Positions 1 through 64,000 of a stretch of DNA of 64,000 nucleotides are shown piece by piece (position 1 is the first letter of the stretch; the number at the start of each line of letters is the position of its first letter). Source of the DNA: Geoalkalibacter subterraneus (lineage in GTDB: Bacteria > Desulfobacterota > Desulfuromonadia > Desulfuromonadales > Geoalkalibacteraceae); contig NZ_CP010311.1 in assembly GCF_000827125.1 (NCBI RefSeq), forward strand, positions 1,860,001-1,924,000. Direction: 5' to 3'. The notes beneath the pieces were generated by a model, which saw only the letters and a list, made by a program, of their open reading frames with translations, was not told the DNA's origin and ran no database searches. A program made the position numbers and the translations under genes.

Positions 1-352
1 GGGCTTTGGTTTCCGACGGGCAGTTCGGGTCACGCACCACCATCGACAGCGCATCTTTGAGGTAGTGATAAAAGATTTCGGAATCTTCTTCCCGGATATA
101 GAGCTCTTCAACGCCGCTATCGAGCATATTCTGGCGGTCCCGGGGTGAAAACGCCAGTCCCTTGCGGGCAAAAAGCGTGTAGCGCGACGTCAGGCGGATC
201 TTGAGATAGAGGTCGCAGGGCGCGGTGAGTTCCGGGTGCAGACAATGCAGGTCTATAGGGCGAAATGTTTCCGCCTCATCATTCTCATCCTGTTTCAGTG
301 CAAGATGATGAAGGATATGTTTCGGATGAGGATTTTGGACGAGATAATTCAT
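1..352 (-). CDS. HD-GYP-type signalling protein, N-terminal part (runs off the window)
   Basis: An open frame on the minus strand starts at ATG 352 and runs off the left edge, giving 117 residues. An in-frame TGA at 364-362 excludes a longer start. The visible part resembles the N-terminal region found in front of HD-GYP phosphodiesterase domains in Geobacter-type bacteria: a stretch beginning FRPIDLHCLHPEL, a LYLKIRLTSRYTLFARKG segment, then a Gly-Val-Glu-Glu-Leu-Tyr-Ile-Arg-Glu-Glu-Asp block ending in FYHYLK. The catalytic HD domain would lie outside the window, so the assignment is by resemblance only. No strong ribosome binding site is visible. Confidence 0.55.
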   Translation of the reverse strand, partial: MNYLVQNPHPKHILHHLALKQDENDEAETFRPIDLHCLHPELTAPCDLYLKIRLTSRYTLFARKGLAFSPRDRQNMLDSGVEELYIREEDSEIFYHYLKDALSMVVRDPNCPSETKA

Positions 353-563
353 ACCAGCATGTCACGATGAGGATTGGCGTGAGAAGGAAATTGCTGCCAG
401 ATACGTGCCATTATAGCACTTTCCAGCCGAACTTCAGACTGCTCATGCTCAACGGGCCGGGCTGCCAATCCCTCTCAGAAATGCTTTGCCCGCCTGCGAC
501 AGCCATGTTAATCTTTTGTGCTCCGTGAAGGTTAAACTTGCTACCCCTTAATTGCCTTTAATA

Positions 564-1364
564 ATGTCACAAAAACAAAGACTTGACAAGCTCCTTGTGG
601 AGCGCGGACTGATTTCTTCACGACAAAGGGCGCAGGGCCTGATCCTGGCAGGACAGGTTCTGGTCAATGACCGTGTCGTGGACAAGGTCGGAGCCGGGGT
701 TGCCTTGGAGGCCGAAGTGCGGATCAAGGGCGAGCCTCTGCCCTACGTGTCCCGTGGCGGGCTTAAACTTGCTGCAGCACTCGATACTTTCGCCATCGAT
801 GTAAAAGACCGCATTGCCATCGATGTTGGAGCCTCGACCGGAGGATTTACCGATTGCCTGCTGCAGCGCGGCGCCACGAAAGTTTATGCCGTCGATGTCG
901 GTTATGGACAGCTTGCCTGGAGCCTGCGGCAGGACTCCCGGGTGGTCAACCTCGAACGCACCAATATTCGCGAGCTTTCTGCCGATGCGCTTGCCGAGAA
1001 ACCTGATTTGGCGGTTATCGACGCGTCGTTTATTTCGCTGGAAAAAGTGCTGCCGCCCACCCTGGCGCTGCTGGCGCCTGAGGCACGTCTGGTGGCGCTG
1101 ATCAAACCCCAGTTCGAAGTCGGAAAAGGGCAGGTGGGCAAGGGAGGCGTTGTGCGCGATCCCAACCGGCACGAGGCTGTGATCGAAAAGATCAGCCAGT
1201 TTGCCCATTCCCTGGGGTGTGCTGTGAAAGGTGTCTGCCCAAGTCCGATCCTGGGGCCCAAGGGCAACCGTGAATTTCTCATTTATCTGCAGGTGGGCGC
1301 TGCGCCGAATGACGCTGTCTCCTGTGAGATGGGCGAAATGCCGAATCCTGTCGAGAGTGATTGA
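564..1364 (+). CDS. tlyA: TlyA family rRNA 2'-O-methyltransferase / S4 protein
   Basis: A 266-residue protein. Residues 5-60 form an S4 RNA-binding domain (RLDKLLVERGL, then LAGQVLVNDRVV). The remainder is an FtsJ/RrmJ-type Rossmann methyltransferase with the SAM-binding loop DVGASTGGFTDCLL, the acidic AVDVGYGQ strand and the KPQFEVGK motif. TlyA-family enzymes add 2'-O-methyl groups to cytidines of 16S and 23S rRNA in the cytoplasm. ATG 564 is chosen; a TTG at 552 would add four residues, and neither has a clear ribosome binding site. The stop overlaps the next start (TGATG), so the two genes are probably translationally coupled. Confidence 0.9.
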   Translation: MSQKQRLDKLLVERGLISSRQRAQGLILAGQVLVNDRVVDKVGAGVALEAEVRIKGEPLPYVSRGGLKLAAALDTFAIDVKDRIAIDVGASTGGFTDCLLQRGATKVYAVDVGYGQLAWSLRQDSRVVNLERTNIRELSADALAEKPDLAVIDASFISLEKVLPPTLALLAPEARLVALIKPQFEVGKGQVGKGGVVRDPNRHEAVIEKISQFAHSLGCAVKGVCPSPILGPKGNREFLIYLQVGAAPNDAVSCEMGEMPNPVESD

Positions 1365-2137
1365 TGATGGTGAATAAAGTTTATTTTATCGGCGCCGGAC
1401 CCGGCGACCCCGAAATGCTGACCCTTGCAGGTGCCCGTGCTCTCTCGCACTGCGGGGTGGTGTTTGCCGCCACCCCTTATGAGCAAACCTTTGCGGAGCA
1501 TCTGGCAGGCAAACAGGTTCTGGTGCCGTTCGATTATTATTTCGACGAACTTCTGGAGCGCATTGACGGTTTCCTCAACGAAAGCGACGTCGCTTTTCTC
1601 ATCCCGGGCGATCTGACTTTCTATTCCCCTTTCCAGGGGCTGGTCGATGCACTGGGAGAGCGCTGCGAGGTCATTCCAGGGGTCGGAACAGCCAATGCGG
1701 CCTCAGCGCGTCTGAAGAGAACCCTCGATCTGCCCGGGGTCTGCAAGAGCGCCGTCATCGTTTCGCCCCGCACGCTGGGGGATCGTCCCGGAGATCCCAC
1801 CCTGGCCGATTTCGCCCGTCCCGGCACGACCCTGCTGATCTACATGAACAATATGCCGCTGTCCGATCTCGTTGCGGAGCTGCGCGGAGGATATGGCAGC
1901 GACGTGGGCATCGCCCTGATCCACCGCCTCGGACTGCCGGGTGAGGAGATCGTAGAGGGATTACTGAGCGACATCGAAGGCAAGGTGGGGGAGCGCGATT
2001 TTTTCAATCTCAGCGCAAAGACCAAACGGCCGGCTTTGACCCTGGTGATTGTCGGGGAGTCGCTGATTGCCCATGAAGACGGCACCTGGTGGGATCACCG
2101 GCGTGAACACATCTGGCGTTACCGCGACAACGAATAA
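1364..2137 (+). CDS. SAM-dependent tetrapyrrole methylase (CobM/CbiF-like)
   Basis: A 257-residue protein of the TP_methylase family. The N-terminal VYFIGAGPGDPEMLTLAGA is the family's glycine-rich loop, followed by an IPGDLTFYSP block and the VIPGVGTANAASARL motif seen in precorrin and cobalt-precorrin C-methyltransferases. The overall shape is closest to the C11-methylases (CobM/CbiF), but the exact carbon methylated cannot be read from sequence. No other cobalamin gene is adjacent, so a role outside B12 synthesis is possible. The ATG at 1364 overlaps the tlyA stop; ATG 1367 is also possible. Confidence 0.75.
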   Translation: MMVNKVYFIGAGPGDPEMLTLAGARALSHCGVVFAATPYEQTFAEHLAGKQVLVPFDYYFDELLERIDGFLNESDVAFLIPGDLTFYSPFQGLVDALGERCEVIPGVGTANAASARLKRTLDLPGVCKSAVIVSPRTLGDRPGDPTLADFARPGTTLLIYMNNMPLSDLVAELRGGYGSDVGIALIHRLGLPGEEIVEGLLSDIEGKVGERDFFNLSAKTKRPALTLVIVGESLIAHEDGTWWDHRREHIWRYRDNE

Positions 2138-2140
2138 AAG

Positions 2141-2280
2141 CTGATGGCGTCGCAAAAACTCACCAACTGCTGCGTTGCTGCAATCGCTCTCTCTGCTTCG
2201 ACGTACGATGGTACGCCTCATTGTTCGTCAATCGCGCGCCTTGCATTTGGCGCTTTTTGCTTAGCCATCCACAGTGATGC
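2141..2280. repeat. Dispersed imperfect-palindrome repeat
   Basis: The intergenic stretch begins CTGATGGCGTCGCAAAAA and ends TTTTTGCTTAGCCATCCAC. These ends pair as an imperfect inverted repeat (GATGGC...GCAAAAA against TTTTTGC...GCCATC). The interior contains TTCGACGTACGATGGTACG and a GCGCGCCTTGCATTTGGCG segment. I recall very similar sequence from intergenic regions of Geobacter-type genomes, where it occurs in many copies, but only one copy is in this window. It could fold as a long RNA hairpin between the methylase and the U32 gene. Confidence 0.5.
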
Positions 2281-2311
2281 TTTATTACGAAAGCATCATA
2301 AAAGTTGAACC

Positions 2312-3277
2312 ATGGCGATGAAAGTCATCTCCCCTATCGACAATGCCGCAGAAGCGGATGCCCTTTTACGGGCCGGCGCCGACGAACTCTACGGCGGTTT
2401 CGTGCCAGCCGAGTGGAAGGAGAAATTCGGACAACTGGCATCGATCAATCAACGCACTTTTGCCGGTGCGCAGATCGAGCGCTTTGAAGATCTTTCAGAA
2501 ATTGTCGCCAGAGCCCATGACCGAAGGTGCACCTTCAGCCTGACGCTCAATGCCCCTTTCTATGATGACGACATGCTGCCGATGCTGCTCGAGCATGTCG
2601 CCCTGGTCGAAAGGCTCGGCATCGATGGCATCATTCTGGCTGATCTCGGCCTGCTGCGCGCACTCAGGCCCCTTTATCCCCACATGGAATTTCATGCAAG
2701 CACCCTTGCGCACCTCAGCAATTCAGAAGCCGTCAGGTTTTACGCTCGCCAGGGGATTGACCGGGTGGTGCTGCCGCGCCATCTGCCGACTGCCGAAATC
2801 AGCCAGATTGTGGAAGCCGTGCCCGATGTTGTTTTCGATGCATTCATGCTGGTCGGGAAATGCCCCAACACCGAGGGGCTGTGCACTTTTCATCACGGCG
2901 CGCCGGACAAGATCTGGCCCTGCGAGATTCCGTATTCACTCACCCCTCTTCAGCCGCCCGCATCGCCGGAATTGATCGCGGCAATGGAGCGGCAGGCTTC
3001 CTGGTCACGCACCGACCGCCGCCACGGGTGCGGACTGTGTGCGCTCCCAGCCCTGGAGCGTGCCGGAATCTCCGGTGTTAAACTGGTGGGGCGTGGGGCT
3101 CCGCCCGCCCTCAAAGCGAACAATATCCGCCTGGTGAGAAGATTCATGGACGACTTTCAGGCCATGACGGATGAGAGTGAATTCCGACGTCTGGCACGCG
3201 AGGCTCACGAGAAACATTTCGGAGCCGCCTGTTCAACCAATGTTTGTTACTACCCCGAATTTTACGAGGCCGAATAA
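2312..3277 (+). CDS. U32 family peptidase-like protein
   Basis: A 321-residue TIM-barrel protein of the U32 family: VISPIDNAAEADALLRAGADELYGG at the start, HASTLAHLSNSEAVRFY in the middle, and a Cys-rich C-terminal half (GKCPNTEGLC, CEIPYS, HGCGLCALPAL). U32 members once called collagenases include RNA hydroxylation proteins (TrhP, RlhA) and the Fe-S proteins UbiU/UbiV. The four or more conserved cysteines here suggest an Fe-S member. The substrate is not predictable. The start ATGGCGATGAAA gives two candidate ATGs at 2312 and 2318. The next gene begins 11 bp downstream, so the two may be cotranscribed. Confidence 0.8.
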   Translation: MAMKVISPIDNAAEADALLRAGADELYGGFVPAEWKEKFGQLASINQRTFAGAQIERFEDLSEIVARAHDRRCTFSLTLNAPFYDDDMLPMLLEHVALVERLGIDGIILADLGLLRALRPLYPHMEFHASTLAHLSNSEAVRFYARQGIDRVVLPRHLPTAEISQIVEAVPDVVFDAFMLVGKCPNTEGLCTFHHGAPDKIWPCEIPYSLTPLQPPASPELIAAMERQASWSRTDRRHGCGLCALPALERAGISGVKLVGRGAPPALKANNIRLVRRFMDDFQAMTDESEFRRLAREAHEKHFGAACSTNVCYYPEFYEAE

Positions 3278-3288
3278 GGGTTTCTTTT

Positions 3289-4419
3289 ATGATACGAGTT
3301 CTGCATACCGCTGATCTTCACCTGGGTGCTCCCCTTAAGCAGCTCGGAGCTTCCCAGGAAACGCGCAGAGAAGATTTCTGCCGAACCTTTGAACGCCTAC
3401 TGACACTGGCAATCAAGAACGAAGTCCACCTGTTCCTGGTCGCCGGCGACCTGTTTGACCATCCCCGCCCGGATACCGGATTGATCGGTCGTGTTCAGGC
3501 CGGGTTCAAGCGCCTTTCCGAGCGGGGCATCACGCCGGTGCTTATTCCCGGCACCCACGACAATGTGGTCTCCGCGGACAGCGTCTACCGTCGGCATGAA
3601 TTCCCCGGTGCGCTTGTGCTGCAGGATCCCGTTGTGGATGAGCCTGTCCGAATCACCGTGCGGGGACAGGATGTCTTCCTCTACGGGTTCGCCTACCGCA
3701 GCAGCGCTTCGGAAGGGGCTCTGGTTAGCATGCAGCGACGCTGCGAAGAGGGGATTCACATCGGCCTGCTTCATGGCTCCCGCGAAGGCAGCCCCGAGTG
3801 GGATTACCGCAAAAAGGACCTTCCTTTTACCCTGCCGCTGCTTAAAACCTGGGACCTCGATTACGTCGCCCTCGGCCATTACCACAACTTCGACCTGCTC
3901 AGCGATGACAAGCGTGCGTGGGCCTGCTACCCAGGCTCTCCGGAAGGCAAGCGTTTCGGTGAGAACGGCCCCCGCTATTCTGTCCTGGCGAATATTTCAC
4001 CCCGCCAGGTCGAGGTGGAGAAGATCGAATGCCAGAGCAGGGTGCTCGAAGACCGGACCCTGGATCTTTCCGGGTGCTCAGACGAGCAGGACGCGGCGGA
4101 TGTGATCGCGAAGCTGGCCGACAGGGATCTGCTGCTGCGGCTGACGCTTTCCGGCATGGTCGAGGCTCCTTTCGATCTCGGTCGGCTGCAGGGGTTGACG
4201 ACCCACCATTTTTTCTATCTTGAACTGCATGACCGCACCCGCCTGTTCGACAGCGCTTTTGCGCGCCGCATAGAAGACGAGAATACCGTCCGCGGCCTTT
4301 TCGTCAGGCGCGCGAGGGAGTGCATGGCGAAAGCGACAGAGACTGAAGGCGATGTCGTGGAGCAGGCGTTCCGCGAAGTGCTGGTCCGCTTTCATGCCTT
4401 TGGCGGAGGTGAATCATGA
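3289..4419 (+). CDS. SbcD/YhaO-like metallophosphoesterase (DNA repair nuclease)
   Basis: A 376-residue calcineurin-like phosphoesterase. Visible metal-binding motifs are ADLHLG at residues 8-13, AGDLFDHPRP, GTHDN, LLHGSREGS and LGHYHNF, the ordered motif set of Mre11/SbcD nucleases. It is expected to act with the ATPase encoded immediately downstream, whose ATG overlaps this stop (ATGA), as a DNA-end or hairpin processing complex. ATG 3289 is preferred because the family's N-terminal strand begins at MIRVLHTADLH. Confidence 0.85.
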   Translation: MIRVLHTADLHLGAPLKQLGASQETRREDFCRTFERLLTLAIKNEVHLFLVAGDLFDHPRPDTGLIGRVQAGFKRLSERGITPVLIPGTHDNVVSADSVYRRHEFPGALVLQDPVVDEPVRITVRGQDVFLYGFAYRSSASEGALVSMQRRCEEGIHIGLLHGSREGSPEWDYRKKDLPFTLPLLKTWDLDYVALGHYHNFDLLSDDKRAWACYPGSPEGKRFGENGPRYSVLANISPRQVEVEKIECQSRVLEDRTLDLSGCSDEQDAADVIAKLADRDLLLRLTLSGMVEAPFDLGRLQGLTTHHFFYLELHDRTRLFDSAFARRIEDENTVRGLFVRRARECMAKATETEGDVVEQAFREVLVRFHAFGGGES

Positions 4420-6635
4420 TTCTGCGCAGCCTTGAACTCCGCCATTTCGGAAAATTCAGCGAGAAAAGTGTCGATTTCCGGCGTGGCCTCAACCTGGTGA
4501 TCGGCCCCAACGAAGCCGGTAAATCGACCCTCATCGAAGCCATCCCCGCAGCCCTGTTCGGAATGCGCGACAAGGAGCGTTTCCGTCCGTGGGGCAAGCA
4601 GGGCTCGCCCGGAGTCGCTCTCTCTCTCGAAGGCCGCAGCCACACGGTGCGGATCGAACGCGACCTGACCAGCGACCGTGTCGTGCTGGCCGAGCGTGAC
4701 GACCTCTACCACAACCTCTACCGATTCGAAGGGAAGGCCTCGCCACAGGGACGCTCCTCCGAGCGGGAGGAATACCTGGAACAGCTCAGCCGCCTGTTCG
4801 GCATCGCCGACGAGGATATCTTCCGCGCCTCGCTCTTTTTCGGGCAGGGCAGTCTCGAAGTCAGCGGGCAGGGCGGCATGGCTGCAAAAATCAAGACCCT
4901 GCTGTCGGGATTTGTCGAGGTGGACTACGACAAGGTTCTGCAGTCGCTTCAGGAGGATTACTTCTCCCTCACGCGGGAGAACCCCTGGGGACGCGACAAG
5001 AACCGCGACCGCGAACTTGAGGAGATCCGCCAGCGGCAGCAGGAATTGCAGGAGAAGTGGACCCGCGAGCAGGACGACGTGGAAAAGCTCGAAGCAATGC
5101 GCGCCGAGATCGCCGAACTTAAAGACGGGATCGATGCAGGGCGCAGCGATTATGAAAAAGGCGAGCGCTACCTTTCCTGGGTGCGGCAGCAGCATGACCT
5201 GGAGGAGAAAGCCGAAAGGCTGCGCAAGGACCTTGCCCGCTTCGAGCAGCAGCACGACAAGGTCAGTGACCTGCTGGAAAAGCGCGACAACATCGAAAAG
5301 GAATTCGCCGCTGTCGGCCTGCCCCGCCAGATCCCTGAAAAGCTGCCGCGCCTGCTGGAAGAAAGCGAGGAGGTTCGCCAGGAACTGGTCCGGGTTCAGT
5401 CGGAGACGGTTGCTCTGCGCGACAGGCTGGTACGCATGCCTGCGCCCAGGTGGAAATGGCGTGCCGGCGCAACTGCAGGCCTGCTGGGGGCTGTTGTAGG
5501 CGGTTATTTCTATCTTCCCGAATGGTTTCCGCCCATTGCGACAATTGCCCTGGTTGGCGGAGTCTGCATCTGGGCGCCTTTCCTGTCCAACCTCCTGCGC
5601 TTCCGCTCTGCAATGAGCAACCTGAAAGGGCAGGGGAAAATCCTGGAGCAAAGCCGGGTTGAGGCCCAGGAGCGTTTGGCGGAAATCGACGGGCAGTTCG
5701 AGGCGATGGGGATAAGGTCATCAGCGGTCGAACGGGTCAAGATGCAGCGCAACCTGGTGCGCCATCGAGAGCTGATCGATACCCTGCGCGAAGTGGAAAG
5801 CGCTCTCGGGGTGCTTGATACGCCGGATGCCCTGCAGGAAGAAAAACAGAGCGCCGAGCAGGAACTGGCCGAGGTGGAGGAGAGCCTTGAGAAGGAACGC
5901 CCCAAATACGGCCAGTCGCTGATGGCGCGCGAAGATCTGCCGGAAGCCGAAAAGAAACTGCGTGAACTCGGCGAAGAGCTGCAGCAGAAGGAGAAGCGCC
6001 TGCTGGAGCTGACCCGCAGCGAAGCCGCCATGCAGGGTGCCCTTGCCGACTTGGAGCATCTTCAGGAAGAACTTGAGCAGTTGCGGGAACGGGAGAAGAC
6101 GCTGACCTTTCGTGCGCAGTCGTTGAAGCTCGGGTTCGATCTGCTCGATGAGGCCGTGACCGAGTTCCGCCAGTCCTATCTGCAGAATTTTGCCGCCGAT
6201 ATCGGTCATTATCTTTCCAAGACCACGGCGGGCCGTTATGCCGAAGCGCGTCTTGATGACGACTTCAACCTCTTCATCAAAACCCGCTCCGGCCAGTGGC
6301 AGCCGGTGGAGTCGTTCAGCCGCGGCACGGCCGACGCGGTCTATTTTTCCGTGCGGCTGGCTCTGACCCGGCATCTGTCGCGCGGGCGCAATCTGCCGTT
6401 TCTCCTCGACGATCCGCTGGTCAACCTAGATGCCACACGGCTTTCCGAAGCGTTCGATACCCTGGAAAAGATCAGTGCCGAGCATCAGGTGATCCTGCTC
6501 TCTCACGACGAACGGCTGCTCAAGCGTGCAGCCCGGGATCGCTGGCATGTGGTGACGCTGGATAAGATCAAAGCCGCCCAGGTGAATGAATCACCTGAGA
6601 AGAAAGAGGAACTGCAGCAGCTGTTTCTGCTGTGA
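4416..6635 (+). CDS. SbcC/YhaN-like AAA ATPase with central membrane hairpin
   Basis: A 739-residue SMC-like ATPase. Walker A is GPNEAGKST (residues about 31-39); the C-terminal half carries the signature SFSRGTADAVYFSVRLAL and Walker B LPFLLDDPLVNLD. Long coiled coils fill about residues 190-340 and 400-590. Between them, at about 346-395, lie two hydrophobic stretches (ATAGLLGAVVGGYFYL and ATIALVGGVCIWAPFL) where a zinc hook would sit in SbcC/Rad50. No CxxC hook is visible. This is the layout of YhaN-type partners of YhaO nucleases, and it suggests membrane tethering through the coiled-coil apex. Smaller than SbcC (about 1050 residues). Confidence 0.85.
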   Translation: MILRSLELRHFGKFSEKSVDFRRGLNLVIGPNEAGKSTLIEAIPAALFGMRDKERFRPWGKQGSPGVALSLEGRSHTVRIERDLTSDRVVLAERDDLYHNLYRFEGKASPQGRSSEREEYLEQLSRLFGIADEDIFRASLFFGQGSLEVSGQGGMAAKIKTLLSGFVEVDYDKVLQSLQEDYFSLTRENPWGRDKNRDRELEEIRQRQQELQEKWTREQDDVEKLEAMRAEIAELKDGIDAGRSDYEKGERYLSWVRQQHDLEEKAERLRKDLARFEQQHDKVSDLLEKRDNIEKEFAAVGLPRQIPEKLPRLLEESEEVRQELVRVQSETVALRDRLVRMPAPRWKWRAGATAGLLGAVVGGYFYLPEWFPPIATIALVGGVCIWAPFLSNLLRFRSAMSNLKGQGKILEQSRVEAQERLAEIDGQFEAMGIRSSAVERVKMQRNLVRHRELIDTLREVESALGVLDTPDALQEEKQSAEQELAEVEESLEKERPKYGQSLMAREDLPEAEKKLRELGEELQQKEKRLLELTRSEAAMQGALADLEHLQEELEQLREREKTLTFRAQSLKLGFDLLDEAVTEFRQSYLQNFAADIGHYLSKTTAGRYAEARLDDDFNLFIKTRSGQWQPVESFSRGTADAVYFSVRLALTRHLSRGRNLPFLLDDPLVNLDATRLSEAFDTLEKISAEHQVILLSHDERLLKRAARDRWHVVTLDKIKAAQVNESPEKKEELQQLFLL

Positions 6636-6656
6636 CCGCAGAGAAAGGAGTGCGAT

Positions 6657-7004
6657 ATGAGTGAAGATTGCCTTTTCTGTAAAATCGCCGCCGGAGAGAT
6701 CCAGGCCAAAGAGGTCTACCGTGACGATCAGGTGGTTGCCTTCGAGGACATCAATCCCCAGGCGCCTTTTCATTTCCTGATCGTCCCCCTCAAACACATC
6801 CGCACCACCCTCGACCTGACCACCGCCGACGACGACTTGATCGGCCATATCTACCAGGTGGCCGGCAAAATCGCCCACGATCTGGACTTTTCCGAAGACG
6901 GGTTCCGGGTGGTCAACAACTGCAATGAAGGCGCCGGTCAGTCGGTGTGGCACCTCCATTTTCATCTGCTCGGCGGACGCGATCTGACCTGGCCTCCGGG
7001 TTGA
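6657..7004 (+). CDS. HIT family nucleotide-binding hydrolase
   Basis: A 115-residue protein with the histidine triad HLHFHLLGG near its C-terminus, the N-terminal CLFCKIAAGEI motif and the FEDINPQAPFHFLIVPLKHI core of the Hint branch. Hint proteins hydrolyse AMP linked to amines and are cytoplasmic homodimers. A strong ribosome binding site (AAAGGAG) lies just upstream. It follows the ATPase gene by 21 bp and may be the last gene of that operon. Confidence 0.92.
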   Translation: MSEDCLFCKIAAGEIQAKEVYRDDQVVAFEDINPQAPFHFLIVPLKHIRTTLDLTTADDDLIGHIYQVAGKIAHDLDFSEDGFRVVNNCNEGAGQSVWHLHFHLLGGRDLTWPPG

Positions 7005-7010
7005 TTTCTG

Positions 7011-7037
7011 TGTATACCAGCCATCTTCAAGTATACA
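7011..7037. promoter_or_regulatory. Candidate operator, TGTATAC-N13-GTATACA
   Basis: A perfect 7-bp inverted repeat (7011-7017 and 7031-7037) lies 12 bp upstream of the -35 box of the aminotransferase promoter. Each arm is close to the TGTATACA-type sites bound by FadR-class GntR regulators. Which regulator binds is unknown, and none is encoded nearby. Confidence 0.4.
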
Positions 7038-7049
7038 AATCGATAGCCG

Positions 7050-7078
7050 TTGACAGCCTTTAGTGATCCTGATTTAAT
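7050..7078 (+). promoter_or_regulatory. Sigma-70 promoter of the aminotransferase gene
   Basis: TTGACA at 7050-7055 and TTTAAT at 7073-7078 are separated by 17 bp. The predicted leader (about 7085-7158) includes a GCCGC/GCGGC hairpin at 7108-7124 followed by a pyrimidine-rich tract, which may affect early elongation. Confidence 0.65.
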
Positions 7079-7158
7079 ACCGGGCTGAACTGATCGAAAA
7101 CACTCAAGCCGCGCCTGTTGCGGCGCTTATTCTTTTCACCTTTTTCTGGGAGGAATTC

Positions 7159-8463
7159 ATGAATCCTTTGGCCGCTGAACTCAACGAAATGCTCAGCCAG
7201 CACAATGCCAATGTGCTTGAATCACTGTCCGATCTTGGGAAAAACCTGTTTTTCCCCAAGGGAATTTTGACTCAGTCGGCCGAAGCCAAGGAAAAGGCGC
7301 ACAAGTTCAACGCCACCATCGGGATCGCCACCGAGAAGAACGGTCCCATGTATCTGCCCTGCATCCACGAAAAGCTCTCCGCTTTCGATCCCAAGGATAT
7401 CTTCCCCTACGCGCCGCCGGCCGGCAAGCCTGAGCTGCGCCAGTTGTGGCGCGACAAGATGCTGGAGGAAAACCCGAGCCTGCAGGGCAAGCATTTCAGC
7501 ATGCCTGTTGTGACCAATGCCCTGACTCACGGGCTGTCTATCGTAGCCGACCTGTTCATGGATCCAGGCGATCACGTCGTTTCTCCCGACATGATGTGGG
7601 GCAACTACAACCTGACCTTTGCCACCCGTCGCGGGGCGATTGTCAAGAAGTTCCCGACCTTCACCGTGGCCGGCGGCTTTGATGTCGATGCCTTCAAAGC
7701 CGTTCTGAGAAACAGCGCGGAAGAGAAGGGTAAGGCGGTTGTGCTGCTCAACTTCCCCAACAACCCCAGCGGCTACACCCCGACGGTGGAAGAGGGCGAC
7801 GCCATTGTGGCCGCCATCAAGGAAGTGGCCGAAGGCGGCTGCAACGTAGTTGCGGTGACCGACGACGCCTATTTCGGGCTGTTCTACGAGGACTCCCTCA
7901 AGGAATCGCTGTTCGGCAAGCTGGCCAACATGCACCCGCGGGTGCTGGCGGTGAAACTCGACGGCGCTACCAAGGAAGAGTACGTGTGGGGCTTCCGCAC
8001 CGGCTTCATCACTTTCGCCGATGGTCACGAGTACGAGAACTCCCCGGTTATGACCGCGCTCGAGAAAAAGACGCTGGGCATCATCCGCGCCACCATCTCC
8101 AACTGCCCCCATCCGTCGCAGACCTTCGTCATCGAAGCGCTCAAATCCTCCAAGTTCAAGGCGGAGAAAGAGCAGAAGTTCAAGGTGATGAAAGGGCGCG
8201 CTCTGAAAGTCAAAGAGGTGCTCGATTCAGGCAAGTACGACAAGGCCTGGGAATATTATCCCTTCAACTCCGGCTACTTCATGTGCCTGAAGCTCAAGAA
8301 CGTCGACGCGGAGAAGCTGCGCGTGCATCTGCTCGACAAGTACGGCGTCGGCACCATCTCCATCGGCAAGACCGATCTGCGGATTGCCTTCTCCTGCATC
8401 GAGGAGAAAGACATCGCCGAGCTGTTCGACCTGATCTACAAGGCCGTCGAGGATCTGTCCTGA
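7159..8463 (+). CDS. PLP-dependent class I/II aminotransferase
   Basis: A 434-residue fold-type I aminotransferase. Visible landmarks are the cofactor-contacting LNFPNNPSGYTP block, VVAVTDDAYFGLFY and an arginine-containing VWGFRTGFITF segment; the putative Schiff-base lysine lies in VLAVKLDGATKEEY. A GGGAGG ribosome binding site sits 6 bp before the ATG. The gene is monocistronic: its own promoter lies upstream and a strong terminator downstream. The amino-acid substrate is not evident. Confidence 0.8.
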   Translation: MNPLAAELNEMLSQHNANVLESLSDLGKNLFFPKGILTQSAEAKEKAHKFNATIGIATEKNGPMYLPCIHEKLSAFDPKDIFPYAPPAGKPELRQLWRDKMLEENPSLQGKHFSMPVVTNALTHGLSIVADLFMDPGDHVVSPDMMWGNYNLTFATRRGAIVKKFPTFTVAGGFDVDAFKAVLRNSAEEKGKAVVLLNFPNNPSGYTPTVEEGDAIVAAIKEVAEGGCNVVAVTDDAYFGLFYEDSLKESLFGKLANMHPRVLAVKLDGATKEEYVWGFRTGFITFADGHEYENSPVMTALEKKTLGIIRATISNCPHPSQTFVIEALKSSKFKAEKEQKFKVMKGRALKVKEVLDSGKYDKAWEYYPFNSGYFMCLKLKNVDAEKLRVHLLDKYGVGTISIGKTDLRIAFSCIEEKDIAELFDLIYKAVEDLS

Positions 8464-8482
8464 CCTGAATCATTTTGAGTCC

Positions 8483-8512
8483 AAAAAGGCCCGCTTCGGC
8501 GGGCCTTTTTTT
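8483..8512 (+). terminator. Rho-independent terminator after the aminotransferase
   Basis: An AAAAAGGCCCGC / GCGGGCCTTTTT stem around a TTCG loop, followed by a T run. It is nearly symmetrical and could work on both strands. Confidence 0.9.
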
Positions 8513-8535
8513 GAACCTTTGAAACTGTTCAGCGT

Positions 8536-8638
8536 GGGATCGCATCTCCCATGACAAGGGACACTTTTCGCCATCCCTGGCCGTTTGATTGGCGCCCTCC
8601 CTGGCGCCAAACACCCTTGACATGGGAGATGCGATCCC
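8536..8638. repeat. Long inverted repeat (about 103-nt stem-loop)
   Basis: GGGATCGCATCTCCCATG at 8536-8553 is exactly complementary to 8621-8638. Pairing continues inward (CAAGGG/CCCTTG), and an inner TTGGCGCC/GGCGCCAA hairpin closes the structure. It lies between the aminotransferase terminator and the nucleotidyltransferase gene and overlaps the longest open frame of the latter. It resembles a small non-autonomous mobile repeat, or an RNA element at the 5' end of that transcript. Confidence 0.7.
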
Positions 8639-8670
8639 GCGAGGTTAATAGAGATAAAAATTTTTTCTCC

Positions 8671-9990
8671 GTGAAAAATTTAAAGTCTTTTCTCAGAAAA
8701 CATTCCCTAATATCTGAATTCAGAAAGGTTATTCCTGAAGGATTGGAATGTTTTCTGGTCGGCGGGGCGGTGCGCGATCTGCTGCTCGAAAAGTCTCCCT
8801 GCGATTTCGATCTCATCACTCCCGGGGACCCGACCGACCTGGCGCAAGACTGGGCCAAGCATTGCGGAGGGCGCTGGTTCTGGCTCGATGAATCGCGCAG
8901 ACAGAGCCGGGTGGTTCTGCGCCGCGAAGACCGCCAGTGGTTTTTCGATTTCGCCCCCTATCGCGCGGCCAGCCTGGAGGCGGATCTGTCTGAGCGTGAC
9001 TTCACCATCAACGCCATGGCAGTCGCGCTTGCTCCTTCCTCTGAAGATCATGAATCCATCTATGATCCTTGTCATGGCCGCGAAGACCTTGCAAAGGGAA
9101 TTCTTCGTACCTGTTCCGCTGAATCCTTTCAACAGGATCCCTTGCGGGTGGTGCGCGCCGCGCGTTTTGCCTCCTGTCTAGGTTTGACGATGGATGCGGC
9201 TTCCGCAGATCTCGCCGCCGAATCTGCCCCAAAGCTACAAGCGATCGCACCGGAAAGAATCAAGACCGAACTTTTCACGCTTGTTTCATGCGAAAACCCC
9301 GTCACTGGGCTGCGCATTCTTGGCCGGGTCGGCGCGATAGAGGTCATTTTTCAGGCAAACATTGACAGCGTTCAGTGTGAGCAGGCGCTGGCCCGGGTTG
9401 AACATCTGGACCGCCATCTGGTTGAGCATAGCGCTTTGGCGAAGCAATCCCTGAGTGAAGCGGTTGAATCGGGTCTGACGCGCCAGGGGTTGCTGCGGCT
9501 TGCTGCGCTGCTCCAGAAATTGATCTCTGCGGATCAGGTCCCGCATCTCGCACGATCCCTGGCGTTCTCCATCGCCACCGGCATCCGTCTGCAGTCACTG
9601 CTGCGGTTGAATGCCGAGCAGTTCGGGAATGATCTGCTGACCAGAGTGGCCGGCACACCTCGTGCCTTGGCTCTCTGGGCATCTACGCTAGGCCGGGATG
9701 CGCGAGACGCGCTGTTGTGGATGCATTTTCGATGCAGCGATCATGCAGATATCCGGCATCGCCTTGAAGAGGTCTGGCACGCCTGGGACCATCTGGCAGA
9801 AGACAATCGAATTCTCCCGTTGCTTGACGGTCACCAGGTGAGCGAGATGCTGCCCGAAGGGAAGGGCAGAGAGGTGGGCGAGCTGCTTGACGCCCTTAAA
9901 CAGGCCGAGATCGAAGGCCGAATCGAAAACGCTGAAGATGCGCGAAATTTCTTGAAATTGCAGGTTCAAAAAGAGATTGACAAAGACTAG
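8671..9990 (+). CDS. cca: CCA tRNA nucleotidyltransferase / poly(A) polymerase family
   Basis: A class II nucleotidyltransferase of about 439 residues: FLVGGAVRDLLL, then the catalytic DFDLI aspartates, RDFTINAMAV, and QQDPLRVVRAARFA. These are the ordered head and neck motifs of enzymes that add or repair the 3' CCA of tRNA (or add poly(A)). The start is uncertain: the frame is open back to 8551 through the stem-loop, and GTG 8671 is chosen because homology begins shortly after it; ATG 8629 is an alternative. A tRNA gene follows 34 bp downstream. Confidence 0.8.
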   Translation: MKNLKSFLRKHSLISEFRKVIPEGLECFLVGGAVRDLLLEKSPCDFDLITPGDPTDLAQDWAKHCGGRWFWLDESRRQSRVVLRREDRQWFFDFAPYRAASLEADLSERDFTINAMAVALAPSSEDHESIYDPCHGREDLAKGILRTCSAESFQQDPLRVVRAARFASCLGLTMDAASADLAAESAPKLQAIAPERIKTELFTLVSCENPVTGLRILGRVGAIEVIFQANIDSVQCEQALARVEHLDRHLVEHSALAKQSLSEAVESGLTRQGLLRLAALLQKLISADQVPHLARSLAFSIATGIRLQSLLRLNAEQFGNDLLTRVAGTPRALALWASTLGRDARDALLWMHFRCSDHADIRHRLEEVWHAWDHLAEDNRILPLLDGHQVSEMLPEGKGREVGELLDALKQAEIEGRIENAEDARNFLKLQVQKEIDKD

Positions 9991-10024
9991 CCGCGTTCCT
10001 ATAATCCGGTTCCACGTCAACAAT

Positions 10025-10099
<75 letters not shown>

Positions 10100-10108
10100 A
10101 TACACAAA

Positions 10109-10144
10109 ACAAAGGGGTTAGGCTTTTCGGCCTGACCCCTTTGT
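10109..10144 (+). terminator. Rho-independent terminator after tRNA-Gly
   Basis: A 15-bp stem (ACAAAGGGGTTAGGC against GCCTGACCCCTTTGT, one G-T pair) with a TTTTCG loop, 10 nt after the tRNA. Confidence 0.85.
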
Positions 10145-10194
10145 TGTTCACGCTCAACAATTTTCAACCCACCCACTAATCCCCTCAGCAAAAA

Positions 10195-10220
10195 CGGACC
10201 TTGGCTAAGCGTTTAACAGG
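10195..10220. repeat. Island boundary motif, copy next to the tRNA
   Basis: CGGACCTTGGCTAAGCGTTT resembles the GTCGGACC-type boundary motif seen repeatedly between 12.4 and 16.7 kb, especially the copy at 13877 (CGGTCCTGCCCAAGCGTTT). It lies about 50 bp past the tRNA terminator and may mark the left end of the accessory array. Confidence 0.4.
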
Positions 10221-10280
10221 ATGCCTCCTGGTGTTGGACGGGATCATGTCGAAAGGATGGGCAAGTACGGGCTACTCGGC

Positions 10281-10322
10281 TTGACATTCAATCCTGCGGA
10301 GTATATATATTTAATATATATT
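10281..10322 (+). promoter_or_regulatory. vapBC promoter with overlapping AT palindrome
   Basis: TTGACA at 10281-10286, then 17 bp, then TATATA at 10304-10309. The -10 region lies inside a palindromic AT run (ATATATA-TTTA-ATATATAT, within 10302-10322), a likely operator for autoregulation by the VapB/VapC complex. The binding is inferred from how vapBC loci are generally controlled. Confidence 0.65.
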
Positions 10323-10341
10323 CACATTGGGGAGACCGATC

Positions 10342-10569
10342 ATGAAAAAAGCAAAAATTTTCCAGAATGGCCAAAGCCAGGCGGTTCGGTTACCTAAGGA
10401 GTTTCGCTTTAACGACAAAGAGGTTTATATAAAAAAAACCGGACATGTCGTCCACCTCATTCCGAAAACTGATTCATGGGATATCCTCTTTGACAGCCTG
10501 AAGAAGTTTTCCAAGGATTTTATGGCGGAGCGGGTCCAGCCTGAGCAAGACAGGCGGGAGAACTTCTGA
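10342..10569 (+). CDS. vapB: VapB-type antitoxin
   Basis: A 75-residue AbrB/SpoVT-type DNA-binding protein: KAKIFQNGQSQAVRLPKEFR is the swapped-hairpin motif of VapB. The acidic, charged C-terminal tail would wrap the toxin. ATG 10342 has a GGGGAG ribosome binding site. Its TGA overlaps the vapC ATG (TGATG), the usual coupling in vapBC operons. Expected to neutralise VapC and repress the operon. Confidence 0.88.
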   Translation: MKKAKIFQNGQSQAVRLPKEFRFNDKEVYIKKTGHVVHLIPKTDSWDILFDSLKKFSKDFMAERVQPEQDRRENF

Positions 10570-10967
10570 TGTTGATGCTGGATACCAATATTTGCATTTA
10601 CATCATCAAGCAGAGGCCGCCGGAAGTGCTCAAGCGATTCCTTGAGTATCAGGTCGGTGACATTGCCATCTCTACGATCACGCTGGCTGAATTGCGCTAT
10701 GGCGTTGCTAAAAGTCACTATCCAGACAAGAATACCCAAGCTCTCGATGATTTCATTCTTCCCTTGGAGATCCTTCCTTTCGATGAAGAAGCGACACGAT
10801 CCTATGGCGAAATCCGAGCCTCGCTGGAAAAAGCGGGGACGCCGATCGGATCCATGGACCTGCTGATTGCCGCCCATGCCGTTTCGCAGGGCGTGACTTT
10901 AGTGACAAACAACTCCAGGGAATTCGAGCGGGTTCCTGGACTGAAAGCTGTCAACTGGGCCGTTTAA
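10569..10967 (+). CDS. vapC: VapC-type PIN-domain toxin
   Basis: A 132-residue PIN-domain ribonuclease. MLDTNICIYIIK holds the first catalytic Asp, STITLAELRYG the conserved Glu, and GSMDLLIAAHA and LVTNNSREFERV the later acidic residues. VapC toxins cleave initiator tRNA or rRNA; the target here cannot be inferred. All four acidic positions appear intact, so it is probably active. Confidence 0.9.
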   Translation: MLMLDTNICIYIIKQRPPEVLKRFLEYQVGDIAISTITLAELRYGVAKSHYPDKNTQALDDFILPLEILPFDEEATRSYGEIRASLEKAGTPIGSMDLLIAAHAVSQGVTLVTNNSREFERVPGLKAVNWAV

Positions 10968-11146
10968 CTAGAGGATTGTAACAGAAATGAATGCTGATGC
11001 CCTGCTGTTGATATTTTATGTGTTGTTGAGTATTACGCCTCCCTATATCGATAAAGCAACATCTCTTTTCCGAATTATCTAAACGAACTAACCGCACGGG
11101 ACACTAGCGAATCCGGGAAATCCGCTTGATTTATCCTTCCCCAACT

Positions 11147-11197
11147 CTTATTTTATGAATTATGGTTTTCCTAAAATAAAGACGAATCTTATTTTAT
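11147..11197 (+). promoter_or_regulatory. Triple AT-rich operator-like element upstream of fic
   Basis: CTTATTTTAT occurs at 11147-11156 and again at 11188-11197, with its inverse CTAAAATAAAG at 11171-11181 between them. The last copy lies just before the ribosome binding site. The arrangement suggests binding of a dimeric regulator, possibly the Fic protein's own C-terminal helix-turn-helix. The preceding stretch 10968-11146 shows nothing convincing. Confidence 0.4.
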
Positions 11198-11213
11198 GTT
11201 GGAGGCAGGCAGG

Positions 11214-12383
11214 GTGAAGCGTGAACTTCAAGGCAGATACGTGCCCATATCGACGGTGGGTGAGAAGGCCCAGGCCTTTGTCCCCGCGCCACTGCCACCG
11301 CGGCCGCCCATTGACTGGACCCCGGAGCTCCGAAGCAAGTTCGATCAGGCACTGCTGGCACTCGGGCGGCTGGACAGCGTCTCGACCCTGCTGCCGGACA
11401 CCTCGCTGTTCCTCTACATGTACGTGCGAAAAGAAGCGGTGCTCTCCTCCATGATTGAGGGGACCCGGTCCTCGCTGTCAGATCTGCTGCTGTTCGAGCT
11501 GGATCAGGAGCCCGGCGTGCCTCTGGATGACGTGCGAGAGGTCAGCAACTATGTCGCCGCCCTCGACCATGGACTGCGTCGATTAGAAGAAGGGCTACCG
11601 TTGTCGCTACGGTTGTTGCGGGAGATCCACGACGTTTTACTGGCCAACGGCCGGGGCAGCGGTCAGACCCCGGGAGAGTTTCGCCGCAGCCAGAACTGGA
11701 TCGGTGGCACCCGACCGGGGAATGCGGCCTTTGTTCCGCCTCCAGCCGAAGAGGTTCTGGGGTGCATGGGTCAGCTTGAATTCTTCCTCCATGACCAGCC
11801 GGAGCCGACTCCGGTATTGCTCAAGGCGGCGTTGGCCCATGTACAGTTCGAGACGATCCACCCATTTCTGGATGGTAATGGCCGTCTGGGACGTCTGCTG
11901 ATCACGCTGCTGTTATGCGAGCAGAAGGTGCTGCGAGAACCGATGCTCTACCTCAGCCTCTACTTCAAGACACATCGCCAGTATTACTACGAGCTGCTCA
12001 ACAACGTGCGTATGACCGGCGACTGGGAAGCCTGGCTCGATTTTTTTGCCGAGGCGGTCATCGTAACGGCCTCCCAGGCAGTGGAAACGGCCCAGCAGCT
12101 TCTCGACTTGTCAAGCCAGGATCGTGACAAGATCAGTGGCCTTGGCCGAGCGGCGGCATCCACTCTGCAGGTCCATCGGGCACTCATGGAACATCCCATC
12201 GCCACCTCGGCCTCGCTGGTAAAAAAAACCGGCATCACCCCGGCAACGGTCAACCGTGCGCTCGCCCACCTGGAGCAGCTCGGCATCGTGAAGGAGCTGA
12301 CCGCCCAGAAGCGTAACCGTCTTTTCAGCTATGCAGGGTATATCGAGATCATGAGTCGCGGCACAGAGCTGCCGGACAGATAG
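11214..12383 (+). CDS. Fic family protein (class II, N-terminal inhibitory helix)
   Basis: A 389-residue protein. The catalytic loop HPFLDGNGRLGRLL matches HxFx(D/E)GNxRxxR, so AMP transfer from ATP (or related NMP transfer) is expected. The N-terminal half contains SSMIEGT, which fits the inhibitory (S/T)xxxE(G/N) helix of class II Fic proteins; that glutamate normally blocks ATP. The C-terminus (ASLVKKTGITPATVNRALAHLEQLGI) is a winged helix-turn-helix, so the protein may regulate its own gene. GTG 11214 is chosen for the GGAGG 8 bp upstream; ATG 11196 would overlap that site. The target protein is unknown. Confidence 0.88.
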   Translation: MKRELQGRYVPISTVGEKAQAFVPAPLPPRPPIDWTPELRSKFDQALLALGRLDSVSTLLPDTSLFLYMYVRKEAVLSSMIEGTRSSLSDLLLFELDQEPGVPLDDVREVSNYVAALDHGLRRLEEGLPLSLRLLREIHDVLLANGRGSGQTPGEFRRSQNWIGGTRPGNAAFVPPPAEEVLGCMGQLEFFLHDQPEPTPVLLKAALAHVQFETIHPFLDGNGRLGRLLITLLLCEQKVLREPMLYLSLYFKTHRQYYYELLNNVRMTGDWEAWLDFFAEAVIVTASQAVETAQQLLDLSSQDRDKISGLGRAAASTLQVHRALMEHPIATSASLVKKTGITPATVNRALAHLEQLGIVKELTAQKRNRLFSYAGYIEIMSRGTELPDR

Positions 12384-12663
12384 GCCAAATTTTGACAAAT
12401 CAATAATTGACAGCGACCAGGGCATGAGCTAGGTTAAGGTTAATTTAATTTTGTGGGTGACTTTCAGCAAAGGGGTCCCCCGGGGTCGGACCAAGGCAAC
12501 TCACCGATTTCTATAAACAATCATCCAAATAATGGGCATCATTTTGCGCTATAGGCCGATTTTAGGCGGTAAAATTGACCCCATTGAGTTTAGGGCGGGC
12601 CGACCCTGGTTTGGCCGCTCAGAAAAATCCACCTCTTGAAATCAAATCTACAGGAGACATTTC
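12384..12663. other. Non-coding stretch with boundary motifs
   Basis: No gene is supported. It contains one boundary motif (GTCGGACCAAGGCAACTCAC, near 12485) and, about 100 bp later, the reverse-orientation sequence GGGCCGACCC. The last 20 bp carry the ribosome binding site of the small membrane protein. Confidence 0.5.
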
Positions 12664-12852
12664 ATGGAAAACCGTCAGGAAGTTGTTGTCACCGACATCA
12701 AAATGCCTTTTATGTCGATGGTCGTATTTATGATCAAATGGGCGATTGCCTCGATTCCGGCTTTCATGCTTCTTTCGATTCTGTTTAGCATTTTTGCCAT
12801 GATCTTTGGCGGTTTTATGGGTGGTTTTCATCATATGGGGCGAGGGTTTTAA
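12664..12852 (+). CDS. Small Met-rich membrane protein
   Basis: A 62-residue protein with a good AGGAGA ribosome binding site. After a short charged N-terminus it is almost wholly hydrophobic, with one long or two short membrane segments (PFMSMVVFMIKWAIASIPAF and LSILFSIFAMIFGGFMGG), and ends in a Met/His-containing FHHMGRGF tail. I do not recognise a family. It sits alone between two boundary motifs like a single-gene cassette. A small membrane toxin is conceivable but unsupported. Confidence 0.55.
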   Translation: MENRQEVVVTDIKMPFMSMVVFMIKWAIASIPAFMLLSILFSIFAMIFGGFMGGFHHMGRGF

Positions 12853-12909
12853 AGCAATGCTCGATATCCCCCCGGATGCCCCCGCGGTCGGACCGAAATC
12901 GCCAGCTGT

Positions 12910-13022
12910 GTTCCGCAGGAGTGGTCAAAAAGACGGTGACTTGTCGGACTGCGGAAGACGCATCAACCGTTCACTTCGCCAGACACGGACAATGCTGATA
13001 CTTTGCGGGTCGCGGCGGTAAA
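12910..13022 (-). pseudogene. Duplicated 3' fragment of a RelE/ParE toxin gene
   Basis: This 113-bp segment is identical to 14056-14168. In the second copy it forms the C-terminal 30-odd codons of the relE-type gene (IYRRDPQSISIVRVWRSER and onward) plus 15 bp past its stop. Here it has no upstream toxin body or antitoxin, so it is a remnant of a second toxin unit. Confidence 0.8.
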
Positions 13023-13208
13023 TGTGAGCTAAGAGGGTCAGGCTTGACAAGTGGGCAATACGATAGTCCTCGAATGAATTCCGCGACACAATACCCATTT
13101 CCGTATGCGTATTACGATGAAATCGACCACCTGTTCCTAAGGCCGTCCACCCGTTCCGAGGTAAACAATCCAACACTCGGAGCACAGCGACACCGGGATA
13201 GTCCGGGC
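13023..13208. other. Non-coding stretch between toxin remnant and parDE-type operon
   Basis: No gene is supported. GGGTCAGGCTTGACAAGTGG (13037 onward) recurs in slightly changed form near 14758, so a second short repeat family is present in the island. Confidence 0.4.
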
Positions 13209-13239
13209 TTGCGTTCACCTACAAAACATTTTAGAATGT
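13209..13239 (+). promoter_or_regulatory. Promoter and operator of the parDE-type operon
   Basis: TTGCGT at 13209-13214, 17 bp, then TAGAAT at 13232-13237. The palindrome ACATT-TTAG-AATGT (13226-13239) covers the -10 box, consistent with antitoxin autoregulation. Confidence 0.5.
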
Positions 13240-13268
13240 ATTACAAATGCAACGCAAGGAGTCAGCGC

Positions 13269-13541
13269 ATGAAAACAGCCACATTGCCACCCCTTCGGGT
13301 TGACCCAGAACTGCGCCGTGAGGCCGAAAGTGTTTTGCAAAACGGTGAAACCTTGTCGAGTTTCATGGAAAAATCTCTACGTTCCAGTATAGAGCACCGA
13401 AAAATGCAGCAGGAGTTCATCGCCAGGGGCTTGGCTTCACGCGATGAAGCACGAAAAACCGGAGAGTATTTCGCGGCCAAGGATGTCCTGGATGAAATGA
13501 GCGACATGCTTGCCCAGGCCGAGGCTAAAGCCCGCAAGTGA
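13269..13541 (+). CDS. Antitoxin of a ParD / YlcI-YnfO-like type
   Basis: A 90-residue protein: LPPLRVDPELRREAESVLQ then GETLSSFMEKSLRSSI is a ribbon-helix-helix-like DNA-binding region, followed by EFIARGLASRDEARKTGEYF and a charged helical tail. This matches small antitoxins paired with RelE/ParE toxins. It overlaps the toxin start by 4 bp (GTGA). It should neutralise the toxin and repress the promoter at 13209. Confidence 0.8.
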   Translation: MKTATLPPLRVDPELRREAESVLQNGETLSSFMEKSLRSSIEHRKMQQEFIARGLASRDEARKTGEYFAAKDVLDEMSDMLAQAEAKARK

Positions 13542-13837
13542 GTTATAAAGTACGCTATACCAAGGCTGCCAGGGAAGATCTCCTGCGTCTCTATGATTTT
13601 CTCTTGGGAAAGGACCTTCAGGCCGCACGCAGAGCTCTTGAGGCCATTCGGAAGGGAATAGTTTTTCTGCAGGATTTTCCTTTCACCTGTCGCAAGGCGA
13701 CCCCTGAAAATCCTTTTTTACGGGAGATGATAATTTCTTTTGGTGCCGGTGGGTATGTCGTTCTCTTTGAGATCGAGGATGAAAAAACAGTGACCATCCT
13801 TGCCGTCCGTCATCAACGCGAAGAAGATTACCACTAA
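13538..13837 (+). CDS. RelE/ParE superfamily toxin
   Basis: A 99-residue toxin starting at GTG 13538 inside the antitoxin stop. VRYTKAAREDLLRLYDFL, an RALEAIRKGI helix, the FREMIISFGAGGYVVLFE strands (as LREMII then GGYVVLFE) and a final ILAVRHQREEDYH give the RelE/ParE fold. Lengths and order match ParE, which targets gyrase, but RelE-like mRNA cleavage cannot be excluded. Confidence 0.85.
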   Translation: MSYKVRYTKAAREDLLRLYDFLLGKDLQAARRALEAIRKGIVFLQDFPFTCRKATPENPFLREMIISFGAGGYVVLFEIEDEKTVTILAVRHQREEDYH

Positions 13838-13876
13838 TATTGATAGATCCGTCAGCGGCTTTCGCAGTGTCGCCGG

Positions 13877-13915
13877 GTCGGTCCTGCCCAAGCGTTTATA
13901 GTTAAATATACTGTT
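13877..13915. repeat. Island boundary motif after parDE
   Basis: GTCGGTCCTGCCCAAGCGTT lies 39 bp after the toxin stop. It matches the motif at 16615 (GTCGGACCTACCCAAGTGTT) in most positions and shares the following AT-rich segment. Confidence 0.55.
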
Positions 13916-13949
13916 CCCGTAATTGCTCAAATTTGCACGGAGAAACCGT

Positions 13950-14144
13950 ATGAAAGCATTTTCAGCCCTAATAATTGTCGGCTCATTGCTGATTTTGTTG
14001 AGCAGTTGCAGCAGTGTTCCTCCAACTGAACAGCTCGGTCTGCGCTCAAAGCTGAGTTCCGCAGGAGTGGTCAAAAAGACGGTGACTTGTCGGACTGCGG
14101 AAGACGCATCAACCGTTCACTTCGCCAGACACGGACAATGCTGA
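13950..14144 (+). pseudogene. Truncated lipoprotein gene fused into the relE 3' end
   Basis: A ribosome binding site (CGGAGA) and ATG 13950 start a clean lipoprotein signal peptide, MKAFSALIIVGSLLILLSSC, with the Cys 20 lipobox. The frame then crosses, at about 14056, into the repeated segment that is the antisense of the relE C-terminus and stops at 14144. The native body is therefore missing. It probably arose when the phd/relE unit was inserted. Confidence 0.6.
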
Positions 14145-14168
14145 TACTTTGCGGGTCGCGGCGGTAAA
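14056..14168. repeat. 113-bp perfect repeat (second copy, functional relE end)
   Basis: Identical to 12910-13022. It covers the relE C-terminal codons and 15 bp beyond the stop. The downstream part holds an inverted repeat TTCCGCAG...CTGCGGAA about 45 bp across that may fold as a 3' hairpin. Confidence 0.9.
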
Positions 14169-14394
14169 CGATTCGGTACGGGGGGTGAATCAGCTCTCGG
14201 AGCCTGGATTGGTTAAACTCAGGAACAACTCTACCTCTGTCTGGATGCGATGGTAGGTCTTCAATTAAGGCGATGATCTCGCGCACGAAACGATCTCCGA
14301 CCTCTGGAACCTGTTGCTCCAAATAATACTCGCGGATTTCTTCCAGATCCGTGACCGCTGATTCGGCAATTATAACTTGAAAAACCTTGGACAT
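14071..14394 (-). CDS. RelE/ParE superfamily toxin (phd-linked)
   Basis: A 107-residue toxin: FQVIIAESAVTDLEEIREYY, DRFVREIIALIEDL, the RVVPEFNQSRLRELIHPPYR strand pair, and IVYRRDPQSISIVRVWRSER. This is the plasmid-stabilisation RelE/ParE pattern. It starts 5 bp after its antitoxin and runs opposite to its neighbours, as autonomous toxin-antitoxin units often do in cassette arrays. Confidence 0.88.
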   Translation of the reverse strand: MSKVFQVIIAESAVTDLEEIREYYLEQQVPEVGDRFVREIIALIEDLPSHPDRGRVVPEFNQSRLRELIHPPYRIVYRRDPQSISIVRVWRSERLMRLPQSDKSPSF

Positions 14395-14399
14395 GGCAA

Positions 14400-14666
14400 T
14401 TACAGGCCCAACCGTTTTTTTGCCGTGTCAAGATCGACCTGCCGATCGTTGTCCAGATCGCTAAGACCATCGACAACTGCCCGCATAAAAGCCTTTTCTT
14501 CTTCTGCCAACTCGAAATCCTCAAGCGATTGCATAACGGCAACGCCTCGGCCACGGCTAGTCAATAGAATGGGCCGATGGGACTCCCTGGTCCGACGGAT
14601 AATCTTTCCAGGATTTACCTTTACATCTGCCAGTGGAACGATATCTTCTGAAAACTTGATGGCCAT
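14400..14666 (-). CDS. Phd/YefM family antitoxin
   Basis: An 88-residue antitoxin with FSEDIVPLADVKVNPGKII, RRTRESHRPILLTSRGRGVA and VMQSLEDFELAEEE, the N-terminal Phd/YefM DNA-binding fold with the usual acidic toxin-binding tail. The ribosome binding site AAGGAGG is 8 bp from ATG 14666. Confidence 0.9.
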   Translation of the reverse strand: MAIKFSEDIVPLADVKVNPGKIIRRTRESHRPILLTSRGRGVAVMQSLEDFELAEEEKAFMRAVVDGLSDLDNDRQVDLDTAKKRLGL

Positions 14667-14684
14667 GAGTACACCTCCTTTTGA

Positions 14685-14717
14685 CTATTTAATAGCACCT
14701 AAATAAAGGACCGTCAA
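14685..14717 (-). promoter_or_regulatory. phd/relE promoter with palindromic operator
   Basis: Read on the minus strand: TTGACG (14717-14712), 17 bp, TATTAA (14694-14689). The perfect palindrome CTATTTAATAG at 14685-14695 covers the -10 box, as expected for repression by the antitoxin complex. Confidence 0.7.
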
Positions 14718-15175
14718 GAGCACCCTACAATGCTCAAAAAGTGTAACAGACCTTAGAGTCATGCTTGACAAATGGGCAATACGGCAGCCCTGGAGGTCGG
14801 ACCAAGCCAACCAATCGTCATAATTGTCAATCTGGGATATCTCTGACCAGTTGACAGTTAGCTCGGACCAACCCAACTGTCTGAATACACAGGGGAAAAT
14901 TCCAATTCAATCCCGGTCTTTGGCCTTCAAAGGGCCATTATGGCTACAAAATGACAGAAGGCGGGGGTGGGGGTGGATCGGGAATATGGACCGATGGAGC
15001 GGATCTTCGCGAACCTTATCGATCTTTCCTGACAATGATCCTGGTTGACCTGCTGTCGGATTTGCAGGACATGAAACGACCGGTCACCGTATCGCGCCTA
15101 ATCATTTTGGAGACATAATGCCCATTTCCCGGTTGAGACTTATGACAATTCTTGCATCCATAGCTGGCCGGCGCC
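14718..15175. other. Non-coding stretch with several island repeats
   Basis: No gene is supported. It holds the second copy of the GTCATGCTTGACAAATGGGC repeat (14758), a GTCGGACCAAGCCAACC motif (about 14796), and the structured repeat at 14863. A 21-codon frame with a GGAG site (ATG 15119) could be a leader peptide but has no other support. Confidence 0.45.
14863..14956. repeat. About 95-bp structured island repeat, copy 1
   Basis: It aligns along its length with 16616-16710, with roughly 70% identity by eye. It starts TCGGACCAACCCAACTGTCT and ends CTACAAAATGACA. A small hairpin near its end (GGCC-ATTAT-GGC) is kept in the other copy with changed bases (GCCC-ATTT-GGGC). Confidence 0.65.
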
Positions 15176-15204
15176 TTGACTAACCGGTATGCCGGTGGTA
15201 AATT
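15176..15204 (+). promoter_or_regulatory. Promoter of the AAA/DUF4143 ATPase with operator
   Basis: TTGACT at 15176-15181, 17 bp, TAAATT at 15199-15204. The spacer contains the palindrome ACCGG-TATG-CCGGT (15183-15196), placed to block polymerase. A second AT-rich element (TTAATCGGTTAA) follows just before the gene. Confidence 0.6.
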
Positions 15205-15235
15205 CCATAAAAACCTCTGTTAATCGGTTAAAAAA

Positions 15236-16540
15236 ATGGAAACGGCGCGACTTCTCGAAATTCTTGCCAGTTATAATCGCTTCTGGACGACCGGGCATCT
15301 CGATGCTGGGATCAGGAGGGATCTGTTGCCGCAGTGTCTGTCACAGGTAGACACCAAGGAGATCGTGGTCCTGAAGGGGGTGCGTCGCTGCGGCAAGTCG
15401 ACGCTGCTGGCACAGGTCATGGATGCGCTCCTGCAAGGGGGGATCCGTCCACAACAGTTACTGAGGGTCAATCTGGAGGAGCCTCTCTTTACAGCCGAAG
15501 CATCGGTCGAGTTGTTGGAACAGATCTATCGCACCTGGCGGGAACGCGTTTGCCCGGAAGGCAAAGGGTATCTCTTTCTTGACGAGATACAGAACATCCC
15601 CGGCTGGGAGGGATGGGTGCGTGGCCGTAGCGATACCGAGGACGTGAAAATCTTCGTCACCGGCTCCTCGGCACAGATGCTCTCCCGCGAGATCGGCACC
15701 AAGCTTACCGGCCGACAGGTCTCTTTCGAGGTCTATCCTCTATCATTCAGTGAATTCCTCCGTTTCAAGGGGGTGGAAGTTCAGTCAGAACTTGAATATA
15801 TCTCAAACAAAACCTTGATTCGACATCATTTTTTCGACTACCTGAAGTACGGTGGTTTTCCCGAGGTGGCTCTCAGGCAGGACGATGCCGACAGGGAACT
15901 TCTGCTGAAGAATTACTTTGAAGATATTCTTTATCGGGACATCGTGACCCGCCATGAGATCCGTGATGTTGCCAACCTTCGCAACCTCGCAGTCTTTCTT
16001 CTGACAAACAACACCAAGCCGACCAGCCTCAACAAACTCAAGGGCAACTTTTCCATCTCCCAGGACAAGACCGAGAATTACCTTTCGGCAATTCTGGAGA
16101 GTTATCTGACCTTTCAGCTGCAGAGGTTCAGTTGGTCTCTCAAGAGCGTACAGCGGGCTGGATTCAAGCCCTACGCCATCGACACGGGCTTGCGCAACCG
16201 GGTGGCTTTTTCCTTTTCCGCCGAAACAGGGCGTCTGGTTGAGAACGTTGTCCACAATCACCTGCGCCGCTGTCACGAAGAGATCTACTTTGCGATCGAC
16301 GGGGGGGAGACCGACTTCATCGTCAAGGAGGGGCTGAAGATCGTCCGGCGCATTCAGGTCTGGTATGAGGATGCACCGCAGTCGGAGATTCCTGAGCGCG
16401 AACTGGCCGCCTTTGAAAAGTTGCAAGGGGATGACGCGGAGTGTCTGTTGCTCACCAACGACCTGGAGAAGGATACGGAAATCGGGCCAACAAAAGTGCG
16501 ATGTCTGCCGGTGGTGAAGTATTTGTTGTTGGGAAAATAA
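15236..16540 (+). CDS. AAA ATPase with DUF4143 domain
   Basis: A 434-residue protein of the AAA_14/DUF4143 type. Walker A is GVRRCGKSTLL (about residue 50), Walker B is YLFLDEIQNI, and a sensor-like VTGSSAQMLSREIGT follows. The C-terminal DUF4143 half (QRAGFKPYAIDTGLRNRV, then GRLVENVVHNHLRR and GGETDFIV) ends like an archaeal-type nuclease-related fold. Such proteins are widespread in accessory regions and their role is unknown. It is a single-gene unit with its own promoter between two boundary repeats. The ribosome binding site is weak. Confidence 0.85.
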   Translation: METARLLEILASYNRFWTTGHLDAGIRRDLLPQCLSQVDTKEIVVLKGVRRCGKSTLLAQVMDALLQGGIRPQQLLRVNLEEPLFTAEASVELLEQIYRTWRERVCPEGKGYLFLDEIQNIPGWEGWVRGRSDTEDVKIFVTGSSAQMLSREIGTKLTGRQVSFEVYPLSFSEFLRFKGVEVQSELEYISNKTLIRHHFFDYLKYGGFPEVALRQDDADRELLLKNYFEDILYRDIVTRHEIRDVANLRNLAVFLLTNNTKPTSLNKLKGNFSISQDKTENYLSAILESYLTFQLQRFSWSLKSVQRAGFKPYAIDTGLRNRVAFSFSAETGRLVENVVHNHLRRCHEEIYFAIDGGETDFIVKEGLKIVRRIQVWYEDAPQSEIPERELAAFEKLQGDDAECLLLTNDLEKDTEIGPTKVRCLPVVKYLLLGK

Positions 16541-16615
16541 TCATGGTTCCGCTCGTAGCCGGGTCGGTCAGGATTCTTCCCGGACGCGGCATAACCCCAA
16601 CAGCTTGTGACTGGG

Positions 16616-16710
16616 TCGGACCTACCCAAGTGTTTGAATATACAGCAAAACTCTCCGGTTTAATGCCTGTTTTTCGGACTTAAAGGGCCCATTTGGGCTG
16701 CAAAATGACA
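16616..16710. repeat. About 95-bp structured island repeat, copy 2
   Basis: Partner of 14863-14956. It begins TCGGACCTACCCAAGTGTTT and ends CTGCAAAATGACA. It lies between the ATPase gene and the DsrE fragment, so both copies border gene units. The preceding 16541-16615 has a further GGGTCGGTC half-motif. Confidence 0.65.
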
Positions 16711-17129
16711 TGTTTAAGGGAAAGGCGAGGGGGGCCGGGTTTTTCACATTGAAGAACGCGGTGGCCTGTCGAATTTTGAAAAGATTCCGGCAGCTTTCAG
16801 ATAGGGAGATAAGACAGACTAAAAAGGACGCAAAAACATCGCTTCCGAATTTTCCCAAAGCAGTCATCGTCTTCCATGACGAAGCGGTCAAATTCCTTTC
16901 CACCGATCGCAAGGGGAGCAAGGAGGAAAATGATACGCTTGATAAAATCGCCGAAACGATTCGCCAGGCTAAAAAAGACGGGGTCAAAATGGAAGTCTGT
17001 ATGTATGCCGTCAAGATCTTTGGCGTCGATCCCGATACCATCATGCCCGAGATCGAAAAAGTCGAAAACGGTTGGATCTCCGTTTCCGGCTATCAGGCTC
17101 AGGGTTACTCCTTGATTACCGTACCGTAA
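16710..17129 (+). pseudogene. DsrE-like protein lacking its normal N-terminus
   Basis: The last 90 or so residues (LPNFPKAVIVFHDEAVKFL, KKDGVKMEVCMYAVKIFGVD, GWISVSGYQAQGYSLI) are a good DsrE-family C-terminal portion. The first 45 residues, which start at the very end of the island repeat, do not resemble the family. The 5' part appears to have been replaced. It may still be expressed, but I would treat it as a truncated gene marking the right edge of the array. DsrE proteins act in sulfur relay; no partner is nearby. Confidence 0.6.
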
Positions 17130-17148
17130 CAAGCGCCGAGTGTAAAAC

Positions 17149-17183
17149 AGCAGCCCTCTCAGAAAAAGGGGGCTGCTGCTTTT
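17149..17183 (+). terminator. Rho-independent terminator
   Basis: AGCAGCCC / GGGCTGCT stem with a 13-nt loop, followed by GCTTTT. It ends the DsrE-fragment transcript. Confidence 0.75.
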
Positions 17184-17209
17184 CAAAGCCTGGCGGGGCA
17201 GGCGAGAGG

Positions 17210-17455
17210 TTAAGGACTGACGACGATATTCACTGTTTCTGTTTTCTGATCATATACGATTCTGGCTTTTTTGTTTTTCAACTGCCGACAAACCTGCTCG
17301 ACCTTTTCCTCCAGCGTGCATCCGGGGTCACCCCAGTCCGCTCCGTCCCTGCTCACAAACTCCTGAATCATGCGGCGCAGTGTCTCCGGGTTGATCTGCC
17401 CGTACGGGACTTCGATTCCGTCTTCAATCTGTGTGGTATTTTTCCCCCGTGTCAC
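17210..17455 (-). CDS. YheU-like (UPF0270) small protein
   Basis: An 81-residue protein. VPYGQINPETLRRMIQEFVS, RDGADWG, TLEEKVEQVCRQL and a final IVYDQKTETVNIV match the YheU/UPF0270 pattern (about 72 residues). Function is unknown in all species as far as I know. It starts at GTG 17455, which shares a base with the stop of a short upstream frame. Confidence 0.75.
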   Translation of the reverse strand: MTRGKNTTQIEDGIEVPYGQINPETLRRMIQEFVSRDGADWGDPGCTLEEKVEQVCRQLKNKKARIVYDQKTETVNIVVSP

Positions 17456-17548
17456 TACAACCCCTTTTTCTCAAAAAACCGGAACAGCGCCAACCCGCCG
17501 ACAATCATGACTGGGATCACGAAGCGCCGTGTTTTTATCTTTATCCAT
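17455..17548 (-). pseudogene. Short membrane-peptide gene, apparently frameshifted
   Basis: A GGGAG ribosome binding site and ATG 17548 start a frame (MDKDKNT...) that has no hydrophobic stretch. In the next frame the same DNA encodes a convincing single membrane anchor, RRFVIPVMIVGGLALFRFF, ending at a TAG that overlaps the YheU GTG. A one-base shift near the start would join the two, so this is a broken or misread small gene. Confidence 0.4.
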
Positions 17549-17717
17549 AAAATCTCCCTGGGCAGGCAATTGAAATTACTCTGCATTTTATCATAGATTG
17601 AGTGAAATTCAGGCCACTAGGGCACGTCTGGCATATTACGCATCTCTGTGAGAAAATGCGTAGGTCTGACCTGAAAAAGTCCTTTTCTTTTCAGAAAACA
17701 CGTGAACTAAAGGCGGG

Positions 17718-17939
17718 ATGCATTTGATTATGGAAGAAATTTCTCTTGATGGCCGGGACTTTATCGAACTGCACAATCTGCTCAAGGTGACCGGTCTATG
17801 TCCCAGCGGCGGCCAGGCCAAGGCGCTGATCGCCGAAGGCCTGGTACGGGTTGATGGGCAGGTCGAATTACGTAAACGCTGCAAGATCCGCAGCGGTCAG
17901 GTCGTTCATTTTGACGGCCGGCAGGTCGTTGTCATCTGA
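17718..17939 (+). CDS. YbcJ-like S4 RNA-binding protein
   Basis: A 73-residue single S4 domain: FIELHNLLKVTGLCPSGGQA, then LIAEGLVRVDGQVELRKRCK and a terminal basic-acid pattern, as in the YbcJ family. It is presumed to bind structured RNA. ATG 17718 or ATG 17730 could be the start; the only purine-rich site (GGCGGG) suits neither well. The convergent VWA gene ends 51 bp away. 17549-17717 holds no gene I can support. Confidence 0.8.
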   Translation: MHLIMEEISLDGRDFIELHNLLKVTGLCPSGGQAKALIAEGLVRVDGQVELRKRCKIRSGQVVHFDGRQVVVI

Positions 17940-17989
17940 ATGCCGTGCTTGCGGCAGAAATCCTGCCGCAAGCACTATGGCGAAGAGGT

Positions 17990-20035
17990 TTACTCTCTGG
18001 TCAGATATTCCAGGGTGATGATGACGGTGCGGTTGAAGGCTCGGGTTTCCGGCAGGCTATTGTCGTAGGGCGGGTCGGCCGCCCCCACGCCGCGATACTG
18101 AATGCGTCCGTCGGCATTGCTGTCGGCTTGCTGCAGCAGATTGTAGACAGCTTCTGCGCGGCGCTTCGACAGCTCGAGGTTGTATTCGTCAGAACCGATG
18201 TTGTCCGTATGACCGACGATTTCGGCACGACCCTGCGGCAGATCACGGATGCGCTCGGCGATCTGATTCACGATCTGTTCATTTCGTGCATCGATGGAGT
18301 GGCGGTCGAAATCAAACAGAATCAGGGCGTACTTTTCCTGAACTCGAAAATCAAGTTTCTGTGCCAGCCGCTGGCTGGTCTGGATAAACTGCACCTCAAT
18401 CGGCTCGGTTTCAACGGATACTTCCTGGTTTCTGCGATCCTTCACCGTCATATCGACCTCAATGCGTCCTGCGGTTCCTACCTCATATGGGTCGGCGAGT
18501 TGCAATGGGATACGGTACTCATCCGCGGGCGCTCCTTCTCCGGCCAGCACCGCCAGTTCTTCACCGCCGCTGAGGGCGCGGATCTGCCACGCGGTGATAT
18601 CATAGACGTTGTCAATGGAAGGGCGCACGATGAGGTCGGTGGAGTCAAGACGGTAACTGGTATAGGTGCTGCGAACCAGGTCCAGAAGGGCCGGGTGCTC
18701 TGAATGAATCTCCACGCGCTGGTTTTCTGATCGTCCTTCCGCGAGGCGGCTGGTGCTCGGTTTCTCGGGAAGATTGCGGGCTTCGATTTGTATGCGTGCG
18801 GGATCGATGTTCCAGATGTACTGCAGATAGGTTCGGACCGCTACGGCGCGCAACCGGGAAAGATCCTGCCGACCCTTCTCCTCGCCGTAATTGGAATTGC
18901 ATCCGACCAGCGTGATGGTCGCATCAGGGTTTTCGCGCAGCCGCTTGCCGATGATATCCATGACATGTGCGTATTTTTCAAGAGTTCCGCGCAGATCCTG
19001 CTCATCAAACATCTGTGTGGCCGCCTGTTGGTCGAAGCGGTGATAGCGTTGTGGGATTTCGCTTGAACCGGTTTCAAAATAAAGATAGCCCAGCAGCGGT
19101 GAGGCATCGATGGTTTTAACCTCTTCGATGGTCAGGTTGGTGGGTGACACGGAAAGACCCCCTTCAAGGGGAAACAGGTAGCTGATGATATAGTTGGACT
19201 GCAGTTTTGACGCGACGGCCTGAAAAACCGGCACCAGTGTGGTCGCTTCCCTTGCTTTCCATGCCTGGCCCCCGCTGCGGTCAGCAAAAGATTTCAGGAA
19301 GGGGTCGAGGTCGGGACCGGGCATGAAATCGACGGCGTGCGCCTCGAACTGATCCAGTTTCTGTATCGCCTGGGTGACATCGTTGCGGGTGAAATTGCTG
19401 TTGAGGTCTTCACCGTCGGAGAACACCACCATGAATTTGGGTGCGTCTGCCGGCATGCGGCTGACAATGTCCAGACCGCCGAGCATGCCTTCGTACAGAA
19501 ACGTATTGGCTGTCAGGCTTTGGCGGTAGACTTGATCCACGTAATTTTTCAGATCGACGGTGCTGCTTGAAGTAAAGGTCTGTACGTGCAGGTCGCGGCC
19601 GCCCATACGCTGGGTGCCGTGGTCGTCAAAAACGACCAGGTGAATCTGATCGATGGGACGTACGATCTTGAGCAGCTCGTCCATGGCGGCCAGCAATGGT
19701 TTTACGGCCTTACGCTGCTGCATGGAGCCTGAGTTGTCGAGCACGAGCACAATATGGCGGGGTACGTCGATATTTTCCTTGAAAGATTCCACGGCGACGA
19801 TCCGTGCCTGTTTGCCGAATTGCGTAATCGTGAAATCCTCGGCTCCCAGCCCGAGAACGGGTTCCTCCTCGGCGTCGGCGACCCGAACCAGGATTTTGCC
19901 CTCCTCAAGAAAGCGCTCCAGGGAAACAGTGCTTTCCGGATGGGTTGAGGCGATGGTCAAATCCTCGGTTTCCTGGGCAAAGCCCGTTGCACAAAGCAGA
20001 AAAAACATCAGCAGTGTAAAAATATTTTTTTGCAT
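17990..20035 (-). CDS. Secreted von Willebrand A protein with two OmpA-like domains
   Basis: A 681-residue protein starting at ATG 20035 behind GGGAGG. Residues 1-20 are a signal peptide (KNIFTLLMFFLLCATGFA-Q). The VWA domain has an intact MIDAS start, VLVLDNSGSM (Asp 100). Two OmpA-type peptidoglycan-binding domains follow: about 319-455 (FETGSSEI, then GCNSNYGEEKGRQDLSRLRA) and about 569-681 (FDFDRHSID, GHTDNIGSDEYNLELSKRRA). The role is probably periplasmic adhesion or cell-wall-linked structure. The upstream DUF2254-like remnant is in the same frame with no stop between, so a longer fused frame exists. Confidence 0.8.
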   Translation of the reverse strand: MQKNIFTLLMFFLLCATGFAQETEDLTIASTHPESTVSLERFLEEGKILVRVADAEEEPVLGLGAEDFTITQFGKQARIVAVESFKENIDVPRHIVLVLDNSGSMQQRKAVKPLLAAMDELLKIVRPIDQIHLVVFDDHGTQRMGGRDLHVQTFTSSSTVDLKNYVDQVYRQSLTANTFLYEGMLGGLDIVSRMPADAPKFMVVFSDGEDLNSNFTRNDVTQAIQKLDQFEAHAVDFMPGPDLDPFLKSFADRSGGQAWKAREATTLVPVFQAVASKLQSNYIISYLFPLEGGLSVSPTNLTIEEVKTIDASPLLGYLYFETGSSEIPQRYHRFDQQAATQMFDEQDLRGTLEKYAHVMDIIGKRLRENPDATITLVGCNSNYGEEKGRQDLSRLRAVAVRTYLQYIWNIDPARIQIEARNLPEKPSTSRLAEGRSENQRVEIHSEHPALLDLVRSTYTSYRLDSTDLIVRPSIDNVYDITAWQIRALSGGEELAVLAGEGAPADEYRIPLQLADPYEVGTAGRIEVDMTVKDRRNQEVSVETEPIEVQFIQTSQRLAQKLDFRVQEKYALILFDFDRHSIDARNEQIVNQIAERIRDLPQGRAEIVGHTDNIGSDEYNLELSKRRAEAVYNLLQQADSNADGRIQYRGVGAADPPYDNSLPETRAFNRTVIITLEYLTRE

Positions 20036-20521
20036 AATTCGTCCCTCCCCGGGTTGTCGGCAGTTGTTGCATTCATTAGAAGTGTAGCAGCGTGCGGCGA
20101 TTGCACAATATGAGCCATAGGTTTTCGGGGGGAGCCGTATCGAATTCAGCCTGGCATTTCGCCGGTCAGCCCGAAATTCTTTTGCAGCTGGTTGAAATTC
20201 CTGGTAGCGCGCGTGAACATCGTCGCGGTCCCGCTGTTCGGGGAGTGCTTCGCGGCAGCCGTGATCGACCATCGCCGCCTGGTGCAGCAGGGCTTGTCGC
20301 TGGTTTTCCTCCTGGGTATGCGGTATGAGCGAGACGATCACCTCAAGCAGCCGGATACTCACGGACGCCTTGTCCCTGCTGTTCTGACGGATCTGATCGA
20401 AGGCCGCATCCACTGCTCCGGAAAAAGTCTGCGGGTGGATCACGAGCCGCAGGGCAATTTCCGCCAGCTCGTAAATAAGAAACTCCATGTCCTGCTCGCA
20501 GGTACGGTTGCTGCCAAGAAT
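20036..20521 (-). pseudogene. DUF2254-like membrane protein, C-terminal remnant
   Basis: Minus-strand codons from just after an in-frame TAA (20524-20522) read GSNRTCEQDMEFLIYELAEI and then a region with DQIRQ, SIRLLEVIVSL and ALPEQRDRDDVHARY. The RTxxQDxxF start and the RLLE and DRxxV motifs recall the cytoplasmic C-terminus of DUF2254 proteins. The N-terminal membrane part is missing and the frame runs on into the VWA gene. Assignment is by remembered pattern, so treat it as tentative. Confidence 0.4.
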
Positions 20522-20580
20522 TTATTGAATGGAGAAAGAACGTTTTTCATCCATCCCTGACTTTTTCCGTCTCTCCTTGT

Positions 20581-20613
20581 TTGACAGATGTCTTTTTATC
20601 AGAGACAATTGTC
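20581..20613 (+). promoter_or_regulatory. Promoter and operator of the Xre/RES operon
   Basis: TTGACA at 20581-20586, 17 bp, GACAAT at 20604-20609. The palindrome GACAATTGTC (20604-20613) overlaps the -10 box, matching autorepression by the Xre-type antitoxin. Confidence 0.65.
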
Positions 20614-20631
20614 AAGACAGGAGGTTCCCAA

Positions 20632-21033
20632 ATGAGTGTCGCCGAAATCATCGACTATCCGCAATCACTTTCCGACTGGGTCACTACGGCACGCTCCGGC
20701 ATTCCCAAGCGTGTACTGGATGAACTGGCCGGTATGCTCGGAGTCAAGGTCGCCGATCTTGCGCCGCAGCTGCACGTTTCTGCAAGAACCCTGAATCGGT
20801 ACGGTGCAGACCAGCTTTTACCGGCAGATCTCTCGGAGCGCATCCTGATTATTCTGCGTACTTATGAGCGCGCCCGCGAGGTGTTTGGAGATCCGGCCAA
20901 AGCCTCTGCCTGGCTGAACCGCCCGAATCGGGTCCTGGGGGGACAGACCCCGCTTGATCTGCTCGATACGATCTTCGGTGCCGAACAGGTCATGAATTTG
21001 CTTGGCCGCATCGAGCACGGCGTCTATAGCTGA
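20632..21033 (+). CDS. Xre/ParS-type antitoxin (DUF2384)
   Basis: A 133-residue antitoxin with AGGAGG upstream. The N-terminal half is helical with a helix-turn-helix (LGVKVADLAPQLHVSARTLN); the C-terminal half is the DUF2384/MbcA domain (RAREVFGDPAKASAWLNRPN, then LGGQTPLDLLDTIFG). This domain docks into the NAD site of RES toxins. The TGA overlaps the toxin ATG (TGATG). Confidence 0.92.
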   Translation: MSVAEIIDYPQSLSDWVTTARSGIPKRVLDELAGMLGVKVADLAPQLHVSARTLNRYGADQLLPADLSERILIILRTYERAREVFGDPAKASAWLNRPNRVLGGQTPLDLLDTIFGAEQVMNLLGRIEHGVYS

Positions 21034-21494
21034 TGCGCCTCTACCGCATCGCGCAGGCTGATTTTGCCGAGGATCTTTCTGGGGAGGGGGCACGCCTTTA
21101 CGGCGGACGATGGAATCCGCCGGGGAGGGCGATGCTTTATACCTCCAATTCGACCGCGCTTGCCGCTCTGGAGATTCTGGTGGGCTTTGACTGGGATCTT
21201 GCGCCGACGCTTTCCCTGGTCGAACTCGAAGTGCCTGATCTGCCGCTTGAGATTATTTCAGCGGAGGATCTTCCGGATGATTGGTGCAGCCCGGGAAATC
21301 CCACGCTTCGCAAGATCGGTGCGCAGTGGCTGGATGGCAAAAAGACTCTCGCGCTCCAGGTGCCCTCAGCAACGATTCCGACAGCGCCGGATGGGTTTAA
21401 CATCCTACTGAATCCGGCGCATCCCAGATTTGCGAAGATTAGGATTCGCGATATTTTCGATTTTCAATTTGATACGCGACTAGCAGGTAAGTAG
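21033..21494 (+). CDS. RES-domain toxin
   Basis: A 153-residue RES toxin. GARLYGGRWNPPGRAMLYTS holds the conserved Arg and Tyr/Ser residues, ALAALEILVGFD the conserved Glu, and VPSATIPTAPDGFNILLNP the third motif. Characterised relatives either degrade NAD+ (MbcT-like) or ADP-ribosylate Prs (ParT-like). Key residues appear intact. Confidence 0.9.
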   Translation: MRLYRIAQADFAEDLSGEGARLYGGRWNPPGRAMLYTSNSTALAALEILVGFDWDLAPTLSLVELEVPDLPLEIISAEDLPDDWCSPGNPTLRKIGAQWLDGKKTLALQVPSATIPTAPDGFNILLNPAHPRFAKIRIRDIFDFQFDTRLAGK

Positions 21495-21541
21495 ACAATT
21501 TTGGCCTTTGCAGTCACTGGAATTAATGTCATTATTTGAAA

Positions 21542-21778
21542 ATGAGTCCTACAATATTCCGTGAAGGAAAATACCGTTTCTTCTTTTTCAGTCGTGAAGA
21601 AGAGAGAATCCATGTGCATGTCGTATCCCCGGACGGGGAAGCAAAATTCAGGCTTGAACCAACAGTGGCTTTAGCCGATTACGTCTCCCTGAACAAGCGA
21701 CAACTTCTTCGCCTTCAGAAAATTGTGGAGAAAAGGAAAAATGAAATCATCAGCGCATGGCAAAATCACTTTTATTGA
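21542..21778 (+). CDS. DUF4160 family protein
   Basis: A 78-residue protein: SPTIFREGKYRFFFFSREEE, then RIHVHVVSPDGEAKFRLEP is the typical DUF4160 core (HVHV followed by GEAKFWL-like). The tail is a basic helix. Its 3' end overlaps the next gene by 38 bp in another frame. DUF4160/DUF2442 pairs are common in accessory DNA and are suspected toxin-antitoxin units, but I know of no proven mechanism. Confidence 0.8.
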   Translation: MSPTIFREGKYRFFFFSREEERIHVHVVSPDGEAKFRLEPTVALADYVSLNKRQLLRLQKIVEKRKNEIISAWQNHFY

Positions 21779-22010
21779 AATAACCAATATCTCTCAGCAT
21801 GGATTTTGGATTTTCTATGATGGGGAGGAATTTTTCGTCCCTTTCGAGAAATTCCCGTGGTTTAAAAACGCAGATCTGGAAAAGATCTGCAATGTCCAAC
21901 TAGAGGGGGCCGGGCATTTTTATTGGCCCGACCTTGATATTGATCTAAGCAAAAACATTCTCCGCACGCCCGAAAAGTTTATACTCGTCAGTAAAGACTC
22001 GAGAAATTAG
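21741..22010 (+). CDS. DUF2442 family protein
   Basis: An 89-residue protein starting at ATG 21741 with an AAAGGA site inside the preceding gene. ITFIEITNISQHGFWIFYDG, EEFFVPFEKFPWFKNA and HFYWPDLDIDLSKN match DUF2442 (short DNA-binding-like domain). It is translationally coupled to the DUF4160 gene. Confidence 0.8.
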   Translation: MKSSAHGKITFIEITNISQHGFWIFYDGEEFFVPFEKFPWFKNADLEKICNVQLEGAGHFYWPDLDIDLSKNILRTPEKFILVSKDSRN

Positions 22011-22031
22011 CTTTTGATTGAAAAAAGACAC

Positions 22032-22062
22032 AAAAAACCCCGACTATTGGTCGGGGGTTTTA
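22032..22062 (+). terminator. Rho-independent terminator after the DUF4160/DUF2442 pair
   Basis: AAACCCCGAC / GTCGGGGGTTT stem with flanking A and T runs. The following 22063-22315 shows no convincing gene. Confidence 0.8.
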
Positions 22063-22315
22063 AAAAAGTGTATACGGGAGAGTGTCTCGCCATTGAGAGA
22101 CCTTCGCGGTGGGCAGTATCGTTCAGGACCATTTGACATTGTCAAAGTGCACGTTACCTTTGGAGCAGATCGGGAAAGCCGGTCTTTGATCTGGATTTAT
22201 GGCATAACCCATTAAAAAAATTACAATTTAGATTGCGGTTAACTTCCTTCGTATTTTCTGGTTACGGGCCGTTCTCGCATCTGCCAGGCTGGACCAGGAT
22301 GCCAGGTATCTGCCC

Positions 22316-24574
22316 ATGTTGAAGCGCTGGTTACCGTGGAAATTTCTCGTCAAGCGTGCGGCGCGTGCTTATGGCGTCATTGATCCGCTGACGCTGATGG
22401 CTCAGCTGCGTCACTTTTCCCAGCCGAGCGAAATTCAAGAACCGATCGAGCTGCTGCGTGCCGGCATCGTTTTTCATGCCCGTGGCCTGGTCAATACCCG
22501 CGCCATTCAACACAACCTTGATTGGGTCTGGCCGTTCTGGGTCGAAAAACAATTCAACCCCGCTGATGTCTCTTTTATCCCGCGTGCTTTTTCCTTCAGC
22601 CACGTCAACCTGACCCACCGCAACTGGACGGCGGTTGGGCAACCCGACACGCCCCTCTATCCCATTATCGATCCGCGCGGGCTGGTGACGCCAAATTATG
22701 ACGGGTGGTCCATTGATTTCTGGCTGATCATTGAAAATGATCGCCGCCTGCTCCCCTCAAAACTCAAAGATGTGAAGCAGAGCTGGCAGTTTTCACCAGA
22801 GCTGACCGTGGAAACCTCCTGTTTTAAAGACAGTCTCGAATTGACCAGTCGTGTCTGGATGGAGTGCGTCGAAGGGCAGCCCAGGTTATGCATGGAAGTG
22901 TCTGGATCGGCACCTGAAAAAGGACATCTGGTTGTCAGCGTGCGCCCTTACAATCCTGAAGGGGTACAATTTGTCGAGCAGATTGTTTACCGCAGGAAAG
23001 GGCAGGTGCTGACGGTCAATGATACGGAGCAGCTTGAATTTCAGGAGACCCCGCAGCAGGTGCTATTTTCGACTTACGAGCGTGGAGATGTTCTGCATCG
23101 TATCGGCGAGACGGATTCTGGCACGGCTGTGACCTGTGAAGTCGGCATGGCGACGGCAGCTGTTCTGTTTCCCGTTGAGGCAGGGAAGCAATCGCGGATC
23201 AGGATGCACATGAACCTTGCCGCAGAACTGGAACAACGTTCGCCACGGGGGTGCGTTCCCTCGGCGACCTGGGACAGGACATTGTCAGGCATTGCCCGTC
23301 TGAAGGTGCCTGATGAGCGTATCTGCTTCCTTTATGATGCAGCAGTTCGCACCATGGTATTGCTCTCTGCAGAGCATCTGGTCCCCGGGCCCTATACCTA
23401 CAAAAGGTTCTGGTTCCGCGACGCATGCCTGATGATGCACGCGCTGTTGTGTCTTGGCTTTGTGGACCGCAGCGCCAGAATTATCGAGACTTTTCCCAAA
23501 CGTCAGAAGCGTTCCGGATATTTCCGTTCCCAGGAAGGAGAATGGGATTCCAACGGCCAGGTTCTGTGGATATTCGAGCGATTTCTCAAGTTGACCGGCC
23601 GCAGCCTGCCGGATCACTGGAAATCATCGCTCTGGAAAGGCGCCGACTGGATTACCCGTAAACGGGTCGACCAGGATGCCGACGTGCCCCATGCCGGCCT
23701 GTTGCCTCCTGGCTTCAGCGCCGAGCACTTCGGCCCGAATGACTATTACTACTGGGATGACCTGTGGGGGGTGGCCGGGTTGCGCGCTGCGGCGGATATG
23801 GCGCGTCGGGCCGGCGATGAAGGCAGGGCGGCTGATTACGCGTCAATGGCCGATGACTTTGCCGAGGCGATCTGGCGAAGCATTAACCAGATACCTCTGC
23901 AGCGCAGCCAGGGCGCAATCCCCGCATCCCCTTACAGGCGACTGGATGCTGGAGCCATCGGCGCGCTGGTGGCCGATTACCCTTTACAGCTGCTTGACCC
24001 TGAAGATGACCGTATCAGGAAAACTGCCGAGTTCATGATGCAGAACTGTCTGCATACAGGCGCTTTTTTCCAGGATATGATCCACTCCGGTCTCAATCCG
24101 TACCTGACGCTTGCCATCGCCCAGACCTTGCTTCGCGGCGGGGATATGCGCTTTAGCGATCTGGTGCTGCGCGTGGCTGAGATCGCTTCACCGACCGGTC
24201 AATGGCCTGAGGCTGTGCACCCTTTTACCGGCGGAGGATGCATGGGCGATGGTCAGCATGGTTGGGCGGCAGCGGAATGGATCATGATGATGCGCAACAT
24301 GTTCGTCCGCGAGGAACAGGATGCGTTGATCGTCGGATCAGGTATTTTTCCCGAATGGCTCAAAGCCCCTGAAGACCTCTCTTTTGGGCCGACCCTTACC
24401 GATTGGGGGCCTGTCACGGTGAAAATTTTAAAACAGGGCAATGATCTGCTGCTTGAAGTTCAGGGACAATGGCGTGATCAGCCACCACGCCTTCTGGCTC
24501 GGGTCCCGGGATTCAACCCGGCTGAAGTTGATTCTTCCGGTGCCCCGCTGTCCCTTGTCCCGGAGCCTTCATGA
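22316..24574 (+). CDS. Six-hairpin glycosidase-like protein (amylo-1,6-glucosidase type)
   Basis: A 752-residue protein without a signal peptide. The C-terminal half carries the alpha/alpha-toroid markers of glycoside hydrolases: YKRFWFRDACLMMHALLCLG, GEWDSNGQVLWIFERFLKLT, YYYWDDLWGVAGLRAAADMA and GQWPEAVHPFTGGGCMGDGQ. The WFRDA and GQWPEA motifs occur in glycogen-debranching and GH15-like enzymes. The N-terminal half is a beta-rich domain I do not recognise. It overlaps the following glycosyltransferase (ATGA), so the two probably process or build one glycan. Confidence 0.65.
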   Translation: MLKRWLPWKFLVKRAARAYGVIDPLTLMAQLRHFSQPSEIQEPIELLRAGIVFHARGLVNTRAIQHNLDWVWPFWVEKQFNPADVSFIPRAFSFSHVNLTHRNWTAVGQPDTPLYPIIDPRGLVTPNYDGWSIDFWLIIENDRRLLPSKLKDVKQSWQFSPELTVETSCFKDSLELTSRVWMECVEGQPRLCMEVSGSAPEKGHLVVSVRPYNPEGVQFVEQIVYRRKGQVLTVNDTEQLEFQETPQQVLFSTYERGDVLHRIGETDSGTAVTCEVGMATAAVLFPVEAGKQSRIRMHMNLAAELEQRSPRGCVPSATWDRTLSGIARLKVPDERICFLYDAAVRTMVLLSAEHLVPGPYTYKRFWFRDACLMMHALLCLGFVDRSARIIETFPKRQKRSGYFRSQEGEWDSNGQVLWIFERFLKLTGRSLPDHWKSSLWKGADWITRKRVDQDADVPHAGLLPPGFSAEHFGPNDYYYWDDLWGVAGLRAAADMARRAGDEGRAADYASMADDFAEAIWRSINQIPLQRSQGAIPASPYRRLDAGAIGALVADYPLQLLDPEDDRIRKTAEFMMQNCLHTGAFFQDMIHSGLNPYLTLAIAQTLLRGGDMRFSDLVLRVAEIASPTGQWPEAVHPFTGGGCMGDGQHGWAAAEWIMMMRNMFVREEQDALIVGSGIFPEWLKAPEDLSFGPTLTDWGPVTVKILKQGNDLLLEVQGQWRDQPPRLLARVPGFNPAEVDSSGAPLSLVPEPS

Positions 24575-25872
24575 AAATCTGCATGTTCACCAATACCTAT
24601 CTCCCTCATGTTGGCGGAGTCGCGCGGTCGGTTTCTGCTTTCGCCGAGGATCTGCGCGCTCTTGGGCATGACGTTATGGTGATTGCGCCAATCTTTCCAG
24701 GAGTTGCCGAATTAAAGGAAGAAAGGCACGCGGTTCTGCGCGTGCCCGCTATCCAGAATTTCAACGGCACCGATTTTTCCGTCCGGTTGCCGCTGCCGGG
24801 GCGCATTCACCGTGAACTTGACGAGTTCCAACCGGACATCATTCACAGCCATCATCCTTTCCTGCTTGGCGATGCGGCACTGCGGACCGCCAGTGCGCGC
24901 GAGCTGCCCCTGGTTTTCACGCACCACACCCTTTATGAACGTTATACTCATTACGTGCCTTTCGACAGCCCGATGATGCAGCGTTTCGCCATCCATCTGT
25001 CCACCCGTTACGCCAACCTCTGCCAGTTGGTGATCGCCCCCAGTGAGAGTCTCGCCGATCTGATACGGCGCCGTGGCGTCGCGACTCCCTGCCGTGTTGT
25101 ACCGACCGGGGTCGACGTCAACTTCCTCTCCCAGGGAGACGGACAGGCTTTTCGGCAGGAAAACCATATCCCCGGGGATGCGTTTGTCATTGGTCACCTG
25201 GGGCGTCTTGCGCCGGAGAAAAACCTTGCTTATCTTGCGCGAGCTGCTGCAGCCGTTGTCCGCGAAAACGCTGATGCCTGGTTTCTGGTTGCCGGCAGCG
25301 GACCCGCTGCCGATCAGATCAAAGAGATCTTTACCGCACAGGGCTGTGATCAGCGGCTTGTCCATGTCGGACAGCTCCAGGGCGACGCGCTGCGCAACTG
25401 TTACGCTGCCATGGATCTCTTTGTTTTTTCCTCGACCTCCGAGACCCAGGGGCTGGTTCTGGTGGAAACGATGGCTTCCGGCAACCCAGTAATCGCACTC
25501 GATGCCTCAGGGGTGCGGGAAGTTCTCCGTGATCGCGAAAACGGACGCCTGTTGCCGACTGATGCTCCAGAAAGTGTCTTCTCTTCGGCGATCGAAGAAA
25601 CCCTCAAAAACCCTGAAGTCATTGTGAAGTATAGCGAGCAGGCCAGACGGACGGCACACGAATTCTCCCGTCAATCGACTGTCAAACGCCTTGAAGAAGC
25701 CTATCGATCAGTCCTTGAAACGACCCCCGAACATAACAAGGATGCGGATATCGGCGGATGGGATGCATGGCTACGCATGCTTAAATCAGAATGGAACCTG
25801 GTGGGCGAAAAGACCGGAGCTGTCATCAAAGCTATCCGCAGTAATGAGACGACCCGTACGGATCTTAAGTGA
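24571..25872 (+). CDS. Glycosyltransferase family 4
   Basis: A 433-residue GT-B enzyme. The N-terminal MKICMFTNTYLPHVGGVARS and HSHHPFLLGDAAL motifs bind acceptor. The donor side has GRLAPEKNLAYLARA and the EX7E motif in SSTSETQGLVLVETMASGNP. The pattern is close to alpha-mannosyltransferases and glucosyltransferases such as those acting on glycolipids. Coupled to the upstream glycosidase-like gene. Confidence 0.88.
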   Translation: MKICMFTNTYLPHVGGVARSVSAFAEDLRALGHDVMVIAPIFPGVAELKEERHAVLRVPAIQNFNGTDFSVRLPLPGRIHRELDEFQPDIIHSHHPFLLGDAALRTASARELPLVFTHHTLYERYTHYVPFDSPMMQRFAIHLSTRYANLCQLVIAPSESLADLIRRRGVATPCRVVPTGVDVNFLSQGDGQAFRQENHIPGDAFVIGHLGRLAPEKNLAYLARAAAAVVRENADAWFLVAGSGPAADQIKEIFTAQGCDQRLVHVGQLQGDALRNCYAAMDLFVFSSTSETQGLVLVETMASGNPVIALDASGVREVLRDRENGRLLPTDAPESVFSSAIEETLKNPEVIVKYSEQARRTAHEFSRQSTVKRLEEAYRSVLETTPEHNKDADIGGWDAWLRMLKSEWNLVGEKTGAVIKAIRSNETTRTDLK

Positions 25873-25990
25873 GATTGCCGCCTGATCAAACACGATGATC
25901 AATTCACTAACGGGCGGAATAATTGTACACACCCCTGACCAGGACAGTTTTGTGCTGTATGAAACCTTTCATTCGACAAAGGTGGATATT

Positions 25991-26518
25991 ATGAGTCAAA
26001 AGATCATTCATGGCATTACACTCGAAAACGCCAAAGGCGACATTGCCAATCAGGCGGACATAGATGCCGTGGTCAACGCGGCCAATGCTCAGCTGCGCAC
26101 GGGCGGCGGAGTGGCCGGTGCGATTCACCGTGCTGCCGGTCCCGGGCTGGAACAGGAGTGTCGCAAGCATGCTCCCATTCGCCCCGGTGAGGCGGTGATT
26201 ACGGGCGCGCACGATCTTCCCAACCGCTATGTCATCCACTGCCTCGGGCCGGTTTACGGGGCCGACGAGCCTTCGGAACTGCTGCTGGCGGATTGCTACC
26301 GCAACGCCCTGAAGCTTGCCGAGTCGAATCAAATCAAATCGATTGCTTTTCCTGCGCTTTCAGCCGGCGCTTTCGGCTACCCGAAGGAGGAGGCCGCCTC
26401 AATCGCGATCAAAACAGTCCTCGAGGCTCTCCCTGATCTCAAATATGTCACGCACATCCGGTTTGTACAGTTCGGCGAAAATGACCTTGAGATTTATGAA
26501 AGGATTCTGGAGTCGTAG
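25991..26518 (+). CDS. Macro domain protein
   Basis: A 175-residue single macro domain: KGDIANQADIDAVVNAANAQ, GGGVAGAIHRAAGPGL, then AFPALSAGAFGYPKEEAA. This is the O-acetyl-ADP-ribose deacetylase (YmdB) type. ATG 25991 is chosen because the fold begins there. Single-gene unit ending in a bidirectional terminator. Confidence 0.92.
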   Translation: MSQKIIHGITLENAKGDIANQADIDAVVNAANAQLRTGGGVAGAIHRAAGPGLEQECRKHAPIRPGEAVITGAHDLPNRYVIHCLGPVYGADEPSELLLADCYRNALKLAESNQIKSIAFPALSAGAFGYPKEEAASIAIKTVLEALPDLKYVTHIRFVQFGENDLEIYERILES

Positions 26519-26544
26519 CGGCAGACTCTGATGCTAAAGCAGAT

Positions 26545-26582
26545 AAAAAAACGGTGCCTACAGATGCAGGCACCGTTTTTTT
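26545..26582. terminator. Bidirectional terminator between macro and MscS genes
   Basis: CGGTGCCT / AGGCACCG stem flanked by seven A and seven T residues, so it can end both converging transcripts. Confidence 0.9.
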
Positions 26583-26612
26583 ATGAATCAATTTGCAGGA
26601 CAGTTGACCGGC

Positions 26613-29051
26613 TCAACCGGGATTGTCCTTTTTCTCATCCTCTTTCTCCGCTTCCTTTTGCTCTTTTTCTTCAACCACATCGTCAGATGCCTGGGTTTCA
26701 GAGGTATATTGAATTTCAGGTCGCGGTTGCTGCGGGCGTGCTGCGGTCTCCAGGGTTTGGTCGGAAAGGTCGGCCGCAGCGGTTTTTGATTCGCGAACGA
26801 CACGCATGGGAGGAGCTGAACCGTCCTTGTCGACGCCGAACCAGATGGTCTGATGCGGGAAGGGGATTTCAATGCCGCGTTCGTCGAAAATGCGTTTCAT
26901 CCGCTCCAGGAAAGCCCGCCGAATAGAAAACTGGCGGCTGGGCAGAGTTTTGAGTCGGACACGGATTTCAACCGCCGAATCGGCCAGTTTGTTCAAACCG
27001 AAGATCTCAAGGTCGCCGATAATATCTACCCCCCAGGTGGCATCCTGGCGCAGATCGGCCGCCACATCCTGCAGTGCCTCGATGACGGCGCCGTAATCCT
27101 CCCGGTAGGCGACTCCGGCGTCGATCAGGGCATAACCATAATCGCGGTTGTAGTTCAGAATGGTTGTGACCTCACCAAAGGGAACAACATGAACCGTGCC
27201 GGAAAGGTCCCGTAAAGTAAGCGTGCGGATGGTTAGACTCTCCACCGTTCCGGAATGCCCGGCGGCCTCGACCCAGTCGCCGACGGAGAGAGAATCTTCA
27301 ATCAGAATGAAGGCGCCGGAGATGACATCCTTGACCAGCGTTTGAGCACCGAAACCGACGGCCAGACCGATAACCCCGGCACCCGCCAGCAGGGGCGCGA
27401 TATTGAGGCCGAGGTGAGCCAGCACGCTCATGCCGGCAAGAAGCACCAACACAATGCGGATGACGTTTTTGAGCAGGGGCAGCAGGGTGAGAAGACGGGC
27501 ATTGCTCTTCCCACCGGTTGTACCTTCACGCTCTTTCGCCAGATACCTTTCGATTTTGACGCTGACGATCTCCCAGAAGAGAAAGGCGCCGGCAAGAATC
27601 AGGATGATGGTGAAAAGCGAGGAGAAAAAAGAGCCGCCTTCGGCGCTGAAAAGCCAGCTGAATGTATCCAGCCCCCACGCCTGCAGGATAGCGAAAAAGG
27701 CGACAAGGTGCAGCAGCCCTTTCACACTGTATTTAAGCAGCGGCAGGTAGCGATTGGCCCTGGCTTCCAGTTCAGGATAATCTTTTTTCAGTTCTTTACT
27801 GATCTTGAACAGGCGGTCGATGCCGCGACGGCTCATTCGCACCAGGAAACAGGTCACGCCCAGCACCACAAGTGACAGGATGATCGCGCGGGCGACATAA
27901 TACAATCCGCCCTCGACCTCCAGAATCCAGGTTCCGAACAACCCCAGGATCAGCATGATGGCGATGATGTACCAGAAATCGGCTAATTTGTTGCGGAGGG
28001 TGCCGACAGATTGGATTTTTTCTGCAACGGGGTGGAGATCAGGTTTCTGCCGATCTTCATGGGGGTCGGATTTGAGGTGATCGCCACGCAGCCAGACAGC
28101 GACCTCTTTACGATTCTGCAGGATCAGGATGATGGCCATAAGGGTGATGACCAGTCCCAGGATCTTCATGGAAAACTGGTAGAGGACATCCGGCAGGCCC
28201 AGGAGCAGGGCTGCCTCAAGCACAAAATAGCCATAGATGCCAAGCCGGACGATGCGTTTGATCCAGATATAGGCATAATGAACCGTCTCGTCATTGAGGG
28301 AGATGAACCTCAGAGAGGGAGATTCCGGAGCGAGAAAAAGCCGCGCTACGGCGAGAACCAGCCTGACCAGAACGTTGGAATTGATCAGGGCGAGGGCGGC
28401 CAGTTGTGTGCCGGGCTGCGGGGCGAGCAGCGGCAGGACGCCGTAAGCTGCAGCTGCAAAGGCGACGATGGGAATGAGGTCCAGCAGTGTATTGCCGACC
28501 AGCAGCAGGATTCGGTATCCCTGGTTGTATGTCTCGCGGTCCTTAAGTTTCCGACGCGCTCTTGCCATCAGGCGTGTTGCCAGAGCCTGGGCCAGGATGC
28601 CCGCCAGAATGGAAAGAACGACCTTTGATGTCATCTCCCCCCAGCTTTTCAGGACATTGACGTCCTTGGCCTGAACGGCAAGATCCTGCAGCAGCGAAGG
28701 GATCAGAAGCATATTCCGACCCGCTTCGGCCAATGCCTGGTTAGCCGCCTGCAAGTGATCGGACATGACCGACAGAATCTGCCCCAGAAGCCCCCCCTTT
28801 TTAACTTCCGGTTCTTTCGGCTGCCCCTGACTGCGCGCTTCCAGAAGAGTTCGCAGATCCTGTTTGAGAGAATCGAGTTTCTGGGGGTCCTCCAGGTCAG
28901 ACAGCAGTTTTTCTATGCTTTCCTGAGAAATTTCATTTGTCCCGGTCGGCGGTTCCGATTGGGCATTGGCGCAATTTGGCTGCGCCACCCAGATGAACAG
29001 AGCGAGGGTCAAAGACAAAAATAATCCGGCGTTGAAGTGACTTGAACGCAT
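26613..29051 (-). CDS. Large MscS-family mechanosensitive channel
   Basis: An 812-residue membrane protein starting at ATG 29051 after GGAGGG. A signal peptide and a Gln-rich periplasmic coiled region lead into about ten membrane segments. The MscS core is clear: IAPLLAGAGVIGLAVGFGAQ TM3, LVKDVISGAFILIEDSLSVG, then the beta domain GDWVEAAGHSGTVESLTIRT. The tail from about residue 750 is Asp/Glu/Lys-rich. Size and layout resemble MscK/YbdG-like channels that open at osmotic downshock. Confidence 0.88.
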   Translation of the reverse strand: MRSSHFNAGLFLSLTLALFIWVAQPNCANAQSEPPTGTNEISQESIEKLLSDLEDPQKLDSLKQDLRTLLEARSQGQPKEPEVKKGGLLGQILSVMSDHLQAANQALAEAGRNMLLIPSLLQDLAVQAKDVNVLKSWGEMTSKVVLSILAGILAQALATRLMARARRKLKDRETYNQGYRILLLVGNTLLDLIPIVAFAAAAYGVLPLLAPQPGTQLAALALINSNVLVRLVLAVARLFLAPESPSLRFISLNDETVHYAYIWIKRIVRLGIYGYFVLEAALLLGLPDVLYQFSMKILGLVITLMAIILILQNRKEVAVWLRGDHLKSDPHEDRQKPDLHPVAEKIQSVGTLRNKLADFWYIIAIMLILGLFGTWILEVEGGLYYVARAIILSLVVLGVTCFLVRMSRRGIDRLFKISKELKKDYPELEARANRYLPLLKYSVKGLLHLVAFFAILQAWGLDTFSWLFSAEGGSFFSSLFTIILILAGAFLFWEIVSVKIERYLAKEREGTTGGKSNARLLTLLPLLKNVIRIVLVLLAGMSVLAHLGLNIAPLLAGAGVIGLAVGFGAQTLVKDVISGAFILIEDSLSVGDWVEAAGHSGTVESLTIRTLTLRDLSGTVHVVPFGEVTTILNYNRDYGYALIDAGVAYREDYGAVIEALQDVAADLRQDATWGVDIIGDLEIFGLNKLADSAVEIRVRLKTLPSRQFSIRRAFLERMKRIFDERGIEIPFPHQTIWFGVDKDGSAPPMRVVRESKTAAADLSDQTLETAARPQQPRPEIQYTSETQASDDVVEEKEQKEAEKEDEKKDNPG

Positions 29052-29487
29052 TTTCCCTCCGTATGTGAAAAATTGGCAAATTGACGCATCGGGTGGTGCG
29101 AATAAAGCATAACCTTGTGGCCTAGTCAATCAGGTCGAGACAATTGCATTGCCGTAGAGTTTTTCATGCAACCCGCCAGGTGATGTTGCTATAGACTTCT
29201 ATGCCATGCACAGCCAGACCAGCTTTCAATCCTGTTATAATGGACCAAGGTTCAGCAGAAGATCTCAGGTTGCTTCCGCTCCTGGGAGGACGCAAAGATG
29301 TTCTGCCGAATTCGCAGCTACTTGTCTACATGCCGAAAGCAGGGACTGAGTGCCTCTGCTGCCTTGCGCCTGTTGTTTGAGGGCAGATCGCCTTGATTTA
29401 TGGAATCGGACTGACCCATTTCCAGGCATCTATATTGCTCTGCTCGGCATGGTAACTTTTACTTGCGATCAAATAGGGAAAAGACCT
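29052..29487. other. Non-coding stretch upstream of the TetR gene
   Basis: No gene is supported. It contains a good -10 hexamer (TATAAT at 29236-29241) without a clear -35. The plus-strand terminator just downstream makes a non-coding transcript possible. Confidence 0.4.
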
Positions 29488-29488
29488 C

Positions 29489-29517
29489 AAACTGTCATCC
29501 TGGTGACAGTTTTTTTG
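29489..29517 (+). terminator. Plus-strand terminator-like hairpin upstream of tetR
   Basis: AACTGTCA / TGACAGTT stem with a TCCTGG loop and a run of seven T residues. There is no plus-strand gene upstream for it to serve. Confidence 0.65.
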
Positions 29518-29625
29518 TTCCAGCCTAAGTTATTATCAAATTTCCATTTGACTTCTTTGGGGTCCACGATAAAAGTAAAGCAAGCAATAAACCAAACGGT
29601 ATGTTTTTTTGTGGAGGAAAGAAGA

Positions 29626-30240
29626 ATGGGAGCCAAGGGTGAAAAAACCAGGCAGAAAATTCTGGAAGATGCCGCGGAGCTGTTTCATACCAAAGGTTTT
29701 GGCGCAACCAGCGTGAGAGATCTGCTGCAGGTCACCGGCATGACCAAGGGCAGCCTCTATTTTCATTTCAGCGGCAAGGATGAGATTGGGCTGGAGTACC
29801 TGCGTCAGGCCGGCGAAAGATTCATGGCTTTTCTTGATGAAGGTCTCGAGGGGCCTTCGGCTGTTGAGAAGCTTGATAACTTTTTGCAGCAAGCTTTCGC
29901 TTATCACCGTGCGAGAGGTTTTGTGGGCGGATGCCTGTTTGGCAATACCGCATTGGAGACCAGCGATACGGCGCCCGCATTTGCCAGGGTGACGGCCGCT
30001 ACGTTTAACCAGTGGCGTAAAAAATTGGCCGTCATTATCGAGCAGGCGCAGAATGACGGTACCGTTTGCAGAATTCGATCTGCCGACGAGCTGGCTGAGT
30101 TCGTGATCGCTGCTCTGGAGGGCGGTATCATGCAGTCGCGCCTGCATAAAAGCGAAGCGCCCATGAGAAACTGTGTCGAGACATTACGCATGATGCTCTA
30201 TAGCGACAAAACGGATTTGCAACCTCATAAACCCCATTGA
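29626..30240 (+). CDS. TetR family transcriptional regulator
   Basis: A 204-residue regulator. TRQKILEDAAELFHTKGFGA, then SVRDLLQVTGMTKGSLYFHF is a textbook TetR helix-turn-helix. The C-terminal part (GCLFGNTALETSD, SRLHKSEAPMRNCVETLRMM) resembles NemR/AcuR-type regulators of electrophile response. ATG 29626 has GGAGG upstream. It lies 17 bp before the AhpD-like gene, which it probably controls. The upstream AAACGGTATGTTT palindrome (about 29595) is a possible self-operator. Confidence 0.88.
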   Translation: MGAKGEKTRQKILEDAAELFHTKGFGATSVRDLLQVTGMTKGSLYFHFSGKDEIGLEYLRQAGERFMAFLDEGLEGPSAVEKLDNFLQQAFAYHRARGFVGGCLFGNTALETSDTAPAFARVTAATFNQWRKKLAVIIEQAQNDGTVCRIRSADELAEFVIAALEGGIMQSRLHKSEAPMRNCVETLRMMLYSDKTDLQPHKPH

Positions 30241-30257
30241 ACCAAGGGAGAAAAATC

Positions 30258-30788
30258 ATGACCCGTATCCATTCTTTTGATCCACAGAAAGCGCAGCAAC
30301 AAACTGCGGAGATCTTTGCAGAAATCAAACAGGCCTTTGGCATGGTCCCCAACCTGTTTCGGGCTTACGCCAACCACCCTCCGCTGCTCGAAGCCAACTG
30401 GGTGAAAGTGAAGAAGGTGATGATGGAGGGCACCTTGTCGCGCAAAGCCAAAGAAACCATTGCCGTGCTGGTCTCCAAGGACAATGGCTGCAACTACTGC
30501 GTGGCCGCTCATGAGACGGCGCTGCGTTCCATCGGCGTTTCCAGCGAGGAAATCAACGCGATTGAAACGGATCTGCAGCAGTCCGACTTCAGCCCTAAAG
30601 AGCGTGAACTTATTGCTTTTGCACGCAAGGCGAACATTTCTCCCTTATCGATTAAGGATGAAGAGGTCCAGGCTCTGCGTGATCTGGGTGCCGTGGACGC
30701 CGAAATCGTTGAAGCCCTTGGGGTGATGGAACTTTTTGTCGGCTTCAACAAATTCCTCGATGCGCTGCAGGTCGAGATCGATTTCTGA
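30258..30788 (+). CDS. AhpD/carboxymuconolactone decarboxylase-like peroxidase
   Basis: A 176-residue protein: FGMVPNLFRAYANHPPLLEA, LSRKAKETIAVLVSKDNGCN and the redox motif CNYCVAAHE (CxxCxxxH). Such proteins reduce peroxides or other electrophiles through the Cys pair. AGGGAG precedes ATG 30258. Part of the TetR-led cluster. Confidence 0.85.
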   Translation: MTRIHSFDPQKAQQQTAEIFAEIKQAFGMVPNLFRAYANHPPLLEANWVKVKKVMMEGTLSRKAKETIAVLVSKDNGCNYCVAAHETALRSIGVSSEEINAIETDLQQSDFSPKERELIAFARKANISPLSIKDEEVQALRDLGAVDAEIVEALGVMELFVGFNKFLDALQVEIDF

Positions 30789-30913
30789 AATGAGTCGAGG
30801 GGGCCATGCCCTTCGCTTTGTAAGCCGGACAACAGTTGTTGTCTCGCAAAGGCCCGTTAAAGGTATTAACATTTCCAGTGGAATAAATTATCCAAGCGTT
30901 CTGTGGAGGAACA

Positions 30914-31246
30914 ATGGACACCTATTACGATCCCAGGGATTTGAACCTGTTTGAAAGCATTGGCAAGGATGCACCGGAGCTGGCGAAAAAGTTCTTCGAT
31001 TATTACGGTGCCGTTTTTACCGAGGGCGCCTTGAGCGAGCGCGAGAAGGCTCTGATTGCGCTGGCTGTTGCCCACACGGTGCAGTGTCCGTACTGCATCG
31101 ATGCCTACACGCAGGCATGTCTGGAAAAGGGTTCGGACCTTGAAGAAATGAGCGAGGCGATGCATGTCGCCGCGGCGATTCGCGGGGGCGCGTCACTGGT
31201 GCATGGTGTACAGATGCGCAAGATCGCTGAGAAGTTGTCGCTGTAA
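30914..31246 (+). CDS. Arsenosugar-associated AhpD-like protein
   Basis: A 110-residue protein: MDTYYDPRDLNLFESIGKDA, YYGAVFTEGALSEREKALIA, QCPYCIDAYTQACLEKGSDL and GGASLVHGVQMRKIAEKL. It closely matches the short CMD-family peroxidase-like proteins annotated beside ArsS in arsenosugar loci. The redox motif is CPYCIDAY. A strong ribosome binding site (TGGAGG) is present, and arsS follows 13 bp downstream. 30789-30913 probably contains the promoter (no clear hexamers). Confidence 0.85.
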   Translation: MDTYYDPRDLNLFESIGKDAPELAKKFFDYYGAVFTEGALSEREKALIALAVAHTVQCPYCIDAYTQACLEKGSDLEEMSEAMHVAAAIRGGASLVHGVQMRKIAEKLSL

Positions 31247-31259
31247 AAGGAAATCGATC

Positions 31260-32237
31260 ATGCAAGAACCAAAAAAATCCGCTGGGCAGGAACCGGCCTC
31301 CGGTGTTGAACATTTCTCCTGCACGCTGAAACGCCATGACCTGCATTTTGCGCGCAGGCGGTGCCGCATCCTGCAGATCAATACCGGCCTGTTATGCGAT
31401 CTGGCCTGCAAACATTGTCATCTGGAAGCCGGGCCGCAGCGCCGCGAGATCATGAGTGCGGAAACCATGCAGGAGGTGGTGGCTTTTGCACATCGCGGGA
31501 ACTTTGAAATGATTGACGTGACGGGCGGTGCCCCGGAGCTGGTGCCGGGCATTGCCGGCTTTCTGTCTGAGCTTGCCGACTGCGCCCCCCATGTCCTGCT
31601 GCGCTCCAACCTGACCGCCCTTGGCGGCAAGGCGCGCGAAGAACTGCTGGCAACGCTCTGTCGCCATCGAATCGCCCTGGTGGTTTCTTTCCCTTCCCTG
31701 CGAGAGGCCCAGGTCGAAGCCCAGCGCGGTTCGGGTGTTTGGGAGAAAAGCCTGGCGATGCTCAACCGCCTCAATGAACTGGGGTATGGCCGTGCTGATT
31801 CAGGGCTGGAGCTGCACCTTGCGGTCAACCCCGGGGGTGCTTTTCTTCCCGCCAACCAGGAATCGATGGAAAAGCGTTACCGGCGCGAGCTTGAAAAGCG
31901 GTGGGGGATCGTCTTCAACCGCCTGTTTACCCTGACCAACGCACCGCTGGGGCGTTTCAAGCACTGGCTGGAAAAGTCGGGCAATTACCAGGGCTACATG
32001 CGCAAACTGGCTGAGTCATTCAATCCGGAGGCCGTTCCCGCTGTCATGTGCCGGGAACAGATCAGCGTCTCCTGGGACGGCACTGTTTTTGACTGCGATT
32101 TCCATCTGGCAGCCGGGATCTGCCAGGGCGAAAAGCGCACTCAGGTTCGCGATCTGCCCGGACCACCGCCTGAAGGAACGCCCATCGCCACCGCAGATCA
32201 CTGCTATGCCTGCACCGCCGGTGCAGGCTTTACCTGA
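31260..32237 (+). CDS. arsS: Arsenosugar biosynthesis radical SAM protein ArsS
   Basis: A 325-residue radical SAM enzyme. CDLACKHCH (CxxxCxxC) binds the catalytic cluster, DVTGGAPEL is the GGE-like motif, and the C-terminal half has CREQISVSWDGTVFDCDFHL and the final HCYACTAGAGFT. ArsS transfers a 5'-deoxyadenosyl group to dimethylated arsenic to begin arsenosugar synthesis. The family usually ends TAGAGSSCxG; here it stops just after GAG, so the terminal Cys is absent. No arsM methyltransferase is adjacent. Confidence 0.88.
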   Translation: MQEPKKSAGQEPASGVEHFSCTLKRHDLHFARRRCRILQINTGLLCDLACKHCHLEAGPQRREIMSAETMQEVVAFAHRGNFEMIDVTGGAPELVPGIAGFLSELADCAPHVLLRSNLTALGGKAREELLATLCRHRIALVVSFPSLREAQVEAQRGSGVWEKSLAMLNRLNELGYGRADSGLELHLAVNPGGAFLPANQESMEKRYRRELEKRWGIVFNRLFTLTNAPLGRFKHWLEKSGNYQGYMRKLAESFNPEAVPAVMCREQISVSWDGTVFDCDFHLAAGICQGEKRTQVRDLPGPPPEGTPIATADHCYACTAGAGFT

Positions 32238-32312
32238 GGGGGCGAAATCGCGACCTAGTTAGGTCGCAGAAAAGCTTTACGATTATACACATTGGCATGA
32301 AAGGACCTCATC

Positions 32313-34454
32313 ATGACAGGCAATGGCAAAAAAATTCTCATTGTCCTGGCCATTGCCATCGTGGTCGCGCTGTTCTTTGCTTTCGATCTGCAGCGTTACC
32401 TGACCCTGGCTGAGCTCAAGGCAAGGCAGGAGGCGTTTCAGGATTTTTACACCGCCAACCGCGCTCTGACTCTGGGGGCGTATTTCCTCCTCTATGTGAT
32501 CGTCACCGCCCTGTCACTTCCTGGCGCCGCCGTCATGACTCTGGCCGGCGGCGCGCTGTTCGGTTTTCTGCCGGCGCTCGTTGTGGTGTCATTTGCCAGC
32601 ACCATCGGTGCGACGCTGGCTTTTCTCGTCAGCCGCTTTCTGCTTCGGGACTGGGTTCAATCCAAATTTAAAAAGCGCCTCAAGGCGTTGAATGCCGGGA
32701 TTGAAAAAGACGGCGGGTTCTACCTGTTCACACTGCGGCTGGTGCCGATCTTTCCCTTTTTTGTCATCAACCTGGCGATGGGTCTGACCCCGATGCGCAC
32801 CCGGACGTACTACTGGGTGAGCCAGGTCGGCATGCTGGCGGGCACCGCCGTCTATGTCAACGCCGGCACTCAGCTTGGTCAGATCGAGACGCTCGGCGGT
32901 ATCCTCTCGCCGCAGCTGCTGCTTTCTTTCGCTCTACTCGGTATCTTCCCTCTACTGGCCCGCAAGGGAGTCGACATTATGCAAAAACGCCGCAGTCTGA
33001 AAGATTTCCCCAAACCGGAAAAATTTGACTACAACACGGTCGTCCTCGGCGCCGGCTCCGCCGGACTGGTCAGCGCCTATATCGCCGCGGCGGTCAAGGC
33101 CAAAGTCGCTCTTGTTGAAAAAGATAAAATGGGCGGCGATTGCCTCAATACCGGCTGTGTGCCGAGCAAAGCCCTGATCCGGACGGCGAAAATGCTCGCC
33201 TACGGTCGTCGCGCCCAGGAATTCGGTCTGCAGAAAACCAAAACCGATTTTGATTTTGCCGAGGTTATGGAGCGTGTACAGGCCGTGATCAAAAAAGTCG
33301 AACCCCATGATTCGGTGGAGCGCTATACGGGATTGGGGGTTGAGTGCATCAAAGGTGAAGCGCGCATTACTTCGCCGTACACGGTCCAGGTCGGCGAGCG
33401 CACTCTGACCAGCCGCAGCATCATCGTCGCGACGGGAGCCGAACCTTTTGTGCCGCCGATCCCCGGTCTTGACCAGGTTGATTATCTGACCTCGGACAAC
33501 CTCTGGCAGCTGCGCCAACTGCCCAAGCGTCTGGTGGTGCTGGGCGGTGGTCCCATCGGCTGTGAGATGACACAGGCGTTTGCCCGCTTCGGTGCACAGG
33601 TGACGCAGGTGGAAATGGGTCCCCGGCTCATGAGCCGTGAGGATGCCGATGTCGCGGATTTCGTCCGTGAGCGCTTCGAAGCCGAAGGCGTGCGGGTACT
33701 GACCGAACATGCCGCCCGGGAAGTCCAGGTCAACGGCGGTGAAAAAATCCTGGTGTGCGAACATGGAGGAGAACGCGTCGAGCTGCCGTTTGACGCCCTG
33801 CTGGTCGCCGTGGGGCGGCGCGCCCGCACCACGGGTTTCGGCTTGGAGGAGCTGGGCGTGCATGTGAGTGATCGCGGGACGATCGACACCGATCCCTTTC
33901 TGCGCACCAACTTCCCCAACATTTTCTGCGCGGGCGATGTTGCCGGACCGTATCAGTTCACCCATACCGCCGCCCATCAGGCCTGGTATGCCGCGGTCAA
34001 TGCCCTGTTCGGCGATTTCAAGAAATTTCGTGCCGACTACAGCGTCATCCCCTGGTGCACTTTTACCGATCCGGAGGTCGCGCGGGTGGGACTCAACGAA
34101 GCCGAAGCGCGGGAGGAGGAGATCGAACACGAAGTCACCCGTTTCGAACTGGCGGAACTTGACCGCGCCATCGCCGAGGGCGAGGATCACGGCTGGATCA
34201 AGGTCATTACACCGCCCGGCAAAGACAAGATCCTCGGGGTCACCATTGTCGGCACCCACGCCGGGGACCTGCTTGCTGAATATGTCCTGGCGATGAAGCA
34301 CGGCCTGGGGCTCAACAAAATTCTCGGCACCATCCACCCCTATCCGACCCTGGCGGAAGCCAACAAAATGGCTGCGGGAGAATGGAAAAAGGCCCACGTC
34401 CCCGAAAAACTGCTGGTCTGGATCGAGAAATATCATGCCTGGCGGCGGGGCTGA
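32313..34454 (+). CDS. TVP38/DedA membrane domain fused to a mercuric-reductase-like flavoenzyme
   Basis: A 713-residue fusion. Residues 1-220 are a TVP38/TMEM64 (SNARE-associated) membrane domain with TM helices and the LPGAAVMTLAGGALFG re-entrant motif. Residues 230-713 are a class I pyridine nucleotide-disulfide oxidoreductase: FAD site GAGSAGLVSAYIAAAVKAKV, redox pair GGDCLNTGCVPSKAL, NAD site LGGGPIGCEMTQAF, C-terminal GTIHPYPTLAEANKMAAGEW. It probably passes electrons or dithiol reductant at the membrane. The fusion recurs near arsenosugar genes to my recollection. Confidence 0.9.
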   Translation: MTGNGKKILIVLAIAIVVALFFAFDLQRYLTLAELKARQEAFQDFYTANRALTLGAYFLLYVIVTALSLPGAAVMTLAGGALFGFLPALVVVSFASTIGATLAFLVSRFLLRDWVQSKFKKRLKALNAGIEKDGGFYLFTLRLVPIFPFFVINLAMGLTPMRTRTYYWVSQVGMLAGTAVYVNAGTQLGQIETLGGILSPQLLLSFALLGIFPLLARKGVDIMQKRRSLKDFPKPEKFDYNTVVLGAGSAGLVSAYIAAAVKAKVALVEKDKMGGDCLNTGCVPSKALIRTAKMLAYGRRAQEFGLQKTKTDFDFAEVMERVQAVIKKVEPHDSVERYTGLGVECIKGEARITSPYTVQVGERTLTSRSIIVATGAEPFVPPIPGLDQVDYLTSDNLWQLRQLPKRLVVLGGGPIGCEMTQAFARFGAQVTQVEMGPRLMSREDADVADFVRERFEAEGVRVLTEHAAREVQVNGGEKILVCEHGGERVELPFDALLVAVGRRARTTGFGLEELGVHVSDRGTIDTDPFLRTNFPNIFCAGDVAGPYQFTHTAAHQAWYAAVNALFGDFKKFRADYSVIPWCTFTDPEVARVGLNEAEAREEEIEHEVTRFELAELDRAIAEGEDHGWIKVITPPGKDKILGVTIVGTHAGDLLAEYVLAMKHGLGLNKILGTIHPYPTLAEANKMAAGEWKKAHVPEKLLVWIEKYHAWRRG

Positions 34455-34468
34455 GAAAAGAGGATGTT

Positions 34469-36115
34469 ATGAACGCGGCTCAATTATTTGTAAAAGCCCT
34501 GGAAAATGAAGGGGTCGAAGTGATTTACGCAGTGCCGGGCGAGGAGAACCTGGACTTGCTTGAAGCCCTGCGCACCTCCTCGATACGCCTGATTCTGACC
34601 CGCCACGAACAGGGCGCGGCATTCATGGCGGCAACGCATGGACGACTCACCGGAAATCCCGGTGTCTGCCTGGCGACCCTGGGACCCGGGGCGACCAACC
34701 TGGTGACCGGCGCGGCTTACGCTCAACTCGGCGGGTTTCCCATGCTGATGATCACCGGCCAGAAGCCCATCAAGAAAAGCAAGCAGGGGCGCTTTCAGAT
34801 CATCGATGTGGTGGATATGATGCAGCCGCTGACCAAGTTCACCAAGCAGATCGTCAACGTCGATCGGATTCCCGGCAACGTACGCGAAGCCTTTCGTCGA
34901 GCCCGGGAAGAGCGCCCTGGCGCGGTGCACCTGGAGCTGCCTGAAGATGTCGCTGCAGAACCCGCAGATTTATCCAGAACGCCGCTTTTTGCCATCAGCC
35001 ATGCCCATCTGCCGCAGACAGACGACAAACTGATCGATGAGGCGGCCGCAATGGTTCGCGCCGCCGCCTATCCGCTGCTGTTGATCGGAGCCGGGGCCCA
35101 GCGTCACCAGGTCTGTCATGCCCTTGGCCGATTCATCGATGAAACCGGCTTCTACTTTCTGACGACGCAGATGGGCAAGGGCGTGGTCGATGAAAGCGGA
35201 CCTCTGTTTCTCGGCACGGCGGCTCTTTCTGAGAACGATTATATCCATTGCGCAATCGATCGCGCCGATCTGATCATCAATGTCGGGCACGATGTGGTGG
35301 AAAAACCACCTTTTTTCATGGAACACAGCGGCAAAAAAGTAATCCATGTCAATTTCAGCTCAGCGGAAGTCGATAATGTCTACTTTCCGCAACTGGAGAT
35401 GGTCGGCGATATTGCCAACAGTATCAAGCGACTGGGTGCGGTACTGGGGCGGCTGAATCAGGATTTTTCCTATTTTCACCGCATCAAGGAGCACCTCGAC
35501 GAGCATCTGCGCGAGAAAATCGCGGACGAGAGCTTTCCCCTCAAGCCGCAGCGCATTGTCGCCGACGTGCGCCGTGTTCTGCCTTCAGAAGGAATTCTGG
35601 CCCTCGACAACGGCATGTACAAAATCTGGTTCGCCCGCAATTACCTGACGCATAAGCCGCACACCGTACTGCTCGACAATGCCCTGGCCACCATGGGGGC
35701 CGGCCTGCCTTCAGCCATGGAGGCGGCGCGACTGTTCCCCGAGCGCCGGGTCATGGCGGTGTGCGGAGACGGCGGTTTTATGATGAACAGTCAGGAACTG
35801 GAGACTGCGGTACGACTGAACCTCAATCTGGTGGTCCTGGTGATTCGGGATGAGGCGTTCGGCATGATCCGCTGGAAACAGGAAACCATGGGACTGACAG
35901 ACTTCGGGCTGCAATTCGGCCCTGTCGACTTTGTGCTCTATGCGCGCAGCTACGGTGCCTCTGGCCACCGTGTCGAGCGCGCCAGAGATTTCGCACCCTT
36001 GCTGGAACACTGTTTTTCACAAGGTGGCGTGCATCTTGTCGATGTGGCGGTCGATTATTCAGAGAATATGAAGGTGCTGGGTGAGGAACTCAAAGAAAAG
36101 GTGTGCCTGATATAA
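34469..36115 (+). CDS. Acetolactate-synthase-like ThDP enzyme
   Basis: A 548-residue ThDP-dependent enzyme: AVPGEENLDLLEALRTS, the catalytic Glu in RHEQGAAFMA, LATLGPGATNLVTGAAYAQL, and the C-terminal ThDP/Mg motif GDGGFMMNSQELETAVRLNL. Closest to acetohydroxyacid synthase large subunits, but no small subunit is near and the cluster context argues for a different 2-oxo-acid chemistry. AGAGG precedes ATG 34469; the next gene starts inside its 3' end. Confidence 0.8.
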   Translation: MNAAQLFVKALENEGVEVIYAVPGEENLDLLEALRTSSIRLILTRHEQGAAFMAATHGRLTGNPGVCLATLGPGATNLVTGAAYAQLGGFPMLMITGQKPIKKSKQGRFQIIDVVDMMQPLTKFTKQIVNVDRIPGNVREAFRRAREERPGAVHLELPEDVAAEPADLSRTPLFAISHAHLPQTDDKLIDEAAAMVRAAAYPLLLIGAGAQRHQVCHALGRFIDETGFYFLTTQMGKGVVDESGPLFLGTAALSENDYIHCAIDRADLIINVGHDVVEKPPFFMEHSGKKVIHVNFSSAEVDNVYFPQLEMVGDIANSIKRLGAVLGRLNQDFSYFHRIKEHLDEHLREKIADESFPLKPQRIVADVRRVLPSEGILALDNGMYKIWFARNYLTHKPHTVLLDNALATMGAGLPSAMEAARLFPERRVMAVCGDGGFMMNSQELETAVRLNLNLVVLVIRDEAFGMIRWKQETMGLTDFGLQFGPVDFVLYARSYGASGHRVERARDFAPLLEHCFSQGGVHLVDVAVDYSENMKVLGEELKEKVCLI

Positions 36116-36564
36116 CAAGCCCGACTCCCGGGAAAATAAATGACGAGTTGAATGTGACCTCACCCTGCGACGGCCGCCTGATCAAGACACTGCGCTTGCA
36201 GACGATAGAAGAAGCCGATCGCATGCTGCAAACCGGACAGCGCCTTTTTAAGGATCGCGAACAATGGCTCAGCGCGGAACGTCGCATGGTGATACTCAAT
36301 AAGCTGGCCGAGCTGGTCGCAGCACAAGCTGAGGATTTTGCCCAACTGATCGCCTCCGAAGGCGGCAAGCCCCTGCGCGATGCGCGGGTCGAGGTCTCAC
36401 GGGCGGTCGCCGGTATCCGTCTGGCTGCTCAGGAAATCCCGTGTGTTTTACGCGGACAGCAAATCCCCATGGGACTCACGCCGGAAACCCACGGGCGCAT
36501 GGCTTTCACTCTCTACGAACCTATCGGGCAGGTTGTCGCTATCAGCGCCTTTAATGCGAAGTAG
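36103..36564 (+). pseudogene. Aldehyde dehydrogenase, N-terminal third only
   Basis: 153 residues of an aldehyde dehydrogenase: TSPCDGRLIKTLRLQTIEEA, VASEGGKPLRDARVEV-like LIASEGGKPLRDARVEVSRA, and GRMAFTLYEPIGQVVAISAF. The frame breaks off at the point where the family continues to its NAD-binding and catalytic Cys domains; the last codons (AAG TAG) come from the IS200-type element. It starts at GTG 36103 inside the acetolactate-synthase-like gene, so it was once the last gene of that operon. The catalytic part is not found beyond the element. Confidence 0.85.
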
Positions 36565-37215
36565 AAATCCCCGTCCTTTGGACGGGGTCAGAGTCCTTTG
36601 GCTTTGCCAAAAGGGCTCATGGCAGACCATATTTAGGTGTTGTTCCCGCAACGACCTGAAGAAAGGAATGCCATGAGCCGTTTTCGAAAATTAACACATG
36701 CAATATGGCACTGTCAGTATCATGTGGTCTGGGTGCCAAAATACCGCTTCCGAGTTCTGGAAGGCGAGTTGGCTCAGGAAGTTCGAGCCTGTATTCGGAT
36801 ATTCAGCGAACAAAGTCACTGTGAAATTGTTGAGCTAAATATTCAGAAGGACCATGTTCATCTGATCGTCATGGTGCCGCCTAAGGTGTCCATCTCGGAA
36901 TTGATGGGGCGGCTGAAAGGTCGATCAGCGATACGGATACTGAAACGATTCAGCGAGTTACGCAAGAAACGTTACTGGGGCAACCACTTTTGGGTACCCG
37001 GTTACTGTGTTGATACCGTCGGACTGGATGCCGAGATGATCCGCCGTTACGTGCGGTATCAAGAGAAGCGCGAAAAAGATATCGAGCAACAGCAACTCAA
37101 ATACTGACCCGTTCGGACGTGGGAACAACGGCCCCGGCTACCCTCTTTGGGGGTAGCCGGCAACGCCCCCTCTGGGGGCGCCTCTCAAAGCCCCGTCCTC
37201 TGGGCGGGGTTGTTT
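36559..37215 (+). mobile_element. IS200-type insertion sequence
   Basis: Left end hairpin CCCCGTCC-TTT-GGACGGGG (36569-36587); right end with three nested hairpins, the last CCCCGTCC/GGGCGGGG (37191-37209). It carries only a tnpA. The sequence just left is TTTAAT, in line with the short AT-rich targets of IS200 elements. No target duplication is expected for this family. Exact ends are estimated. Confidence 0.8.
36673..37107 (+). CDS. tnpA: IS200/IS605 family transposase TnpA
   Basis: A 144-residue Y1 transposase. The HUH motif is DHVHLIV; the nucleophile Tyr lies in MIRRYVRYQ. The N-terminal THAIWHCQYHVVWVPKYRF is the usual Y1 start. It should act on single-stranded DNA ends. All key residues are present. 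Confidence 0.92.
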   Translation: MSRFRKLTHAIWHCQYHVVWVPKYRFRVLEGELAQEVRACIRIFSEQSHCEIVELNIQKDHVHLIVMVPPKVSISELMGRLKGRSAIRILKRFSELRKKRYWGNHFWVPGYCVDTVGLDAEMIRRYVRYQEKREKDIEQQQLKY

Positions 37216-38992
37216 ACACGTGCCCCCCATGAGCCTGCCCAAGCAGGTGACGGGTCTGCGGATGTTGAGGCGTCTGCAGGATACGGGCGGCGGGGCCGAC
37301 TTCGACCAGGCGGCCCTGATGCATGACGCCGATGCGATCGCTGACTTTGCGGGCAATACCCAGATCGTGTGTGACCAGCAGCAGGGTCAGCCCTTTTTCG
37401 ATCTGCAGATCGAGTAGAACCTTCATCACCTTGGCCTGCACGCTGGGATCGAGAGCGCTGGTTGGTTCGTCGGCGATCAGCAGCCTCGGTCCGGTGATCA
37501 GCGCGCGGGCGATACACAGCCGCTGCAGGGCCCCCTGGTTGAGCTGATGGGGGTAATGGCGAAGAAACTCCGGTCGGGTCGGCAGATGGACTTCGGCCAG
37601 AGACTGTTTCACGCGCCGTTCGATATCCTGCAGCGGAAATGACGGCTGCTGGATGCGCAGCGGTTCGGCCACAATGTCCAAAACGCAGAGGCGGTGACTG
37701 ACCGCCAGATCCGGATGCTGATCGATGACTCCTACCTGGCGGGCAAAACCGAGACGGTCTTTTTTGAGCCAGTCGTTCATGTCACGGTTTTCAAAGGAAC
37801 GCCGGCCGCCGTCAGGGGGCATGGCCCCGGCTGCGATCATTGCGAGGGTGCTTTTGCCTGAGCCTGTTTCCCCCACCAGTGAAAAGACCTCCCCGCAACG
37901 CAGGGTCAGATTCTCCGGGTGCAGCGCGACCGTTTTCCCATAGCGTTTTCCGACCTGATGCAGTTCCAGCAAAGGGGCGATTCCGCCGCGCCGGCATCTC
38001 ACCCGGTGGGTATTCCGACGAATCATGGCAATCTCACCCGAGCGACACGGGAGCTGGGCCTGGGTGCAGCGCGGGGCGAACAGGCACCCCTGGCGCGGAG
38101 CGTGACCGGCATCGTCATTGTCCGCGGTGACAATGTGCGTATGGTCGAAACCGGCCTCGTCGTGGGCGTGAGTGATGCGATAAAAAGCGTCGCCGCGAAT
38201 GCCTCCCAGTTCACGCCCGCCGTCGAGTGTCGGGTACGAGCGTGCCAGGGCCAGGGTGTAGGGGTGGCATGGATCGGTGAACAGATGATCCGCCGGCAGC
38301 TGCTCCATGATCTGCCCCAGGTAAAGAACCGCCACTTCATCTGCCAGGCGGCGGCAGGTATCGAGATCGTGGGTGATCAGCAGGATTGCTTTGCCGCGGG
38401 CGCACAGACGCACGATAAGCTCAATAATGAAATTACGGGTACCTGGATCGAGTGACGCCGTCGGTTCATCCAGGATCAGCACCGGGGGATCGAGGATCAG
38501 GGCCATGGCCAGAAGGGCACGCTGAATCTGGCCACCGCTCAGTTCATGGGGATAACGCCCGGCCAGCACCGGATCGAGGCCCATTTCTGCCAGCGCGCTG
38601 GCGGCCTGCTTTTGGGCTGGGGATTTCGCCATGCCCCGATGAACAATCAGCGGTTCGGCCACCTGGTCGGCAATGCGGTGAGACGGATTGAGCGCTGCCG
38701 CCCCGTTCTGCGCCACCAGTGCGATCTGCGACCAGCGCAGGGTGTTCCACTGTTCTTCCGTCAAACGCGTCAGATCCTGCTGCCGAAATTGAAGTTGCCC
38801 GCTGACCCGGGCATTGGCTGGCGACAACCCTGCCAGGGCCCGTGCCAATGTCGATTTGCCCGACCCCGATTCTCCCACCAGCGCCAGCACCCGGCCGGCC
38901 TCCAGTTGCAGATTGATACCGTCCACCGCCAGCAGGTTGTGATCGTCCTCGCGGTAAACCACCTTGAGTTGTGAACAGTGCAGCATAATCAT
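37214..38992 (-). CDS. ABC transporter, fused double ATPase (dipeptide/nickel type)
   Basis: A 592-residue protein with two ATPase domains. Domain 1: Walker A GESGSGKST, signature LSGGQIQRA, Walker B LILDEPTASLD. Domain 2: GETGSGKST, a degenerate signature LNQGALQRLC, and LIADEPTSALDP. It equals a DppD-DppF or NikD-NikE fusion. ATG 38992 overlaps the permease stop. It stops within a few bases of the IS200 right end. Confidence 0.9.
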   Translation of the reverse strand: MIMLHCSQLKVVYREDDHNLLAVDGINLQLEAGRVLALVGESGSGKSTLARALAGLSPANARVSGQLQFRQQDLTRLTEEQWNTLRWSQIALVAQNGAAALNPSHRIADQVAEPLIVHRGMAKSPAQKQAASALAEMGLDPVLAGRYPHELSGGQIQRALLAMALILDPPVLILDEPTASLDPGTRNFIIELIVRLCARGKAILLITHDLDTCRRLADEVAVLYLGQIMEQLPADHLFTDPCHPYTLALARSYPTLDGGRELGGIRGDAFYRITHAHDEAGFDHTHIVTADNDDAGHAPRQGCLFAPRCTQAQLPCRSGEIAMIRRNTHRVRCRRGGIAPLLELHQVGKRYGKTVALHPENLTLRCGEVFSLVGETGSGKSTLAMIAAGAMPPDGGRRSFENRDMNDWLKKDRLGFARQVGVIDQHPDLAVSHRLCVLDIVAEPLRIQQPSFPLQDIERRVKQSLAEVHLPTRPEFLRHYPHQLNQGALQRLCIARALITGPRLLIADEPTSALDPSVQAKVMKVLLDLQIEKGLTLLLVTHDLGIARKVSDRIGVMHQGRLVEVGPAARILQTPQHPQTRHLLGQAHGGHV

Positions 38993-39825
38993 CCATCCTT
39001 CAGGCGCGGGTCGAAAGTCTGCTCCAGTCCGATGGCGATGAAGGTCAGCGACATCAGCATCAGAGTCAGGCAGAACACCGGCGGCAGCAGCCAGTGCCAC
39101 CACAGGTCGAGATAGTAGAATTCGATGGCGTCGCGAATCATGACACCGAGGGATTTGCGCTCGGGGGAGAACAGACCCAGAAAGGCCAGTGAGGCTTCCA
39201 TGAAGATCGCCATGCGGATTTTCGTCACCCATCCAGTGGGATAGAGGGGGAAGAGTTCGGGCAGCAGATGCCGGGTGATGATGTAGCGTCCGCCGGCCCC
39301 CATGCGTTGCGCGGCTCGGACATGGGCGCGGTTGCGAACGGCCAGCGCCTGGGCACGCAGCCCCTTGGCGGTGGTGGGCCAGCTGAACAAGGCCAGCAGC
39401 AGAGCGATGACCTCCGGCGAAGGACGCAGCAGAACCGCCACCAGGATCAGGGGCATCACCACCGGAATGGCGAGCAGCACATCCCCCATGCGCATAAAAA
39501 AGCGGTCGTACCATCCACCGTACCAGGCACTGCTCAGGCCGACGAAAATCCCCAGCAGCAGCGCCGCCGTTCCCCCCAGCAAGCCGAACCAGAGGGTGTT
39601 GCGCAAGCCATAAAGCAATTCAGCGCCGATATCCATGCCGCCGTCATTGACTCCAAGCCAGTGCTGCGCCGACGGCCCGCTCAGCGGCGTAAACCCGATA
39701 TCATGAGGATCATGAAAGGTGAGGGCGGGACCGAGCAGGGCGATCGTGAGCAGAACAAGCGCCACTATAAATCCGGTTCGGAACCATCCATCTCTCAATG
39801 CCGTTTTAAATCCGCTAACGGCCAT
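38989..39825 (-). CDS. ABC transporter permease (DppC/NikC-like)
   Basis: A 278-residue membrane permease with the six-helix OppC layout. GLRAQALAVRNRAHVRAAQRMGA contains the EAA-like ATPase contact loop. Overlaps the upstream permease by 11 bp and the ATPase by 4 bp, so it is tightly coupled in the operon. Confidence 0.9.
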   Translation of the reverse strand: MAVSGFKTALRDGWFRTGFIVALVLLTIALLGPALTFHDPHDIGFTPLSGPSAQHWLGVNDGGMDIGAELLYGLRNTLWFGLLGGTAALLLGIFVGLSSAWYGGWYDRFFMRMGDVLLAIPVVMPLILVAVLLRPSPEVIALLLALFSWPTTAKGLRAQALAVRNRAHVRAAQRMGAGGRYIITRHLLPELFPLYPTGWVTKIRMAIFMEASLAFLGLFSPERKSLGVMIRDAIEFYYLDLWWHWLLPPVFCLTLMLMSLTFIAIGLEQTFDPRLKDG

Positions 39826-40777
39826 GGCAGACTCTCGGATCGATGCGGCGATAGAGCAGATCGAGCCCCAGATTCACCGACAACAGCAACAGCGAGGACA
39901 ACAGGACAATCCCCTGCACCAGCGGCAGGTCCCGTTGCGCGATGGCCTGATGCAGCAGCGTGCCGAGGCCGGGGTAGGAGAAAAGATTTTCCACCACCAG
40001 CGCCCCCGTCACCATGAAGGAAAAACGCAGGCCGAACCGCGTCACCATGGGCAGCAGCGCGTTGCGCGCGCCATGCGCGTAGCGAACCCGCCAGGGCGGC
40101 AGACCCTTGGCGCGGGCGGTTGTCACATAGGGTGCGCGCAGCACCATCACCATGCTGCCCCGCGCCAGCAGGACATTGCCCGGCAGGTAGGCTAAAAACA
40201 GGCAGCTCAACGGCAGCAGCAGGTGGCGACCCAGGTCAAAAAGCAGGGATATCGGTCCCAGGTCGGCATATGGGGTTATTGCGCCGCCGGGCGGCAGCCA
40301 TTTCAGGTGCAGGGCGAATACCAGCAGGAGCAGCGTCCCGCTGACCAGCTCAGGGATCGCGTCAAGGGCGCTCATCACCCCGATGCCGAATCGCTCCCGT
40401 TTCGCCCCGCGCCGCCAGGCCAACTCCACGCCGATCAGGAAGCCGCACAGGCTCGCCATAAGGTGAGCGCCGCCCATCAGTAGCAGCGTCCACGGCAGGG
40501 CTTCGCTGATGAGGGAAAGCACAGGCTGTTCCAGGGCGAAGGAATATCCCCACTGGCCGCGCAGCAGGTTGAGCAGATAATTCCCGAAGCTCTGATCCTG
40601 AAGATAGTGGGTCCGCAATGCGGCTTCCTGGCTGGCGGTCAGGATCGCTTCGCTCTGCCCCCAGGTGGCGCTGACGAAATCGCCGGGCAGCAGGCGGGGC
40701 AGGGCATAGCTCACCCCGATGAGAGCCAGGGCGGCCAGCAGGTATGTGGCCAGCGTTGCAACCGAGTCGCGTCTCAT
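39815..40777 (-). CDS. ABC transporter permease (DppB/NikB-like)
   Basis: A 320-residue permease starting at MRRDSVATLATYLLAALALI; LPRLLPGDFVSA is the OppB/DppB N-terminal motif and APYVTTARAKGLPPWRVRYA the contact loop. It begins 4 bp inside the binding-protein stop. Confidence 0.9.
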   Translation of the reverse strand: MRRDSVATLATYLLAALALIGVSYALPRLLPGDFVSATWGQSEAILTASQEAALRTHYLQDQSFGNYLLNLLRGQWGYSFALEQPVLSLISEALPWTLLLMGGAHLMASLCGFLIGVELAWRRGAKRERFGIGVMSALDAIPELVSGTLLLLVFALHLKWLPPGGAITPYADLGPISLLFDLGRHLLLPLSCLFLAYLPGNVLLARGSMVMVLRAPYVTTARAKGLPPWRVRYAHGARNALLPMVTRFGLRFSFMVTGALVVENLFSYPGLGTLLHQAIAQRDLPLVQGIVLLSSLLLLSVNLGLDLLYRRIDPRVCHGR

Positions 40778-42387
40778 GGCAGCAGCGCTCTCTTGTTCTG
40801 GGCAATGGGCACGCCCTTGCCGAGACCGCCCGGGGTGTAGAACCATTCGATGCCACTTTCGGAGCGGTAGGCGCTCAGGCCGCGCGGATGATAGAGAGGG
40901 ATCGCCGGCAGCTCGCGGGCGATGATCTCCTGCGCCTGCGCGACCAGTTCATGGCGCCTGCCAGGGTTCATTTCCGCCAGCTGCTTCTGCAGGAGATCCG
41001 TCAGGAGTGGACTGTCTTCGAAACGCGCGTTATTGAAATTGGAGCCGCCCCGGCCCGGCAGGATCATCTCGTTGAGAATGCGCGGATCGCCGGCAATCCC
41101 GCCGTGCCCCGAGAGGGCCAGATCGAAATCGAATCCGCTTATTTTCTGGTCGGCAGTGGTCTGTTCGAGGGTGAGCAGATCGACTTCCATGCCGATGGCT
41201 TGCAATTGTTGTTTAAGGATAAGACCGTCACGCTCGCCTCCCGTTCCTCCGGCCACGGTCATCCGGGTGCTGAGAAGCTGCACACGCAACGGCTTGCCGT
41301 CACGTTCCAGTACGCCGCCGTCGTTGCGGGTGAAGCCCAGCTCCGTCAGCAGCTCAAGGGCCCGAGCGGGATCGTGCCGGTAATGGGGAGTGTCGGGGTT
41401 GTAGAAAGGATGGTCGGCGGACAGCAGACCAAAAGAGGCCGCCTCGGCATGCCCGCGCTGGCTTTTTGCAATCAACTTGTCCCGGTCAATGGCATGAGCC
41501 AGAGCCTGGCGGAAACTGCGCTCCGAAAAAGGAAACCGCCGGTGATTGATCATCAGCTTGCGCACCCAACCTCTTTCATCCTCGATGATGCACATCCCTT
41601 CGCGCTTTAGCGGTTCGATCATCTCCGGACGGATCGCTGCCAGATCGGCCTGTCTCGTCGCGAGAGCCGCCAGGGGATTGGCCGAGCGCAGGTAAATCAG
41701 GCGCTGCACCCGGGGCGCTCCAAGGTGGTAATCCGCAAAAGCTTCGAAGAGATAGGTGCCGCGCACCTTATTGAAATCGCGAAACTGGTAAGGGCCGCTG
41801 CCGATGAACGCCTCCGGTGCATTGAACCGGCGCGGGTCATCGATATCCTGCCAGATGTGTTTCGGAATGATCGGCAGGGTGCCGCCGATCTCGGCCAGGA
41901 ACGGCGCATAGGGGCGGCGGGGGTAAAGCTGCACACTGTGGGGAGACAACACCTCGACCTTTTCAACAACGCTGGTGTCGGCCCAGGGGTAGGGGTGCTT
42001 CTCGTAGTAGGCGAAGCTGAAGGCCACATCGTCTGCCGTCACGGGGCGCCCGTCGTGCCAGCGCGCCTTCTCATCCAGGTTGAAGATCCAGGTACCCTCT
42101 TTTTCTTCATAGGACCATGAAGCGGCCAGGGATGGGACGAAAGAACCGTTGCGGTCTTTCCAGACCAGCGTGTCGAACACCCAGCTCATGCGGACATAGC
42201 CAGAGCCGCGCGGATAGTGACGGAAAGGATTGGGTGCGCCATGGTCGCCGCGATCGTCGGCGATGCGGATCTCGTTCGGCAGGGAACCTGAATTTTTCAG
42301 CTTTTCGCAGGGTTGTGCACTTGCGTCTAAAGCACAGGTAAATAGCAGAAGGCAAAGCGCACAGATTGATTCCGTGACAGGATTCAT
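40774..42387 (-). CDS. ABC transporter substrate-binding protein (SBP family 5)
   Basis: A 537-residue periplasmic protein. Signal peptide NPVTESICALCLLLFTCALD-ASAQ; the family 5 landmarks VPSLAASWSYEEKEGTWIF, FNLDEKARWHDGRPVTADDV and IGSGPYQFRDFNKVRGTYL follow. Binding proteins of this family take peptides, nickel chelates, opines or sugars; the ligand cannot be told here. Confidence 0.88.
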   Translation of the reverse strand: MNPVTESICALCLLLFTCALDASAQPCEKLKNSGSLPNEIRIADDRGDHGAPNPFRHYPRGSGYVRMSWVFDTLVWKDRNGSFVPSLAASWSYEEKEGTWIFNLDEKARWHDGRPVTADDVAFSFAYYEKHPYPWADTSVVEKVEVLSPHSVQLYPRRPYAPFLAEIGGTLPIIPKHIWQDIDDPRRFNAPEAFIGSGPYQFRDFNKVRGTYLFEAFADYHLGAPRVQRLIYLRSANPLAALATRQADLAAIRPEMIEPLKREGMCIIEDERGWVRKLMINHRRFPFSERSFRQALAHAIDRDKLIAKSQRGHAEAASFGLLSADHPFYNPDTPHYRHDPARALELLTELGFTRNDGGVLERDGKPLRVQLLSTRMTVAGGTGGERDGLILKQQLQAIGMEVDLLTLEQTTADQKISGFDFDLALSGHGGIAGDPRILNEMILPGRGGSNFNNARFEDSPLLTDLLQKQLAEMNPGRRHELVAQAQEIIARELPAIPLYHPRGLSAYRSESGIEWFYTPGGLGKGVPIAQNKRALLP

Positions 42388-42404
42388 TACGGCTGCATTT
42401 CTAC

Positions 42405-44624
42405 TCAGAATTGTATCGAAGCTGTCAGAATCGTGGTCATGGGCGCACCCGGATAAAAAGTCGTTGCGCCGGCCAGAGAAGCATCAAGCTCATCAATAAC
42501 GGCCGTGTATCTGCGGTCGAACAGGTTGTTGAGTTCCAGAGAAATTCGAATCTGCTCGCCGATACCGGGGTTATGAAAGGTATAGCTGCCCCGCAGGTCA
42601 AAAACAGTATAGGAGCTTACCCGCTGGCGGTGTTCCATATCCGCATAACGCTCACCGATATAGCGCAGCATGGGGGAGATCTCGAAATGACCCGGGGTCC
42701 AGATGATCCCGGCGCGCAACTGTTCGCGTGGTGTCGCAACGACCTGGCGCCCGTCGGCATCGACTCTGCGGCCTGCAAACGTCAGATCATCATCATAGGT
42801 CAGGACCGTGTATGTCAGATTGCAGAAGAGCGTAATATTCTCGGCAGGGTAGAGATTAGCTTCAAGATCGATTCCGTAGCCGGTCGCTTCGCCGACGTTC
42901 TGCTGATAGTTAAGACCGACGCGTGGATCGTAAACGGTGGTCAGCAGGTTTTTATGGCGGGCAAAGAACAGGGTCGGTGCGAGATCGAACCATTCCCCCA
43001 GGTACCGCGCGCCAAGATCGACAGTGTGCGATCTCTCCATGGCGTATCCGTCGAACAGTTTCTGCAGGGTGATCTCCTGTCCCTGAAAGGTTTCACGATG
43101 GGTGTTGTACAGGTTGACCAGAGGCATGTAGGCGTAGGGGCGGATAAAGTTTTTGCCGTAGCTTGCATAAATGCTCAGACTGGGGTTCAGATCGAAGGAT
43201 GCTCCCAGGGTCGGCAGCCAGATGTCGTAAGTGGTTTCGCTGCGGCTCAAATCGGCCGCCGGCTTCAAGTCAAAATCAGGCCCTGAGCCTGTCACATAGC
43301 CATCGGCTGCGGCGTCTTCAAAGTGAAAGTATTTAAGCCCTGCCTGCCAGTTGAAAGATCCTGAACCACCGGAGAATTTAAGGTAGGGGCTGTTGATGTA
43401 GCTTGTCCCGCCGGAGGCCAGGATTCCCATGCCGCGATAATCGAGACCATCGGGTGTCACCGCGAAATTGCGACTGAAAATATCCATGTCCAGGCTCTCG
43501 AAATGATGCCCGGCCACGGTCTGGATACCGGGCAGATCGGCACGGACTTCTGCGATCACTCCCTTGCGTTCGATCTCCCGATTGCGCTGCTGTACCAGGG
43601 CGCCCTTGGCGGGGTTGCCCTGCAGCACACGGGTGTCCTCCTTGGAGTAAAAAGGCTTGACGCTGACATGAAGCACATCGGACGGATCGAAGGTGAGGGT
43701 GGAGATCAGGTCGCGGTTGCGGTAGCTGCCGCGATTGTACTGATAATAATAGACGTCTTCAGTCGGATTGCCGCTCAGCTCTTCGTTGAAATCCTTGCGG
43801 TAATTGTCATCGAGATTGCGGATCTCTTCAAAGTTCAGGGGCCGGTACAGGTGCTGGTCGAGGTCGTTGTGATTGTACCAGAGCTTGACTTCCGCATGTT
43901 CGCCGAGGGGCTGTGCCAGCCCCAGATTGGTGTTGTGGCGAGGTCCAAGTTCCCCGGGCCCACGCCATTTGTCTGCATCGGTATAGGAGTAGGAGCCTGA
44001 CAGGCGGGTTTGCGTTTCGAGCAGTTCTCCACTGTCGAGACGGCCAAAAGTGCGATTGTAGCTGTGCGATCCCAGGCTCTGCTTGAATTGCAGGCCGGCG
44101 TCTTTCTGCGGCCACAACGGGTGCAGCACGATCGCGCCGCCGCGGGAGCCGACCCCGGTGCCGATATCCCCCGGTACTGCCCCCTTGTAGACCGAAATGG
44201 CTTCGATGTTTTCCATATCGTAGAGGTAGTCGCGCGGCCCGATCGGATTGCCTCCGTAGTTTGGAACCCCTTCAACTGTCATCGCGCCCAGTCGCCCAGG
44301 CACGCCACGGATGCGAAGGTCGTTCTGTTCAGCTGCCAGACCGTATCCATCACTGCTGGACAGATTGACGCCGGGCAGCAGGTTAAGTGCTTCATGCACG
44401 CTGGTGCTGGCCCGCTCTCCCTGCAGGCGTATGCCGTCACGGGTGATTTCACTGCCGGTGTAGACCGTTTCACTGGCCTGGCGGGTGGGGATGATCAATT
44501 TCTGCCCAACAACCGACAGAGTGGGCAGTGCTGTCGATTGTTCGGCAAAGACATGACATGGATGCAGCAGAAAGAGAAAAAAAAATGGTAATACGACAAA
44601 CCATTCCAGAGCATAATGGTACAT
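42405..44624 (-). CDS. TonB-dependent outer membrane receptor
   Basis: A 739-residue receptor. Signal peptide (WFVVLPFFFLFLLHPCHVFA), a TonB-box-like segment (LPTLSVVGQKL), plug domain (GVNLSSSDGYGLAAEQNDLR, IRGVPGRLGAMTVEGVPNYG), then a 22-strand barrel ending ...ASIQF with the terminal Phe. ATG 44624 follows GGGAG. It is 17 bp from the binding-protein gene, so receptor and ABC system probably import one ligand across both membranes. Confidence 0.9.
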   Translation of the reverse strand: MYHYALEWFVVLPFFFLFLLHPCHVFAEQSTALPTLSVVGQKLIIPTRQASETVYTGSEITRDGIRLQGERASTSVHEALNLLPGVNLSSSDGYGLAAEQNDLRIRGVPGRLGAMTVEGVPNYGGNPIGPRDYLYDMENIEAISVYKGAVPGDIGTGVGSRGGAIVLHPLWPQKDAGLQFKQSLGSHSYNRTFGRLDSGELLETQTRLSGSYSYTDADKWRGPGELGPRHNTNLGLAQPLGEHAEVKLWYNHNDLDQHLYRPLNFEEIRNLDDNYRKDFNEELSGNPTEDVYYYQYNRGSYRNRDLISTLTFDPSDVLHVSVKPFYSKEDTRVLQGNPAKGALVQQRNREIERKGVIAEVRADLPGIQTVAGHHFESLDMDIFSRNFAVTPDGLDYRGMGILASGGTSYINSPYLKFSGGSGSFNWQAGLKYFHFEDAAADGYVTGSGPDFDLKPAADLSRSETTYDIWLPTLGASFDLNPSLSIYASYGKNFIRPYAYMPLVNLYNTHRETFQGQEITLQKLFDGYAMERSHTVDLGARYLGEWFDLAPTLFFARHKNLLTTVYDPRVGLNYQQNVGEATGYGIDLEANLYPAENITLFCNLTYTVLTYDDDLTFAGRRVDADGRQVVATPREQLRAGIIWTPGHFEISPMLRYIGERYADMEHRQRVSSYTVFDLRGSYTFHNPGIGEQIRISLELNNLFDRRYTAVIDELDASLAGATTFYPGAPMTTILTASIQF

Positions 44625-44657
44625 GGACAACTCCCTTAACCCCCATAAAAGCATGTA

Positions 44658-44684
44658 GTGCTACGAAATAAAAATTCGTGTAAC
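44658..44684 (-). promoter_or_regulatory. Candidate operator upstream of the TonB receptor operon
   Basis: ACGAA-N7-TTCGT (44663-44679) lies at the centre of an imperfect 27-bp palindrome with outer arms GTGCTAC and GTGTAAC. It is 34 bp from the receptor start. A metal-responsive regulator is plausible but no specific one is shown. Confidence 0.35.
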
Positions 44685-44832
44685 CATAGCGTTTTTATTG
44701 TACGGGGTCAAGGGTGGGTTTAAGTCTGTTATGCCCTTGGGGAATTATCGGATTGATATTGACGTCAAATGTGTCTAAATACTGGAAAGCACAGGTTGAC
44801 TTACCTCTTTCTGCAAGGAATGCCGAATTGTT

Positions 44833-46686
44833 ATGACTTTTGATCAGATGCTGATTATTGCCGTGCTGCTGTTGACCATGGCGGTTTTCATCCGAGGGCA
44901 CAGACGCCATGATCTTGTCGCCATGGGCGCATTGCTCGCGTGCGTTGTTTTTGGTCTGGTTCCAGGTGAAGAGGCTTTTTCAGGTTTCGGACATCCGGCG
45001 GTGATTACTGTCGCCTGTGTGCTGGTGCTGGGTCATGGACTGCAGATCACTGGTGCCGTCGATGAAATGACAAGACGGGTGCTGCCCGCCTCGGCGGGAC
45101 CAACCGTAAGCCTCTTGGCCCTCTGTTCCTTAGTGGCGGGTCTTTCGGGGATTATGAACAATGTCGGTGCCATGGCACTGCTGATGCCCGTCGCTATACA
45201 GATGGCTGAAAAGCAGAAACTCCCACCTGGGAAAGTTCTCATGCCGCTTGCGTTCTGCTCCATCCTGGGTGGCATGACCACCATGATCGGCACCCCGCCG
45301 AACCTGATTGTTGCTGGGTTTCGCGCGGAGGCAGGTCCCGGTGGTTTCGGTCTGTTTGATTACACCCCTGTGGGGCTGTCTGTGGCCGTGGTGGGAATCT
45401 TGTTCATTGCCCTGGCGGGGCGGCGCCTGGTGCCGGACCGGCAGCAGTCCGATCTGGACCGCTTCGATATGGGGAAGTATCTGAGCGAAATCAGGGTTGA
45501 TGAAGACAGCAAGGTTATCGGCAAGAGGTTGCGCGATGTTGAAAATATGCTTGAAGGTGCCGATGCTCAGATCGTGGGTTTGGTTCGTTACGATCTTCGA
45601 GTCTCTGCACCAAATCCCTGGCATCTGCTGCGCGAGGGAGACATCCTGACGATTGAAGCCGATCCTGAAGCTCTTACTTCGGCATTGAGCGAGTTGAACC
45701 TGAAGCTTGAAGAGGATGTTTCGCCCGACGAAGGCGAGGAAGAAGAGGGTAGAGATAAATCTTCCGAGCGTTTAGGGAACGGAGGTAAGGACAAAAAGGA
45801 AGAGAAGGAAAAAGAAAAATCTTCGACCGAAGAAATTTTTATTCAAGAGATGGTTGTAAGACCTGGCGCTCAGCTGATCGGCCGAACAGCCAGTGATATT
45901 GAGTTACGCTCCCGTTACGGCATTAACCTGCTTGCCATTTCACGTCAGGGGCGCCGCTCCATTAAACGTCTCCGGTCTACCGTGATTCAACCGGGTGACG
46001 TGCTCTTAATGCGTGGCATGCCCCAGGCCCTGACCGGCTTCGGCAATACGTACGGCTGTCTGCCTCTGGCTACGCGCGACATTCGGGTCCCGAAAAAGGG
46101 TCAGTCTATTCTTGCGGCCGGCGTAATGGCGGCAGCCATACTCGCAACCGCGCTGGGGATACTGCCTGTGGCCATATCTTTTGCCGGGGCTGTTCTTGCA
46201 TTCATCGTTCTACACATCGTGCCGCTGCGGTCGCTTTATAGCGCTATTGACTGGTCTGTCATCGTTCTACTTGGTGCCATGCTGCCGGTCGCGCACGCCA
46301 TGGATTCCACCGGCACAGCGGATCTCATTGCTAGTTTTTTTATTGACAACGTTGCCCAGGGCAATGCAGTCATCGGTCTGACAGTGATCCTGATCGTCAC
46401 CATGGTCCTGACGGATTTCATGAACAACGCCGCCACTGCCGCATTGATGTGCCCTCTGGCTCTGAGCACGGCTGCGCAGCTTCAGGTCAACCCCGACAGC
46501 TTTCTCATGGCAGTCGCCGTCGGCGCATCCTGCGCTTTTCTGACCCCTATCGGCCATCAGAACAACACACTGATTCTCGGGCCGGGTGGGTTTCGTTTCG
46601 GCGACTACTGGCCTCTGGGTCTGCCGACAGAAGTGCTTGTGGTCCTCGTCAGTGTTCCCATGCTGCTGTGGGTCTGGCCGCTGTAA
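44833..46686 (+). CDS. SLC13-family permease with TrkA-C domains
   Basis: A 617-residue carrier. Membrane half: MNNVGAMALLMPVAIQMAEK, LGGMTTMIGTPPNLIVAGF, and at the C-terminus MNNAATAALMCPLALSTAAQ. The middle holds two TrkA_C-type domains joined by a long charged linker (DEGEEEEGRDKSSE, then KKEEKEKEKSS). SLC13-type carriers move sulfate, dicarboxylates or similar anions. It is divergent from the TonB operon. Confidence 0.85.
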   Translation: MTFDQMLIIAVLLLTMAVFIRGHRRHDLVAMGALLACVVFGLVPGEEAFSGFGHPAVITVACVLVLGHGLQITGAVDEMTRRVLPASAGPTVSLLALCSLVAGLSGIMNNVGAMALLMPVAIQMAEKQKLPPGKVLMPLAFCSILGGMTTMIGTPPNLIVAGFRAEAGPGGFGLFDYTPVGLSVAVVGILFIALAGRRLVPDRQQSDLDRFDMGKYLSEIRVDEDSKVIGKRLRDVENMLEGADAQIVGLVRYDLRVSAPNPWHLLREGDILTIEADPEALTSALSELNLKLEEDVSPDEGEEEEGRDKSSERLGNGGKDKKEEKEKEKSSTEEIFIQEMVVRPGAQLIGRTASDIELRSRYGINLLAISRQGRRSIKRLRSTVIQPGDVLLMRGMPQALTGFGNTYGCLPLATRDIRVPKKGQSILAAGVMAAAILATALGILPVAISFAGAVLAFIVLHIVPLRSLYSAIDWSVIVLLGAMLPVAHAMDSTGTADLIASFFIDNVAQGNAVIGLTVILIVTMVLTDFMNNAATAALMCPLALSTAAQLQVNPDSFLMAVAVGASCAFLTPIGHQNNTLILGPGGFRFGDYWPLGLPTEVLVVLVSVPMLLWVWPL

Positions 46687-46701
46687 AGGATCGATAAGAA
46701 C

Positions 46702-46860
46702 ATGAATAGGATGATTTGCTATTGCTTCAATTACACGGAAAATGACATTCGCGATGATGTGCTTCAAAATCATGGTCGATCGTCAATTCTTGAAAAGATC
46801 GCTGCAGAAAAACAAAAGGGGGCATGTCAATGCCCAACGAAACATCCCGAAGGGCGGTGA
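46702..46860 (+). CDS. Mini metal- or Fe-S-binding protein (CxC...CxC)
   Basis: A 52-residue protein: CYCFNYTENDIRDDVLQNHG near the start and CQCPTKHPEGR at the end, so two CxC pairs about 35 residues apart. This is the layout of CopZ N-terminal and BFD-like [2Fe-2S] or zinc-binding domains. It starts 15 bp after the SLC13 stop and is probably cotranscribed. Too short to be caught by ordinary length cut-offs. Confidence 0.65.
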   Translation: MNRMICYCFNYTENDIRDDVLQNHGRSSILEKIAAEKQKGACQCPTKHPEGR

Positions 46861-46911
46861 TGTCTTCCGGACGTTCACCGTGTTGTGAACGAAATAAATA
46901 CATAAGGTAAT

Positions 46912-46930
46912 CCCCCGGCTTTGCCGGGGG
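46912..46930. terminator. GC-rich hairpin, possible terminator
   Basis: CCCCCGGC / GCCGGGGG with a TTT loop, no strong T run after it. It lies between the mini protein and the methyltransferase gene. Confidence 0.5.
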
Positions 46931-47032
46931 ACAGTCAATGTTTTCCCCGAAAACGGATAAAGGTCATTCTTATTGATGACGACCTCGGGCTTTAAAAATC
47001 TTGAATCTTAAACAATGCATGGAGACGTTGAA

Positions 47033-48031
47033 ATGAATCAAAAAAGCGAACCGGATCATCTTCTTGGAATTTCAGGAGCTTACTGGGAAACCTGCACACT
47101 GCACGCGGCGGTCAAGCTGGATATTTTTTCCGTCATTGGCGATAAAGTTCTCGACGCCGAAGGAGTTGCCCAATGCATAAATGCAGACACCAGGGCCACA
47201 GCCATGTTTCTCAACGCCCTGTGCGCCATGAGGCTGATGCGCAAAGAAGGGGAGACCTACCGTAATACGGAAGATGCACGTACCTTTCTGTGTAAAGAGT
47301 CCCCGCGTTACGTGGGGTATATGATCATGCATCACCATCACCTGATGGAATCCTGGATGCGTCTCGATGAAGCCGTAATATCCGGAGAATCGGTCTATCC
47401 CCTGATGATCCAGCATGATGAAGACAGCCGTCGCGAGAGCTTTCTTATGGGGATGTTCAATCTGGCGATGGGAATTGCGCCGGAACTGGTGCCGACCCTG
47501 GATCTGTCCGGCAAAACCCGACTTCTTGATCTGGGAGGGGGGCCTGGAACCTATGCCATCCATTTCTGCATGCACAATCCGCAGTTGGCCGGAACCGTCT
47601 TCGACCTGGCAACCACCCAGCCTTTCGCTGAACAGACGATTGCAAAATTTGACCTCTCGGATCGCGTAAAATTCTCCCCGGGAGATTTCCATACTGACGA
47701 CCTGGGTGGGCCTTACGATGTCGCCTGGCTCTCTCATATCCTGCATGGAGAGAGCCCTGAGGCCTGTCGCAAAATCATGGCCAAAGCTGCGGACGCCCTT
47801 GAGCCGGGGGGGATGATGATTATCCACGAGTTCATCCTCGACGACACCAAGGACGGCCCCCTGTTTCCCGCCCTGTTTTCACTGAACATGCTGGCAGTGA
47901 CTGACTCCGGGCAGTCTTATTCGGAAAAAGAGATCAGGGAGATGATGGAGGCGGCAGGGATTGGAGAGACCCACCGCACTGCTTACCGCGGTCCCACTGA
48001 TTCAAGTGTGCTGGTAGGAATAAAGAAGTAG
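47033..48031 (+). CDS. SAM-dependent O-methyltransferase (acetylserotonin type)
   Basis: A 332-residue enzyme. N-terminal dimerisation domain (HLLGISGAYWETCTLHAAVK), SAM loop LLDLGGGPGTYAIHF, SHILHGESPEACRKIMAKAA and EPGGMMIIHEFILDD. Such enzymes methylate hydroxyl groups on small aromatic or tailored metabolites. ATG 47033 has a GGAG 8 bp upstream; ATG 47015 is possible. Confidence 0.85.
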   Translation: MNQKSEPDHLLGISGAYWETCTLHAAVKLDIFSVIGDKVLDAEGVAQCINADTRATAMFLNALCAMRLMRKEGETYRNTEDARTFLCKESPRYVGYMIMHHHHLMESWMRLDEAVISGESVYPLMIQHDEDSRRESFLMGMFNLAMGIAPELVPTLDLSGKTRLLDLGGGPGTYAIHFCMHNPQLAGTVFDLATTQPFAEQTIAKFDLSDRVKFSPGDFHTDDLGGPYDVAWLSHILHGESPEACRKIMAKAADALEPGGMMIIHEFILDDTKDGPLFPALFSLNMLAVTDSGQSYSEKEIREMMEAAGIGETHRTAYRGPTDSSVLVGIKK

Positions 48032-48148
48032 GATTTTTGACCGGATGTGAAGAGCGGTTATTTTTTGGAAAAAATTAACGTGTCATAACGGTTTTACAAT
48101 ATTTTTGGGAGGTCGAGCAATCAGAATATCTGCCTGATTTTTATCAGT

Positions 48149-48508
48149 TTGACTTTTGCTTTGGGGTTGACGGCGTGCAGTGAACAAGAAATCCCTACGG
48201 AGAGGCGCTCGACGCAAAGCGCTTCAGCGGATGAGGCCGGGGGTTCGCAGGAAAAGACTGAACTGCAACGGGGCCAGACTCTGTTCGATCGGATGTGTGC
48301 CACCTGCCATGGATCCAGGGGCAATGAGCGAGGGACCCGTAAGGGGCCGTCGCTGCAGCGGGACGAATTCACTTATGGCAGAAACCTGGAGTCGGTCATG
48401 GAGAGCATTCGGGACGGACGCCCCAATGGTATGCCATTTTTCCATCACGCGTTGTCGGATGAGGAGCTTGAGGTTGTGGCGAGGTACGTTCTGAGTCTTG
48501 GCCAATGA
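48149..48508 (+). CDS. Lipoprotein-anchored monohaem cytochrome c
   Basis: A small c-type cytochrome: haem motif CATCHGSRGNERGTRKGPSL, the axial-Met region RPNGMPFFHHALSDEELEVV, and a lipobox GLTACSE. The signal peptide extends upstream in frame (NICLIFISLTFALGLTAC), but no ATG, GTG or TTG stands near the good GGGAGG site at 48107-48112. TTG 48149 is the first usable start and would leave a very short signal peptide. Either a rare start codon is used or the start was lost. Confidence 0.7.
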   Translation: MTFALGLTACSEQEIPTERRSTQSASADEAGGSQEKTELQRGQTLFDRMCATCHGSRGNERGTRKGPSLQRDEFTYGRNLESVMESIRDGRPNGMPFFHHALSDEELEVVARYVLSLGQ

Positions 48509-48529
48509 CGAAGTGTTGATTCGTCTGCC

Positions 48530-50026
48530 TCACTGTATCGGCGCAAAAAGGCGCGCGACTCGAACCGCCAGACGAAAAATAAAATGTCGCTCTTCAAGTT
48601 CTTTCGCAGAAGAGAGGCGCGAATCGGCAAAATCATGCAGGAACATCTCTTTGACTTCCTGTGCGAATTCTTCATCCTCCACTTCCAGCGTAATCTCGAA
48701 GTTGAGCCGAAAAGAGCGGTTGTCGAAATTGGCGGTACCGACGGCGCTTACGCTGTCATCGACCAATAAAGCTTTGTAATGGAGAAAACCGTTGGTGTGG
48801 CGATAAATTTCCACGCCGGCTTTCTCTAATTCAGCCACATAGGACCACCCCGACAGGTTCACCATGAAGTTGTCGCAGTTTTCGGGGATCAGGATGCGGA
48901 CATCCACTCCGCGCAAGGCTGCCATTTGCAGCGCGCTGACAATCTGTTCATCGGGCACGAAATAGGGGCTGGCGATCCAGAGTCGATGCGTTGCGTTGTT
49001 GATCATGTGAAGGAAATAAAGCGCGCAGGTTTCAAAACGATCAGCTGGACCGGTCGGCAGGACAAACACCTTGCGTGACTTTCCGGTGGAGGCAGCCTGC
49101 GGCGCCCAATCGAGGTCAGGAATGTCCCCGCTGGTCCAGTACCAGTCTTCCAGAAACGGAACTTGAACTGCCTGCACGGCGGGTCCTTCAACTTTGACCA
49201 TGGCATCGATCCAGGGTGAAAGTTTCGGGTCGGCATGCAGGTATTCCTCGCCAATATTGGCACCGCCAAGCCAGGCCTGGCGACCATCCACAACAACAAT
49301 CTTGCGGTGATTGCGGAAATTCAACTGAAAGGGACGAAAACGGTCCCGGGTGCTGATAAAGGAATGGACTTTGACCCCGCTCTGTCGCAGAGCATCAAGG
49401 TAGCTGTGCGGTAGCTTGCGGCTGCCGATCTGATCGTATAAAAACTTAACCCGCACGCCCCGCTGGGCCGCGGCAAGCATCTGCTGCTGGAGTTTTTTCC
49501 CAAGATCGTCATCTCTGACAATATAGAATTGCACCAGCAGGTAATCCTCCGCGCTTTCCATGCCGCGGAAAATGGACGAATAGATCTCCTCGCCGTTGCG
49601 CAACAATTGCACATCATTGCCCCTGGTGGTCGGGAGCCTGATCAGCCGTTCTAGAAAGTGTGCTTCTATATCCTGGTCGGGATCGGGAAAATCTTTTTTG
49701 GCCGAGTCGATAAATTGGCGTACAAAAGGGCTGGTCTCATCAATTCTGTCCTGCCGCTTTTTGACATATCCTTCAAATTTTGTACGACCGACAGCCCAGT
49801 AGGCAGGCACTGCCGCGTAGGGGATGGTATTGAGAGAAACCGCCCAGGCAATTGCTCCCTGTGCGGTGCGTGTTTCCATAACGGCCTGTACCGAGGTCAG
49901 GGCACCGGCGATGTGGGCCAAGGCCAAAAGCGCGGCGAAAAAACTTTTCCGGCGTCTCCTGGTAATTTCAGCCCATTTTTTCAGGGAATCTAAGAATTTT
50001 TCCAATTGAACCTGTAATAACCGCAT
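48530..50026 (-). CDS. cls: Cardiolipin synthase (phospholipase D family)
   Basis: A 498-residue protein with two N-terminal membrane segments and two HKD motifs: HRKIVVVDGRQAWLGGANIG and HYKALLVDDSVSAVGTANFD. This is the Cls layout: condensation of two phosphatidylglycerols at the inner membrane. GGAG precedes ATG 50026. Confidence 0.9.
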   Translation of the reverse strand: MRLLQVQLEKFLDSLKKWAEITRRRRKSFFAALLALAHIAGALTSVQAVMETRTAQGAIAWAVSLNTIPYAAVPAYWAVGRTKFEGYVKKRQDRIDETSPFVRQFIDSAKKDFPDPDQDIEAHFLERLIRLPTTRGNDVQLLRNGEEIYSSIFRGMESAEDYLLVQFYIVRDDDLGKKLQQQMLAAAQRGVRVKFLYDQIGSRKLPHSYLDALRQSGVKVHSFISTRDRFRPFQLNFRNHRKIVVVDGRQAWLGGANIGEEYLHADPKLSPWIDAMVKVEGPAVQAVQVPFLEDWYWTSGDIPDLDWAPQAASTGKSRKVFVLPTGPADRFETCALYFLHMINNATHRLWIASPYFVPDEQIVSALQMAALRGVDVRILIPENCDNFMVNLSGWSYVAELEKAGVEIYRHTNGFLHYKALLVDDSVSAVGTANFDNRSFRLNFEITLEVEDEEFAQEVKEMFLHDFADSRLSSAKELEERHFIFRLAVRVARLFAPIQ

Positions 50027-50300
50027 TCACTCTCCAGAATCCGGAAACCGGACCGTCAAGACATTGCATTGCGCCAAAAAGCAGTTTGACAAGAAAAGCT
50101 TGATCGAAAAGTAAGAATGTAACAAATAATCTGAGGAATGGAGCGAACAAAATCAGGGTGGTTAATATATCGACCGGCTTGATGCGTGTATATGGAGGCT
50201 TGCGGGATTCCATGAATTTCGTTAGATATAAGGTAGGTTTCTAAAACGAATGAGATATTATCCGCAGCAGAAAATAACGGAAGATCGGAGACATGACGTT

Positions 50301-51062
50301 ATGACAGTAAAAATCATGCCCTGCCTTGATATGAAGGAGGGAAGAGTGGTCAAAGGGGTTCATTTTGTCGACATCAAAGATGCCGGGGATCCCGTACAGT
50401 GCGCCAGACGCTACCAGGAAGAAGGGGCTGACGAGCTGGCGATGCTCGACATCGCCGCGACCCTTGAAAACCGCAAGAACCGCCTTGAATGGGTCAAGCA
50501 GGTCGCAGAAGTTATCGACATCCCCTTGACGGTGGGGGGCGGCATCTCCTCCCTGGAGGATATCGAGCTTTTATTTGAAGCGGGGGCAGATAAGGTTTCG
50601 ATGAACAGCGCCGCCGTCAAGCGCCCGGAGTTGATCCGTGAGGCGTCGCAGGCTTTTGGCTCAGAGCGCATCACCGTTGCTATCGACGCCCGTCGAAATG
50701 AGTCGATGCCGTCGGGTTTCGAGCTGGTCGTCGCCGGCGGCACCAAGCCTATGGAAATTGATGCCGCACAATGGGCTACGCGCTGCGAGGAGCTGGGCGC
50801 CGGGGTGATCCTGCCGACCAGCATGGATGGCGACGGAACTCGGGCCGGATATGATATCGCCTTTACCCGCGCGATTGCCGACGCCGTCAAGGTCCCCGTC
50901 ATCGCTTCCGGAGGTGCGGGCAAACTGGAGGATTTTTACGAGGCCGTTGAAAAAGGCGGGGCAAGCGTGCTGCTGGCAGCTTCGGTCTTTCACTTCCGCG
51001 AGCTGACCATACGGCAGGTTAAAGAATACCTGCAAGAAAAGGGAATCAGCGTTCTGCTATAA
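50301..51062 (+). CDS. hisF: HisF-like cyclase (imidazole glycerol phosphate synthase family)
   Basis: A 253-residue TIM barrel. IMPCLDMKEGRVVKGVHFVD holds the first catalytic Asp, AIDARR the second, and ILPTSMDGDGTRAGYD and VIASGGAGKLEDF the phosphate loops. It is a true HisF relative but stands alone; hisH and the rest of the his operon are not here. Some variants occur with amidotransferases in surface-sugar pathways, so histidine synthesis is not certain. Confidence 0.85.
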   Translation: MTVKIMPCLDMKEGRVVKGVHFVDIKDAGDPVQCARRYQEEGADELAMLDIAATLENRKNRLEWVKQVAEVIDIPLTVGGGISSLEDIELLFEAGADKVSMNSAAVKRPELIREASQAFGSERITVAIDARRNESMPSGFELVVAGGTKPMEIDAAQWATRCEELGAGVILPTSMDGDGTRAGYDIAFTRAIADAVKVPVIASGGAGKLEDFYEAVEKGGASVLLAASVFHFRELTIRQVKEYLQEKGISVLL

Positions 51063-51130
51063 AACCACAATCTAAACATATCAGCAGTCGATGCGGGGCG
51101 GGACAAGGGATACTTCAAGGCAAATTTGTT

Positions 51131-51878
51131 CTAATTGCATCCAGCAGCCGAGCGCCTGCTCCTTGTATTATCGGTCATTCGCAGGTAGTCGAAGACGGCG
51201 CGGGGGTTCATGGCGAGCATCCTCATTTTCTGCGCAACGCTGCCGACGCTTTTTGATTTAATCAGACCGACCGCGAAGCGTCGGAGCCGGGTGATGTTTT
51301 CCGGCCCATGGCCGGTGCGTATCCGGCTTCGGTCTTCGTCGTAATTCCAGTCAATGATGTAGTGGCAGCTGTTTTCTATGCACCAGTGGTTGCGATTAGT
51401 CTTGAGGATGCGCTGGGCGTCGGCCTGCTGCGGTGTGTGGCTGGTGATTCCGTAAACGGTTTCGGTTGAGACTTTCCCGCTCTTTTTGTTGACCCTTTCG
51501 CGTTCGACCATGAAAGCCTGACCGACGTGAGGAAAGTCGAGATAGTCGTTGAGCTCGGCGGTGACCCAGATCCTCCGCGTCTCGATCCGGCCATGGTCGG
51601 AGTCGACGGTGACAGCGTGAGGTTCTTGGCGGCCATGAAAATACAGGGTGAGGTCTTCGAGAAGCCGGGGCTGATTGCCTTTGACGGTGAAATGGTAATG
51701 GGCCTGCCTGTCTTCGACCAGGTAGCGGGCCAATCGGCGTTGCGTCAATAGGGCGTCGGCGCTGATGGTCTTGCCTTCGATGCTGATCGCCTCGAGCAAG
51801 GGGATGGCCATTTTGATTTCGTTCGTTTGCTTGACCTCGTCGCTGCCATCGTCTATCGGCAGGAGGCCGACTTTTTTT
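51131..51878 (-). CDS. ISAs1 transposase, C-terminal part (-1 frame)
   Basis: Continues the transposase in the -1 frame after the slippery site at 51878-51871. KVGLLPIDDG, EAISIEGKTISADALLTQRR (second catalytic Asp) and HWCIENSCHYIIDWNYDEDR (catalytic Glu) belong to the ISAs1 DDE domain. It has no plausible start of its own in the family's sequence. Confidence 0.85.
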
Positions 51879-52920
51879 GGGTGTGGCAGGTTTTGGTCTC
51901 GTGGCCGATCGCGCTCATGATATGCGTCTTGCGGCCTTGCTCGTCGGTGGCGTTGCACATGGTCTTGCCGTCAATGGCGAGGCTTTCATCCGCGCCTGCG
52001 TAAGCCTCGTTCCAACGTTGAAAGCTGCGGTCGAGATGATCCGGATCGACCCTGATGAGGATATCGCGGATGATGTATTCGCTCGGGACAAGGTACTGCC
52101 CTTGTTTTTTACGGCATCCGAAGCGCTCGCGCGCCTTGGGGCCAAGACTTTTGGCCCAATCGGAAATCGCCTTGTACCCGCGCATCCCGCAAAGCGTCGC
52201 CCCGGCGGCAATGGCCAAAACGGTGGACAGCCGGTGGCGTTTCCCTGCGGCGCGGCGCGGGTCGGGGATGTCGGTGAAAAACTCTGGCAAGGATCGCATT
52301 TGATTGGCTGTCAACAACATTTTCACGTCTCCTGGACAATAGGGCGCCCCAAGCAGGGGGCGGGACAAGAGCGATTGGGCATTGGACTGCAGCGCACGAA
52401 CAAACACCATCTTCGGGGACTGTGCGAGGTTGCTATAACCTTGACGGGTTCGGCGAAATCCCTTGGTCTGACCCAGGCATAGCCAATTGGCCGCCTTGTA
52501 AACCGTGCCTTGATAGCGCTGCGGATCGACAAAGGTCTCCATCAGCACAAGCGGATGGCCAAAGCGCTCCAGCCAGTCGCGCTGGATTCTTTGTTCGCAC
52601 AGCGCCAAGACGCGCGAGCCCAGATTGGGCAAATGCCACTGCGGCAGGATCAGAAAACGGCTATTGTTGGCAACCAGCTTCAAGCGGTCATATTGGCGCC
52701 GATGATCCCAGCCAATCCACTGGTCGCGAACGGCGCACTTCAAGGCCGCAGCGGAAAAGCTCAGCAAAGCGACCCACTGCTGGCGCAATATGGCAACGTA
52801 CCAGAGGGTTTCGCCGATCTTGGGCAGATCTCCCAGATAATGATGCGCTTGCATTGTCTCCCGATATCGGTCCTCCTCGAGGGCTGAAACGGGTCGTACA
52901 TGGATTTCTTTCAGATTCAC
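51853..52920 (-). CDS. DUF4338 domain plus ISAs1 transposase N-terminal part
   Basis: A 355-residue frame. Residues 1-190 are a DUF4338 domain (YRETMQAHHYLGDLPKIGET, RQYDRLKLVANNSRFLI). The rest is the ISAs1 N-terminal half (DPRRAAGKRHRLSTVLAIAA, AIDGKTM with the first catalytic Asp). It ends shortly after CAA AAA AAG at 51878-51871; a -1 slip there continues into the C-terminal part, restoring the DDE triad. DUF4338 is the family of DruA in the Druantia phage-defence system. Confidence 0.85.
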   Translation of the reverse strand: MNLKEIHVRPVSALEEDRYRETMQAHHYLGDLPKIGETLWYVAILRQQWVALLSFSAAALKCAVRDQWIGWDHRRQYDRLKLVANNSRFLILPQWHLPNLGSRVLALCEQRIQRDWLERFGHPLVLMETFVDPQRYQGTVYKAANWLCLGQTKGFRRTRQGYSNLAQSPKMVFVRALQSNAQSLLSRPLLGAPYCPGDVKMLLTANQMRSLPEFFTDIPDPRRAAGKRHRLSTVLAIAAGATLCGMRGYKAISDWAKSLGPKARERFGCRKKQGQYLVPSEYIIRDILIRVDPDHLDRSFQRWNEAYAGADESLAIDGKTMCNATDEQGRKTHIMSAIGHETKTCHTQKKSASCR

Positions 52921-53145
52921 GACAGGGTCTCCAAGGGCAAAGGACGAACCCTTTATACCCCATCGGAGAACAAATGACCAGAACTTTATGCTGGGGCAAG
53001 GCTTAGAGCGTGTTCCCGGGAGGGAACAAATTCGCCCTGGGGATACTTGAAAGTTTCTTTTTTCGGCCCCTTTAACGGGTCGTATGTCGTCTTTTCGTAT
53101 CCGCGATCCTGACAGATGCCGCAGTTCATAAAGAGGGAACTTTCT

Positions 53146-54084
53146 ATGAAAAATATCGTCACGCTGACTATGAATCCTGCGATCGACAAGAGTTCAAGTG
53201 TTGCGCGCGTGGTTGCTGAGCGAAAGCTCTACTGCAATCCGCCCCGTTTCGAACCGGGTGGTGGCGGGGTGAATGTCTGCCGCGCCATAAAAAAGCTCGG
53301 TGGGGATTCTGAACTCCTTTATCCGGCGGGGGGATTGACGGGGCAGAGACTGCAGGGACTTCTCGACAGAGAAGATCTTTTCCACCGTCCGCTGCCGATA
53401 GCGGGCGCGGTTCGCGAGAGTCTCGTGGTTCTGGAGGAAGAGACCGGGCTGCAGTATCGATTCGGGATGCCGGGGCCTCATTTGCAAAAGGACGAATGGC
53501 GGCAGTTTCTGGCGGAAATTGAAAGTATTGAGCCGTCTCCTGACTACCTGGTGGCCAGCGGCAGCCTGCCGCCGGGCGTTCCCGTCGATTTTTACGCTCA
53601 GTTGGCGCGCGCCGGCAAAAAGTGCGGCGCGAAAACAATTGTCGATGTCGCGGGAAAGGCTCTTGAGGAGGCTCTCAAGGAGGGCGTATTTCTGATCAAG
53701 CCCAATGTCCGCGAATTCAGGGATCTGGTCGGCGATCATGTCACCGAAGAGGCTCAGATCAAGGAACAGGCTCAGAATCTGGTCAAAGAGGGCCGCTGCG
53801 AAGTTGTGGTGATCTCTCTCGGGGCGGCTGGAGCTTTAGTCGCTGCTGAATCGTTCACGGAACATATCCTGCCGCCCACCGTGCCCATTATCAGCAAGGT
53901 CGGTGCCGGCGACAGCATGGTGGGCGGCATCGTTTTGAGCCTGGCCAGGGGAAAACAACTCCGGGAAGCAGTCATTTTCGGGATCGCCTCCGGAACCGCT
54001 GCCGTCATGACTCCTGGAACGGAGCTGTGTCGCAGGGAAGATGCCGAGCGTTTGTTTAAGGCCATGATGAAAGAGACCGTTTGA
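53146..54084 (+). CDS. pfkB: PfkB-family phosphofructokinase
   Basis: A 312-residue PfkB sugar kinase: TMNPAIDKSSSVARVVAERK, FEPGGGGVNVCRAIKKLGG, ASGSLPPGVPVDFYAQLARA, and the catalytic GAGDSMVGGIVLSLARGK. This matches 6-phosphofructokinase II. ATG 53146 follows GAGGG. The gene formerly joined the ferredoxin-type gene now at 55329. Confidence 0.9.
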   Translation: MKNIVTLTMNPAIDKSSSVARVVAERKLYCNPPRFEPGGGGVNVCRAIKKLGGDSELLYPAGGLTGQRLQGLLDREDLFHRPLPIAGAVRESLVVLEEETGLQYRFGMPGPHLQKDEWRQFLAEIESIEPSPDYLVASGSLPPGVPVDFYAQLARAGKKCGAKTIVDVAGKALEEALKEGVFLIKPNVREFRDLVGDHVTEEAQIKEQAQNLVKEGRCEVVVISLGAAGALVAAESFTEHILPPTVPIISKVGAGDSMVGGIVLSLARGKQLREAVIFGIASGTAAVMTPGTELCRREDAERLFKAMMKETV

Positions 54085-54165
54085 CGGAGCGCCTGAACCG
54101 CATTCCCCGGGGCGCTCCTCCCCCCGAGCTGTTGATCCGCATTTCTTCCATGCGGATTTTGTAAT
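54080..54165 (+). pseudogene. Degenerate copy of the 5' end of the ferredoxin-type gene
   Basis: After the pfkB stop, TTTGACGGAGCGCCTGAACC (54080 onward) is identical to 55364 onward for 22 bp, and the next 60 bp still align. In frame it reads LTERLNRIPRGAPPPELLIR, close to the start of the 55329 gene. It is a relic of duplication. Confidence 0.75.
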
Positions 54166-54397
54166 TTTTTCCGTCAAAGTGTTGTTTTTCAACAACAGTA
54201 CCGTCGGAAAATTTTACACTTCAAAACATATGACAACCAGCAAAGTCCAGAAAATAATAACTAAAACAATAGCTTATGTTTGAGGCACTAAATGTGCATA
54301 CTCCGTGTGCAATTCCATTTTTGTTTTGCAGTCTTTGTGTGTGTGTCATTTGTCGGTGTTTTTATTTAACGGTTTTTTAGTAGAAATGAGGCTGAAA
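54166..54397. other. AT-rich non-coding stretch before the PEP-CTERM gene
   Basis: No gene is supported. Composition shifts to AT-rich here and stays so to about 55310. No promoter hexamer pair is clear enough to report. Confidence 0.4.
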
Positions 54398-54970
54398 ATG
54401 AGTAAAAATTTTTATGGACTGATTTTTGTTTCATTCTGTGTGTTTTTTTTGTCGAGCCAAGTACAAGCTTTAACTGTCGACTTTATTGAAATTTTTGATA
54501 CTAACAATAGTGGAGTTCTTGAATTTGGAGACAATAACACTAATAAAGATAATTATCTAGAATCACAATATTTATCTTCTGTTGTTAGAAAATTTAATCT
54601 TTCAAATTTTCCTGAACAAAATTCAGTTTTTGATATTTTTATTAAATATGAAGGTGACGATAGTCGGGCAGATAATTATTTTGTATTAAATGGACATGAG
54701 TTTAGTCCTCTGCCCAATGGCAATGGTAGTAAGACATACTCAGGAGAGAATTCTTTACTGAATTATGGAGAGAATGAGATAGTTTTCAATATTGGATATG
54801 TCAATTCATATTGGGGTTTTGACGATTTTTCAATTTCTGAGTTTAATTTAGAGTATGCTGCAGGGCAACAAGCACCCTCTGCCGTCCCGGAGCCATCTTC
54901 TTTTCTTATTTTTGGAATAGGAAGCATTGCTTTGTTTTTGTTTTCAGGAAGAAAAAGAAAGAATAAATAG
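54398..54970 (+). CDS. PEP-CTERM exported protein
   Basis: A 190-residue protein. A signal peptide (NFYGLIFVSFCVFFLSSQVQ-A) leads to a low-complexity beta-rich body. The C-terminus is VPEPSSFLIFGIGSIALFLF followed by GRKRKNK, the PEP-CTERM sorting tail (VPEP, hydrophobic helix, basic end) recognised by exosortase. No exosortase is in the window. The gene is much AT-richer than its neighbours, so recent acquisition is likely. GAGG lies 6 bp before ATG 54398. Confidence 0.85.
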   Translation: MSKNFYGLIFVSFCVFFLSSQVQALTVDFIEIFDTNNSGVLEFGDNNTNKDNYLESQYLSSVVRKFNLSNFPEQNSVFDIFIKYEGDDSRADNYFVLNGHEFSPLPNGNGSKTYSGENSLLNYGENEIVFNIGYVNSYWGFDDFSISEFNLEYAAGQQAPSAVPEPSSFLIFGIGSIALFLFSGRKRKNK

Positions 54971-55313
54971 TTAAAAATACAGAAAATCTGATGCCATGAA
55001 AAGGCTCAGGATGCTGCAGAAAGTCTTTGTGGGTTCTTGAGTCTTTTCTTATTTTTGATAAAGATTATTCAAATATATCTGTGTCCCCGAAATGGTACAC
55101 TTGCAATTTGAATCTACCCTGTAAGAAAGGGAAGTTTTAATGTCTCCTGAAACATCAGATTCTCCCTGCTCCATGATTGCAGTTTTCATGGATGTAGCTT
55201 TGATTCTTGCAGCCATTTCAAGCCTGGTCGGTTTCGGACCCCAGACGTGAGAGATGATGAGAGGCTTTTGTGTAACGAACGTCAAATTTAGCGTACCCCT
55301 TGGCTGACCTGGC
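54971..55313. other. Non-coding remainder of the AT-rich insert
   Basis: No plus-strand gene is supported. A minus-strand frame (55351-55049) is long enough to be coding but resembles nothing I recognise. A GTGTCCCCGAAATGG segment near 55081 recalls sequence around REP-associated transposases, without further support. Confidence 0.35.
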
Positions 55314-55328
55314 GAAAGAGACCGTTTA

Positions 55329-56603
55329 ATGGCCCACCTGACCGTCCGCAACTCCTACCACCATTTGACGGAGCGCCTGAACCGCTTCCCGCAGGGGGCC
55401 CCTCCTTCAGAGATGCTGACCCGCATTCTCTCCATGCTCTTCAGCCCGCAGGAAGCCGAGCTTGTTTCCGATCTGCCGCTGCGACCGTTTACATCTGCAA
55501 AAGCCGCCAAGGCCTGGGGAAAAACCGAGAGTGAGGCGCAGAACATTCTGCAGGAACTTTCCTCCCGTGGGCTGCTGGTCGACATGGAGCAGAAAGGGCG
55601 GATGCATTATGTTCTGCCGCCGCCCATGGCCGGCTTCTTTGAATTCTCCATGATGCGGGTGCGTGCGGATCTGGATCAGAAACTGCTGGCCGAACTGTTC
55701 GAGCAGTACATAACGGTTGAGGACGATTTCATCAAAGCCCTTTTCGTCGATGGTGAAACGCAAATGGGCCGCGTTCTGGTGAGCGAGGACGTTCTCGGCT
55801 CGGAGAATGCTTTGCATGTTCTTGACTATGAGCGGGCAACGCACATTATCGAGTCGGCCACCGATATCGGCATCGGGCTCTGTTACTGCCGGCACAAACG
55901 CGCCCATCAGGGACGTGCCTGCAATGCAGAGATGGATATCTGCATGACCTTCAACACCGTGGCGTCTTCGCTGATCCGCCACGGGCATGTCCGTCGCGTC
56001 GAAACGAGTGAATGCAAGGAGCTTCTACACAAAGTCTGGGAGCAGAACCTGGCCCAGTTCGCTGAAAATGTCCAGAACGGGGTCAGTTTCATCTGCAACT
56101 GCTGCCCCTGCTGCTGCGAGGCGATGATCGCTCACCAGCGTTTTGGTCACCAGCATCCAATCCATACCAGCAATTACATTGCCGTGGTGGCCGATAAGTG
56201 TTCCGGCTGCGGGCGCTGCCTGCCGGCCTGCCCGGCGCACGTGATCAGCCTCGAGACAGCAGATGCCGATGGTGTTGGTCGGCGTCAGGCCGTGATCGAT
56301 GAGGAACTCTGCCTGGGATGCGGCGTCTGTGTGCGGGTGTGCCGCCTGCAGGCCCTGCACATGAAGCCGCGACCAAAGCGCGTCATTACCCCGGTCAATT
56401 CCGTTCACAAAACCGTCAAGATGGCCATTGAACGGGGGACTCTCGAGCACCTTGTGTTTGACAACCAGGTGTTGTGGAGTCATCGAGCGTTGGCGGCTCT
56501 TCTGGGTGCTGTGCTTCGCATGCCTCCGGTCAAGCGCAGCCTGGCTTCGAGTCAACTCAGCTCAAGATATCTGGAGCAGTTATGCAGAAAATTTGATTTT
56601 TAA
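55329..56603 (+). CDS. Ferredoxin-type 4Fe-4S protein with winged-helix N-terminus
   Basis: A 424-residue protein. The N-terminal 80 residues look like a winged helix. Two ferredoxin clusters are plain: CSGCGRCLPACPAHV and CLGCGVCVRVCRLQ. Further Cys groups (LCYCRHKRAHQGRAC and CNCCPCCCEAM) precede them. It is a probable redox regulator or electron-transfer partner. ATG 55329 lies inside the 14-bp repeat-flanked junction, where TTTAATGG gives both a former pfkB stop and this start. Confidence 0.85.
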   Translation: MAHLTVRNSYHHLTERLNRFPQGAPPSEMLTRILSMLFSPQEAELVSDLPLRPFTSAKAAKAWGKTESEAQNILQELSSRGLLVDMEQKGRMHYVLPPPMAGFFEFSMMRVRADLDQKLLAELFEQYITVEDDFIKALFVDGETQMGRVLVSEDVLGSENALHVLDYERATHIIESATDIGIGLCYCRHKRAHQGRACNAEMDICMTFNTVASSLIRHGHVRRVETSECKELLHKVWEQNLAQFAENVQNGVSFICNCCPCCCEAMIAHQRFGHQHPIHTSNYIAVVADKCSGCGRCLPACPAHVISLETADADGVGRRQAVIDEELCLGCGVCVRVCRLQALHMKPRPKRVITPVNSVHKTVKMAIERGTLEHLVFDNQVLWSHRALAALLGAVLRMPPVKRSLASSQLSSRYLEQLCRKFDF

Positions 56604-56699
56604 AATTTTCTAAAAAAGACGTGACAAATCTTAAAAGTCCGCTACAATTAGTAACAACCAACTTTGCATATTCCCGTTATAAAAAAAGGGGAGGGCGTC

Positions 56700-57101
56700 A
56701 TGCCCAGGTCGCGCAGGAAAATCTATGAAGGACTTGTGGCTCTGAACGAAGAAATGTTTCCCAAGGTTTGTGGGCGCTGTGGCCAGGTCTTTTATTCGGT
56801 TGATGATTATGTGCATAAAACCAGGCGGCTTTTTTACTGCTCAGGACTTCGGCGCTATGACGAACCGAACCTGAGTTTTGTCGGCCTTTACCGCAACTGC
56901 CGCTGCGGGTCGACGCTGCTGGCCATGTTCCAGGACCGTCGCGACGAATCAGAATTCGGCATGCACCGTCGCACCCGGTTTCAGGCGGTTCTCGATCAGT
57001 TGGTTGAGGCCGGCTGGGACCGCTCTATTGCCCGGGAAGAGGTGGAAAAAATTCTCGCCGGTCAAAAAAGCACCCTGCTGGAACTGTTTCTTGCCCGCTG
57101 A
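56700..57101 (+). CDS. Cys-rich zinc-ribbon-like small protein
   Basis: A 133-residue protein with GGGGAGG before ATG 56700. VCGRCGQVF, FYCSG and NCRCGS supply five or six cysteines suited to a metal site; the C-terminal half is a charged helix. I do not recognise the family. Confidence 0.65.
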   Translation: MPRSRRKIYEGLVALNEEMFPKVCGRCGQVFYSVDDYVHKTRRLFYCSGLRRYDEPNLSFVGLYRNCRCGSTLLAMFQDRRDESEFGMHRRTRFQAVLDQLVEAGWDRSIAREEVEKILAGQKSTLLELFLAR

Positions 57102-57280
57102 TTACCCTCCATCCCCAAAGCCAAAGCTTCCCCCCCCCTTGCATCTACGCCCTCCTTGTCCTATGGTGAAGTGCGCGAAATCACAGGAAATCCGAGGTGA
57201 AAATTAACGAGGTGCTTTCCGGACCGATTTCGCCGGCTATGCAGGAACAATCTGAAAGCTTCGACAGTGAAAGGGGAGGC

Positions 57281-58945
57281 TCAGGAAGGGGATGTTTCAT
57301 CAGGCAGGGGCAAGGTGAAAGAAAAACGGCTGCCGATATTATCATCAATTGGACTTTCGACCCAGATGCTTCCCTGGTGCAGCCGCACTATTTCCTTGCA
57401 GATCGCCAGGCCTAGACCGGTGCCCTTGCGCCCTTTCGGTTCTCCGGAATCAATCTGCTGATATCGTGCGAACAAACCTTTCTGCTGTTGTGGCGGGATG
57501 CCCGGCCCCTGGTCTTCGACATCGATCCGAACGGTCGTTTTGTGCAGATATGCCCGCAAACGTATGCATCCGTCCTGAGGACTGAACTTGGCTGCATTTG
57601 TGAGCAGGTTGGCCAGAACGCGGCCCAGTTGCTGCCCGTCTGCATTGATGATGGGAAGATCGTTCTCTATCTGCAAACCGATCGAGAGGTTTTTCTCCAT
57701 AAACAGGGCGGCGAGTTCCTGGGACGTCTCTCGGGCGATCTCCTCGACGGAGACCGGCAGGAGAGTCAGGGTCATTTTGCCGGCCTCGAGCTTTGAAAGG
57801 TGCAGAATGTCTTCGATGAGGGAAAGAAGGCGATTTGATCCACTTTGGATATTGCACAGTGCGCTTTTCTGATCATCGTTGATTGGGCCGAGCATCTCCT
57901 GGGTCAGAACCTCGGAAAAACCACGGATGCTGGTCAGGGGCGAGCGCAGGTCATGTACCAGCATGGAGATAAAATCGGCTTTGATCTCTTCGATCTCGTT
58001 GAGCTTGTTGAGATAGCGGGCCACAATCTCGAAACGGTCAGCGACCAGGTCGAGGGCATGGGCAATGCCTTCGGTCAATGCTCGCTCTTTTCTGTTGAAC
58101 AGGCATATCAGGCCGAATGTTTCAGCACCCCGACGGATGGGCAGAGTGTGGAATATGTGAAATTCCTCGGGAAGGTCATCGTTTAATGGGGGGGATTCAG
58201 GAAAAATGAAAAGCCCTCCGGAACTCTCATAATGAGTGTTCACCGTGGGGATCTGCTTAATCATGATTTCCCGGGCCGCTGCGATAAAACCGGTTGGCAT
58301 GGGTTGATTGATAGAAAATGCCAGGGTCAGTTTGTCGTGTCCCTGGCGAAGCAGGAGGGCACTTGCGTCATGACGGCAGATATCTCCCAGGAACCTGAGG
58401 AGATTTTCGCTGAGAAGTTCCGTGTCATGAGTCAAACTGGTGAATTTAAGAATTTCGTTGGAAATCGTGGACTCGTACAGGAGTCGGTCAAGGATGTCCG
58501 TAATGCGCGCCTGGATATCATCCTTGTTCAGGGTGTCTGCGGCTTGCACAGGTTTCCGAGGTGTGGGGGTGCGACCGGCAAGCACATTTTCGACCGTGTC
58601 GGCGATCAACTGCGTGTCTGAGGATTTTTCCAGGTAGAGGTCCGCCCCGGCATTTTTCCCCCAGAAACGATCATGTTGCTCGGTGAGGTTGGTCAGCAGG
58701 ACCACGGGAATCTGGGCGGTTGCCGGGTCGTTTTTAAGAACACGGCACAGGTGGTAGCCGTTGAGTTCCGGCATAATGATGTCGGAGAGTACCAGATCAG
58801 GTTCGATCTGGTAGACTCTTGCAATAGCCTCCATGCCGTTTCCCGCCTTCTCGACGGTAAAACCTTTTTGTTCGAGGGCATCCTGCAACAGTGCGATTTG
58901 AGTAGGGCTGTCGTCAACGACGAGGATGGTGAAAGCCTGATCCAT
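57281..58945 (-). CDS. Hybrid response-regulator / histidine kinase
   Basis: A 554-residue protein. Receiver domain first (VVDDSPTQ, phosphoacceptor Asp in DLVLSDIIMPELNG), then a GAF-like sensor region, then HisKA (MLVHDLRSPLTSIRGFSEVL) and HATPase (NLLTNAAKFSPQD, DQGPGIPPQQ, GTGLGLAICKEIVRL). No membrane segment. Its receiver-first order suggests a cytoplasmic relay partner. No cognate gene is adjacent. Confidence 0.9.
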   Translation of the reverse strand: MDQAFTILVVDDSPTQIALLQDALEQKGFTVEKAGNGMEAIARVYQIEPDLVLSDIIMPELNGYHLCRVLKNDPATAQIPVVLLTNLTEQHDRFWGKNAGADLYLEKSSDTQLIADTVENVLAGRTPTPRKPVQAADTLNKDDIQARITDILDRLLYESTISNEILKFTSLTHDTELLSENLLRFLGDICRHDASALLLRQGHDKLTLAFSINQPMPTGFIAAAREIMIKQIPTVNTHYESSGGLFIFPESPPLNDDLPEEFHIFHTLPIRRGAETFGLICLFNRKERALTEGIAHALDLVADRFEIVARYLNKLNEIEEIKADFISMLVHDLRSPLTSIRGFSEVLTQEMLGPINDDQKSALCNIQSGSNRLLSLIEDILHLSKLEAGKMTLTLLPVSVEEIARETSQELAALFMEKNLSIGLQIENDLPIINADGQQLGRVLANLLTNAAKFSPQDGCIRLRAYLHKTTVRIDVEDQGPGIPPQQQKGLFARYQQIDSGEPKGRKGTGLGLAICKEIVRLHQGSIWVESPIDDNIGSRFSFTLPLPDETSPS

Positions 58946-59210
58946 GAAGCCTCAACAAAAATAAATAATGGAAATAATGTTGTATACCGTTTTTAATCTT
59001 GTGATTTTATACAATATTTCCTAAAAAAAGGTCAAAGGTTTAATCTTGGGGGGTGGAATCCTGAATGATGAGATAATCATCAGGGGTGCATTGCTTCTGC
59101 CTAAAGTTTCATCAGTAAAAGGTTTTTCATCATCAACTGAACTTTTTTAAAAAATAAAATTCTCCTTTGTTTATAAGCGTTTGTATATTTTTTTGAGAGA
59201 TCTTTCTGAT
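58946..59210. other. Non-coding stretch between the kinase and the glnB promoter
   Basis: No gene is supported. A single GGTGCA half-site (about 59085) could be part of an NtrC enhancer, but its partner is not apparent. Confidence 0.35.
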
Positions 59211-59226
59211 TTGGCAATTTCTTTGC
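59211..59226 (+). promoter_or_regulatory. Sigma-54 promoter of glnB-glnA
   Basis: TTGGCAATTTCTTTGC: GG at 59213-59214 (-24) and GC at 59225-59226 (-12) with exactly 10 bp between. Transcription would start near 59238, at the base of a structured leader. Nitrogen control through NtrC is the usual mode. Confidence 0.75.
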
Positions 59227-59234
59227 TATTGTGA

Positions 59235-59291
59235 ATAACCGCCATCAGCGCAAGGGGCAATTCCCTTGATGGGCTGGTAATCGGTGGTTAT
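59235..59291 (+). promoter_or_regulatory. Structured 5' leader of glnB-glnA
   Basis: Outer arms ATAACCGCC and GGTGGTTAT close a domain with an inner hairpin CCAT-cagcg-CAAGGG / CCCTTG-ATGG and a GGGCTGGTAATC segment. It begins at the predicted start site. It could be a regulatory RNA; it does not match any riboswitch class I can name with confidence. Confidence 0.5.
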
Positions 59292-59293
59292 AA

Positions 59294-59692
<399 letters not shown>

Positions 59693-59826
59693 TCGCCTGC
59701 ACAGTTCTTGCTGATCATTTATTTATGGGCCGCCTTTCACAGGAACCGGCGGTTCATTCGAGATGGTTTTTATCCGCCCGGTGCGGATAAGGGCAGCAGT
59801 ACTACGCCGATTTAAAGGAGATATGT

Positions 59827-61236
59827 ATGACCCCACAAGAAGTAGTCGAATTTGCAAAAGAGAATAATTGCGGAATGGTTGATTATAAATTCCTCGATTT
59901 CGTAGGGATCTGGCAGCATTTTACCACTCCCGTCAGCGAATTCGATGAAGAGGTTTTCGAGGAAGGCCTGGGGTTTGACGGCTCTTCAATTCGGGGCTGG
60001 CAGCCGATTCACAACAGCGATATGCTGCTGATGCCTGATCCGACCACTGCGAAAATCGATCCTTTTCCCGAAGTGCCGACTTTGAGCCTTATCTGCAACA
60101 TCATTGATCCTTTTACCCGTGAAGGTTACAGCCGCGACCCGCGTTTTATTGCGCAGAAAGCCGAAGCCTATCTTAAATCCACCGGCATCGGAGATACCGC
60201 TTTCTTTGGCCCTGAACCTGAATTTTTCATATTTGACGATGTCCGCTATGCAAACACCTCCAACGAATCGTTTTACGCTGTCGATTCGGTTGAAGGCATC
60301 TGGAACACCGGGCGGGAAGAATTTCCCAACCTTGGATACAAGCCGCGCCATAAAGAAGGCTACTTCCCCTGCGCCCCGACCGACTCCATGATCGACCTGC
60401 GCAACGAAATGGTCCAGGTTCTGCAGAGCGTCGGCATTCGTATAGAGGCGTCTCATCACGAGGTTGCGACTGCCGGCCAGGCCGAAATCGACATGCGCTT
60501 TGATTCTCTTCTGCGTATGGGCGACACCCTTCAGTGGTTTAAGTACATTATCAAGAATGTTGCCTTGAGAAACGGGAAAACCGTGACTTTTATGCCGAAA
60601 CCCATTTACAACGATAACGGCTCCGGCATGCATTGTCACCAATCGATCTGGAAAGACGGCAAGAATCTTTTCTGTGGAGACGGCTATGGCGGATTGTCCA
60701 AAGAAGCCCTTTGGTACATCGGCGGGATCATGAAGCACGCCAAAGCACTTTGCGCCTTTACCAATCCGACCACCATCAGCTACAAGCGCCTGGTGCCTGG
60801 CTTTGAAGCTCCGGTCAACCTTGCGTATTCCAATCGCAACCGCTCGGCTTCACTGCGCATCCCCTCCACCAGCAACCCGAAATCGAAGCGGGTGGAATAT
60901 CGCACTCCCGATCCGTCGTGCAACGGCTACCTTGCCTTCTCTGCACTGCTCATGGCAGGGCTTGACGGCATCGAAAATAAAATCGATCCGGGCGATCCCC
61001 TTGACAAGGACATCTACGGTCTTTCTCCTGAAGAACTCAAGGATATTCCCAACGTTGCCGGAACCCTGCAGGAAGCCCTTGATTCCCTGCGGGATGATCA
61101 CGAATTCCTGCTCAAGGGAGACGTCTTTACTGAAGACGTGATCGATATGTGGATCAACTACAAGACCGAAGCGGAGGTCAACCCGGTGCGTATGCGCCCG
61201 ACCCCGATGGAGTTCGCGCTTTACTATGACTGCTGA
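59827..61236 (+). CDS. glnA: Glutamine synthetase, type I
   Basis: A 469-residue enzyme: [20 protein letters not shown], the HCHQS-type [11 protein letters not shown] segment, and [20 protein letters not shown]. The adenylylation tyrosine is present in [10 protein letters not shown], so activity is probably controlled by GlnE. AAAGGAG precedes ATG 59827. A 17-bp stem terminator follows. Confidence 0.96.
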
Positions 61237-61269
61237 TTTCGCTGCAGTTGATAATCGCGAATAAATAAA

Positions 61270-61314
61270 AAGCAGAAAGCCCCCGATTCATGACAGGTCG
61301 GGGGCTTTCTGCTT
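61270..61314. terminator. Bidirectional terminator between glnA and the AEC gene
   Basis: A 17-bp perfect stem AAGCAGAAAGCCCCCGA with an 11-nt loop, flanked by A and T runs. It serves both converging genes. Confidence 0.92.
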
Positions 61315-61357
61315 TTCTGTGCAACTACCCGGAAAGGGGGATAAACTTCATCCCCTG

Positions 61358-62257
61358 TCATTGCGGGGTAAGCAGGTAAAGCAGAAGGGTCAATGTTCCT
61401 GCACTCACCAGTGTTGTGGTCAGGATGGTGCCTGCTACCAGGTCCGGCCGTACGCCGAAGCGCAATGCGTAAAGCAGGGGCAGGACTGCCGATGGGGTGC
61501 TCGTCTGCAATATGACGACGGATCGGGGCAACCCCTTGATGTCAAGAAGTACGGTCAACCCCCAGGCCAGCAACGGGCTGACGGCCAGGCGGGTGAGGGT
61601 GGCCAGCGACAGAAATCCGACTCGCTTCTGCCATTTGGTTCGCGCCAGTTGCATCCCGAGCATCAGCAGCATAACGGGGATTGCGGCCTGTCCAACCAGA
61701 TCGATGGGGCGCAGCAGAAAGGTCGGCGGAACCCAGTCAAGCATTTTGAATAAAAACGCCAGAGCCACGCCGTGGAAGATGGGGATTTTTGCCATGTTGA
61801 GCAAGGCGGTGGAGAGCGAGCCTCTGGACCCCTGGGCGATGACGATGGCCAGTGTCCCCAGTGGAATATTGAAAAGAACAAACGTCAGTACGCTGACTTC
61901 CAGGGCGGCCTCGCCGAAAGCAAAAAAAGTCAGAGGCAGGCCGAAGTTACCGACATTCATCATCACCGTTGTCAGCAGCAGCGCGCTGCGACTTTCGCGG
62001 TCGAAGCCTGCCGCTCGGGCGATCAACCAGGAGAAACCGTAGAGGGCAGCTGTGTAGAGCACCATGAACAGAAACAGGTCGCCCGCCAGGGTCAGCTCGA
62101 ATTCCCGTTTCATCAGGGCGGAGAAAACGAGAGCCGGGCAGAACACATAAAGCGAACTGATGGTCAGAGTGCGAAAATCCAGACGCGCAGTTTTTTCCAG
62201 CATGATGCCGGTACATACGATCAGAAATACCGGGAGGACCACCTGAACAAAGAGCAT
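61358..62257 (-). CDS. AEC family transporter
   Basis: A 299-residue membrane protein with about ten helices: VVLPVFLIVCTGIMLEKTAR, TVMMNVGNFGLPLTFFAFGE, and the second-repeat STPSAVLPLLYALRFGVRPD. Typical of auxin-efflux-carrier-like permeases in bacteria, which often export organic anions. GAGG precedes ATG 62257. Confidence 0.88.
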   Translation of the reverse strand: MLFVQVVLPVFLIVCTGIMLEKTARLDFRTLTISSLYVFCPALVFSALMKREFELTLAGDLFLFMVLYTAALYGFSWLIARAAGFDRESRSALLLTTVMMNVGNFGLPLTFFAFGEAALEVSVLTFVLFNIPLGTLAIVIAQGSRGSLSTALLNMAKIPIFHGVALAFLFKMLDWVPPTFLLRPIDLVGQAAIPVMLLMLGMQLARTKWQKRVGFLSLATLTRLAVSPLLAWGLTVLLDIKGLPRSVVILQTSTPSAVLPLLYALRFGVRPDLVAGTILTTTLVSAGTLTLLLYLLTPQ

Positions 62258-62448
62258 TTCAGCCTCATCACCCGCTTTAATTTGTGATAACTCCGATGAG
62301 CGGCAGGTTAGCACGCGCCGCGCCCGGCGAACAACGTCTTTCAGATCACGGGTTACGGGTTATCTTACGTCTGGCCTGCTTCGATTCCGTGTGCGATAAT
62401 CATTTTTTTCTCTGTCTCTCAGGCCCAACCAGCGAGGAAACTGCAATA

Positions 62449-63582
62449 ATGGAACGCCCCGATCTGGCCCCTTATGCGACACGCGGCAGCGACAGCCGCG
62501 GGAGACGTCACTCCGAGACGTTCAAGGATGGACGCCCTCCCTTTGAACGTGATCGCGACCGCATCATCCATTGTGCCGCTTTTCGGCGGCTGGAGTACAA
62601 AACCCAGGTATTCGTCAACCATGAGGGCGATTATTATCGCACTCGTTTGACTCACTCGCTGGAAGTTGCGCAGATCAGCCGCGGCATTGCCCGGCAGCTT
62701 CACCTCAATGAAGACCTGGTGGAAGCCCTGGCGTTGGCGCATGATCTTGGTCACACACCCTTCGGGCACGCGGGGGAAGAGATTCTGAACCGCAAGATGG
62801 AGAGTGCCGGTGGTTTTGAGCACAACCGACAATCACTGCGCATAGTCGAGCTTCTTGAAGAACGCTATCCTGGTTTCAGCGGCCTGAACCTGAGTTGGGA
62901 AACACGCGAAGGGATCATCAAGCATTCAAACCGAAAGGATTTTTCGGCGCAGGGTGTCGAGGACGAGTACGCTCCCCGGGAAAGGCCGACTCTTGAGGCT
63001 CAAATCATCGATCCGGCTGATGAAATTGCCTACAACAATCATGATATTGACGATGGCCTCAAGTCCGGATATATCCAGTTGTCCGATCTCTCCCGGGTTG
63101 ATCTCTGGCGGGAAACCTGGGAGATTGTCGCCGGCAAGTTCCCTCGTATCGATCAGGAGCGACACATCTATCAGACCATCAGCCATCTGATCGGAACACT
63201 GATTCAGGATCTGGTGGAATATACCCTCGCAAAACTTTCCGAACTGAAAATTAACTCGGCGGCAGATGTGCGCTGCCAACCCGAAAATATCGTCTCTTTC
63301 AGCCCGGAGATCGCAAAAAAGAACCTCGAACTCAAGCGCTTTTTATATAAATATCTTTATCGTCACCACAAGGTCGAGCGCATGCGGGTCAAGGTTGAAC
63401 GTATTTTGACCTTCCTCTTTGATATCTATGCTGAAAACAACAACCTGCTGCCGTTGGAGCAGCAGCGAAAATTTGAAAATTACGGCACACAACGTGTCAT
63501 CTGCGATTATATCGCCGGAATGACTGATCGCTACGCTTTTGATGAATACCGTCGTCTCATGGAGCCCTATGAGCCTGTATGA
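62449..63582 (+). CDS. dgt: Deoxyguanosinetriphosphate triphosphohydrolase-like protein
   Basis: A 377-residue HD-domain enzyme. FRRLEYKTQVFVNHEGDYYR, RLTHSLEVAQISRGIARQLH and ALAHDLGHTPFGHAGEEILN hold the metal-binding H...HD...D set. The family cleaves dNTPs to nucleoside and triphosphate. ATG 62449 follows GCGAGG. A GAF-domain gene starts 57 bp downstream. Confidence 0.92.
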   Translation: MERPDLAPYATRGSDSRGRRHSETFKDGRPPFERDRDRIIHCAAFRRLEYKTQVFVNHEGDYYRTRLTHSLEVAQISRGIARQLHLNEDLVEALALAHDLGHTPFGHAGEEILNRKMESAGGFEHNRQSLRIVELLEERYPGFSGLNLSWETREGIIKHSNRKDFSAQGVEDEYAPRERPTLEAQIIDPADEIAYNNHDIDDGLKSGYIQLSDLSRVDLWRETWEIVAGKFPRIDQERHIYQTISHLIGTLIQDLVEYTLAKLSELKINSAADVRCQPENIVSFSPEIAKKNLELKRFLYKYLYRHHKVERMRVKVERILTFLFDIYAENNNLLPLEQQRKFENYGTQRVICDYIAGMTDRYAFDEYRRLMEPYEPV

Positions 63583-63639
63583 TTCGTATAATTTGATTGG
63601 ACTGGCACAACTTGCAATGATATTATCCCGCACTCCGGC

Positions 63640-64000
63640 ATGCTTCTGATCATAGATTTCTATCGCAAAGCCCTCTGGCGCAATGAAGAGCGCCTGAATG
63701 AAATGGTACGCGGTGTTTCGGCCACGACCGGAGAGGCGTTCTTCTGCCTGTTGACGCAGAATATGTGTCGGACCGTCGGCGCTGATTATGCATTTATCGG
63801 TGAGTTGATCGGTCCTGAACGAGACAGGGTGCGAACGGTCGCGATCTATTCCGACGGGCAGGAGGTGGAGAATTTTGAATTCGACCTCAAGCAAACGCCT
63901 TGCGAAATTGTCGTGAACAGCGGACCTCAGAGCTTTCGCAGCCGAGTCCGTGAGCTTTCCCCTCTGGGGCATCCTCTTTGCAACTTGATTTTGACCAGTT
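63640..64000 (+). CDS. GAF-domain sensor protein, N-terminal part (runs off the window)
   Basis: The frame opens at ATG 63640, the first start after an in-frame TAA at 63589, and continues to the window edge (120 residues). LCRTVGADYAFIGEL-like residues (NMCRTVGADYAFIGELIG), RVRTVAIYSDGQEVENFEFD and CEIVVNSGPQSF follow the N-terminal GAF layout of PAS/GAF sensor kinases and cyclases. The output domain lies outside the window. Confidence 0.75.
   Translation, partial: MLLIIDFYRKALWRNEERLNEMVRGVSATTGEAFFCLLTQNMCRTVGADYAFIGELIGPERDRVRTVAIYSDGQEVENFEFDLKQTPCEIVVNSGPQSFRSRVRELSPLGHPLCNLILTS

What the first reader, a model, noticed from the sequence alone, without database searches (positions are those of the whole stretch)
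54069..55385. pfkB-ferredoxin junction duplicated around an AT-rich PEP-CTERM insert
GAAAGAGACCGTTT occurs at the pfkB end (54069-54082) and just before the ferredoxin-type start (55314-55327), where TTTAATGG gives a pfkB stop and the next start together. A degenerate copy of the ferredoxin 5' end follows pfkB. The ancestral genes therefore overlapped, and an AT-rich segment with a PEP-CTERM gene entered with duplication of the junction.
Basis: seen in the sequence. Interest (0 to 1): 0.55.

Follow-up and report, generated by a model that had tools for sequence, protein, structure and literature searches.

The report
Surface-protein gene wedged between duplicated ends
In a metal-reducing bacterium, a foreign-looking, AT-rich gene for a predicted exosortase-sorted (PEP-CTERM) protein sits between two genes that probably once overlapped, with the old overlap present twice, one copy whole and one decayed into what looks like a transcription stop signal; it is a neat record of a gene insertion rather than a new kind of system.

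Summary
The window matches Geoalkalibacter subterraneus Red1 by size. The pfkB/ferredoxin-type ('fer') junction occurs twice, at 54069-54153 and 55314-55437; copy 1 lacks 39 bp including the fer start codon and has 15 mismatches in 85 aligned bases. In copy 2 a pfkB-frame stop overlaps the fer start. Between them lies about 1.16 kb: a transcription unit of the known PEP-CTERM/exosortase regulon (activator box, sigma-54 site, 31% GC gene) plus a 25-bp relic of an IS30-family end. A pattern written from the genome's four PEP-CTERM promoters finds only one further place; exosortase, PrsK and PrsR are present. Copy 1 is a candidate pfkB terminator, untested. Insertion with junction duplication and tandem duplication followed by internal replacement cannot be told apart. 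Known parts, unusual fossil; modest interest.

The parts
53146..54084 (+). pfkB-family hexose kinase; last codons AAA GAG ACC GTT then TGA
   Evidence: PF00294; TIGR03168 (1-PFK subfamily) 285.6 bits over cut-off 216.4, but below the cut-offs of the equivalog models for 6-phosphofructokinase II (280.2 of 353) and 1-phosphofructokinase (247.5 of 292)
54069..54153 (+). Junction copy 1: pfkB 3' end fused by a 39-bp deletion to fer codons 13-36, degenerate
54086..54118 (+). Hairpin GGAGCGCC ... GGCGCTCC inside copy 1 (-18.5 kcal/mol; -9.9 at the same place in copy 2)
54134..54172 (+). Candidate intrinsic terminator of pfkB: 9-bp stem (54134-54158), 7-nt loop, T-rich tail; 5' arm is fer-derived
   Evidence: -11.2 kcal/mol; -2.8 at the same place in copy 2
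54160..54175 (-). Possible second, inverted activator box (12 of 16 to the box used)
54203..54218 (+). PEP-CTERM regulon activator box ('motif 1' of PMC1569441), GTCGGAAAATTTTACA
54284..54297 (+). Sigma-54 -24(GG)/-12(GC) promoter, GG-N10-GC, 65 bp after the box and about 100 bp before the start codon
   Evidence: (17 of 19; 0.016 expected in the region)
54398..54970 (+). PEP-CTERM gene, 190 aa, hydrophobic N-terminus (by eye) and C-terminal PEP-CTERM domain (residues 162-186); 31% GC
55094..55118 (+). Solo relic of an IS30-family terminal inverted repeat; the element side would lie to the left
55119..55313 (.). Segment of unknown origin (46.7% GC) between the IS30 relic and junction copy 2
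   Evidence: no relative found
55314..55437 (+). Junction copy 2, complete: GAAAGAGACCGTTTAATGG..., pfkB-frame stop overlapping fer ATG
55329..56603 (+). fer: 424-aa protein with a ferredoxin-type 4Fe-4S dicluster region (about residues 284-347)
   Evidence: PF00037 (2 stretches), PF12838; relatives

Best explanation
pfkB and fer most likely once formed a two-gene unit with overlapping stop and start (TAATG). A low-GC segment carrying a self-contained PEP-CTERM transcription unit, and with it the end of an IS30-type element, came to lie between them in an event that left the junction in two copies, so that pfkB kept its 3' end (copy 1) and fer kept its upstream 14 bases and start (copy 2). Copy 1 lost 39 bp including the fer start codon, decayed as coding sequence, and now forms a hairpin that may terminate the pfkB transcript. 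The PEP-CTERM gene would be transcribed on its own from a sigma-54 promoter by PrsR when PrsK signals, and its product exported and processed by exosortase (XrtA type). Shown here: the two copies, the deletion, the regulon sites as sequence, the exosortase/PrsK/PrsR genes, the IS30 end. Inferred: the ancestral overlap, the order of events, terminator function, foreign origin, and regulation and sorting of this protein.
For: Repeat and deletion. At codon 29 position 1 copy 1 has the base of 17 of 20 relatives (20 of the fetched fer loci, picked by me) and copy 2 a base that none has, so copy 1 is not simply a late copy of today's gene. The five closest pfkB relatives align to residue 308 of 312 and have 0 to 3 further codons before the stop; here there are 4. 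Activator box and sigma-54 site before this gene, with 65 bp from box to -24 GG against a published mean of 62.8. A pattern written from the four PEP-CTERM promoters of the genome (so these four match by construction) finds only one further place in 3.7 Mb and none read backwards. Exosortase 258.5 bits; PrsK TIGR02916 567.5 and PrsR TIGR02915 663 bits, both over cut-off. GC 31% here against 48-53% in the other three PEP-CTERM genes. Terminator hairpin -11.2 kcal/mol against -2.8 at the same place in copy 2.
Against: No genome with pfkB next to fer and no insert was found: 0 of 12 other pfkB-bearing genomes of the order, and no genome of the same genus was among those searched. Duplications of this length are, as far as I recall, not made by known transposition, and the insert has no terminal inverted repeats. 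All 15 mismatches lie in the last 52 of 85 aligned bases (chance 2.5e-4 if spread evenly, a test made after seeing the data), which one old duplication does not explain by itself. At other sites copy 1 is the derived one (codon 20 position 1 and codon 34 position 2: copy 2 has the base of 20 of 20 relatives). The terminator scan has no excess of sites (5 found, 5.0 expected), copy 1 as a whole folds little better than shuffles (z -1.23, 18 of 200 as good), 110 of 4921 sampled 28-mers fold as well as the terminator stem, and one relative's fer reaches -9.1 at the same place.
Confidence: 0.55

Rival explanations
1. Tandem duplication of pfkB-fer followed by internal loss and replacement: the middle (fer copy 1 after codon 36 and pfkB copy 2 except its last 14 bases) was deleted and the PEP-CTERM/IS30 segment came in, perhaps by IS-adjacent deletion.
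For: Needs only common events; explains that the two fer fragments differ substantially (15 of 85) and that copy 1 keeps an older state at some sites. One relative, G050 (260 contigs, 84% complete), holds more than one pfkB piece.
Against: No trace of further pfkB or fer sequence in the flanking segments of the insert that I tested: alignments of the right segment with pfkB and fer, of the left segment with fer, and of the 300 bases before copy 2 with the pfkB end do not stand out from shuffles; BLAST of the whole insert against the rest of the window gives at best E 0.017. Needs more steps.
Confidence: 0.35
2. Incoming DNA from a related strain, already carrying PEP-CTERM unit - junction - fer, joined the chromosome by homology within fer on one side and by illegitimate joining after fer codon 36 on the other.
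For: Would explain divergence between the copies without great age; GC of the insert is far from the genome's.
Against: No such donor found: in 135 other genomes of the order (up to 3 candidates scored per genome) the insert's DNA matched only at the IS30 end. The first 33 aligned bases being identical is not predicted.
Confidence: 0.15
3. The 14-mer and the fer-like stretch behind pfkB are chance.
For: A 14-mer alone is weak: 6 of 100 shuffles of the window reach two matches with up to 2 mismatches.
Against: Alignment score 112.5 against a maximum of 53.6 in 200 shuffles.
Confidence: 0.01

Closest known systems
PEP-CTERM/EpsH (exosortase) system with PrsK/PrsR and sigma-54 box, Haft et al. 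2006 (PMC1569441)
   Same: PEP-CTERM domain; single-gene unit with long upstream region; box ending in TTTACA, then a sigma-54 site about 63 bp on; exosortase, PrsK and PrsR in the genome.
   Different: This member is much lower in GC than the genome's other three and lies between two copies of a gene junction.
RpoN-dependent pepA of Aquincola tertiaricarbonis (PMC9850573)
   Same: PEP-CTERM gene with -24/-12 promoter and predicted enhancer.
   Different: Transcript start and RpoN dependence shown by experiment there; here inferred from sequence only.
IS30-family insertion sequences (1,120-bp element, two identical copies in genome G051, loci L164/L165)
   Same: 25-bp end, 23 of 25 positions.
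   Different: Only one end remains here; no second end in the genome within 3 mismatches and no interior similarity.

Membership tests
PEP-CTERM protein of the exosortase system | C-terminal PEP-CTERM domain (PEP motif, TM stretch, basic end) | tested here: met
   PF07589 26.7 bits over 20.7; TIGR02595 20.3 over 16
PEP-CTERM protein of the exosortase system | Exosortase in the same genome | tested here: met
   PF09721 258.5 bits; XrtA model 231.4 over 208, while the XrtD model scores higher (241) but below its cut-off of 400
PEP-CTERM protein of the exosortase system | Activator box plus sigma-54 site upstream, PrsK/PrsR in genome | tested here: met
PEP-CTERM protein of the exosortase system | Export and cleavage of the product by the exosortase | not testable with these tools
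   experiment needed
IS30-family insertion sequence | Terminal inverted repeat | tested here: met
   one end only, 55094-55118
IS30-family insertion sequence | DDE transposase and second end | tested here: not met
   no second end in the genome within 3 mismatches; no interior similarity to the complete element. It is a relic, not an element.
Transposon-type insertion of the whole insert | Terminal inverted repeats at the insert's ends | tested here: not met
Intrinsic terminator | G+C-containing stem followed by a T run | tested here: met
   9 pairs (4 G-C), loop 7
Intrinsic terminator | Stops transcription | not testable with these tools
   RNA data needed

The most novel reading that the evidence does not exclude
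PEP-CTERM genes with their box and sigma-54 promoter travel as self-contained cassettes that can enter at overlapping gene junctions by duplicating the overlap, and the coding remnant left behind is reworked, perhaps by hairpin-templated changes, into the terminator that insulates the upstream gene.
Probability: 0.12. Interest if true: 0.55.

Novelty: new member of a known kind. Interest (0 to 1): 0.3.

Why it matters
It is a readable fossil of how a single-gene regulon member can be placed between two overlapping genes without breaking either, and of coding sequence that may have become a terminator. It also suggests a small regulon (five sites by one strict pattern) for the exosortase system in this metal-reducing bacterium. 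None of this needs a new kind of system.

Tried and rejected
Rejected: chance. Rejected: whole insert as a classical transposon (no terminal inverted repeats; no other copy in the genome at E up to 0.001). Tried without result: donor of the insert in 135 other genomes of the order (up to 3 candidates scored per genome: only 26-28 base matches to the IS30 end, in three genomes), in plasmids as DNA (only 43-base matches at 88.6% identity in 12 Escherichia plasmids, E 6e-4, taken as chance), the minus-strand ORF 55049-55351 and the PEP-CTERM protein against plasmids (none). Protein search over 276 other genomes of the class: 14 matched, best E 3.7e-6, mostly over the C-terminal half. Direct repeats around the other three PEP-CTERM genes: nothing comparable; around one of them (L168) two 21-nt pairs at 81% and 76% identity lie on either side, short enough for chance. 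Rfam: one sub-threshold match (MIR8562, 23.9 bits against a gathering score of 211). Structure of the PEP-CTERM protein from one sequence: mean pLDDT 49, not used. Gene order near pfkB and near fer in G003: only pfkB itself is shared with the window in the one stretch, only fer and a homologue of the gene at 44833-46683 in the other. Literature: one search for PEP-CTERM with insertion sequence, low GC and horizontal (1 paper listed) and one on terminators and insertions (8 of 23 listed) gave nothing that looked to the point; listings only.

Full report
Where it is. The window is bases 1,860,001-1,924,000 of the first contig of a two-contig genome of 3,717,645 bases; that contig is 3,475,523 bases. 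These are the sizes published for Geoalkalibacter subterraneus Red1 (PMC4357744, whole text read); G003, with a contig of 1,394,064 bases, matches G. ferrihydriticus in the same paper.

The observation. They are the starts of two copies of a longer junction: 54069-54153 and 55314-55437. Copy 2 is complete: the pfkB frame ends in TAA, overlapping the ATG of the ferredoxin-type gene. Copy 1 lacks 39 bp between ACCGTTT and ACCATTT, so that pfkB now ends in TGA and the fer start codon is gone. Over the 85 aligned bases there are 15 mismatches, all in the last 52; with mismatches spread evenly the chance of a clean first 33 is 2.5e-4, a test made after seeing the data. I have no firm reason for this unevenness; selection on the pfkB end, conversion between the copies, or reworking of the 3' part are possible.

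Age and direction. Copy 1 is a fer fragment, since its translation matches the conserved fer N-terminus. At codon 29 copy 1 has the base that 17 of 20 relatives have and copy 2 a base that none has; at codon 20 position 1 and codon 34 position 2 it is copy 1 that departs from 20 of 20. So both copies have changed since they parted, and the split is not very recent, unless copy 1 came from another strain. Changes in copy 1 show no clear sign of coding constraint (my count, codons 13-36: 5 synonymous, 6 changed-residue codons).

What lies between. From left to right: an activator box, a sigma-54 site, the PEP-CTERM gene, a 25-bp IS30-type end, and 195 bases of unknown origin. The box and promoter are those described by Haft et al. 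2006 (PMC1569441; passages and section 7 read): a motif ending in TTTACA, a spacer averaging 62.8, then a -24/-12 site. Here the distance from box to GG is 65, and in the other three PEP-CTERM genes 64, 62 and 50; the box of one of these three is weak (11 of 16 to the box used; 59 of 127,970 window positions do as well). The genome has four PEP-CTERM matches over the cut-off and one below it. A pattern of box plus promoter, written after seeing the four, finds them and one further place, and none when read backwards; the fifth place is about 90 bp ahead of a GAF/HisKA/HD-domain gene next to prsR. Exosortase, PrsK and PrsR lie near each other. RpoN dependence of a PEP-CTERM gene was shown in Aquincola (PMC9850573, passages read). 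The gene is therefore an ordinary member of a known regulon by sequence.

Foreign look. Its GC is 31% (third positions 21.5%), against 51, 53 and 48% for the other three PEP-CTERM genes and 57.5% for its neighbours. No close relative of the protein was found: 14 of 276 other genomes of the class match at E up to 0.001, none better than 3.7e-6. The 25-bp end agrees at 23 of 25 positions with the end of a complete 1,120-bp IS30-family element, present in two identical copies in G051; in this genome it occurs once, without partner.

Relatives. pfkB at E up to 1e-40 occurs in 12 of 135 other genomes of the order. Among all 190 loci fetched, 122 hold fer and 27 hold pfkB (tblastn E up to 1e-30); the 8 that hold both are all from this genome. 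Each of the 12 genomes has a pfkB copy with at least 1,482 bases held downstream and no fer there (upstream less is held in some, down to 6 bases); two further partial copies in G050 run into contig ends (2 and 154 bases). Some fer loci are cut by contig ends. So the pfkB-fer pairing is confined, as far as seen, to this lineage, and there is no empty site to compare. The ancestral overlap stays an inference from the repeat.

The terminator. Copy 1 contains two hairpins that copy 2 lacks in this strength: -18.5 against -9.9 and -11.2 against -2.8 kcal/mol, the second followed by a T-rich tail. Against it: the scan has no excess over shuffles (5 against 5.0), the fold of the whole stretch has z -1.23, 110 of 4921 window 28-mers are as stable, and one relative, L147, also folds to -9.1 at the same fer position. 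I hold terminator function as likely but untested.

Mechanism. If the two genes overlapped, any insertion that spared both had to leave the overlap in two copies; survivorship may thus explain the duplication whatever made it (inference). Single-step insertion with junction duplication and tandem duplication with later replacement cannot be told apart here; uptake of a related strain's DNA is a third way. The scores given for these overlap and are not exclusive shares.

Verdict. Observation confirmed; interpretation partly supported; parts of known kinds; modest interest.

Noticed in passing
window 51131-52920 (-): ISAs1-family transposase split over two frames (ORFs 51131-51958 and 51853-52920), the upstream part fused to a DruA-like domain (PF14236), just upstream of pfkB.
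   Followed up: no
G000:C1:1782950-1783040 (-); L182 about 4651-4741: Fifth box-plus-sigma-54 site, ahead of a 748-aa GAF/HisKA/HD-domain protein beside prsR: a possible non-PEP-CTERM member of the PrsR regulon.
   Followed up: partly
L155 348-1247 (-): A tyrosine recombinase, best matches XerA and integron integrase but below their cut-offs, lies next to another PEP-CTERM gene of the genome.
   Followed up: no
G050 (L115, L184, L185): Three pfkB pieces in one relative, one of them with stops, two at or near contig ends; duplication, mobility or assembly effects.
   Followed up: no
L168 4126-4203: Perfect tandem pair of a 39-nt unit near a PEP-CTERM locus.
   Followed up: no
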